Positions 1 to 32,534 of a stretch of 32,534 bases of DNA are shown here, in pieces. Below the pieces are notes generated by a model. The model was not told the origin of the DNA and ran no database searches. It saw only the letters and a list, made by a program, of their open reading frames with translations. Each line of letters opens with the position of its first letter. Position 1 is the first letter of the stretch. The position numbers and the translations under genes were made by a program. This DNA comes from Halorubrum distributum JCM 10118 (GTDB taxonomy: Archaea; Halobacteriota; Halobacteria; Halobacteriales; Haloferacaceae). The stretch is from contig NZ_AOJN01000051.1 in assembly GCF_000337335.1 (NCBI RefSeq), forward strand, positions 25,833 to 58,366, given 5' to 3'.

Positions 1-561
1 GCGCTCGGCGAGATCGACCGCATGGCCAGCGCCCTCGGCCTCCCGGACAACGTCCGCGAGACCGCCTCCGTCATCTACCGCCGCGCGCTCGACGAGGACC
101 TGCTCCCCGGCCGCTCCATCGAGGGCGTCTCGACGGCCTCCCTGTACGCCGCGGCCCGGCAGGCGGGGACGCCGCGCAGCCTCGACGAGATCGCCGGCGT
201 CTCGCGGGTCGAGAAGGACGAGATCGCGCGGACGTACCGCTACGTCGTCCGCGAGCTGAAGCTGGAGATCCAGCCCGCCGACCCCGAGAGCTACGTCCCG
301 CGGTTCGCCTCCGACCTCGGCCTCTCCGACGAGGCCGAGCGCCGCGCCCGCAGCCTGCTCGACACGGCGAAGGAACAGGGGATCCACTCCGGCAAGTCGC
401 CGGTGGGGCTCGCCGCGGCCGCCGTCTACGCCGCCTCGCTGCTCGTCAACGAGAAGGTGACTCAGAGCGAGGTCAGCGAGGTCGCGAACATCAGCGAGGT
501 CACCATCCGGAACCGGTACCACGAGCTCCTCGAGGCCGAGGACTCGGTCGCGCTGAACTGA
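1..561 (+). CDS. tfb: Transcription initiation factor IIB (TFB), 5'-truncated by window edge
   Basis: The frame is open from base 1 to a TGA at 559-561, giving 186 residues. It is the C-terminal core of archaeal TFB: two cyclin-like repeats, the first covering the early part (SIEGVSTASLYAAARQAG, then the SLDEIAGVSRVEKDEI helix pair) and the second from about residue 95 to the end (SPVGLAAAAVYAASLL, then an HTH-like EVANISEVTIRNRY). TFB bridges TBP on the TATA box and RNA polymerase, and its second repeat contacts the BRE. Full haloarchaeal TFBs are a little over 300 residues, so the zinc ribbon and B-reader lie upstream of the window. The ATG at 22 is an internal methionine, not the start. 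Haloarchaea carry several TFB paralogues, and the core alone does not say which this is. It is convergent with the cupin gene, 50 bp away. Confidence 0.95.
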   Translation, partial: ALGEIDRMASALGLPDNVRETASVIYRRALDEDLLPGRSIEGVSTASLYAAARQAGTPRSLDEIAGVSRVEKDEIARTYRYVVRELKLEIQPADPESYVPRFASDLGLSDEAERRARSLLDTAKEQGIHSGKSPVGLAAAAVYAASLLVNEKVTQSEVSEVANISEVTIRNRYHELLEAEDSVALN

Positions 562-611
562 CGCGTCGCTCCGCGTCCGAGGGTCGCGGCGTCCGGAGGC
601 CGCTTCCGTTT

Positions 612-1100
612 TCAATCGCCGTCTTCGCCGTCCCAGTAGTGTACGTCGTCGCCGGTCCGGTAGTACCCCGACAGCGACCGTTCCTCGCGGCCCCCCGGCG
701 GCGAGCCGACGTAGACGCCGAACTTCTCCGAGTCCGGGTACAGGGTCACGTCGGGCTCGCGCATCGTCGAGACGACGAGGTAGCGCAGGGTCTCGTCGCC
801 GTCGTTGACGACCCGGTGCGCACCCGAGGCGTCGGCGGGGAACGCGGCGTACTCCCCCGGTCGAAGCGGGTGCGTCTCGTCGTCCAGCCGCAGCGTCCCC
901 TCGCCGGCGAGGACGTACAGCGCCTCCTCGTTGGCCGCGTGGTAGTGGTACGGCCACGAGCGCTCCCCCGCCGGCAGCTCGTAGAGGCTACAGCCGAGGG
1001 CGTCGCCGCCCGCCGCCTCGGCCAGTTGCTTCCGCCGCCAGGCGGCGTCGTCCGCGTCGGGCGTCGTCCACGACAGGTCGTCCGCGTTGACTGGTGGCAT
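612..1100 (-). CDS. Cupin-fold protein
   Basis: A 162-residue single-domain cupin. Metal-ligand candidates are H52 and H54 (in WPYHYH), E58/E59 and H95 in the second cupin motif (ASGAHRVVN). The middle (ALYVLAGEGTLRLDD, then PLRPGEYAAFPA) is the usual beta-barrel pattern of small mononuclear cupins that act as sugar-phosphate isomerases, dioxygenases or sugar-binding proteins. The substrate cannot be read from the sequence. The C-terminal tail (GGREERSLSGYYRTGDDVHYWDG) is aromatic-rich and lies outside the core. The gene is divergent from the Nudix hydrolase with 125 bp between starts. The AT-richer stretch at about 1122-1133 is a possible TATA region for it. Confidence 0.85.
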   Translation of the reverse strand: MPPVNADDLSWTTPDADDAAWRRKQLAEAAGGDALGCSLYELPAGERSWPYHYHAANEEALYVLAGEGTLRLDDETHPLRPGEYAAFPADASGAHRVVNDGDETLRYLVVSTMREPDVTLYPDSEKFGVYVGSPPGGREERSLSGYYRTGDDVHYWDGEDGD

Positions 1101-1225
1101 GGACTACCCTTATGCGGGAACGGCAAAGTCGTTCGCGTCGCCGAGGGAGCGGCCGCCGCCCGGCCCTTCGGCCCGGCGCGGTCGGGAGCCGAAACCGCGA
1201 AGGCGGCGCGTCGCCACCCGACCGT

Positions 1226-1699
1226 ATGGAGACGACTCGCCACTTCACGGCGACGACCTACATCGTCCACGACGGGGCGACCGCGCTTCACGACCACGAG
1301 CGGCTCGGAATCAAGCTCCCCCCAGGCGGCCACGTCGACCGCGACGAGCTCCCGCACGAGGCCGCGCGCCGCGAGGTCCGCGAGGAGACGGGGTTGACCC
1401 CGGAGCTCGTCGCGACGGAGTCACCGATTACCGGGCCGAACACCCGCGGGCTCCCGGAGCCCGCCCACCTGATGCTCCACGACATCAACGTCCACGAGGA
1501 CGGGTCGGTGGGCCACCAGCACGTCGACCACCTCTACTACGCTCGCGTCGACTCGCGGCAGATCGCCCCCGACGGCGACGACGAGGTCGACCCGGCGCGC
1601 TGGCGCTGGTACACGCCCGCCGAGCTGGCGGCGAGCGACCTCCCGGACGACGTCGTCGACCTCGGCCGAGAGGCGATCGCCGCGGTCGACGAGCGCTGA
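1226..1699 (+). CDS. Nudix hydrolase
   Basis: A 157-residue protein starting at the ATG at 1226; the longer open frame from 1094 adds an Arg-rich, non-acidic stretch that looks untranslated. It has a perfect Nudix box: G35, E41, R49-E50, E53-E54 and G56 (GX5EX7REVREETGL). E53 and E54 are the expected Mg ligands for hydrolysis of nucleoside-diphosphate-linked substrates. The second half (HVDHLYYARV, then WRWYTPAEL) is the usual Nudix beta-sheet and final helix with the WxxxxEL-type motif. The substrate (NTP sanitising, NADH, ADP-ribose or other) is not determined. It is divergent from the cupin gene and followed by 157 bp before the next gene. Confidence 0.9.
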   Translation: METTRHFTATTYIVHDGATALHDHERLGIKLPPGGHVDRDELPHEAARREVREETGLTPELVATESPITGPNTRGLPEPAHLMLHDINVHEDGSVGHQHVDHLYYARVDSRQIAPDGDDEVDPARWRWYTPAELAASDLPDDVVDLGREAIAAVDER

Positions 1700-1856
1700 C
1701 CGGAACGGGCGGCCAGGTGCGCCGATCCCGGTCGGGGGAGACCGGCTCCGGGCGCGCCACCGCAGTCGACCGGTTCGAACCGCGATCCGCGGCGTCAGAC
1801 GGCCGTCTCACGCTCCGGAAGGTATTTGGGTCGGTGTTGGCGACGTAAACGCAAGG

Positions 1857-4124
1857 ATGGACGCACAGCGACGGGAGGCGATCGCCGAGTGGGACGACCG
1901 CTCGTTCTCCGACGGGTTCGCGGGGCTCGGCCGGATCGTCGACGACGGGTTCTCCGGCGCGGCGACCGACGGGACCGGGTGGATCTTCCTCGTCGACGGG
2001 CGCGTCGTCGGCGTGGTCGACGCCACGCTCGACGCCTTCGCCGACGCCTCCGGGACCGTCTACCGGGCCCCGGACGAAGCGCTCCCAGTGCTCTTCGCGA
2101 TGCAGGAGCTGGACGGCGAGCCGCGAGCGAAGTACTACACCAAGGACACGCCCCTGCGAGAGGCGGACCAGAAGCTCTCACAGGGCGGGTTCACCGGCTA
2201 CATCGAGCTGTCGGAGAACGTCCTCTCCGGCGACTACTACGTCGCCTACACGGGCGGCGAGTCGATGGCGGCCGCGTACGTCGGCAACGCGAGGCGGCTG
2301 GAGACGGGCGACGACGCGTTCGACCTCGCCGCCGACGAGGTCGGCATCTACACGGTGTACGAGGTCGACCTCGACGTCCGCCCGCTCCCGGACGGCGACG
2401 ACGCGGGCGTGTCGAGCGCCGCGGTCGGCCCCACCGACACCGCCGGTTCCGACGGCGCGGCCGACGCGGACGAGGAACCGACCGACGAGCCGGCGGACGG
2501 CGGGGGCGACGTCGAGCCGGAGGCGGACGGGGACGACGGCGGTCCGACGAGCGCCGTCGACCTCGACGCGAGCGCCGGCCCTGACGACGGGGCGGCCGCC
2601 GCGGGCCGAAGCGACGAGTCGGCGGGCGTCAACGCGAAATCGGCCGCGGACGACCGCGACGAGGTCGATCCGAGCGAAGGGGTGGGTGCGAGCGGCGACG
2701 CCGCCGGGGCCGACGGGCCGACGCCCGACGAGGTCCGGATCGGCGACGCCGAGTCGGCCGAGCGAGACACCGACGGTTCGGCCGTGACGGGCCGCGCGCG
2801 CCGGTCGTCGACCGAGTCCGACGGAGCGTCCGCTCCGGGGGCCGAAACCGGGGAACCGGGCGACGCGAACGCCGCCGACGCGCCGGACTCCGAGGACGTC
2901 TTCTCGGAAGAGGCCGAGTGGCGGGAACAGAAGTCGATCCCGGCGCTCGACCCCTCCGAGGCGGGCAGGGAGCCCCGGAGCACCGAGGAGCGCCGCGAAG
3001 CCGCTTCGCAGCGCTCCCGCTCGGGCGACGACCGCGGCCGGGCGGAGCGGAGCGGGTCGAACGCGAACGGCGGGTCGCCGTCGCCGCGCTCCACCGAGAC
3101 GGCGTCGGCGCCGTCTGCGGTGTCGAAGCGCGACGGGCGCGACGCGCGGGGCGACGCCGACCCCGATCGCGTCCGGAAGCTCGAGGCGGCCTTAGAGGAG
3201 ACGGAGACGGAGCGGCAGTCGCTCGCGGACGAACGCGACCGCCTGGCGGCCGAGCGCGACGAGGTCGAGTCGGAGCGCGACGAGCTGGCCGACGAGGTCG
3301 AACGGCTCGAGTCCGAGGCCGAGGACCTCCGGGAGGAGCGCGACCGGCTCCGCCGCGAGCTCTCGAACGCGAAGGAGCGCCTCCCGGACGCGGAGCGGAC
3401 GCTCACGCCCGCAGAGGCGCGCAACGGGACGAACCTGTTCATCAGGTACGACTCGAAGGAGGGCGCGACGCTGGCGGACGCCCACGAGGGGAGCGCCGAC
3501 CGCGAGGCGCTCCGCGAGAACCTCCGGGTCGAGCACCACACGAGCTTCGAGACGGACGGCCTCGCGGTGGACGGCAGGCCGTTCGCGGAGTTCCTCGAGG
3601 ACACCATCGAGTACGGCTTCACCCGCTGGCTCGTCGAGGACCTCCCGTTCGAGGTCCGCGGCACCGGCAACGAGGGGACGCTCCGCGACCTCTACGACGC
3701 CCTCCCGGAGATCGATCGCGCCGAGATCGGCGGGACGGTGTCGATCGAACTCCGCGAGGGCGGCGAGGAGGTGCGCGAGCAGCGGTCGTTCGACCTCGTG
3801 TTGCGCGACCGGATGGGCCACCCGCTGTTCGTCGCCGACCTGAACGACAGCCGGGATCCGACGCCCGAGGGAACCCTGGAGTCGCTCGTCGAGAACGGGC
3901 GCGACATCGCGGCGTCGAACGAGACGTTCGCCGGGGCGTTCGCGGTGACGGAGAGCTTCTTCGAGCCGGGCGCCTTAGAGACCGCGAGCGACGCGGTCGG
4001 CGGCGGCCTGTTCAGCCGGTCGAAGCGAGCGAGCTTCGTGAAGCTCTCGCGCAAGCAGGGGTACCACCTGTGTCTCGTCGAGGCGCGCGACGGCGGGTTC
4101 CACATGACGGTCCCGGACCTGTAA
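1857..4124 (+). CDS. Large acidic coiled-coil protein, conserved haloarchaeal type, unknown function
   Basis: 755 residues in four parts. An N-terminal globular domain (about 1-175) starts MDAQRREAIAEWDDRSF and ends in YEVDLDVRPLPDG. A long, very acidic, low-complexity linker (about 176-438) is rich in Asp, Ala, Gly and Ser. A heptad-rich coiled coil (about 439-508) contains repeated ERDEL/ADEVERLE-type units. A C-terminal globular domain (about 525-755) ends FHMTVPDL. There is no signal peptide or membrane segment, so it should be cytoplasmic. The C-terminal strand pair FDLVLRD then FVADLND resembles the core of a PD-(D/E)XK fold with Asn in place of the Lys; this is only a structural guess. 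The ATG at 1857 lies about 32 bp after the TATA-like ggtatttggg at 1821-1830. The function is not recognised. Confidence 0.85.
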   Translation: MDAQRREAIAEWDDRSFSDGFAGLGRIVDDGFSGAATDGTGWIFLVDGRVVGVVDATLDAFADASGTVYRAPDEALPVLFAMQELDGEPRAKYYTKDTPLREADQKLSQGGFTGYIELSENVLSGDYYVAYTGGESMAAAYVGNARRLETGDDAFDLAADEVGIYTVYEVDLDVRPLPDGDDAGVSSAAVGPTDTAGSDGAADADEEPTDEPADGGGDVEPEADGDDGGPTSAVDLDASAGPDDGAAAAGRSDESAGVNAKSAADDRDEVDPSEGVGASGDAAGADGPTPDEVRIGDAESAERDTDGSAVTGRARRSSTESDGASAPGAETGEPGDANAADAPDSEDVFSEEAEWREQKSIPALDPSEAGREPRSTEERREAASQRSRSGDDRGRAERSGSNANGGSPSPRSTETASAPSAVSKRDGRDARGDADPDRVRKLEAALEETETERQSLADERDRLAAERDEVESERDELADEVERLESEAEDLREERDRLRRELSNAKERLPDAERTLTPAEARNGTNLFIRYDSKEGATLADAHEGSADREALRENLRVEHHTSFETDGLAVDGRPFAEFLEDTIEYGFTRWLVEDLPFEVRGTGNEGTLRDLYDALPEIDRAEIGGTVSIELREGGEEVREQRSFDLVLRDRMGHPLFVADLNDSRDPTPEGTLESLVENGRDIAASNETFAGAFAVTESFFEPGALETASDAVGGGLFSRSKRASFVKLSRKQGYHLCLVEARDGGFHMTVPDL

Positions 4125-4205
4125 CCGTCACGGGGCGCTGTCGGAGCGGCTACCGGGAGCGCAGAAACGCGGCAGATGCGCCGGCGGGCGAAATCGAAAG
4201 CGCGG

Positions 4206-4511
4206 TCAGTTCTCGAGTTCTGCGGCGTCGTCGATCCGCATGGAGCCGAGCTTCTCGACGGTCTCGTCGAGCTTCTCGTCGAGTTCGTCGACGAACTCGT
4301 GGGTGCGCTCCGTGGTGATCGCGCCCTGGCTGGACGGCTCGATGAGGTTCTCCTCCTCGAGGACGCGCAGCGAGTACCGGACCTTGTGGTGCGGGTAACC
4401 GGTCTCGTTCGACATCTTCACGATGCCGATCGGCTCGTTCTCGATGACCATCCGCAGGACTTGGAGGTGGCGTTCCAGCATGTCTACCTCCTTCTCTAAT
4501 CGATCTATCAT
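4206..4511 (-). CDS. Small winged-HTH regulator with C-terminal coiled coil
   Basis: A 101-residue protein starting at the ATG at 4511, chosen because a TATA-like cttttaaac lies about 31 bp upstream; the longer open frame to 4646 would read through that promoter. The N-terminal helix (MIDRLEKEVDMLERHLQVL) is amphipathic. The HTH core (about 28-58) reads GIVKMSNETGYPHHKVRYSL, then RVLEEENLIEPS with a wing. The C-terminus (HEFVDELDEKLDETVEKLG) is a charged helix suited to dimerisation. This layout fits small archaeal wHTH regulators; the ligand and targets are unknown. It is divergent from purA, with 293 bp between starts, so either gene or both could be regulated from the shared intergenic region. 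Confidence 0.85.
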   Translation of the reverse strand: MIDRLEKEVDMLERHLQVLRMVIENEPIGIVKMSNETGYPHHKVRYSLRVLEEENLIEPSSQGAITTERTHEFVDELDEKLDETVEKLGSMRIDDAAELEN

Positions 4512-4537
4512 GGCACATGTTAACTCGTCATGCCCCC

Positions 4538-4546
4538 GTTTAAAAG
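4538..4546 (-). promoter_or_regulatory. TATA-like box of the small wHTH gene
   Basis: On the minus strand this reads cttttaaac. Its centre lies about 31 bp before the ATG at 4511, which would give a leaderless or near-leaderless transcript. It stands out against very GC-rich surroundings. Confidence 0.5.
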
Positions 4547-4687
4547 TTGCTGTCGGCGGCCGGGGAGGCCTCGTCAGATCCCACGCTTTGACGTGGCAGT
4601 AGTTAACGTGTTCGATCGCAGCACGGCAGACGGAGAGCGTACGCACGGGAGAGCGCGCGAGGGAGGCGTCCCGGAGCGATCTCGAGA

Positions 4688-4709
4688 GAATACACGAACG
4701 AGCGTATTC
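4688..4709. promoter_or_regulatory. Inverted repeat GAATAC-N10-GTATTC between wHTH gene and purA
   Basis: Perfect 6-bp arms at 4688-4693 and 4704-4709, with a further cgtatt copy at 4721-4726. A TCTCGAGA palindrome (4680-4687) abuts the left arm. The arms are AT-richer than the rest of the intergenic region and lie about 100-115 bp before purA. A dimeric regulator could bind here; nothing in the sequence names it. Confidence 0.3.
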
Positions 4710-4770
4710 ACAGTATCGGGCGTATTTTCTGATCCACGTCTGTGCCGGTCTCGCGGTCGGAGACCGTAAT

Positions 4771-4780
4771 CGGTTTTACC
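4771..4780 (+). promoter_or_regulatory. TATA-like box of purA
   Basis: The stretch cggttttacc is centred about 29 bp before the purA ATG at 4805, which fits leaderless transcription and supports that start. Confidence 0.5.
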
Positions 4781-4804
4781 CCCCGCGGGGAATCGGCAGG
4801 TCGT

Positions 4805-6154
4805 ATGACACTCACCATCGTCGGCTCCCAGCTCGGCGACGAGGGCAAGGGCGCGCTCGTCGACCGGTGGGGAGGGGACGCGGACGTCGTAGTCCGTTAT
4901 CAGGGCGGCGACAACGCCGGCCACACCGTCGTCGAAGGCGGCGCGGAGTACAAGCTCTCTCTCGTTCCCAGCGGCGCGGTCCGGGGGACCGTCGGCATCC
5001 TCGGCAACGGCTGCGTCGTCAACCCGCGCACGCTGTTCACCGAGATAGACGACCTGCGCGAGCGAGGGCTCGACCCCGACGTACGCGTCGCCCGCCGCGC
5101 GCACGTCATCATGCCGTACCACCGCGTGCTGGACGGGATCGAAGAGGAGATCAAGGCCGACGACGACGCCGGCGACGAGGTCGGCACGACCGGCCGCGGC
5201 ATCGGCCCGACGTACGAGGACAAGGCCGGCCGCCGCGGGATCCGGGTTGCGGACCTGCTCGACCCCGACGCGCTCCGCGAGAAGCTCGAGTACGCCGTGC
5301 CGCAGAAGCGCGCACTCGTCGAGGACGTGTACGGGCTCGACCTCGACGACGACCGCGCCGAGGCGTTCGACGTCGACGCGCTCCACGAGGAGTTCGCCGC
5401 GATCGGCGAGCGCCTCGCCGACGAGGGGATGACCGTCAACTGCTCCGACTACCTCCACCGCCGCCACGAGGCGGGTGACGCGATCGTGTTCGAGGGGGCG
5501 CAGGGGACCCACATCGACGTCGACCACGGCAACTACCCGTTCGTCACCTCCTCGAACCCGACGGCGGGCGCCGCGGCGGTCGGCTCCGGCGTCGGCGTCA
5601 CGACCGTCGGCGACGGCGATGTCGTGGGCATCGTGAAGGCGTACCTCTCGCGCGTCGGCGAGGGGCCGCTCCCGACCGAGCTCGACGGCGACGCCGACGA
5701 GGAGGCGCTCGCCGACGAGATCCGCGAGAGGGGCGGCGAGTTCGGCACCGTCACCGGTCGCCCGCGCCGGATCGGCTGGCTCGATCTCCCGATGCTCCGG
5801 CACTCCGCGCGCGTCTCCGGCTTCACGGGCGTCGCGGTCAACCACGTCGACGTGCTGGCCGGGCTCGACGAGCTGAAGGTGTGTACGGGGTACGAGCTGG
5901 ATGGAGAGACGCTCGACACCGTCCCCACCACCACCGACCGGTGGGAGCGCTGCGAGCCGATCTACGAGACGCTCGACACCTGGGAGGAGTTCGATTCCTC
6001 GGCGGTCGCAGAGGCGGGCTACGACGCGCTGCCCGAGGCCGCACGCGAGTACCTGGAGTTCCTCGCCGACGAGATCGACACACCGGTCTACGCCGTCGGC
6101 GTCGGTCCCGACCGCGAGGAGACGGTCGAGCTGACGAACCCGTTCGACGAGTAG
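4805..6154 (+). CDS. purA: Adenylosuccinate synthetase
   Basis: 449 residues, close to the usual length of about 430. It joins IMP and aspartate using GTP to make adenylosuccinate, the first committed step to AMP. Visible signatures: the N-terminal GSQLGDEGKG phosphate loop (D12 and K15 region), GDNAGHT at 35-41, TTGRGIGPTYEDK, the GAQG then GNYPFVTSSNPTAG segment, and the late RPRRIGWLDLP. The start at 4805 is supported by the TATA spacing and by family alignment beginning MTLTIVG; the open frame extends upstream to 4742 but adds nothing family-like. It stands alone, downstream of the divergent small wHTH regulator, and is followed at 92 bp by a membrane protein gene. Confidence 0.97.
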   Translation: MTLTIVGSQLGDEGKGALVDRWGGDADVVVRYQGGDNAGHTVVEGGAEYKLSLVPSGAVRGTVGILGNGCVVNPRTLFTEIDDLRERGLDPDVRVARRAHVIMPYHRVLDGIEEEIKADDDAGDEVGTTGRGIGPTYEDKAGRRGIRVADLLDPDALREKLEYAVPQKRALVEDVYGLDLDDDRAEAFDVDALHEEFAAIGERLADEGMTVNCSDYLHRRHEAGDAIVFEGAQGTHIDVDHGNYPFVTSSNPTAGAAAVGSGVGVTTVGDGDVVGIVKAYLSRVGEGPLPTELDGDADEEALADEIRERGGEFGTVTGRPRRIGWLDLPMLRHSARVSGFTGVAVNHVDVLAGLDELKVCTGYELDGETLDTVPTTTDRWERCEPIYETLDTWEEFDSSAVAEAGYDALPEAAREYLEFLADEIDTPVYAVGVGPDREETVELTNPFDE

Positions 6155-6246
6155 GGTCGCGCCGAGGGTTCCGGAGCCGACCGCGGCGTGCGGGCGAGTA
6201 GCGCGGACGGCGGACGCTTTTCACGGTCGAACGCGATCCCCCGGGC

Positions 6247-7062
6247 ATGGCCGAGCCCTCCGCCGGTCCGTCAGCCGACGCGCCGCCGGCCCCGGAACCG
6301 ATCGTCGAACGCACGTTCGCGCACCTCTCCCGGCTGCTCCCACTCGCGCTCGTCCCGCTCGCGACCGCCCTGTTGAAGGTCAGCGACCTGTTCGCGGCGT
6401 CGCGGACGAACGGGATCTCGATCCGGGCGTCGTTCCCCGTCTACCGGTACGACCTCTGGAGCTTCGTCGAGTCGCCGACCGGGGGCGGGCTGTCGGTGTC
6501 GCTCCCGTTCGGGACGCTGGAGCCGGTGCTGCTCTTCGTGCCGCTGCTCGGCGCGTACGTGGTCGTGTCGGGCGCACTGAGCGCGGGTTACTTCGGCGCC
6601 ATCGCCGAGGGCATCACCACCGGTCGGTTCGACTTCGCCGCGGGCGTGCGGCGGTTCGGCGTCCGGATGATACTTCTGGAGGCGATCGTCATCGTCGCGC
6701 TGGCGGCGGTGTTCCTCCCGCTTCTCGTCGTTCCGCCGCTGTTCGTGGTCGCGATCCTCGCGGCGCTGGTGCTCTCGTACCTGTTCTTTCCGACTGCCTA
6801 CGTCCTCGTGTTGGAGGACCGCGACATCCGGTCCGCGGCGCTCCGGGCGCGCGACCTCGTGGGAGAGCACAAGCCGATCGGCTTCTTCCTCTCCGTCGCG
6901 GTCGTCACGGCGCTCTGTTCGGTCCCGCTGAGCCTCCTGACACATGCGGGGCCTGCCGGCGCCCTGCTCGCGGCGGTCGTCGCCGCGCCGCTCGGCCTCG
7001 CGTTCAACGTCGCGACGGCGCTGAAGGTCGCCGAGATGGCCGACGTGGAGACGGTGGAATGA
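6247..7062 (+). CDS. Multi-pass membrane protein, haloarchaeal type, unknown function
   Basis: 271 residues with a Pro/Ala-rich N-terminus and about five to six hydrophobic segments: residues 33-48, 95-118, a long pair at about 140-185 (rich in Val, Leu and Phe), about 211-232 and about 236-258. Between segments lies a basic loop GRFDFAAGVRRFGVRM and a cytoplasmic-looking LEDRDIRSAALRARDLVGEHK. The arrangement, with an amphipathic loop before paired helices, recalls small glycerophosphoryl-diesterase-type or DUF4013-type integral membrane proteins, but I cannot assign a family. A cttttcac stretch at about 6217-6224 is a plausible TATA element 27 bp before the ATG. The gene is convergent with the aldo/keto reductase, 28 bp away. 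Confidence 0.85.
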   Translation: MAEPSAGPSADAPPAPEPIVERTFAHLSRLLPLALVPLATALLKVSDLFAASRTNGISIRASFPVYRYDLWSFVESPTGGGLSVSLPFGTLEPVLLFVPLLGAYVVVSGALSAGYFGAIAEGITTGRFDFAAGVRRFGVRMILLEAIVIVALAAVFLPLLVVPPLFVVAILAALVLSYLFFPTAYVLVLEDRDIRSAALRARDLVGEHKPIGFFLSVAVVTALCSVPLSLLTHAGPAGALLAAVVAAPLGLAFNVATALKVAEMADVETVE

Positions 7063-7090
7063 GTAACCGACGGGGTGAACCGGCCGCTCC

Positions 7091-7954
7091 TTACTGCGGG
7101 TCGACGCGGTTCAGGGCGGCGCGGTCCTCGTCGGTGAGCGTCAGGTCCGCCGCCGCGAGGTTGGATTCGAGGTGGTCGACGCTCGACGTGCCCGGGATCG
7201 GGAGCGTCACGTCGGAGTGGTCGAGGAGCCACGCGAGCGAGACCTGCTGCGGCGTCGCGTCCCGCCGCTCGGCGACCTCGTCGAGCACCTCGCCGGCGTC
7301 CTCGTCGTCGACCGCGTACATCGGTCCCCACGGGATGAAGCCGACCCCGTGGTCCTCGCAAGCGGCCAGCACGTCCTCGTCGTCGCGGTGGCCGACGTTG
7401 TAGCGGTTCTGGACCGTCGCGATGTCGACGATTTCCATGGCGGTCTCGAGCTGCTCGACGGTGACGTTCGAGAGGCCGACGTGGGCGACCTGCCCGGCGT
7501 CTTTCATCTCCGCGAACGCGTGGACGGACTCCTCGAAGTCGGTGTCCGGGTCCGGGCGGTGGTACTGGTAGAGGTCGATCGTGTCGGTCCCCAGTCGGTC
7601 GAGGCTACACAGCACCTGGTTCTTCAGGAAGTCGGGGTCGCCGTGGGGGAGCCACTCGCCCTCGCGGTTGCGGAGCAGGCCGGCCTTCGAGGCGACGACC
7701 ACGTCGTCGGGGTCGCCGAGCGCCTCGCCGATCAGCCGCTCCGAGACGCCCGGCCCGTAGGAGTCGGCGGTGTCGACGAAGTCGACGCCGAGTTCCACGG
7801 CTCGCCGGAGTACGTCCTTTGCGTCCGCCTCGTCCTCGGGGCGGCCGATGATCTCCTCACCGGTGATCCGCATCGCGCCGAATCCAAGGCGGTTGACAGT
7901 CAGCTCACCGCCGATGTCGAACGTGTCGCTCGCCGTTAGTGAGTCGGATGGCAT
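7091..7954 (-). CDS. Aldo/keto reductase
   Basis: 287 residues, a single (beta/alpha)8 NADPH-dependent oxidoreductase domain. The catalytic tetrad is complete: D61 and Y66 (DTADSY), K90 (VASKAG) and H132 (YQYHRPD). The C-terminal PIPGTSSVDHLESNL is the nucleotide-binding loop motif that contacts the NADP 2'-phosphate in this family. The physiological substrate is unknown; YhdN/Gfo-like general stress AKRs look most similar by eye. It ends 28 bp from the convergent membrane protein gene, and its start is 142 bp from the divergent Lrp-type regulator. Confidence 0.93.
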   Translation of the reverse strand: MPSDSLTASDTFDIGGELTVNRLGFGAMRITGEEIIGRPEDEADAKDVLRRAVELGVDFVDTADSYGPGVSERLIGEALGDPDDVVVASKAGLLRNREGEWLPHGDPDFLKNQVLCSLDRLGTDTIDLYQYHRPDPDTDFEESVHAFAEMKDAGQVAHVGLSNVTVEQLETAMEIVDIATVQNRYNVGHRDDEDVLAACEDHGVGFIPWGPMYAVDDEDAGEVLDEVAERRDATPQQVSLAWLLDHSDVTLPIPGTSSVDHLESNLAAADLTLTDEDRAALNRVDPQ

Positions 7955-8065
7955 GTCCGTCCGATTGCGGTGCCGCGCGGAAAGCCGTGCGGGTGGCGGA
8001 AGCGACGGCCGCTGTTCGCCGCGTCGGGGGACGTCGACGACTCGCCCGTGTTGCGCCCGTCGCTA

Positions 8066-8075
8066 CTCATAAACC
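8066..8075 (+). promoter_or_regulatory. TATA-like box of the Lrp-type regulator operon
   Basis: The stretch ctcataaacc is centred 26 bp before the ATG at 8097, which fits a leaderless transcript for the regulator-aminotransferase pair. Confidence 0.55.
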
Positions 8076-8096
8076 GCCCCCGCGCGATCGTGGGGT

Positions 8097-8585
8097 ATGG
8101 ACGCCGAGCGCGAGGTACTCGACGTGTTGGCGCGGAACGCCCGCGAGGACATCGACGACATCGCGGCCCAGACGGGCCTCGACGCGGCGGCGGTCGCGGA
8201 CGCGATCGACGCGCTGGAGGCGAAAAGCGTCGTCCACGGCTACCAGGCCGTCGTCGACTGGGACCGCGTCGACGAGGGGAAGATCCGGGCGGTCGTCGAG
8301 ATCAACGTCGAGCTCGACCGCGAGACCGGGTACGAGCAGGTCGCCGACCGGATCGCGAAGTTCCCCGCGGTCGACGCCTTACACCTCGTCTCCGGCGACT
8401 ACGACTTCGCCGTCGAGGTGCTCGGCGAGAACATGCAGGACGTCTCCGAGTTCATCTCCGAGCAGGTCGCGCCGATGCCGGAGGTTACGCAGACCGTGAC
8501 TCACTACATCATGGAGACGTACAAGGACGGCGGGATCCGGTTCGAGGACGGCGACGACGACGACCGCCTCTCCGTGTCGCCATGA
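8097..8585 (+). CDS. Lrp/AsnC family transcriptional regulator
   Basis: 162 residues: an N-terminal winged HTH (about 1-50; REVLDVLARNAREDIDDIA, then LDAAAVADAIDALEAKSVV) followed by a RAM-type effector-binding domain (about 65-145; IRAVVEINVEL, then LHLVSGDYDFAVEVLG). The G-D-Y-D segment is the usual turn that forms the small-molecule pocket between subunits. The acidic tail (EDGDDDDRLS) is outside the domain. The stop overlaps the next start as ATGA, so it is translationally coupled to the aminotransferase. The simplest reading is a regulator that senses an amino acid handled by that enzyme and acts on its own operon; this is inference from context. Confidence 0.93.
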   Translation: MDAEREVLDVLARNAREDIDDIAAQTGLDAAAVADAIDALEAKSVVHGYQAVVDWDRVDEGKIRAVVEINVELDRETGYEQVADRIAKFPAVDALHLVSGDYDFAVEVLGENMQDVSEFISEQVAPMPEVTQTVTHYIMETYKDGGIRFEDGDDDDRLSVSP

Positions 8586-9721
8586 GGCTGTCGGACCGCG
8601 CGCGCACCCTCCCCGAGTCCGGGATCCGGAAGTTCTTCGAGCTCGCGGAGGCGCGCGACGACGTCATCTCCCTCGGGGTCGGGGAGCCGGACTTCTCGGC
8701 GCCGTGGGCCGCCCGCACCGCCGCGATCGACTCGCTGGAACGCGGGAAGACCTCCTACACGTCGAACCGCGGGATGGCCGCGCTCCGCGAGCGGATCGCC
8801 GACCACCACGAGCGCTACGACCAGTCGTACGACTCGGAGTCGGAGGTGCTCGTCACGACCGGCGCGAGCGAAGCGGTCGACCTCGCGTTCCGCGCCTTGG
8901 TCGACCCCGGCGACACCGTCGCGGTCCACGAGCCGACGTATATCTCCTACGGCCCGGGGATCGAACTGGCGGGCGGCGAGCGGCTGACGGTCCCCACGCG
9001 CGCCGCGGACGACTTCGCGCTCACGCGGGAGTCGCTCGAGGCCGCCGGCGCCGCCGAGGCCGATCTGCTCGTCCTCTGTTACCCGAACAACCCGACCGGC
9101 GCGACGATGACTGACAAGGAGCTCGCCGAGGTCGCGGCGTTCTGCCGCGACGAGGACCTCCGCGTGGTCGCGGACGAGATCTACGCGGCCCTCACCTACG
9201 GCGCCGACCACAGCTCGATCGCCACCCAGCCGGGAATGCGCGAGCGCACGGTCGTCGTCAACGGCTTCTCGAAGGCGTACGCGATGACGGGGCTCCGACT
9301 GGGCTACGCGCTGGGCCCCGCGGAGGCGATCGACGCGATGAACCGGATCCACCAGTACACGATGCTGTCGGCGCCGACGACCCCGCAGTACGCGGCGATC
9401 GAGGCCCTGGACCGCTGCGACGACGAGGTGACGGAGATGGTCGAGGAGTACAACCGCCGCCGGCGGCTGGTCGTCTCCCGGTTCAACGAGATGGGCCTCG
9501 ACACGTTCGAGCCGGGCGGCGCGTTCTACGCGTTCCCCGAGTGCGGCGGCGACGACGAGGCGTTCGCCGAGGAGCTACTGGAGGCGGAGGGGGTCGCGGT
9601 CGTCCCCGGCTCCGTCTTCGGCGAGGGCGGCGAGGGACATCTCCGCGTCTCGTACGCGACCTCGATGCGCGAGCTGAAGGAGGCGACCGACCGGATCGCG
9701 TCGTTCGTAGCGGATCGATGA
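8582..9721 (+). CDS. Class I/II PLP-dependent aminotransferase
   Basis: 379 residues. The start is the ATG at 8582 overlapping the upstream stop; the longer open frame into the regulator gene is antisense to family expectation. Fold type I signatures: SYTSNRGMAALRERI, YPNNPTG (N170), VADEIYAALTYG (D198, Y201), the PLP lysine K231 in NGFSKAYAMTG, and R239 in LRLGY. These match aspartate/aromatic aminotransferases of archaea; the preferred amino acid cannot be read off. It moves an amino group between an amino acid and a 2-oxoacid in the cytoplasm. It is followed 19 bp later by the ABM-like gene, probably in the same transcript. Confidence 0.94.
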   Translation: MRLSDRARTLPESGIRKFFELAEARDDVISLGVGEPDFSAPWAARTAAIDSLERGKTSYTSNRGMAALRERIADHHERYDQSYDSESEVLVTTGASEAVDLAFRALVDPGDTVAVHEPTYISYGPGIELAGGERLTVPTRAADDFALTRESLEAAGAAEADLLVLCYPNNPTGATMTDKELAEVAAFCRDEDLRVVADEIYAALTYGADHSSIATQPGMRERTVVVNGFSKAYAMTGLRLGYALGPAEAIDAMNRIHQYTMLSAPTTPQYAAIEALDRCDDEVTEMVEEYNRRRRLVVSRFNEMGLDTFEPGGAFYAFPECGGDDEAFAEELLEAEGVAVVPGSVFGEGGEGHLRVSYATSMRELKEATDRIASFVADR

Positions 9722-9740
9722 CCGAGTTCGTCGGGAGACG

Positions 9741-10082
9741 ATGATCGACAGAATCTGGCACGGGTGGACGACGCCGGCGAACGCGGACGAGTACGAGCGG
9801 CTGCTCAGAGCGGAGATCCTCCCCTCGTTCGCTGACGCGGACAACGACGGCTACCGAGGCGCGAGACTGCTTCGCCGCGAGGCCGGCGGCGACGACGAGG
9901 AGGTCGAGTTCGTCACGATCCTCCGGTTCGACTCAACTGAGTCGGTGAAAGCGTTCGCGGGCGAGGAGTACCGGGAGGCGCACGTTCCGCCCGCGGCCCG
10001 CGAGGTGCTCGAACGACACGACGACCGCGCGCGACACTACGAGGTTCGCGAGGAGCGCGAGTACCCGGCGGACGGCTCGTAA
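9741..10082 (+). CDS. ABM-like (dimeric alpha/beta-barrel) small protein
   Basis: 113 residues resembling the antibiotic-biosynthesis-monooxygenase/EthD-like ferredoxin fold: IDRIWHGWTTPANADEYERLL, then EVEFVTILRFDSTESVKAFAG and EYREAHVPPAAREVLERHD. Such proteins dimerise through the beta-sheet and include monooxygenases, haem-degrading enzymes and non-enzymatic members; no catalytic residue can be assigned. A GGAG at 9734-9737 sits 3 bp before the ATG, which is too close for an ideal ribosome site. It lies 19 bp behind the aminotransferase and 69 bp ahead of the acyl-CoA dehydrogenase, which has its own promoter. Confidence 0.75.
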   Translation: MIDRIWHGWTTPANADEYERLLRAEILPSFADADNDGYRGARLLRREAGGDDEEVEFVTILRFDSTESVKAFAGEEYREAHVPPAAREVLERHDDRARHYEVREEREYPADGS

Positions 10083-10083
10083 A

Positions 10084-10145
10084 CGAACAACTCCTCGCGA
10101 ATTGTTCGGCGTTCGCCAACGATTATCACGTTCGATCCGGATCGA
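10084..10145 (+). promoter_or_regulatory. Promoter with palindromic operator candidates for the acyl-CoA dehydrogenase
   Basis: Three elements. CGAACAA-N11-TTGTTCG is an inverted repeat at 10084-10108. The TATA-like gattatcac at 10121-10129 is centred 27 bp before the ATG at 10152. The perfect 14-bp palindrome TCGATCCGGATCGA at 10132-10145 lies between the TATA box and the start. Placement over and just before the expected start of transcription is where a repressor would act. Confidence 0.45.
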
Positions 10146-10151
10146 CGAGGT

Positions 10152-11306
10152 ATGGAGTTCCAGCTCACGGACGAACAGAAGCAGCTGCGCGAGGAGGTAC
10201 GGAAGTTCGCCGACGAGGAGATCCGACCGGTCGCGACCGAGTACGACGTCGACGAGGCGTACCCCCACGAGGTGATGGACAAGGCGGCCGACATGGGGCT
10301 GCTCGCGCCGCACGTCCCGGTCGAGTACGGCGGAATCGGCTACTCCTCGCTGGAGAACGCGATCCTCACGGAGGAGCTGTTCGCGGCCGACCCGGGGATC
10401 GGCCTCTGTATCTCCAGCGCCGGGTTCGGCGCGGAGGCGCTGATGGAGTTCGGCACGGAGGAACAGAAGGAGCGCGTCCTCCCCGAGGTGACCGCGGGCG
10501 ACGCGGTGATGGGCTCGGCCATCTCGGAGCCGCAGGCGGGCTCGGACGTGACCTCGGTCGCGACGCGCGCCGAGAAGGACGGCGACGAGTGGGTGATCAA
10601 CGGCTCGAAGATGTGGATCACGAACGGCACCGTCGCCGACTACTTCGTCGTCGTCTGCGAGACGGACCCGGAGATCGACGACCGCTACTCCGGCTACTCG
10701 CAGATCCTCGTCGAGGCCGACCGCGACGGGCTCACCCGCGACAAGATCACCGGGAAACTCGGGATCCGCGCGAGCGACACCGCGGAGCTGCGCTTCGACG
10801 ACGTGCGGGTGCCCGAGGAGAACCTCATCGGGCAGCGCGGGATGGGCTTTCTCCAGCTCATGCAGTTCTTCGACGAGACCCGAACCGCGGTCGCCGCGCA
10901 GGGCGTCGGCATCGCCCGCGGCGCCGCCGAGCGCGCGCTGGAGTACGCCGAGGAGCGCGAGCAGTTCGACCGCCCGATCAGCGACTTCCAGGCGATCAAA
11001 CACAAGCTCGCGGAGATGCACACGAACACCGAGGCCGCCCGCTGGCTCACCTACCGGTCCGCGTGGGCCGTCGACAACGAGTCGGGCGACCTGACCGCGC
11101 TGGCGTCGATGGCCAAGGAGTTCGCCTCGCGGACCGCGGTCGAGGTCGCCGACGAGGCGGTCCAGGTCCACGGCGGCGCCGGCTTCGTCAACGACCACGA
11201 CGTCGAGCGGCTCTACCGCGACGCGAAGATCACCCAGATCTACGAGGGGACCACGGAGATCCAGAAGAACATCGTGGCCCGCGAGCTGCTCGACGAGGGG
11301 ATGTGA
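10152..11306 (+). CDS. Acyl-CoA dehydrogenase
   Basis: 384 residues, the usual length. It removes hydrogen across C2-C3 of an acyl-CoA and passes electrons through FAD to electron-transfer flavoprotein. Visible: the N-terminal helical domain (FQLTDEQKQLREEVRKFA), the beta domain with SEPQAGSD and WVINGSKMWITNG (flavin contacts), RTAVAAQGVGIARGAAERA, the QVHGGAGFVNDHDVERLYRD segment, and YEGTTEIQ near the C-terminus, where E365 is the expected catalytic base. Chain-length or branched-chain preference is not decidable by eye. It may act after the upstream aminotransferase in branched-chain amino-acid breakdown, but the separate promoter means this is only a suggestion. Confidence 0.95.
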   Translation: MEFQLTDEQKQLREEVRKFADEEIRPVATEYDVDEAYPHEVMDKAADMGLLAPHVPVEYGGIGYSSLENAILTEELFAADPGIGLCISSAGFGAEALMEFGTEEQKERVLPEVTAGDAVMGSAISEPQAGSDVTSVATRAEKDGDEWVINGSKMWITNGTVADYFVVVCETDPEIDDRYSGYSQILVEADRDGLTRDKITGKLGIRASDTAELRFDDVRVPEENLIGQRGMGFLQLMQFFDETRTAVAAQGVGIARGAAERALEYAEEREQFDRPISDFQAIKHKLAEMHTNTEAARWLTYRSAWAVDNESGDLTALASMAKEFASRTAVEVADEAVQVHGGAGFVNDHDVERLYRDAKITQIYEGTTEIQKNIVARELLDEGM

Positions 11307-11376
11307 GACGCGGGAGCCGGTCCTCGGCCGTCCGCAACCGGCACGTAGAAATCACCAGGGAGCGTAGACTTCCGGC

Positions 11377-12177
11377 ATGAGCGACCACGCGGGCGCCGAG
11401 CCGGGCGACGGGGCGGACGCCGAGCCGGGCGACGGGGCGGACGCCGAGCCGGGCGACAGTCCCATCTTCGACGCGGCCGATGAGGTGGACCCGGAAGAGC
11501 GCCTCAAGCGCCAGCGGGACGACCTCCGGCTGTTGAACCAGGTGATGCGCCACGACATCCGGAACGACCTCCAGCTCGTCGGCGCGTACGCCGAGCTGCT
11601 CGACGACCACGTCGACGAGGAGGGGAAGGAGTACCTGGACGTGATCAAGCGCAACACCCAGAGCGCCGTCTCGCTCACCACCACGGTCCGCGACCTCGCC
11701 GAGGTGATGCTCCGCGAGGACGCCGAGCCGAGCCGCGTCGCGCTCGATCGGGTCCTCTCCCAGCAGGTCGAAGAGATCCGGTCGGGGTACTCGGAGGCCG
11801 TCTTCACGGTCGAGGGGTCGTACCCCGAGGCGGAGGTCGTCGGCGACGAGATGCTGAGTTCCGTGTTCCGGAACCTCCTGCGGAACGCGGTCCAGCACAA
11901 CGACGAGACCCCGCCGAAGGTGACCGTATCCGCGACCGTCGAGGAGGCCGAGGGCGTCGCCGAGGTGCGGATCGCCGACAACGGACCGGGGATCCCCGAA
12001 GACCAGCGCGACGAGGTGTTCGGCAAAGGCGAGAAGGGGCTCGACAGCCCGGGCGCCGGGATCGGGCTCTACCTGGTCCGGTCGCTCGTCGAGATCTACG
12101 GTGGCGACGTGTGGGTCGAGGACAACGAGCCGAAGGGCGCGGTCTTCGTCGTCAGGCTCCCGCTCTGTGAGGGGTAA
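11377..12177 (+). CDS. Sensor-less soluble histidine kinase
   Basis: 266 residues without a membrane segment, PAS or GAF domain. A repetitive N-terminus (GAEPGDGADAEPGDGADAEPG) leads into a charged helix and the HisKA-type dimerisation helix with H59 in MRHDIRND. The GHKL ATPase domain has the N-box (LLRNAVQHND, N170), the G1 box IADNGPGIP (D201) and the G2 box GAGIGLYLV (226-234). The haloarchaeal HDIRN H-box belongs to a large expanded family. There is no response regulator beside it, so its partner is elsewhere, and any sensing must come from a protein partner. The stop at 12177 marks the start of the gene-free stretch. Confidence 0.92.
   Translation: MSDHAGAEPGDGADAEPGDGADAEPGDSPIFDAADEVDPEERLKRQRDDLRLLNQVMRHDIRNDLQLVGAYAELLDDHVDEEGKEYLDVIKRNTQSAVSLTTTVRDLAEVMLREDAEPSRVALDRVLSQQVEEIRSGYSEAVFTVEGSYPEAEVVGDEMLSSVFRNLLRNAVQHNDETPPKVTVSATVEEAEGVAEVRIADNGPGIPEDQRDEVFGKGEKGLDSPGAGIGLYLVRSLVEIYGGDVWVEDNEPKGAVFVVRLPLCEG
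11395..11457 (+). repeat. 24-bp tandem repeat inside the histidine kinase gene
   Basis: Units begin gccgagccgggcgac at 11395, 11419 and 11443: two full and one partial copy, identical by eye. Each full copy encodes AEPGDGAD. Because the unit is a multiple of three, copy-number change by slippage keeps the frame. Confidence 0.9.
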
Positions 12178-12201
12178 CACTTACAGACGCGACGGCGGTC
12201 G

Positions 12202-12520
12202 CTTATAACGAACAACACGGTGGCGCGTGCCTGCGAGGCCGCCCCGCGGCCGAGCCGCGAGGGACCGAAGGTCCCTCTGGAAGCCGGCGCGTAGCGCCGG
12301 CGACAGCACCGCGCGAGGGAGTCAGTCGCCGGAGCGAAGCGACGGCGACTGACGAGGCTGGGGAGGTGTGAGGTGCGGTTGCGGTGCGGGGCGGGTGGGA
12401 ATCAAAGGGGCAGCCGCGAGGCGGGCGCAGCCGACGTAAGGACCACAACAAGGGAGCGAACGAAGTGAGCGACCGAGTGAGGACCGCAGCAGGCGTGCGC
12501 CCGCCTCGCGGCTGGGGCTT
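12202..12520 (+). other. Hairpin-rich noncoding element, candidate structured RNA or dispersed repeat
   Basis: No credible gene lies between 12178 and 12734. Within it, five perfect stems follow each other: GGCCGC/GCGGCC (12237-12251), GAGGGACC/GGTCCCTC with a GAA loop (12259-12277), GCCGGCGC/GCGCCGGC with a GTA loop (12283-12301), GTCAGTCGCCG/CGGCGACTGAC (12321-12353) and a 19-bp stem (12411-12514). A TATA-like cttataac at 12202-12209 sits about 25-30 bp before the first stem, as expected for a transcribed RNA. Strand is given by that box and is provisional. It could instead be a nonautonomous dispersed repeat without a transcript. SRP and RNase P RNA signatures are absent. Confidence 0.5.
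12411..12514. repeat. Perfect 19-bp inverted repeat with 66-nt loop
   Basis: The arms are 12411-12429 and 12496-12514; the right arm reads TGCGCCCGCCTCGCGGCTG and the left is its exact reverse complement. Beyond three mismatched positions (GGG against CCC), four more bases (AAAG/CTTT) pair, so the stem could reach 12404-12521. The loop holds a purine-rich run around gagcgaacgaagtgagcgac (12454-12473). Confidence 0.9.
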
Positions 12521-12678
12521 TGGCGGCGTTCACCGCCGATCCGCCGGGACCTGTTTATAAACAAGCGACTGGATCTTTGGAGGGATTCACCGCCGAGTCA
12601 CTGACAACGAATTATCAGCGAGCAGCTGGAGATTCGGAACTCGTCTTTGCGTCGTTGATCGCTTATATATGCTTGATA
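12508..12678. repeat. Degenerate 57-bp tandem repeats with TATA-like boxes
   Basis: Copies start at 12508, 12565 and 12622, an exact 57-bp period. The first two share the opening gcgrctgg, then ctttgg, then ttcaccgccga, at about 38 of 57 positions; the third keeps the opening and drifts afterwards. Each unit ends in an AT-rich block: gtttataaac (12553-12562), aattatcag (12610-12618) and cttatatat (12662-12670). Another box, cttataaat, follows at 12696-12704. The array overlaps the right arm of the large inverted repeat, so the two structures are joined. The units are not separated by unique spacers, so this is not a CRISPR array. Confidence 0.7.
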
Positions 12679-12734
12679 CCAGTGCCCGAGATCGCCTTAT
12701 AAATGCCGTCTCCCGACGTGTTCGGCGAACCGAG

Positions 12735-13142
12735 TTATTCGTCGTACTCCATCGCGACCGAGTTGATACAAAAGCGCTTGCCGGTCGGCTCGGGGCCGTC
12801 GTCGAACACGTGGCCGAGGTGCGAGTCGCAGTTCGCACACCGGACCTCGGTGCGGCGCATCCCGTGGCTGGTGTCCACCGTCGTGGTCACCGACTCCTCC
12901 TCGGCGGCGTAGAAGGCGGGCCACCCGCAGCCGGACTCGTACTTCGTCTCGGCCTCGAAGAGAACGGTGCCACAGGCCCGACAGCGGTACTCCCCGTCGT
13001 CGGGGTGGTGGTCGACGTACTCGCCGGAGAACTTCGCCTCCGTGCCGCTCTCGCGCAGCACGCGGTACTCCTCCTCGGAGAGCCGCTCGCGCCACTCCTC
13101 GTCGGTCAGCTCGCTCGGGTCGCGCTCGTCAGTCTCGCTCAT
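12735..13142 (-). CDS. msrB: Peptide-methionine (R)-S-oxide reductase
   Basis: 135 residues. It reduces R-methionine sulfoxide in proteins with electrons from thioredoxin. The zinc site is complete (C54/C57 in CRAC, C102/C105 in CANC). The catalytic cysteine is C125 in RFCINSVAM, and GCGWPAF (C72, W74) supplies the substrate pocket and a possible resolving cysteine. The start at 13142 is chosen because the upstream part of the open frame to 13217 is basic and overlaps the promoter region of the divergent CDSGH gene. A GTTCGGCGAAC palindrome at 12720-12730 lies just past the stop, with the repeat array beyond. Confidence 0.96.
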   Translation of the reverse strand: MSETDERDPSELTDEEWRERLSEEEYRVLRESGTEAKFSGEYVDHHPDDGEYRCRACGTVLFEAETKYESGCGWPAFYAAEEESVTTTVDTSHGMRRTEVRCANCDSHLGHVFDDGPEPTGKRFCINSVAMEYDE

Positions 13143-13219
13143 ACCACCGATACGGGTCCCACGGGCAAGGGGGTTGCGGCGGTCACAAGCCGTATTCGGG
13201 TGGGAGCCGAATCGCACTC

Positions 13220-13456
13220 ATGGCGCGCGAAGTCACGCACGAGGAGCGAGGCCCGGCGGTTCTCGACGACGACGACAAGGGCGACGACGGCCTCATCTAC
13301 GTCTGTCAGTGCGGCCTCTCGGACACGAAGCCGCTCTGTGACGGCTCGCACAACGCGACGACCGACGAGGCGGACGGCGTCGTTTATAAGTACCCGAACG
13401 ACGAGGCCGAGGCGGAACGGCGCGAGATCGACGAGATCGTCTACGCCGACGAGTAG
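13220..13456 (+). CDS. CDGSH-type iron-sulfur protein
   Basis: 78 residues with one CDGSH motif: C29, C31, C40 and H44 in CQCGLSDTKPLCDGSH, the three-Cys one-His ligands of a 2Fe-2S cluster. The rest is acidic. There is no membrane anchor, unlike mitoNEET, so it should be a soluble redox or cluster-transfer protein. It is divergent from msrB with 77 bp between starts, and both have redox roles, so a shared oxidative-stress promoter region is possible. It is convergent with top6A, 18 bp away. Confidence 0.93.
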   Translation: MAREVTHEERGPAVLDDDDKGDDGLIYVCQCGLSDTKPLCDGSHNATTDEADGVVYKYPNDEAEAERREIDEIVYADE

Positions 13457-13474
13457 CCGCGTCTCGTCCGCCCC

Positions 13475-14560
13475 TCAGAGGACGCCCATCTCCCCGAGCC
13501 GCTCGGGGAGGTAGGTGTCCGTGACGAAGTCCAGCCCGCGGCTCGCGAGCGACTGCTGCTCGGACTTCTTCCCGATGTCGAGCTGGAGCTCGATCTGTTC
13601 TTCCCAGTAGTCCGTCTGGAAGCGGGGGTCCTCCAGCTCCGATTCGAGGGCGTTGATGTCCGAGTCCGAGAGCGGGTCCGAGGGGAGGTCGTACTCGACG
13701 ATGTCCTCCGGCTGGATCCCGATGAACCGCGCCTCGGGGGTCGCGAGGTACTTCGAGAGGTGCGCCGACTTGATCGAGCCGTACGCCACGGAGCCGTAGA
13801 TCCGGTAGGACCACGGGTCGCCGTCAGTGAACACCACCACGGGGAGGTCGAGCTCGTCGCGGAAGCGCTTCGTGAGCCGCCGCGTCGCGCGCGCCGGCTG
13901 CCCGCCGAGGTGGACGACGAGGGCGTCGTGCGCCTCGTCGAAACCGTTCTCGACGAGCCGGTCGCGCATGCCGCCGGTCTCCACGCAGAGGACGAACTCC
14001 GCGTCGTTGTCGAGAAACTCGATGGTGTCGGGGTTGTTGGGGATCTGGTAGCCGCCCTGCCCCACGTCGAGCTGGCAGTGGATCTCGCGGTCGCCGCGGT
14101 TGGTCTGCTCGCGGATCTCCAGCGGCCCCATCACCTTCGCGCCCGACTCCTCCGGGCGCATGTGGAAGTCCTCGCGGGTGACGCCCGTGACGATCTCGAG
14201 GTCCTCGACGAGGTCGTTCGACTCGTCCTGGCTCTTGAACTGCGCCTCGTCGTTGTCCCACGACTCCGAGAGGTAGTACAGCTCACGCAGCGTCGACGAG
14301 CGGTCGTCGTCGAGCTGGTTCGCGAGGAACTCGATCGTGTAGGCGGCCTTCAGCAGCTTGCGCGCGCCGCGCACCGAGTTGGCACTGCGCGTCGAGGTGC
14401 GGTCGCCGTACGTCCAGACGCCGCTCGCCTCGTCGTACTCGATGTTGCTCTTCGTCCGCGTCGGGAGCGTCATCTCCGGGATCTTCCCGGCCGCGAACTG
14501 GTCGTAGAAGTCCGCCGCCAGGTCGATCAGCTCGTCTCGTGCGTCGCTTTCGGTCGTCAT
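13475..14560 (-). CDS. top6A: DNA topoisomerase VI subunit A
   Basis: 361 residues, the usual length. Subunit A, the Spo11 relative, cuts both DNA strands through a tyrosine: the second Tyr of [11 protein letters not shown]96, by analogy with Spo11. Its Toprim domain has the acidic triad visible as the Glu in [10 protein letters not shown] and the DxD in [13 protein letters not shown]. The C-terminus ([25 protein letters not shown]) is typical. The start ATG follows the top6B stop with no gap (TAAATG across 14558-14563), so the pair is one transcript with coupled translation. It forms the A2B2 enzyme that relaxes and decatenates DNA. Confidence 0.97.
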
Positions 14561-17023
14561 TTAATCGTTCACCGTGAGTTTCTCGGTCTCCACGCCGCCG
14601 ACGCTGACCTCGAACTCGGGGTCGCCGTCGACCGCGTACGTCAGTTCCCGCTCGTCGCCCGAGGGCACCTCGGGCTTCCACTGGACGAACCACTCGCCGT
14701 CCATGTCCACCACCGTCCCGTCGGAGAGGTCGGTCGGCTCCGTCGACACGATGTCCGTGATGTCCAGCTCCTCGTTCACGTCCGAGTGGTTCTCGACGAC
14801 GAGCGTCACGGAGCCGTCGGTCACCTCGCGCTCGACGCTGACGTTGTTCATGATCCGCGCGAGCGCGCCGCTGATGTCGGGGCGCGACCGGCCCGTGACC
14901 TCCGAGACCTTGTCCGCCATCTCGGGAAGGATCCGGCCGAGCACGTCCTGCTTCTCCCGGCGTTGTTGCATCGAGCGCCGCTTGTTGAGGAACGACTTCA
15001 GCTCGCGGGCGGCCTCCCGCACCGCGAGCTCGATCTCGTCTTCGATCTCCGGGACGTTCGCGAGCGCGTCCTTCGACTCGCTCGTGAACGGGACGTTCGT
15101 GGAGGCGACGTGGATCGATATCACCGCCGGCCCGTTCGGCATCCCCGAGCCGCCGGGCTGGTCGAGCCCGTAGTTGCGCCAGCCGATGTTCTTGATCACG
15201 TCCGTCGTCGCGCAGGCGCCGCGCTGGTAGACGAGCGGGACGCGGTTAGCGAACCGGAGCAGCTCGACCGACCCGTCGGCGGGGATCTCGCCGCCGTAAG
15301 CGATGCCGGCCTCCACGATGAACGGGTCGCCGCCGTGGACCTCGGCGTCGCGGGTCGCGGCCGCGTAGAAGTCGGCGTCGTACTCCTTGCGGAGCCCGGC
15401 CTCGACCAGCTCCGCCGTGATCGGCGCGAGGCAGTCGGTCGGCGGCGCGAGGATGTCCGTCGTCCGCATCGCGTCGAGCAGGTCGGCGGCGGCGTCGCGG
15501 TCGCCCGCGATCGCCTTCACCTTCGGCGGGTCGTCCGGCACCGTCACCGCCCGCGACCAGAACGCCTCGACGACGTTCCCGCGGGCGGTCTCGCCGAACG
15601 TCGCGTCGCGCTGCTCGGCGACGAACGAGGCCGCGTCCGCGACGAGGCGTTCGAGGTCGTCGCGCGTGATCCGGAACGCGTCGCCGTCGAGGTTCTCGAA
15701 GCGCCGCGCGAGCGCCTCGGCCATCGCCTGAACCGCCTCGTCGTCCTTCCGGGTCGACGTCGCCTCGTCGACGAGCGCGTAGGCGTCGGGGACGAGCGGC
15801 GACTCCTCGACCTCGTCGGCTCCCTCGCCGCCCTCGCCGGAATCGGCGGCCTCGTCCGCTCGGCCGAGCCCCGTGACTGCCCGCCACGCGGCGTCGACCG
15901 CGTTCTCGCGGACGGTCCCGCCGAACGTCTTTCCGGTGTCGTCCTCGACGGTCTCCGCGGCGTTGTCGACGATCGCCGCGAGCTGGGACCGGGTGACCCG
16001 GTCGTGGTTCCCTACCGCCTCGGCGACGCCGTCCGCGAAGGCGGACGTCGCCTCGGCGCCCTTGTTCGCGACCGCGTCCGCGACCGCGCTCGCCACGTCG
16101 CGGTCGTCGTGCTCGCGCGGCGGCGACCAGGCGAGCTCGCGGCCGTAGTAGACGTCGCGGAAGTTGTCGATCACGCTGTCGGCGGTCTTCTTGCCGACCC
16201 GCGTGAACTCCTCCTGGAGGAACCCGGAGACCGAGTACGACTCGGTCGCCTCCAGCATCTTGATCAGCGTGCCGAGCTCGACGCCGTGCGGGTGCGGGCG
16301 GATCTCCTCCGTCTCCGCCGGGAGCTCGTCGGTCGCCCGCTCGAACTTCAGCGGCTCGTCGAGCCCCGGCTCGCGCAGTTCGAGCCGCGCGTGGGGGTTG
16401 ACGACCGCGGTGTGTTTCACGTAGTCGTGGAGCTGCTGGCGGGCGCGCATGTTCGCCTCCATCTCCAGCTCGATCCGGGTGCCGTGGGGTCGGTCCCACG
16501 TCGTCTCCTCGTCCGCCTGGATCTCCGGCTCGTTGGTGTCCGTGTCGATGATGAGCTCGAAGTACTGCGCCCGCGACTGTCCCTTCGGGCGCGAGGTGAT
16601 CTTCGCGGGCTGTCCGGAGGTGAGCTGGGAGTACAGCACGGCCGCCGAGATACCGATTCCCTGCTGTCCGCGAGACTGCTCGCGGGCGTGGAACCGGCTG
16701 CCGTACAGAAGCTTTCCGAACACCTTCGGAAGCTGTTCCTTCGTGATCCCCGGCCCGTTGTCCTCGATGACGAGCCGGTAGTAGTCGCCCACCTCCTCGA
16801 TCTCGATGTAGATGTCGGGGAGGTAGCCGGCCTCCTCGGTCGCGTCGAGGGCGTTGTCGACCGCCTCCTTGACGGCGGTGACGAGCCCGCGGGCGCCCGA
16901 GTCGAACCCGAGCATGTGTTTGTTCTTCTCGAAGAACTCGGCGATGGAGATCTCGCGCTGGCCCTCGGCCAGCTCCTCCGCGATCCCCTCCTCGTCGCCG
17001 ATCGTCGACTGGAAGGACGTCAT
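14561..17023 (-). CDS. top6B: DNA topoisomerase VI subunit B, with large duplicated insert
   Basis: 820 residues against roughly 530-620 in the best-studied archaeal enzymes. Subunit B binds ATP and acts as the gate of Topo VI. The GHKL domain has the N-box ([10 protein letters not shown]57), EDNGPGI (87-93) and [12 protein letters not shown] (118-129). The H2TH-end motif [10 protein letters not shown] (about 526-535), the transducer domain with the switch region (about 545-690) and a C-terminal Ig-like domain (about 735-820) follow. Residues about 301-500 are an insert between the GHKL and transducer parts; it contains two similar modules (see findings) joined by an acidic linker. The ATG at 17023 has a TATA-like box about 33 bp upstream. 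Confidence 0.97.
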
Positions 17024-17050
17024 TCGGTACCCGTTCTTTCCCCCGAGGCA

Positions 17051-17060
17051 CCTAAAAACG
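17051..17060 (-). promoter_or_regulatory. TATA-like box of the top6B-top6A operon
   Basis: On the minus strand this reads cgtttttagg, centred about 33 bp before the ATG at 17023, so the leader would be a few bases at most. Confidence 0.5.
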
Positions 17061-17191
17061 CACCGGCGGCGCGGTGAAAGTGGATCTCGGCGTCAGACGG
17101 AGTCTCGACCGGGTGTGTGGGTCGCTCTCGCGGAGGGGGTGTCAGGCCGCGCACGAACCGCTCCCGCCGACCTCTCGGCGCCTCGCGCGTC

Positions 17192-17220
17192 GTTACATTG
17201 AAATAATTTAAATTTATTTA
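17192..17220 (+). promoter_or_regulatory. AT-rich promoter patch before the Tat-exported protein gene
   Basis: About 29 bp with only three or four G/C bases (around aaataatttaaatttattta), far below the local average. A TATA box centred at about 17214 would start transcription near 17241, leaving a leader of about 37 nt that contains a GGAGG at 17263-17267. Confidence 0.5.
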
Positions 17221-17262
17221 GTAGTGTGGCACGGTAGCGTGACACACGATTGCGACCGTGCC

Positions 17263-17267
17263 GGAGG
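17263..17267 (+). promoter_or_regulatory. Shine-Dalgarno-like GGAGG
   Basis: This GGAGG lies 10 bp before the ATG at 17278. It supports that start over the in-frame ATG at 17224, and it is unusual in this window, where most starts look leaderless. Confidence 0.5.
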
Positions 17268-17277
17268 CAGCACACAG

Positions 17278-18351
17278 ATGACCGATGACGAGGCGAACGG
17301 GGGGGCGAATCGAGCGCGAAACACGACTCGATCGCGGGAAGCGAGCCGGCGGGCGGTGCTCCGGGGCGCGGCCGCGGCCGGCGCCGCCGTCGTCTGGGGG
17401 TCGGGATCGGTCGCCGGCAGACCCGGAGGAGGACGGGGGAACGGGCCGGGCGGAGCTCCCGGAGGCGGGTTCCCGCCGAAGGGGATCACGAGCTACGGAC
17501 GGAGCGTCGACCTCGGGAACGGGTCGGTCAGGACGTTCACGACGGAGACGCCGTCGGGCGAGCCGAAGTACCACGGGGTCGAGTTCGACCGGGCGGCGCT
17601 GGAGGGGTTGCCGGACGCGGGAGACCTCAAGGACGCCGACAACCGCGACGAGGACGACAAGTACCAGGCGGGCGGGCAGGCGACGGAGGTCCACTTCAAG
17701 CAGTCGCTCCAGTTCTTCGTGCCGTTCCCGGACGCGGAGCTGACTCCGTTCACGTTCCTGGGGCTCAACTGGAACCCGGGCGGCCACTTCGGCGGGGCGG
17801 GCGCGTGGCTGAAGCCGCACTTCGACGTCCACTTCCACATGCTCGACCCGGCGAGGGTCGACGCCGTCGAGGGGCCGCGACTTCCGCCGTACGACACCGG
17901 GAACGAGGAGTACGAGCCCGATAGTCCGGCTCCGGACCCTGACGGGGAGGTGACGGAGACGAACTTCGATTACGACCAGCTTCCCGAGGGGTACGCGCGG
18001 TCGCCCGAGCCGGTCGCCGACCAGCGGTACATCACCGACATGGGCGAACACACGGCTCCCGCGGACGCGCCGGAACTCCCGGACGGCCCGGGCGAGCCGG
18101 GGACCCCGGAAGCGTTCGATAACACTCTCATCCAGGGGTTCGTCGGCGACGCCGAAACGTCGCGGCTCGCGTTCGTCGAGCCGATGATCACCCGGGAGTT
18201 CCTCCGGGAGTTCGACGGCAACGAGACGTACGAGGTCCCGCAGCCGGACACGTACCCGCACGCCCGACGGCACCCGACCGAGTACGCCGTCCGCGACGTT
18301 CCGTCCGCGGACGCGGTGGCCGTCGTGTTGCGCGGGTTCGAGGAGACCTGA
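17278..18351 (+). CDS. Tat-exported protein, probable DUF5602/TTHB210-like
   Basis: 357 residues starting at the ATG behind the GGAGG. The twin-arginine signal reads SREASRRAVLRG followed by an Ala/Val-rich stretch, with possible cleavage near SVAG-RPG; no lipobox cysteine is visible. A Gly-rich segment (PGGGRGNGPGGAPGGG) follows. The mature domain contains PFTFLGLNWNPGGHFGG, then PHFDVHFHMLDPARVDAV, the His-rich pattern I associate with the TTHB210-like (DUF5602) family, whose function is unknown; the histidines could bind metal. A later acidic, Pro-rich stretch (EYEPDSPAPDPDGE) separates two halves. It is divergent from top6B and followed by the SDR gene at 92 bp. Confidence 0.8.
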   Translation: MTDDEANGGANRARNTTRSREASRRAVLRGAAAAGAAVVWGSGSVAGRPGGGRGNGPGGAPGGGFPPKGITSYGRSVDLGNGSVRTFTTETPSGEPKYHGVEFDRAALEGLPDAGDLKDADNRDEDDKYQAGGQATEVHFKQSLQFFVPFPDAELTPFTFLGLNWNPGGHFGGAGAWLKPHFDVHFHMLDPARVDAVEGPRLPPYDTGNEEYEPDSPAPDPDGEVTETNFDYDQLPEGYARSPEPVADQRYITDMGEHTAPADAPELPDGPGEPGTPEAFDNTLIQGFVGDAETSRLAFVEPMITREFLREFDGNETYEVPQPDTYPHARRHPTEYAVRDVPSADAVAVVLRGFEET

Positions 18352-18443
18352 TTTCGGAGCGTCGCCGCCCCGTCCCGGGGACGCTCTCGGGCGACGGTTC
18401 GGCCGCCGACAGGTTTCTCCCCGTGACGCCCCTTCCTCCGTCC

Positions 18444-19412
18444 ATGTCAGGATGGACGGCCGACGAGATGCCGCGGTTGGACGGGAAGACGGTGGTCGTC
18501 ACCGGGGCGAACAGCGGACTCGGGTTCGAGGGGACCCGGGAGTTCGCCGCGAGGGGCGCGACCGTCGTGATGGCGTGTCGGAGCGTCGAGCGCGCCGAGG
18601 CGGCGGCCGACGAGGTCCGGGCGGACGCTGGGGGGGGCCTCGACGGCGACCTCGACGTCCGCGAGTGCGACCTCGCGTCGCTCGACTCGGTGGAGGCGTT
18701 CGTCGATGGCCTGCGGGACGACTACGACGCCGTCGACGTCCTCTGTAACAACGCCGGCGTGATGGCGATCCCGCGTAGCGAGACCGAGGACGGTTTCGAG
18801 ACGCAGTTCGGCGTCAACCACCTCGGCCACTTCGCGCTCACCGGACGGCTGTTCGACCTCCTCGACGCGGCGGATGGGATCGGGGGCGACGCCCGCGTCG
18901 TCACGCAGTCGTCGGGCGCCCACGAGCAGGGCGAGATGGACTTCGCCGACCTCAACTGGGAGGCGTCGTACGGCAAGTGGAAGGCGTACGGGCGCAGCAA
19001 GCTCGCGAACCTCCTGTTCGCCTACGAGCTTCAGCGGCGCCTCGACGCGGCGAGCGGCGAGACGGACGAGGCCGACGGTCCGGGGATCCGCAGCGTCGCC
19101 TGCCACCCCGGCTACACCGACACGAACCTCCAAATGCGGACGGCGGCGGAGAGCGGGAACCCGCTCATGAAGGTCGGCATGAAGGCCGCGAACGCGGTGC
19201 TGGGACAGGCCCCCGAGATCGGCGTCGAGCCGATGCTGTTCGCGGCGACGACCGACGTCGACGGCGGCGCCTACGTCGAGCCCGGCGGCCTCATGAACAT
19301 GCGGGGGCACCCGACCGTCGGGCGGTCGAACGACGCCTCCTACGACCGGGACGACGCCCGGAAGCTCTGGGAGTACTCGACCGAGGCGACGGGCGTCGAG
19401 TACCCGCTGTGA
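18444..19412 (+). CDS. Short-chain dehydrogenase/reductase
   Basis: 322 residues, start ATG at 18444. Rossmann motif TGANSGLG (20-27), CNNAG (101-105), N125, the catalytic serine in TQSSG (S156/S157), and Y182/K186 in AYGRSKLAN, so all active-site residues are present. The C-terminal layout (ACHPGYTDTNLQ, then a helix and a YVEPGG segment) is that of retinol-dehydrogenase or WW-domain-oxidoreductase-like SDRs, which favour NADP(H). The substrate is unknown. It is convergent with the lipoprotein gene, 43 bp away. Confidence 0.93.
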   Translation: MSGWTADEMPRLDGKTVVVTGANSGLGFEGTREFAARGATVVMACRSVERAEAAADEVRADAGGGLDGDLDVRECDLASLDSVEAFVDGLRDDYDAVDVLCNNAGVMAIPRSETEDGFETQFGVNHLGHFALTGRLFDLLDAADGIGGDARVVTQSSGAHEQGEMDFADLNWEASYGKWKAYGRSKLANLLFAYELQRRLDAASGETDEADGPGIRSVACHPGYTDTNLQMRTAAESGNPLMKVGMKAANAVLGQAPEIGVEPMLFAATTDVDGGAYVEPGGLMNMRGHPTVGRSNDASYDRDDARKLWEYSTEATGVEYPL

Positions 19413-19455
19413 GCGGCGCGACACCCGGGTCCCGTGTGTGAACCACCCCCGCGCT

Positions 19456-19896
19456 TCACAGGAATGGCGCGTCGGACGAGCACGTGGTCTGCGAGAAGGC
19501 GACGCCGCCGTCCGGGTTGAAGCGGACTAGGACGCCGATATCGTACGGGTCCTCGTCGGAACAGTCCGGTCGGTAGTGGTAGTGACGCGAACTCCGGGCG
19601 CTCCGGCCTTCGATCTCGATCCGGTACGGCCGGTCCGAGACGATGTCCTCGTCGGTCCACGGGTCGTCCGACCCCGTGTCCGGCGGGACCTCGACGCTGT
19701 TTCGGTAGGCGAGCGCCTCGCTCCGCTCCGTGACGTTCGGTCGGAAGAACCGCACGTCGAGGTCGACGGCGGCGTCTCGCGCGTTACTCACGGAGAGGTC
19801 TAGCTTCGGGCGCGGAGCCGGGACCGCCGAACACCCCGCGAGGGCCGCGAGCGCGCCCGCCGCCCCGGCTCGGAGAAATCGTCTGCGAGAGACCAT
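19456..19896 (-). CDS. Tat lipoprotein, unknown function
   Basis: 146 residues. The N-terminus combines a twin-arginine motif (SRRRFLRAG) with a lipobox (LAALAGC), so the mature protein should be anchored by a lipidated Cys on the outer face of the membrane. The mature part is a small beta-rich domain (KLDLSVSNARDAAVDLDVRFF, then YRIEIEGRS and GVLVRFNPDGGVAF) with two further cysteines (in DCSDED and TTCSSD) that could pair. I recognise no family. A TATA-like gattttcaag (minus strand) is centred about 29 bp before the ATG. The HhH-domain gene lies 126 bp upstream in the same direction. Confidence 0.8.
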   Translation of the reverse strand: MVSRRRFLRAGAAGALAALAGCSAVPAPRPKLDLSVSNARDAAVDLDVRFFRPNVTERSEALAYRNSVEVPPDTGSDDPWTDEDIVSDRPYRIEIEGRSARSSRHYHYRPDCSDEDPYDIGVLVRFNPDGGVAFSQTTCSSDAPFL

Positions 19897-20022
19897 GTCA
19901 CGCGCGTCTCACCGGACCGACTTGAAAATCCGGCTTCCGGCGCCGTCTCGGTCGGAGCGCCCGCTCCGAGGCCCGACCGCACCGAGATCCGCCCGCGATA
20001 CGGCGTCGGTCCGTCGGACGCG

Positions 20023-20625
20023 TTAATGGAGCGTCCCCTCCCGGACGTGCGCGTCGTGCGCGAACAGCGCGTACCCCACGTCGACCGCGCGGGAGCCGGT
20101 CCGGTCGGCGATCTCGCGGAGAGGCCCGATCATCGCGACGTAGTCGGCGGCGTCGAAGCTCTCCTTCCGGCCGTCGAGGTAGCCGAGCCGCTCTAAGGAC
20201 GCCCAGACGCGAGTGTCGACGACCGCGTGTCGGTCGCCGTCGAGCGCAGCCAGCACGCACGACGCGGTCGCCGCTTTGAACCCGGCGAGCCCGGTGAGCA
20301 GGTGGATCGACGAGAAGTCGCCGTCGACGGCGCGCGCGTTGCGCGTCACCTCCCGACACCGAGCCTCGGGGTTCTTCTCGACGTGGTACGCGCTCCGCGT
20401 GGACGACTCGTAGGCGATCTCGTACAGCTGATCCCGCGTCAGGTGCCCCTGCGAGCGGTACCGCTCGCCGAACTCGTCGAGCCGCTCCGGGAGGACGCCC
20501 TGCGTCTCGGCGTAGCGGTCGAGGTTCTCGGCGACGAACGCCTCGAGGTCGCGCGCGTCGTCGTCGAGAACGTCGCCGGCGGCGTCGAGAACGTCGTCGG
20601 CGGCGTCGGAATCGTCTGCCTCCAT
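20023..20625 (-). CDS. HhH DNA-glycosylase-like protein
   Basis: 200 residues from the ATG at 20625; an upstream TTG at 20652 in the same frame is also possible and lies about 29 bp from the TATA-like box. After an acidic N-terminus, residues about 30-100 are helical (YRSQGHLTRDQLYEIAYES). Then comes an HhH-like stretch, LLTGLAGFKAATASCVLAAL, followed by HAVVDTRVW with D137 where HhH-GPD glycosylases carry their catalytic Asp. The Lys that bifunctional members use is Ala here. It could be a monofunctional or inactive relative, or a DNA-binding HhH protein. I would not name a substrate. Confidence 0.7.
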   Translation of the reverse strand: MEADDSDAADDVLDAAGDVLDDDARDLEAFVAENLDRYAETQGVLPERLDEFGERYRSQGHLTRDQLYEIAYESSTRSAYHVEKNPEARCREVTRNARAVDGDFSSIHLLTGLAGFKAATASCVLAALDGDRHAVVDTRVWASLERLGYLDGRKESFDAADYVAMIGPLREIADRTGSRAVDVGYALFAHDAHVREGTLH

Positions 20626-20676
20626 GCGTGCCGATCCCGGCTCCGCGACCAAAACGACGGCGCCGTCGCTCGCGGT

Positions 20677-20685
20677 GATAATATA
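20677..20685 (-). promoter_or_regulatory. TATA-like box of the HhH protein gene
   Basis: Minus-strand tatattatc is the only strong AT block nearby. It is 29 bp from the TTG at 20652 and 56 bp from the ATG at 20625, so it leaves the start codon open. Confidence 0.45.
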
Positions 20686-20742
20686 CGCGGAACGCGTTTC
20701 GAGAGCTATCCGAGTTCGTCGGTAGCGGATGCCGCGACCGAG

Positions 20743-20937
20743 CTACAGCCGAGTGAGGTTCGTCGCGCGCGGACCCTTGTCCGCCTCCTCGATCTCGAAC
20801 TCTACCTCCTGTCCCTCTTCGAGGTCCGGGCCGCCGACGTCTTCCATGTGGAAGAACACGTCCTCGTCAGCGTCGTCAGTCTCGATGAATCCGTAGCCGC
20901 CGGTGTCGTTGAAGAAGTCGACCTTGCCTGTCGCCAT
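20743..20937 (-). CDS. cspA: Cold-shock domain protein
   Basis: 64 residues, one OB-fold cold-shock domain. RNP1 is visible as GGYGFIETDD and RNP2 as DVFFHMEDV; together they bind single-stranded RNA or DNA. GKVDFFNDTGGYG and GPRATNLTRL are the standard ends. It is highly acidic, as expected in a halophile. It probably acts as an RNA chaperone. It has its own promoter and no operon partner. Confidence 0.96.
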   Translation of the reverse strand: MATGKVDFFNDTGGYGFIETDDADEDVFFHMEDVGGPDLEEGQEVEFEIEEADKGPRATNLTRL

Positions 20938-20962
20938 CGCACCCTAACAGTCTCCCGACGTG

Positions 20963-20971
20963 GTGATAAGT
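20963..20971 (-). promoter_or_regulatory. TATA-like box of the cold-shock gene
   Basis: Minus-strand acttatcac, centred about 30 bp before the ATG at 20937; a very short leader is implied. Confidence 0.5.
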
Positions 20972-21082
20972 GTTGCGTGCCGGGGCTGATCGCCGCCACG
21001 TGCGCTCTCTCGGGCGTGTTCGCCGCTCGCGAAGGGATTCTCGGTGCTGGACCGAGCGCGTGCGACCGACGAGGCCGCGCGC

Positions 21083-21853
21083 TCACTCGCGGACCGTGAC
21101 CTCGTCGCCGACGCGGAGCGTCTGGCCGCGGTCGCGCTCGGCTATCCGCGCGATGGTCATCACGGTGTAGTAGTGGTCGAACGCGTCCTCGTCGGCCCAC
21201 TCGGGGAACGTCTCCTCCCGCCGCCGGACGAACCGCTCGCGGAACTCCGGCGTCGGCTCGCCGGTGTCGGGGTCGCGCTCGGGGACGACGCACCGACCGC
21301 AGGGCGTCACGCCCTCGACGCGGACGCCGGCTATCTCGAACGCCGGCGCCCCGTCGCCGACGAACCGGTCCTCCCAGAACGCCGGGACGCCCGAAACCTC
21401 GACGTTCGCCCGGAGACGGCGACGTGCCCCCTCGACGGTCATCCCGTCGAACCACGAGGCGACCGCCTCCAGCGTCGCCGTGCTGACGACGGAGGGGCCC
21501 ATCTCGCGGCGGTCGACGAACCCGAGCGACTCGTCGCGCCGGAACCGTAGGTCCGCGTCGAAGAAGTCGCCGAACCACTCGGCGGCGCGGGCGGGCTCCC
21601 CGTCCAGGTCGAACCGTCGGACGGTCCCGTCGGGCGTCTCGACTCGGAGCGTGCCCGACTCGGTGTCGAAGCCGGTCGCGAGGTCGTGGACCCGGTCGGT
21701 CCGCTTCCCGTTGACGACGTCGCCGTCGGCGTCGAACAGCGCGAACTCGCGGTCCCGTTTCAGCGTCCCGCCGTCGAGGACCCGGACGCCCTCGACGTCG
21801 ACCCCGTCTAACCCCTTCACCGGATACACCCTGAGTCGCTCCAAACGGGCCAT
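21083..21853 (-). CDS. MOSC domain protein
   Basis: 256 residues: an N-terminal MOSC_N-type beta barrel (LRVYPVKGLDGVDVEGVRV, then REFALFDADGDVVNGKRTDRV) and a MOSC domain whose conserved cysteine lies in TPCGRCVVPERDPDTGEPTPEF. This is the layout of the YcbX/mARC group, molybdenum-cofactor enzymes that reduce N-hydroxylated compounds, although no ferredoxin domain is fused here. Cofactor binding is inferred from the family only. The TATA-like box at 21877-21885 fits the ATG at 21853. It is divergent from copA with 234 bp between starts. Confidence 0.9.
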   Translation of the reverse strand: MARLERLRVYPVKGLDGVDVEGVRVLDGGTLKRDREFALFDADGDVVNGKRTDRVHDLATGFDTESGTLRVETPDGTVRRFDLDGEPARAAEWFGDFFDADLRFRRDESLGFVDRREMGPSVVSTATLEAVASWFDGMTVEGARRRLRANVEVSGVPAFWEDRFVGDGAPAFEIAGVRVEGVTPCGRCVVPERDPDTGEPTPEFRERFVRRREETFPEWADEDAFDHYYTVMTIARIAERDRGQTLRVGDEVTVRE

Positions 21854-21876
21854 GTCGTGGGTACGAGGCGCCGCTT

Positions 21877-21885
21877 CCTATAGTC
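21877..21885 (-). promoter_or_regulatory. TATA-like box of the MOSC gene
   Basis: Minus-strand gactatagg, centred 28 bp before the ATG at 21853. Confidence 0.5.
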
Positions 21886-22087
21886 TTTCTTCGGCGCGTT
21901 TCGGTGACTCGGGCCGGGGGCTCGGATCGCGGACGGAGACGAGGCGGTCCGACCGATTTCGCGCCCGTCGTTTTTCCGTCGGAGGACTCGGCCCGAGAAC
22001 GCTTTCGATCCGAAGATACCGACGGCCGAGAGCTTTGGTTTCGAAGGGGAAAACGCACTAAGGGTGTATCCCGTAGTAGTACCCAAG

Positions 22088-24775
22088 ATGAACACCAGAA
22101 CCACCCACCTCGACATCACGGGGATGAGCTGCGCCAACTGCTCGGCGAGCGTCGGCGACGCCGTGGAGTCGATAGACGGCGTCTCGCGTGCGGACGCGAA
22201 CTACGCCACCGACGAGGCGACGGTCGAGTACGACCCGGAGGCGACGTCGCTCGCGGCGATCTACGACGCGATCGAGGACGCCGGCTACGGCGCGGTCTCG
22301 GAGACGGCGACCGTCGCGATCACCGACATGACGTGCGCGAACTGCGCGGACGCCAATCGCGACGCGTTAGCGTCCGTGCCCGGCGTCGTCGACGCCGACG
22401 TGAACTACGCGACCGACGAGGCACAGGTGCGGTACAACCCCGCCGAGACCTCGCTGTCGGCGCTGTACGACGCCGTCGAGGACGCGGGCTACTCTCCCGT
22501 CCGAGAGGACGAGGGCGCGGACGGCGAGGGCGCCGACGGAGAGGGGGAGGGCTCCGGCGAGAGCGCGCGCGACGCGGCTCGGAACGCCGAGATACGAAAG
22601 CAGCGCCGGCTGACGCTGTTCGGGGCCGCGCTGTCCGCGCCGCTGCTCTTCTTCCTCGTCGACAACCTCCTCCTCGGGGGGGCGGTCGTGCCCGACCGGG
22701 TCTTCGGCGTCGGGATCCACTGGGTCGCGGCCGCGCTCGCGACGCCGGTCCAGGTCGTGCTCGGTCGCCCGTTCTACGTGAACTCCTACAAGGCGCTCGT
22801 CACGAACGGGCGCGCCAACATGGACGTGCTGATCGCCCTTGGGTCGACGACGGCGTACGTCTACTCCGTCGCCGTCCTCCTCGACGTGGTCGCCGGGAGC
22901 GTCTACTTCGACACGGCGGCGCTCATCCTCGTCTTCATCACCCTCGGCAACTACCTCGAGGCCCGCTCGAAGGGGCAGGCCGGAGAGGCGCTCCGGAAGC
23001 TCCTCGAGATGGAGGCCGACACCGCGACCCTCGTCGACGGGGACGGGACCGAACGCGAGGTCCCGATCGACGAGGTCGCGGTCGGCGACCGGATGAAGGT
23101 CCGCCCCGGCGAGCAGGTTCCGACCGACGGCGTCGTCGTCGGTGGGCAGTCCGCCGTCGACGAGTCGATGGTGACGGGCGAGTCGGTCCCCGTCGAGAAG
23201 TCGGAGGGCGACGAGGTCGTCGGCTCCACCATCAACGAGAACGGGCTCCTCGTCGTCGAGGCGACGAAGGTCGGTGCGGACACCGCGCTCCAGCAGATCG
23301 TCCAGACGGTGAAGGAGGCGCAGTCCCGCCAACCCGACATCCAGAACCTCGCTGACCGCATCTCCGCGTACTTCGTGCCGGCGGTCATCGCGAACGCGCT
23401 GCTGTGGGGGATCCTCTGGTTCGCCTTCCCCGAAGCGCTCGCCGGCTTCGTCGACCGGCTCCCGCTGTGGGGCCAGGTCGCGGGCGGGCCCGCCCCGGTC
23501 GGCGGGTCGGTATCGGTGTTCGAGTTCGCGATCGTCGTCTTCGCCTCCTCGGTCCTGATCGCGTGTCCCTGCGCGCTCGGCCTCGCGACGCCGGCCGCGA
23601 CGATGGTCGGGACCACCATCGGCGCGCAACACGGCGTCCTGTTCAAGGGCGGCGACGTGCTCGAACGCGCGAAGGACGTCGACACCGTGGTGTTCGACAA
23701 GACGGGAACGCTCACGGAAGGCGAGATGGAGCTCACGGACGTGGTCGCGCTCGGCAACGAGCGCGTCCCCGACGGCGGAGCGGTCGCCGAGGGCGAGGAC
23801 GCGGCGGTGACCGGCGACGACGCCACGGCCGCCGGCGACGACGCCGCGACCGACGCGCGGGCCGACGAGGACGAGGTACTCCGGCTCGCCGCGAGCGCGG
23901 AGCGCGGCAGCGAACACCCGCTCGCTCAGGCGATCGTCGACGGCGCCGAGGCGCGCGGCCTCGACCTCGCTGACCCCGAATCGTTCGAGAACGTCCCCGG
24001 CCACGGGGTGAGAGCGACCGTGGGGGGCGACCGGGTACTGGTCGGGAACCGGAAGCTGCTGCGCGACAGCGGGATCGACCCCTCGCCCGCCGCTGAGACG
24101 ATGGAACGCCTCGAGAGCGAGGGGAAGACGGCGATGCTCGTCGCCCGGATTCGAGACGGCGCGGACGGGGGCGAGCTCATGGGCGTCGTCGCCGACGCCG
24201 ACACGGTGAAACCGAGCGCGAAAGAGGCGGTGAGTCAGCTCCGGGACCGCGGTATCGACGTGATGATGATCACGGGGGACAACGAGCGCACGGCCCGCGC
24301 GGTCGCCGAGCGAGTCGGAATCGACCCCGACAACGTCCGCGCCGGCGTCCTCCCCGAGGACAAGTCCGACGCGGTCGAGGAGATCCAGGCCGACGGTCGC
24401 CGGGCGATGATGGTCGGCGACGGCGTCAACGACGCGCCGGCGCTCGCGGTCGCGTACGTCGGCACCGCCATCGGCTCCGGGACCGACGTGGCCATCGAGG
24501 CCGCCGACGTGACGCTGATGCGCGACGACCCGCTCGACGTCGTGAAGGCGATCCGCGTCTCCGACGCGACGCTCCAGAAGATCAAACAGAACCTCGTGTG
24601 GGCGCTCGGCTACAACACGGCGATGATCCCGCTGGCGTCGCTCGGGCTGCTTCAGCCCGTCCTCGCGGCCGGGGCGATGGCGTTCTCCTCGGTGTCGGTG
24701 CTGACGAACAGCCTCCTGTTCCGCCGGTACGACCCCGACGGCGACTACAGGCTCCTCGGCTTCCTGCGGCGCTGA
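22088..24775 (+). CDS. copA: Copper-type P1B ATPase with two metal-binding domains
   Basis: 895 residues from the ATG at 22088; the open frame begins eight codons earlier at a GTG. Two N-terminal HMA domains carry GMSCANCS (C15, C18) and DMTCANCAD (C83, C86). An acidic Gly/Glu linker (about 140-165) leads to the membrane part. The CPC metal-site motif is C493-P-C495, with a [10 protein letters not shown] actuator loop. The P-domain has D537 in DKTGTLTE, the HP locus [10 protein letters not shown] and [11 protein letters not shown]. An Ala/Asp/Gly-rich insert lies between DKTGT and the HP locus. CPC plus HMA domains point to Cu(I)/Ag(I) export, driven by ATP. No chaperone or copper regulator adjoins it. 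A weak TATA-like cactaaggg is centred about 28 bp upstream. Confidence 0.95.
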
Positions 24776-24843
24776 GCGCGGCGCGATTTCTCCCCCGCCG
24801 GCGGTCCCGAAGCCCCAAGACGACGCGGCGCGTACGCCGGCAC

Positions 24844-25500
24844 ATGTCGACCCTCCTCGTCGTCGGCGGCAGCGGCTTCATCGGACGCGACGTCTGTCGG
24901 TTCGCGGTCCGCGACGGCCACGAGGTCCGAAGCGTCTCGCGGAGCGGCCGCCCCGACGTCGACGAGGCATGGGCGGACGCCGTCTCGTGGACGAGCGCCG
25001 ACCTCTTCCGCCCGAACGCGTGGCGCGACCGCCTCGACGGCGTCGACGCCGTAGTCCACTCGGTCGGGACGCTCACCGAGGCGCCGACGGAGGGGGTCAC
25101 CTTCGAGCGCGTCAACGGGGACGCGGCCCTCCTCACGTCGCTGGAGGCGGAACGCGCCGGCGTCGACGCGTTCGTCTTCCTCTCGGCGGCGGCGAAGCCG
25201 CCCGGTATTCGAAACGCCTACCTGACGGCCAAGCGCCGCGCCGAGGCGTCCATCGCCGACCTCGACCTCGACGTGGTCACCCTCCGCCCGGGTCCCGTCT
25301 ACGGAGCGGGACAGCCGCACCTCCCCGGCGTCGTCGACCGCGTCCTCCGGTTCGTCGCGAGCGCGCCGCCGCTCGCGTCACGGCTCGGCGAGGCGCGGCC
25401 GCTCTCCGCCGACACCGTCGCGCGGGCGACGTACCGCGCCGCGCTGGACCCGGACGACCGCCTGCTCGACGTCTCCGATATTCGCGATCTCGCCGGGTGA
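24844..25500 (+). CDS. NAD(P)-binding epimerase/complex-I-like SDR, short
   Basis: 218 residues from the ATG at 24844; the open frame extends upstream into the copA 3' end in another frame and is not used. N-terminal Rossmann motif VVGGSGFIGRDV, then FRPNAWRDRLDGVDAVVHSVG and FVFLSAAAKPPGIRNAYLTAKRRAEA, where Tyr and Lys (YLTAK) match the extended-SDR active site. TLRPGPVYG is typical of atypical SDRs related to NDUFA9 and NmrA. At about 218 residues it is shorter than most, lacking much of the C-terminal substrate domain. The function is not assignable. It lies 68 bp downstream of copA in the same direction. Confidence 0.88.
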   Translation: MSTLLVVGGSGFIGRDVCRFAVRDGHEVRSVSRSGRPDVDEAWADAVSWTSADLFRPNAWRDRLDGVDAVVHSVGTLTEAPTEGVTFERVNGDAALLTSLEAERAGVDAFVFLSAAAKPPGIRNAYLTAKRRAEASIADLDLDVVTLRPGPVYGAGQPHLPGVVDRVLRFVASAPPLASRLGEARPLSADTVARATYRAALDPDDRLLDVSDIRDLAG

Positions 25501-25533
25501 GCGCCGGGGCGACTCCCGATCCAAAAACGTCCG

Positions 25534-25809
25534 TCAGCGCGCGCTGCGCTCCTTGGCCATCTCCAGCGAGACGAAGAAGCCGAAGTACGCCGGAATCCCC
25601 GCGAGCATGAACATGTACAGCACCCACTGCGGGGCCGTCGAGAAGGCGACGTTGTACAGCGAGGACGCGAGCCCCACCCACACGAGCGCGAACAGCAGGT
25701 CCTGGAGCATCCCGGTGCCGTTCTCGCTGAGCACGTGCCGGGCGCGGTCGGCGACGCTCGGGTCGGTCGGCTGGTCGTCAGGCGTCTCCGGGGCGTCCGA
25801 GTCGGGCAT
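25534..25809 (-). CDS. Small two-segment membrane protein
   Basis: 91 residues: an acidic, Pro-rich cytoplasmic N-terminus (MPDSDAPETPDDQPTDPS), then hydrophobic segments at about 38-57 and 62-83, ending in the charged tail MAKERSAR. I recognise no family. It is the last minus-strand gene behind the acetate-type cluster, with 132 bp to the UspA gene, so a link to the transporter is possible but unproven. It is convergent with the epimerase-like gene, 33 bp away. Confidence 0.75.
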   Translation of the reverse strand: MPDSDAPETPDDQPTDPSVADRARHVLSENGTGMLQDLLFALVWVGLASSLYNVAFSTAPQWVLYMFMLAGIPAYFGFFVSLEMAKERSAR

Positions 25810-25941
25810 GAACTGAGTGTGGAAGAGGGGGTACGTCGGTGTTGCGGAATCGCGCGGTGTCGAGCGCGCGATGAAGCGGTTCGCGGGCCGCGAGGAGGTC
25901 GGCCGCGGAGCGGCCGGGGGAGCCTCCGTCGGACCGCGACC

Positions 25942-26403
25942 TCAGTCCTCGTCGAGGTAGTCGACGACGAGGATCGGGACGTGCGTCGAGCGCAGGGTGC
26001 GCTCCGTGACGCTGCCCAGCAGCGCGCGGCGCACGCCGGCACGGCCGTGACTCCCCATCACGATGAGGTCGATGTCGTTGTCCTCGGCGTAGTCGCCGAT
26101 CACCTTGTGCGGTCGGCCGCCCGAGACGTGTTCGACGATATCGACGCCGCGTTCGTCGCCGCGCGCGGCGACCACCCCGGTCGCCTCGTCGGCCTGCTCT
26201 TTCAGCTCGCCCATCTCGTCGAACCGGCCCTGCTTGAGCCGGTCGACCTGCTCGGTGCCGAGGCTGAAGTTCACGGAGTCGATGTCGACCACGTACAGCG
26301 CGTGGACCTCGGCGTCGTACTTCTCCGCGAGGTCGAGCGCGTGGTCGACAGCGGCCTCCGCGACGTCGCTGCCGTCAGTGGGAACGAGTATTCGGTCGTA
26401 CAT
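25942..26403 (-). CDS. Universal stress protein, UspA family
   Basis: 153 residues, one Usp domain. MYDRILVPTDGSDVAEAAVDHA is the standard N-terminal strand and loop, and GSHGRAGVRRALLGSVTERTL holds the G-2x-G-9x-G(S/T) ATP-binding pattern. It starts 3 bp after the large symporter subunit stop, so the two are almost certainly cotranscribed. Usp proteins beside SSS or amino-acid transporters are common in haloarchaea and may adjust transporter activity by nucleotide binding; that role is inference. Confidence 0.95.
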   Translation of the reverse strand: MYDRILVPTDGSDVAEAAVDHALDLAEKYDAEVHALYVVDIDSVNFSLGTEQVDRLKQGRFDEMGELKEQADEATGVVAARGDERGVDIVEHVSGGRPHKVIGDYAEDNDIDLIVMGSHGRAGVRRALLGSVTERTLRSTHVPILVVDYLDED

Positions 26404-26406
26404 GGA

Positions 26407-28137
26407 TTACTCCGCTTCCTCCGTGGTTTCGTCGTCCATTGCGCGGCCACCGTCGGTCGCCACGTCCTCGCCGCCGTCGGCGACGACGTCTTCGGCGGTC
26501 TCCTGCTGGCCCATCGGTTCGGGGCTGTGACACTGCCGGACGATCCGCTTCGTCTCCAGCGACGGCTCGTCGGTGGCCATCGAGACGGCGATGGTGACGA
26601 CGAACACGATCGGGAGCGTGATGAGCGCCGAACCGATGGCGGGCATCCACGTCGCGAGCCCGGCCGACAGCGGCGCATCGAGGGAGCCGATGTACGTCGG
26701 GACGATCTGGTTGATCATCGGGATCGACCAGAGCGTCAGCCCGGTCGTCATGCCCGCGAGCGCGCCCTGCCGGTTCGCGTTCTCCCACCACATGCCGAGG
26801 AAGAACATCGGGAACAGCACGGAGCCGGCGAGCGAGAACGCGTACCCGACGAGCGCGGCGATCGAGGACGCGGGGTTGAGCGCCGCCAGCGTCGTCAGCG
26901 CGCCCAGCGCGACGATCGAGAGGCGGCCGACGAGGATCTGCTGGCGCTGCGTCGCGTCCTCGTTGATGATGTTCGTGTAGATGTCGTGGCTGATCGCCGA
27001 CGAGCCGGCGATGAACAGCCCGGCGACCGTCGCGATGGCGGCAGCGATACCGCCCGCCGCGACGATGCCGACGAACCAGGACGGGAGTCCGGACAGCTGC
27101 GCCGCCAGCACGACGATGACCTCGCTGGCTGCCCCAGTCATCCCGGGGTCACCGTACGTCGCGCCGACGTTCTGCGAGTAGAGGTCGGTCCCGAACGCCG
27201 CGAACGCGGGAGCGCTCCAGTAGAGGATGCAGATGAAGAACAGCCCCCAGACCGTCGACCAGCGGGCCGTCCGCTCGCTCTCGACCGTGTAGAACCGGAC
27301 GAGCACGTGCGGGAGCCCGCAGGTGCCGACGATGAGCGAGAACGTCGTCGCGACCCAGAGGTAGTAGCTCGACCCGGCGAACGGCTCGGAGAACTCGCTG
27401 CCGAGCTGGCTGATCAGCGCGCCGTACTCGAGCTGCGGCAGCACCGTGGAGTAACCGTTCGTGTAGCCGACGACGAACAGCCCCACGACGAACGCGAGGA
27501 TGAGGATGACGTACTGGACCGCCTGGTTCTTCGTGGCGCCCAGCATCCCGGACAGCGTCAGGTAGCCGACGGTGACGACCATCATGGCGACGACCATCAC
27601 CTGGTACCCGTCGAGGCCGGGGATGAGGCCCCCGTAGTTACCGAAGATGTACAGGCCGACCAAGGCCATCCCCTTCGCCTGCCCGATGGCGTAGACGAAG
27701 CCGATGAGGAACGTCGTCACCGCCGCGATGGCGCGCGCGGTGTCGGAGTTGAATCGGTCGCCGACGAAGTCCGGCGCCGTGTACTTCCCGAACCGACGCA
27801 GCTGCGCGGCGAGGAAGATGAGCAGGATGAAGTAGCCCGTCGTCCAGCCGACAACGAACACGAGCCCGTAGAATCCGGCCAGCGCGATCGAGGCCGCCAT
27901 CCCGAGATAGGACGCCGCGGACATCCAGTTGGCCCCGATCGCCATCCCGTTCTCGACGTTCCCGATGGACCGGCCCGCCACCCACATGTCGTCGGTGTCG
28001 GCCACGCGGAAGACGAAGCCGATCGTGAGGAACAGCCCCAACATCCCGATCACGAGGAGCGCCGGTCCCAGCTTGAACGAGATGTCGAGCGCCTCCGGAA
28101 GGAGGTCGCTCTGGAGGAGGATCGAACTCGCCGTCAT
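26407..28137 (-). CDS. SSS-family sodium:solute symporter, VC_2705 type, large subunit
   Basis: 576 residues with about 13 hydrophobic segments. SSS-family features: GFVFRVADTDDMWVAGRSIG, then GANWMSAASYLGMAASIALAG, AVQYVILILAFVVGL, and GIAAAIATVAGLFIAGSSAISHDIYTNI, where the conserved residues of the second sodium site lie. Its start overlaps the DUF4212 stop as ATGA, the pairing seen in the VC_2705/TIGR03648-like group with a small subunit. The neighbouring acetyl-CoA synthetase suggests acetate or another short monocarboxylate. The C-terminal cytoplasmic tail carries DVATDGGRAMDDE, a copy of the repeat in the small subunit. I therefore leave the actP symbol unassigned. Confidence 0.93.
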   Translation of the reverse strand: MTASSILLQSDLLPEALDISFKLGPALLVIGMLGLFLTIGFVFRVADTDDMWVAGRSIGNVENGMAIGANWMSAASYLGMAASIALAGFYGLVFVVGWTTGYFILLIFLAAQLRRFGKYTAPDFVGDRFNSDTARAIAAVTTFLIGFVYAIGQAKGMALVGLYIFGNYGGLIPGLDGYQVMVVAMMVVTVGYLTLSGMLGATKNQAVQYVILILAFVVGLFVVGYTNGYSTVLPQLEYGALISQLGSEFSEPFAGSSYYLWVATTFSLIVGTCGLPHVLVRFYTVESERTARWSTVWGLFFICILYWSAPAFAAFGTDLYSQNVGATYGDPGMTGAASEVIVVLAAQLSGLPSWFVGIVAAGGIAAAIATVAGLFIAGSSAISHDIYTNIINEDATQRQQILVGRLSIVALGALTTLAALNPASSIAALVGYAFSLAGSVLFPMFFLGMWWENANRQGALAGMTTGLTLWSIPMINQIVPTYIGSLDAPLSAGLATWMPAIGSALITLPIVFVVTIAVSMATDEPSLETKRIVRQCHSPEPMGQQETAEDVVADGGEDVATDGGRAMDDETTEEAE

Positions 28138-28649
28138 TCGTCGGACCCTCCGTCGGTCGCGACGTCAGCCGTGCCGTGCTCGATACCGTACTTCTCGTCG
28201 AGCGCGTCCCGCTTGCGCGAGTACCAGAACGCTAAGATCAGCGCGCTGGTCGGCGCGCCGAACGCGACGAGGAAGTAGTGGAGCGGGAACTGAAGGATCG
28301 GCATCGACTGCGTCATCGGACCGGGAGCGATCCGCGTCAGGGTCACCGGCCCCCACACCGCGAGGACCCAAATGGCGAACCCGGACCACACGATTCGCAG
28401 GTGATCGCGCATGTACGGCGTGCTCGGATTCAGGATGTTCACCTCCGCTCCGAGGTAGTCGGTATTGTTGTGCGTCTGTGCGGCTCCCGAGGAGGCGACG
28501 CCGCCGTCGGTGGCCGCGTCGTTCGTTGCGCGCCCCCCGTCGGTGGCCGCGTCGTTCGCTGCGCGCCCCCCGTCGGTGGCCGCGTCGTCAGTTTCGCGGC
28601 CACTATCGGTGACCGCGTCGTCTCGTTCGCGTGAGGTATTATCTGTCAT
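28134..28649 (-). CDS. DUF4212 small subunit of sodium:solute symporter
   Basis: 171 residues. An N-terminal tail of four 11-residue repeats (10-53) is followed by the DUF4212 core: LNPSTPYMRDHLRIVWSGF, a first hydrophobic helix at about 88-106, MPILQFPLHYFLVAFGAP, and a second helix at about 122-140 ending WYSRKRDALDEKYG. It ends in ADVATDGGSDE, again a copy of the repeat motif. DUF4212 proteins (TIGR03647-like) sit beside VC_2705-type symporters and are thought to be small subunits of the transporter; here the stop overlaps the large subunit start. The repeats are unusual for the family as I know it. Confidence 0.92.
   Translation of the reverse strand: MTDNTSRERDDAVTDSGRETDDAATDGGRAANDAATDGGRATNDAATDGGVASSGAAQTHNNTDYLGAEVNILNPSTPYMRDHLRIVWSGFAIWVLAVWGPVTLTRIAPGPMTQSMPILQFPLHYFLVAFGAPTSALILAFWYSRKRDALDEKYGIEHGTADVATDGGSDE
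28491..28622 (-). repeat. 33-bp tandem repeats coding an 11-residue unit in the DUF4212 gene
   Basis: Four units of 11 codons: DDAVTDSGRET, DDAATDGGRAA, NDAATDGGRAT and NDAATDGGVAS. The middle two are nearly identical in DNA (tgcgcgccccccgtcggtgg at 28527 and 28560). A close 30-bp relative occurs in the downstream symporter gene at 26440-26469, with 4 differences from the copy at 28560-28589. Confidence 0.9.
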
Positions 28650-28736
28650 GTTTTGTCGTGTGTTGGGAATCGTTTGTCTCGTTTTTTCGTGATGATTATC
28701 GTCGTGTGGTCCGGTGTGGTCGTGAGTGGAACAGCT

Positions 28737-28754
28737 GAAAACGGCTCGCCGAGC
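28737..28754 (-). terminator. Possible terminator after acs
   Basis: The palindrome GCTCGCCGAGC at 28744-28754 begins one base past the acs stop and is followed on the minus strand by CGTTTTC. The T-run is short, so this is weak. Confidence 0.3.
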
Positions 28755-28755
28755 G

Positions 28756-30750
28756 CTACTCGGCGTCGGCCTTCTCTTGGATCTCCTCGACGATCTCGGG
28801 GTTCCGCAGCGTGCTCGTGTTCCCGAGCTCCTCGCCGTCGGCGATGTTCTCCAGCAGGCGGCGCATGATCTTCCCGGACCGGGTCTTCGGCAGGTCGGGC
28901 GTGAACACGACCTGCTCGGGCCGGGCGATCGGGCCGATGGCGTCCTCGACGGCCGCGACGATCGTCTCGCGGAGCTCCTCGTTGCCCTCGTAGCCGTCCT
29001 CGGTGGTGACGTAGGTGTACACCGCCTCGCCTTTGATGTCGTGGTTGCCGCCGACGACCGCGGCCTCGGCGACGCCCTCGACGCCGACGATCGCCGACTC
29101 GATCTCCATCGTCCCCAGCCGGTGGCCGGAGACGTTGAGCACGTCGTCCACGCGGCCGAGGACGGTGATGTAGCCGTCGTCGTCGATCTTCGCCCCGTCC
29201 TCCGGGAAGTACACCCAGTCGTCGGGGTCGTCGCTGTCGGTGTCGGAGTACTCCGCCCAGTACTCCTCGATGTAGCGCTCGTCGTTGTTGTACAGCGTCC
29301 GGAGCATGCCGGGCCACGGCTTCTGTACCGTGAGGTAGCCGGCCTTTCCGGGCTCTACCTCGTCGCCGAGCGTGTCGAGGATCTGGACGTCGAGCCCCGG
29401 CAGCGGCGGCCCCGCGGCGCCGGGCTTCATGTCCTTGACGCCGGGCAGCGTCGTCACCATCATCCCGCCGGTCTCGGTCTGCCACCACGTGTCGACGACG
29501 GGACACTCCTCGTCGCCGATGTGCTGGTAGTACCACTTCCACGCGCGGGGGTTGATCGGCTCGCCGACCGTGCCGAGCAGCCGCAGCGAGGAGAGGTCGT
29601 GGCGGTCCGGGAACTTCGAGCCCCACTTCATAAACGCCCGAATCGCGGTCGGAGCGGTGTACAGCTGGGTCGCCTCGTGCTCCTCGACGATCTCCCAGAG
29701 GCGGTCGCGCTCCGGGTGGTCCGGCGTCCCCTCGTACATCATCGTCGTCGTGCCGAGCGAGAGCGGCCCGTAGACGATGTACGAGTGCCCCGTGATCCAG
29801 CCGATGTCGGCCGAACAGAAGTACGTGTCATCCGGCTTGATGTCGAGGACCGACTGCGAGGTCCACGACACCCACGAGAGGTAGCCGCCGGTCGTGTGTT
29901 TCACGCCCTTCGGCTTCCCGGTCGTCCCCGAGGTGTACATCAGGAACAGCATGTCCTCGGCGTCGCGCGTGACCGGCTCGACCTCGGCGCCCTCGTGTTC
30001 CGCGACGAGGTCGCCGTAGTCGATCTGGTCGTCGCCGAGGTCGTGGCCGAAGCCGTCGCCGTTCGGCCCGAGCCGGTCGACGACCACCGTGGTCGTGTCG
30101 TGGTCGACGCCCGCGAGCCCCTCGTTCGCCTTGTCGAGGTGGTCGAGCGGGTCGCCGCGGCGGTAGTAGCCGTCGCAGGTGACGAGGTACTCGGAGTCCG
30201 CGGCGTTCATCCGCGTCGCCAGTGCGTCGGCCGAGAACCCGGCGAACACGACGCTGTGAGGCGCGCCGATGCGCGCACACGCCAGCATCGCGATCGGCAG
30301 CTCCGGGATCATCGGCATGTACATCGTGACGACGTCGTCCTCCTCGACGCCCTGCTCCCGGAGGGCGGCCGCGAACTCGTTCACCTCGCGGTGGAGCTCC
30401 TCGTACGTGTACGTGCGGTCGTCCTCGTCGACCGGCTCGCCGACCCACTCGATGGCGGCCTCGTCGCCGCGCTCGTCGAGGTGTCGGTCGAGGCAGTTCG
30501 CCGACGCGTTCAGCTCGCCGCCCGTGAACCACTCGTAGAACGGCGGGTTGCTGTCGTCGAGCACCTGGTCGTAGTCGGTTTCCCACTCCAGCAGGTCGGC
30601 GGCCGTCTCCCAGCACTCGGGCCAGTTCTCCTCGAACTCCTCGTATATCTCCGGGTCGGAGACGTTCGCCTGCTCGACGAACGACTCCGACGGCTCGAAT
30701 ACCTCCTGTTCCGCGAGTCTCGCTTCCAGTTGGCCGTCTCCCTCTGTCAT
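28756..30750 (-). CDS. acs: Acetyl-CoA synthetase
   Basis: 664 residues from the ATG at 30750; the open frame upstream (to 31407) lies in the next gene and is not used. It makes acetyl-CoA from acetate, ATP and CoA through an acetyl-adenylate. ANL-superfamily motifs: the P-loop YTSGTTGKPKG, GWITGHSY, VDTWWQTETGG, the late LGRVDDVLNVSGHRLGT, and SGKIMRR near the C-terminus with the catalytic lysine that acetylation controls in other species. The strong TATA box 33 bp upstream supports the start. Downstream lie the symporter genes, 106 bp away, and upstream a regulator of the same orientation, so uptake and activation of acetate is the simplest reading. Confidence 0.97.
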   Translation of the reverse strand: MTEGDGQLEARLAEQEVFEPSESFVEQANVSDPEIYEEFEENWPECWETAADLLEWETDYDQVLDDSNPPFYEWFTGGELNASANCLDRHLDERGDEAAIEWVGEPVDEDDRTYTYEELHREVNEFAAALREQGVEEDDVVTMYMPMIPELPIAMLACARIGAPHSVVFAGFSADALATRMNAADSEYLVTCDGYYRRGDPLDHLDKANEGLAGVDHDTTTVVVDRLGPNGDGFGHDLGDDQIDYGDLVAEHEGAEVEPVTRDAEDMLFLMYTSGTTGKPKGVKHTTGGYLSWVSWTSQSVLDIKPDDTYFCSADIGWITGHSYIVYGPLSLGTTTMMYEGTPDHPERDRLWEIVEEHEATQLYTAPTAIRAFMKWGSKFPDRHDLSSLRLLGTVGEPINPRAWKWYYQHIGDEECPVVDTWWQTETGGMMVTTLPGVKDMKPGAAGPPLPGLDVQILDTLGDEVEPGKAGYLTVQKPWPGMLRTLYNNDERYIEEYWAEYSDTDSDDPDDWVYFPEDGAKIDDDGYITVLGRVDDVLNVSGHRLGTMEIESAIVGVEGVAEAAVVGGNHDIKGEAVYTYVTTEDGYEGNEELRETIVAAVEDAIGPIARPEQVVFTPDLPKTRSGKIMRRLLENIADGEELGNTSTLRNPEIVEEIQEKADAE

Positions 30751-30764
30751 GGTACGGTCGTACC
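30751..30764. promoter_or_regulatory. Inverted repeat GGTACG-GT-CGTACC at the acs start
   Basis: Perfect 6-bp arms immediately before the acs ATG, downstream of its TATA box and therefore over the expected start of transcription. This placement suits an operator. Confidence 0.35.
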
Positions 30765-30778
30765 CAACCAATATCGCC

Positions 30779-30786
30779 ATATAAAC
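30779..30786 (-). promoter_or_regulatory. TATA box of acs
   Basis: Minus-strand gtttatat, centred 33 bp before the ATG at 30750, the clearest TATA box in the window. Confidence 0.65.
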
Positions 30787-30904
30787 GCTGACGCTAAATA
30801 CGAAAAATCGTGATAGACTCTCTCCGGCCCGGCGCTGGTGTCTCAGCGGGCGACGAGGGTCCCGTGGGAGCGACGACCCCGCCGCGTCCCAGCGATTCGG
30901 CCGG

Positions 30905-32534
30905 TCACCCGCCGGGCGAGGTCGCCCGCTCGTCGCCATCCCGAATCGGTCGGTCCGCGTCGTCTTCGAAGACGCCGTCGAGGAGGGCGCGCTGCGCCTT
31001 GCGAAGGTGGTTGTGGAACGTCGGCGACGAGACGCCCATCGCGTCGGCCACCTCCTCGGCCGTGCTCCCCCGCGGCCAGTCGAAGTAGCCGCCGTGGTAC
31101 GCCGCCGACAGCGCGGCCCACTGGCGGTCGGTGAACCTGTCGGCGACCCCGTCACGCAGCGACGACTCCGTTCGCGGCGAACGCGCGACCGACTCCTTGC
31201 TCGCGAGCCTGACGTCCGCGAACCGGTCGCGGAGCCCGTCCGCGACGGGGCGGACGTTCGTCCCCTCGGGGAAGTCAGCGACGACGCGGACCCGGCCGTC
31301 GGCGGCCGACGCGTCGCGCACGGTCGCGCCGTGGTCGATGAGCGCCCTGACGAGCGACCCGTCCGCGAGGCGGACCGACGCCGAACAGCCGTCCTCGCCG
31401 GTCTCAATCACCCGGAAGTCGGAGACGCCCGGCGCCGACTCGACGACCGCCGCGACGTCCTGCGGGCGGGCCCCGTCGACGGAGAGGTACGCCCGGGAGA
31501 CGTCGTCGTCGACGTCGACGGTCGACGCCAGTTCGATCCGGCAGCCCAGTCGCTCGCTCGCGCGGGCGAGGAACGCGCGTTCGTCGGTCGTGTGGAACTC
31601 GACCTCCGTGACCGCGTCGGAGTGGAGCAGCTCCCGCCACCGGTCGGCGGTGATCGCGCGGCCGAGACAGCCCCCGAGGGCGGCGAGCGCTCGGCGTTCG
31701 GGCTCGCCGACCGGGTCGCCGTCGGCCGCGACGACGCAGAGCGCGCCGTGGACCACGCCCTCGTAGGCCGCGGGAACCGCGACGGCGGGCCGTCCCGCGG
31801 TCCCCTGACGGCCGTCGGTCGCGGCGGGCGCGCCGTCCGTGATGGCGTCCAACCAGGGGCCGCCGGCGGTCACGCCGCGGTCCGCGAGCGTCTCCCGGTC
31901 GACGCCCGCCGCCGTGGCCACGTCGGCCCGCTCCCCGCCGACCGCCCGGCGGACGACCCACGCCTCGGCCCAGCGGTCCGCCTCGATCAGCCCGGAGGCG
32001 ACGGCAGCCGGGGGGGCCGCTGACCCCGGGTCCGCGAGCGCCTCGAACCCCGGGAGGACGGTCCGCGTCGCCCGTTCCGCCGACGGGTCAGCGGTCCCCT
32101 CGTCGCCGGCGATAGCGGCCGCGAGGGCCTCTCCGTCGAGCGGGTCGAGGTACGGGTCGAGCGTGCCGAGCGACTCCCAGCCGCCGGCGTCGCGGACCGC
32201 GCGCGGATCGACGCCGCGGTCGACGAGCTGCCGCCGCGCGAACGTCTTTCGGAGGGCGCTGGGGGTGACCCGCTCGTCGAGCGCGGCGTCGGTGAGGCCG
32301 GCCGCCCGCGCCGCGGTCTCGCTCACGATCATCTGGACGCGCCGGGGCGAGACGTCGACGTACGGGTCGTCCTCGTCGAGCCCCTCGCTCGTCGCGTACC
32401 GGTCCAGGTCGGCCGCCAGCGACGCCGGAACGACGGTCTCGCGGTCGACCGGCTCGCCGTCGGACAGGCGGGGTTCGCCGCCCGCGCTCTCGTCGTCGCC
32501 CGCGGGGACCGCGAGGAGGCGCGCGCCCGCGACC
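30905..32534 (-). CDS. Bacterio-opsin-activator-type (HTH_10) regulator with tyrosine-recombinase-like N-terminal domain, 5'-truncated
   Basis: The frame stays open to the window edge, so the N-terminus is missing; the ATG at 32332 is internal. From the visible start: a segment like the C-terminal half of a tyrosine recombinase (SPRRVQMIVSETAARAAG, VTPSALRKTFARRQL, GVDPRAVRDAGGWESL, DPYLDPLD); a GAF-like domain (about residues 85-235 from that ATG; YEGVVHGALCVVAADG, RRALAALGGCLGRAI); a bacterio-opsin-activator domain (about 245-390); and an HTH_10 (about 405-460; FTDRQWAALSAAYHGGYFDWPRGSTAEEVADAMGVS in two parts). The last two are standard for haloarchaeal Bat-like activators. It lies 154 bp upstream of acs in the same direction and may regulate it. 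Confidence 0.9.
   Translation of the reverse strand, partial: VAGARLLAVPAGDDESAGGEPRLSDGEPVDRETVVPASLAADLDRYATSEGLDEDDPYVDVSPRRVQMIVSETAARAAGLTDAALDERVTPSALRKTFARRQLVDRGVDPRAVRDAGGWESLGTLDPYLDPLDGEALAAAIAGDEGTADPSAERATRTVLPGFEALADPGSAAPPAAVASGLIEADRWAEAWVVRRAVGGERADVATAAGVDRETLADRGVTAGGPWLDAITDGAPAATDGRQGTAGRPAVAVPAAYEGVVHGALCVVAADGDPVGEPERRALAALGGCLGRAITADRWRELLHSDAVTEVEFHTTDERAFLARASERLGCRIELASTVDVDDDVSRAYLSVDGARPQDVAAVVESAPGVSDFRVIETGEDGCSASVRLADGSLVRALIDHGATVRDASAADGRVRVVADFPEGTNVRPVADGLRDRFADVRLASKESVARSPRTESSLRDGVADRFTDRQWAALSAAYHGGYFDWPRGSTAEEVADAMGVSSPTFHNHLRKAQRALLDGVFEDDADRPIRDGDERATSPGG

Follow-up and report, generated by a model that had tools for sequence, protein, structure and literature searches.

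REP/BIME repeats with RAYT transposases are dispersed intergenic palindromes whose presumed mobile form is a folded single strand. In Haloquadratum walsbyi, the PATEs (palindrome-associated transposable elements) and SMR-As are transposase-free repeats that occur in large numbers, contain palindromes and show no target duplications; PATEs lack terminal inverted repeats and carry their palindromes close to the ends, SMR-As are small mobile repeats nested in the palindromes of larger repeats, and the term 'SwitchRepeats' is used where one position holds repeats that differ in kind or in orientation (accessible portion of PMC3119063). According to excerpts of two further reports, halovirus HF2, from the viruses of Halorubrum, carries 58-bp intergenic repeats with AT-rich promoter boxes (PMC8707807), and a halite metatranscriptome yielded 22 conserved noncoding RNAs of unknown function from Halobacteria (PMC7002113).

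The element described here lies in a 32,534-nt stretch of DNA from Halorubrum distributum JCM 10118, which is referred to below as the window. Like REP/BIME, it consists of dispersed palindromes in gaps between genes, but REP units are far shorter. With PATEs it shares a haloarchaeal host, the lack of a transposase, high copy number, palindromes and nested small repeats (accessible portion of PMC3119063); it is likewise too short for a transposase, and no gene is called in 12177-12734. Unlike PATEs, as far as the accessible text describes them, it has a covarying RNA fold, none being described there for PATEs, and palindromes resembling IS605-type ends were not found in the one genome compared (PMC3119063); because such ends were not found in that genome, PATE membership is not claimed. 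A module nested within the element resembles SMR-As in being small, transposase-free and inserted in the palindromes of a larger repeat, but it comprises about 49 bp with two separate hairpins, whereas SMR-As, in the same excerpts, measure about 110 bp and have prominent terminal inverted repeats (PMC3119063).

The element also resembles the BOX repeats of Streptococcus pneumoniae, as presented in parts of PMC3049150, which are modular and intergenic, vary in module number and have a predicted RNA fold; in both cases there are no clear empty sites and mobility is inferred only (PMC3049150). This likeness concerns only how the repeats work and is silent on common descent, and BOX differs in being bacterial, in having other modules and in that its repeated module is internal, whereas here 57-bp units form a tail (PMC3049150). 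The same units, with their TATA words, recall the HF2 repeats in length, but the motifs quoted in the accessible part of PMC8707807 are, by eye only, unlike the tail units, and HF2 was rejected as the source of the tail. No Rfam 15 family reached its gathering score in the window, nor did any in 10 loci taken from other haloarchaea; below the cut-offs, CRISPR-DR20 (25.9 bits, cut-off 42, E 0.0035; the nested hairpin at 12273-12306, - strand) and Gammaretro_CES (18.4 bits, cut-off 93) were taken as chance matches. No description of the repeat, nor any account under its motif strings, was found in the open-access papers searched, subscription papers and preprints being mostly outside this scope.

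Organization of the locus

The initial annotation had drawn attention to five perfect hairpins in 12202-12520, preceded by a TATA-like box, and had regarded their density as unusual. All five stems are present at the re-read coordinates and the box was located (Table 1). When 12215-12545 was folded as + strand RNA, the energy was -203.4 kcal/mol, compared with a mean of -164.3 kcal/mol (sd 4.8) for 100 dinucleotide shuffles, none of which was as stable (z -8.16). A stable fold results for the reverse strand as well (z -6.78), if less extreme than that of the + strand, and this counts against a reading as + strand RNA. The codon-usage gene caller picks nothing between the two flanking genes; among the mechanically listed ORFs, three (80-83 aa) overlap the hairpin stretch or its tail, and a 281-aa mechanical frame opposite the SelR gene begins in the tail. 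No tRNA was found and, as had been noted earlier, neither a transposase nor a target-site duplication is visible.

One correction to the earlier description concerns the hairpins themselves, which are real but do not form one unit: two of them (about 12255-12303) constitute the separate nested module. The proposed extent covers most of the unit, and degenerate tail repeats reach about 12705. Helices P1 and P2 lie near the 5' end of the core and P4 near its 3' end. The outer arms of P4 are formed by CAAAGGGGCAGCC pairing with GGCTGGGGCTTTG. Across copies, the number of 57-bp tail units varies; the start of a unit resembles the P4 3' arm and its end is frequently TTTATAA. A TATA-like word starts 15-26 nt upstream of GGCGCG in 33 of 56 parsed copies, occurs elsewhere within 60 nt in four, and is absent in 19. 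A separate 24-bp tandem repeat (2.9 copies, 97% matches) was observed at 11389-11457 within the histidine kinase gene.

Table 1. Positions of features of the element and its neighbours in the window, and of related copies in other loci (locus named)
Feature	Position	Strand	Remarks
Histidine kinase gene (HATPase_c, HisKA)	ends 12177		neighbour of the element
TATA-like box CTTATAA	12202-12208	+	sequence
Conserved core start GGTGGCGCG	12219-12230	+	holds helix P1 5' arm (12223-12230)
Hairpin P2, 6-bp stem	12237-12251	+	sequence varies between copies
6-bp stem	12237-12242/12246-12251	+	in hairpin P2
Nested double-hairpin module	12255-12303	+	ends inferred from copies without the module
8-bp stem, loop GAA	12259-12266/12270-12277	+	inside nested module
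8-bp stem, loop GTA	12283-12290/12294-12301	+	inside nested module
Helix P1 3' arm, GCAC-C-GCGC	12306-12314	+	one bulged C
Hairpin P3, 11-bp stem	12321-12353	+	hypervariable yet paired
11-bp stem	12321-12331/12343-12353	+	in hairpin P3
G-rich stretch with invariant GAGGCTGGGGAGG block	12354-12402	+	predicted mostly unpaired
Helix P4 5' arm	12403-12429	+	
27-nt arm pair	12403-12429/12496-12522	+	89% complementary; contains long perfect stem (P4)
P4 inner rod	12430-12495	+	short variable Watson-Crick steps between conserved GA/GA, A/A loops
Helix P4 3' arm	12496-12522	+	
Tail unit 1, 57 bp	12510-12566	+	starts with 3' end of P4; ends TTTATAAACAAGC
Tail unit 2, 57 bp	12567-12623	+	degenerate
Decayed tail	12624-12705	+	more TATA-like words; outer limit uncertain, by eye
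SelR-domain gene (methionine sulfoxide reductase B type; nearest named relatives in Halorubrum)	12735-13217	other strand	neighbour of the element
Inverted P4 rod, L121	4724-4974		
Inverted P4 rod, L264	3628-3922		
Inverted P4 rod, L249	8438-8654		
Inverted P4 rod, L240	15739-15973		
Inverted P4 rod, L362	12147-12466		
cbiG-linked copy, L346	6142-6263		
cbiG-linked copy, L347	6259-6383		
cbiG-linked copy, L348	5957-6083		
cbiG-linked copy, L344	5751-5899		

Dispersal in haloarchaeal genomes

The earlier proposal left two alternatives, a structured RNA or a dispersed element, and the second is upheld by the number of copies. BLASTN of 12180-12734 against its own genome returned at least 52 matches (best 40 of 240 candidates). 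Alignment A1 comprises the cores of 25 out of 30 loci; L004 was excluded for an N, L007 and L012 for long inserts, L017 for a misparsed end and L020 for a missing anchor. Covariance model R1 found at least 148 matches in the genome at E ≤ 0.001 (best 150 candidates), a few entries being two readings of one copy with an inverted rod; together with the variable tail units and the location mostly in gaps between called genes, this gives a BOX-like picture. A relative assembled as one contig had 154 matches. In the window itself, with filters off, R1 gave one strong match of 193.2 bits, accompanied by one of 23.8 bits on the opposite strand at the same place, and nothing else above 10.3 bits.

R1 matched 48 of 59 genomes, including all 35 of the genus Halorubrum (own genome included). 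As per-genome counts in this genus survey derive from at most about 35 best candidates, the lowest Halorubrum counts of 7, 13 and 18 refer to the matches listed. Four genomes of three other families had 41, 45, 70 and 96 matches. For model R2, 26 sequences from several families were brought together, two short ones were dropped and the 3' half of the remaining 24 was used; the model was run on 27 genomes. It found 63 matches in Halorubrum kocurii, 42 in H. saccharovorum and 64 in H. alkaliphilum, and matched 18 of 19 non-Halorubrum Halobacteria: at least 110 in HArc-gm2, 26 in Halomicrococcus, 11 each in Haloarcula japonica and Halegenticoccus, eight in Natronococcus, six each in Natribaculum, Salinadaptatus and Salinibaculum, five in Haloferax prahovense, four each in Natrarchaeobius and Haloarcula salina, three in Natrialba, two each in Haloprofundus, Halolamina and Natronorubrum, and one each in Halorubellus, a Halovenus MAG and Haladaptatus, the last being weak (E 1.7e-5). 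R2 found no matches in Halorutilus, a nanohaloarchaeal MAG or four bacteria. Comparative analysis thus identifies the element as a member of a real, class-wide (Halobacteria) family of dispersed repeats with a predicted structured RNA.

Of 72,556 plasmid records six match; one, from a Halorubrum, does so over 34% of the query, including part of the core, and in the other five, from other haloarchaeal genera, the match is accounted for by stretches 81-87% identical to the nested module. No phage record matched the element by blastn, and the exact motif is present in two viral contigs. The nested module (two 8-bp stems with loops GAA and GTA, about 49 bp) occurs at 11 places in the source genome, and in other copies of the element (L204-L212, L200, L202, L112) it sits at positions that vary and differ from that in the window, in both orientations. 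Several copies, in the source genome, in Halorubrum sp. Atlit-26R (L121) and in relatives, have the P4 rod inverted between its arms, with matches on both strands at one place (Table 1). In other families, the P4 module was often observed as close head-to-head inverted pairs (L293, L297, L301, L304, L309, L343, L355, L356).

Conservation of the fold

The stems carry compensatory changes, so that the structured-RNA half of the initial proposal holds as well. In alignment A2 (77 matches from 1.23 Mb), which was fitted to the model and therefore leans towards it, 96.4% of cells were paired versus 84.6% after shuffling and 26-44% after sliding, helix P1 pairs were kept in 97.8% of cells, and two-sided changes that kept the pairing were found at 45 of 57 pairs. 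The unfitted alignment A1 (25 cores) showed two-sided changes at 24 of 57 pairs. Hairpin P3 had 28 distinct sequences among 35 parsed copies, with pairs kept in 96.2% of cells. Across families, 95.7% of cells were paired versus 75.6% in shuffles, with a covariation of 0.479 versus 0.173; the number of pairs with two-sided changes was weaker here (20 versus 16.6, reached by 12 of 500 shuffles). The long single-stranded blocks are also conserved across families.

Once eight pairs of doubtful helices were left out, G.U occupied 78 cells and A.C 17, with G.U in excess in 44 copies and A.C in two; counted by pair, the ratio was 23 to 8 (p 0.011), and when only pairs below 60% Watson-Crick were dropped, the cells numbered 107 and 30, respectively. 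Since strand-symmetric mutation is expected to yield G.U and A.C equally, this excess favours an RNA of the + strand; G.T is tolerated in DNA too, so it does so without proving it. Of the two GA/GA loops in the P4 rod, one is retained in 55 of 60 copies and the other in 50 of 56; the A/A loop is retained in 52 of 63, and the intervening pairs vary. Taken together, the excess of G.U and the fixed G.A and A.A loops amid changing pairs point to a + strand RNA, as judged from aligned copies. In the several copies whose P4 rod is inverted, the G.A pattern of the RNA would be lost.

Orthologous sites and probable exchange of content

Among 39 loci with a SelR gene, 27 had a kinase gene nearby (three pairs of these being the same record from two collections). 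The gap between the two genes contained the element in seven of the 27 loci, the window included, and measured 17-148 bp in the other 20. At one locus (L094), the near-empty gap holds an apparent single tail unit some 94 bp beyond the kinase gene, as would be expected if a deletion between TATA-containing repeats had removed the core. Neither at the kinase-SelR gap nor at one other site was a clean empty site with a target duplication found. When 400 kb of contig C49 were compared with three relatives, anchors could be set for nine of 19 copies, a twentieth match being weak and left aside; the 17 resulting site-genome comparisons showed the element in the same orientation in 12, in the opposite orientation in one and absent in four, some of these with ambiguous anchors. 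Many copies, compensatory changes and both occupied and unoccupied orthologous sites speak for the two initial alternatives at once. The second correction to the earlier description is that the unoccupied sites are not clean, so that the exact ends and the insertion of the element are putative.

Flanks and cores were compared in 13 orthologous pairs from seven sites, as medians against non-orthologous sites. Upstream identity was 91 versus 54% from -160 to -80, 85 versus 50% from -80 to -35 and 72 versus 50% from -35 to 0, with four of the 13 pairs being low upstream too (45-60% in the outer segment). Within the core, the corresponding values were 59 versus 55% for P1-P2, 61 versus 64% for P3 and 82 versus 78% for the G-rich block with P4; in the tail, they were 69 versus 63% for unit 1, 66 versus 57% for tail 2 and 51 versus 48% for tail 3. 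Another comparison, of ten P3 pairs, gave 62 versus 60%, and at one site three species had three different P3 stems and P4 arms. The simplest reading of alike flanks and unlike cores would be exchange of content between copies, while repeated insertion at the same sites may be an alternative. Few P3 sequences are common to several copies inside the genome, fewer than recent conversion alone would predict, which counts against the exchange reading.

Gene neighbourhood

According to our own gene calls for 64 copies, 38 lie between tandem, 17 between convergent and six between divergent genes, and three inside a call; the gene past the tail faces the element in 41 of the 64. Divergent gaps above 250 bp are avoided (6 of 55 versus 58 of 205; p 0.008 before correction for the three tests made), and the excess in convergent gaps does not reach significance (p 0.24). 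In three Natrialbaceae-type genomes (Natribaculum, Natronococcus and Natronorubrum), cbiG and a tetrapyrrole methylase gene flank an antisense copy; Haloarcula salina has a copy adjoining cbiG (Table 1). The recurrence of cbiG-linked copies across genera suggests a putatively old site; such a site was rejected for the source genome, which has no CbiG_C match.

Discussion

The reading that we hold to be somewhat probable, on the basis of sequence comparison, is that of a non-autonomous dispersed haloarchaeal element whose conserved content would be a structured RNA read from the + strand, with contents swapped between copies. Transcription of the core would start from the TATA box or reach it by read-through out of an adjacent gene. 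A protein might bind the folded RNA at its G.A-rich rod, and the RNA might affect the processing, stability or ending of the transcripts that contain it; copies would spread rarely, and their contents would later be exchanged through recombination (gene conversion). The avoidance of divergent gaps agrees with this reading. Against it stand the absence of a TATA-like box in 19 of 56 copies, a start from the box that would fall inside the P1 5' arm, the inverted P4 rods and the failure to find a clean empty site at the two sites compared.

A PATE-like element whose fold matters in DNA rather than RNA, forming in a single strand on which an IS200/IS605-type Y1 transposase would act in trans, appears rather unlikely. 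Palindromes near both ends of the core, no observed target duplication and the lack of a transposase gene inside would agree with it. C-GNA-G triloops are very stable in DNA, and the GAA and GTA loops of the element are of this type. The nested module would be the counterpart of SMR-A repeats in PATEs (accessible portion of PMC3119063). Y1 transposases do exist in the genome, but both PF01797 matches stand beside a TnpB match, as in ordinary IS605-type elements, and no stand-alone RAYT-type Y1 transposase was found there. In addition, core, module and tail lack significant similarity to the two Y1 loci (best E 0.04), and all 15 TnpB matches are more than 2 kb away from every listed copy, so that an IS605/TnpB origin is unsupported in the source genome. 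The G.U excess would be expected of an RNA, although G.T beats A.C in DNA tolerance as well.

That the copies are genes of a trans-acting noncoding RNA, a family of about 150 each with its own promoter, is unlikely. The near-fixed distance of the TATA-like box in 33 of 56 copies, the single-stranded block and loops conserved across families and the sites common to several species fit such genes. Against them, haloarchaeal promoters have a spacing of roughly 26 nt from TATA to start (excerpts of PMC8707807), which would place the start inside the P1 5' arm, a poor fit to an RNA gene, quite apart from the copies that lack the box; moreover, some haloarchaea have 1-6 matches and others dozens, which is unusual for a needed trans RNA. 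More doubtful still would be a Halobacteria-wide RNA acting in an RNA-protein particle, whose copies, as many as about 150 in one genome, it would itself renew through RNA-guided or RNA-templated exchange at fixed sites where P2 and P3 are constantly rewritten.

We regard as very improbable that template switching between arms keeps the hairpins perfect and that the fold is without function. Stems do change wholesale at the same site and are still paired, but arm correction would remove the GA/GA and A/A mismatches that are retained between perfect pairs; loops fixed between varying pairs argue against a mutational process alone, as do the inequality of G.U and A.C and the long single-stranded blocks conserved across families. 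High GC generally favours hairpins, but a chance GC-rich intergenic region is ruled out for practical purposes by the z-score of -8.16 (about -8.2) against dinucleotide shuffles and by the multicopy family with covarying stems.

If the structured-RNA element that we favour holds, Halobacteria would contain a large class of folded repeats without an Rfam entry and without a description in the open-access papers searched. At about 150 copies per genome in the two where they were counted, the family matters for genome annotation and assembly and for the mapping of transcripts. Fixed sites combined with exchanged, always-paired hairpins would let the recombination of archaeal repeats be measured directly, and the conserved G.A-rich rod offers a concrete bait for a protein that would read it.
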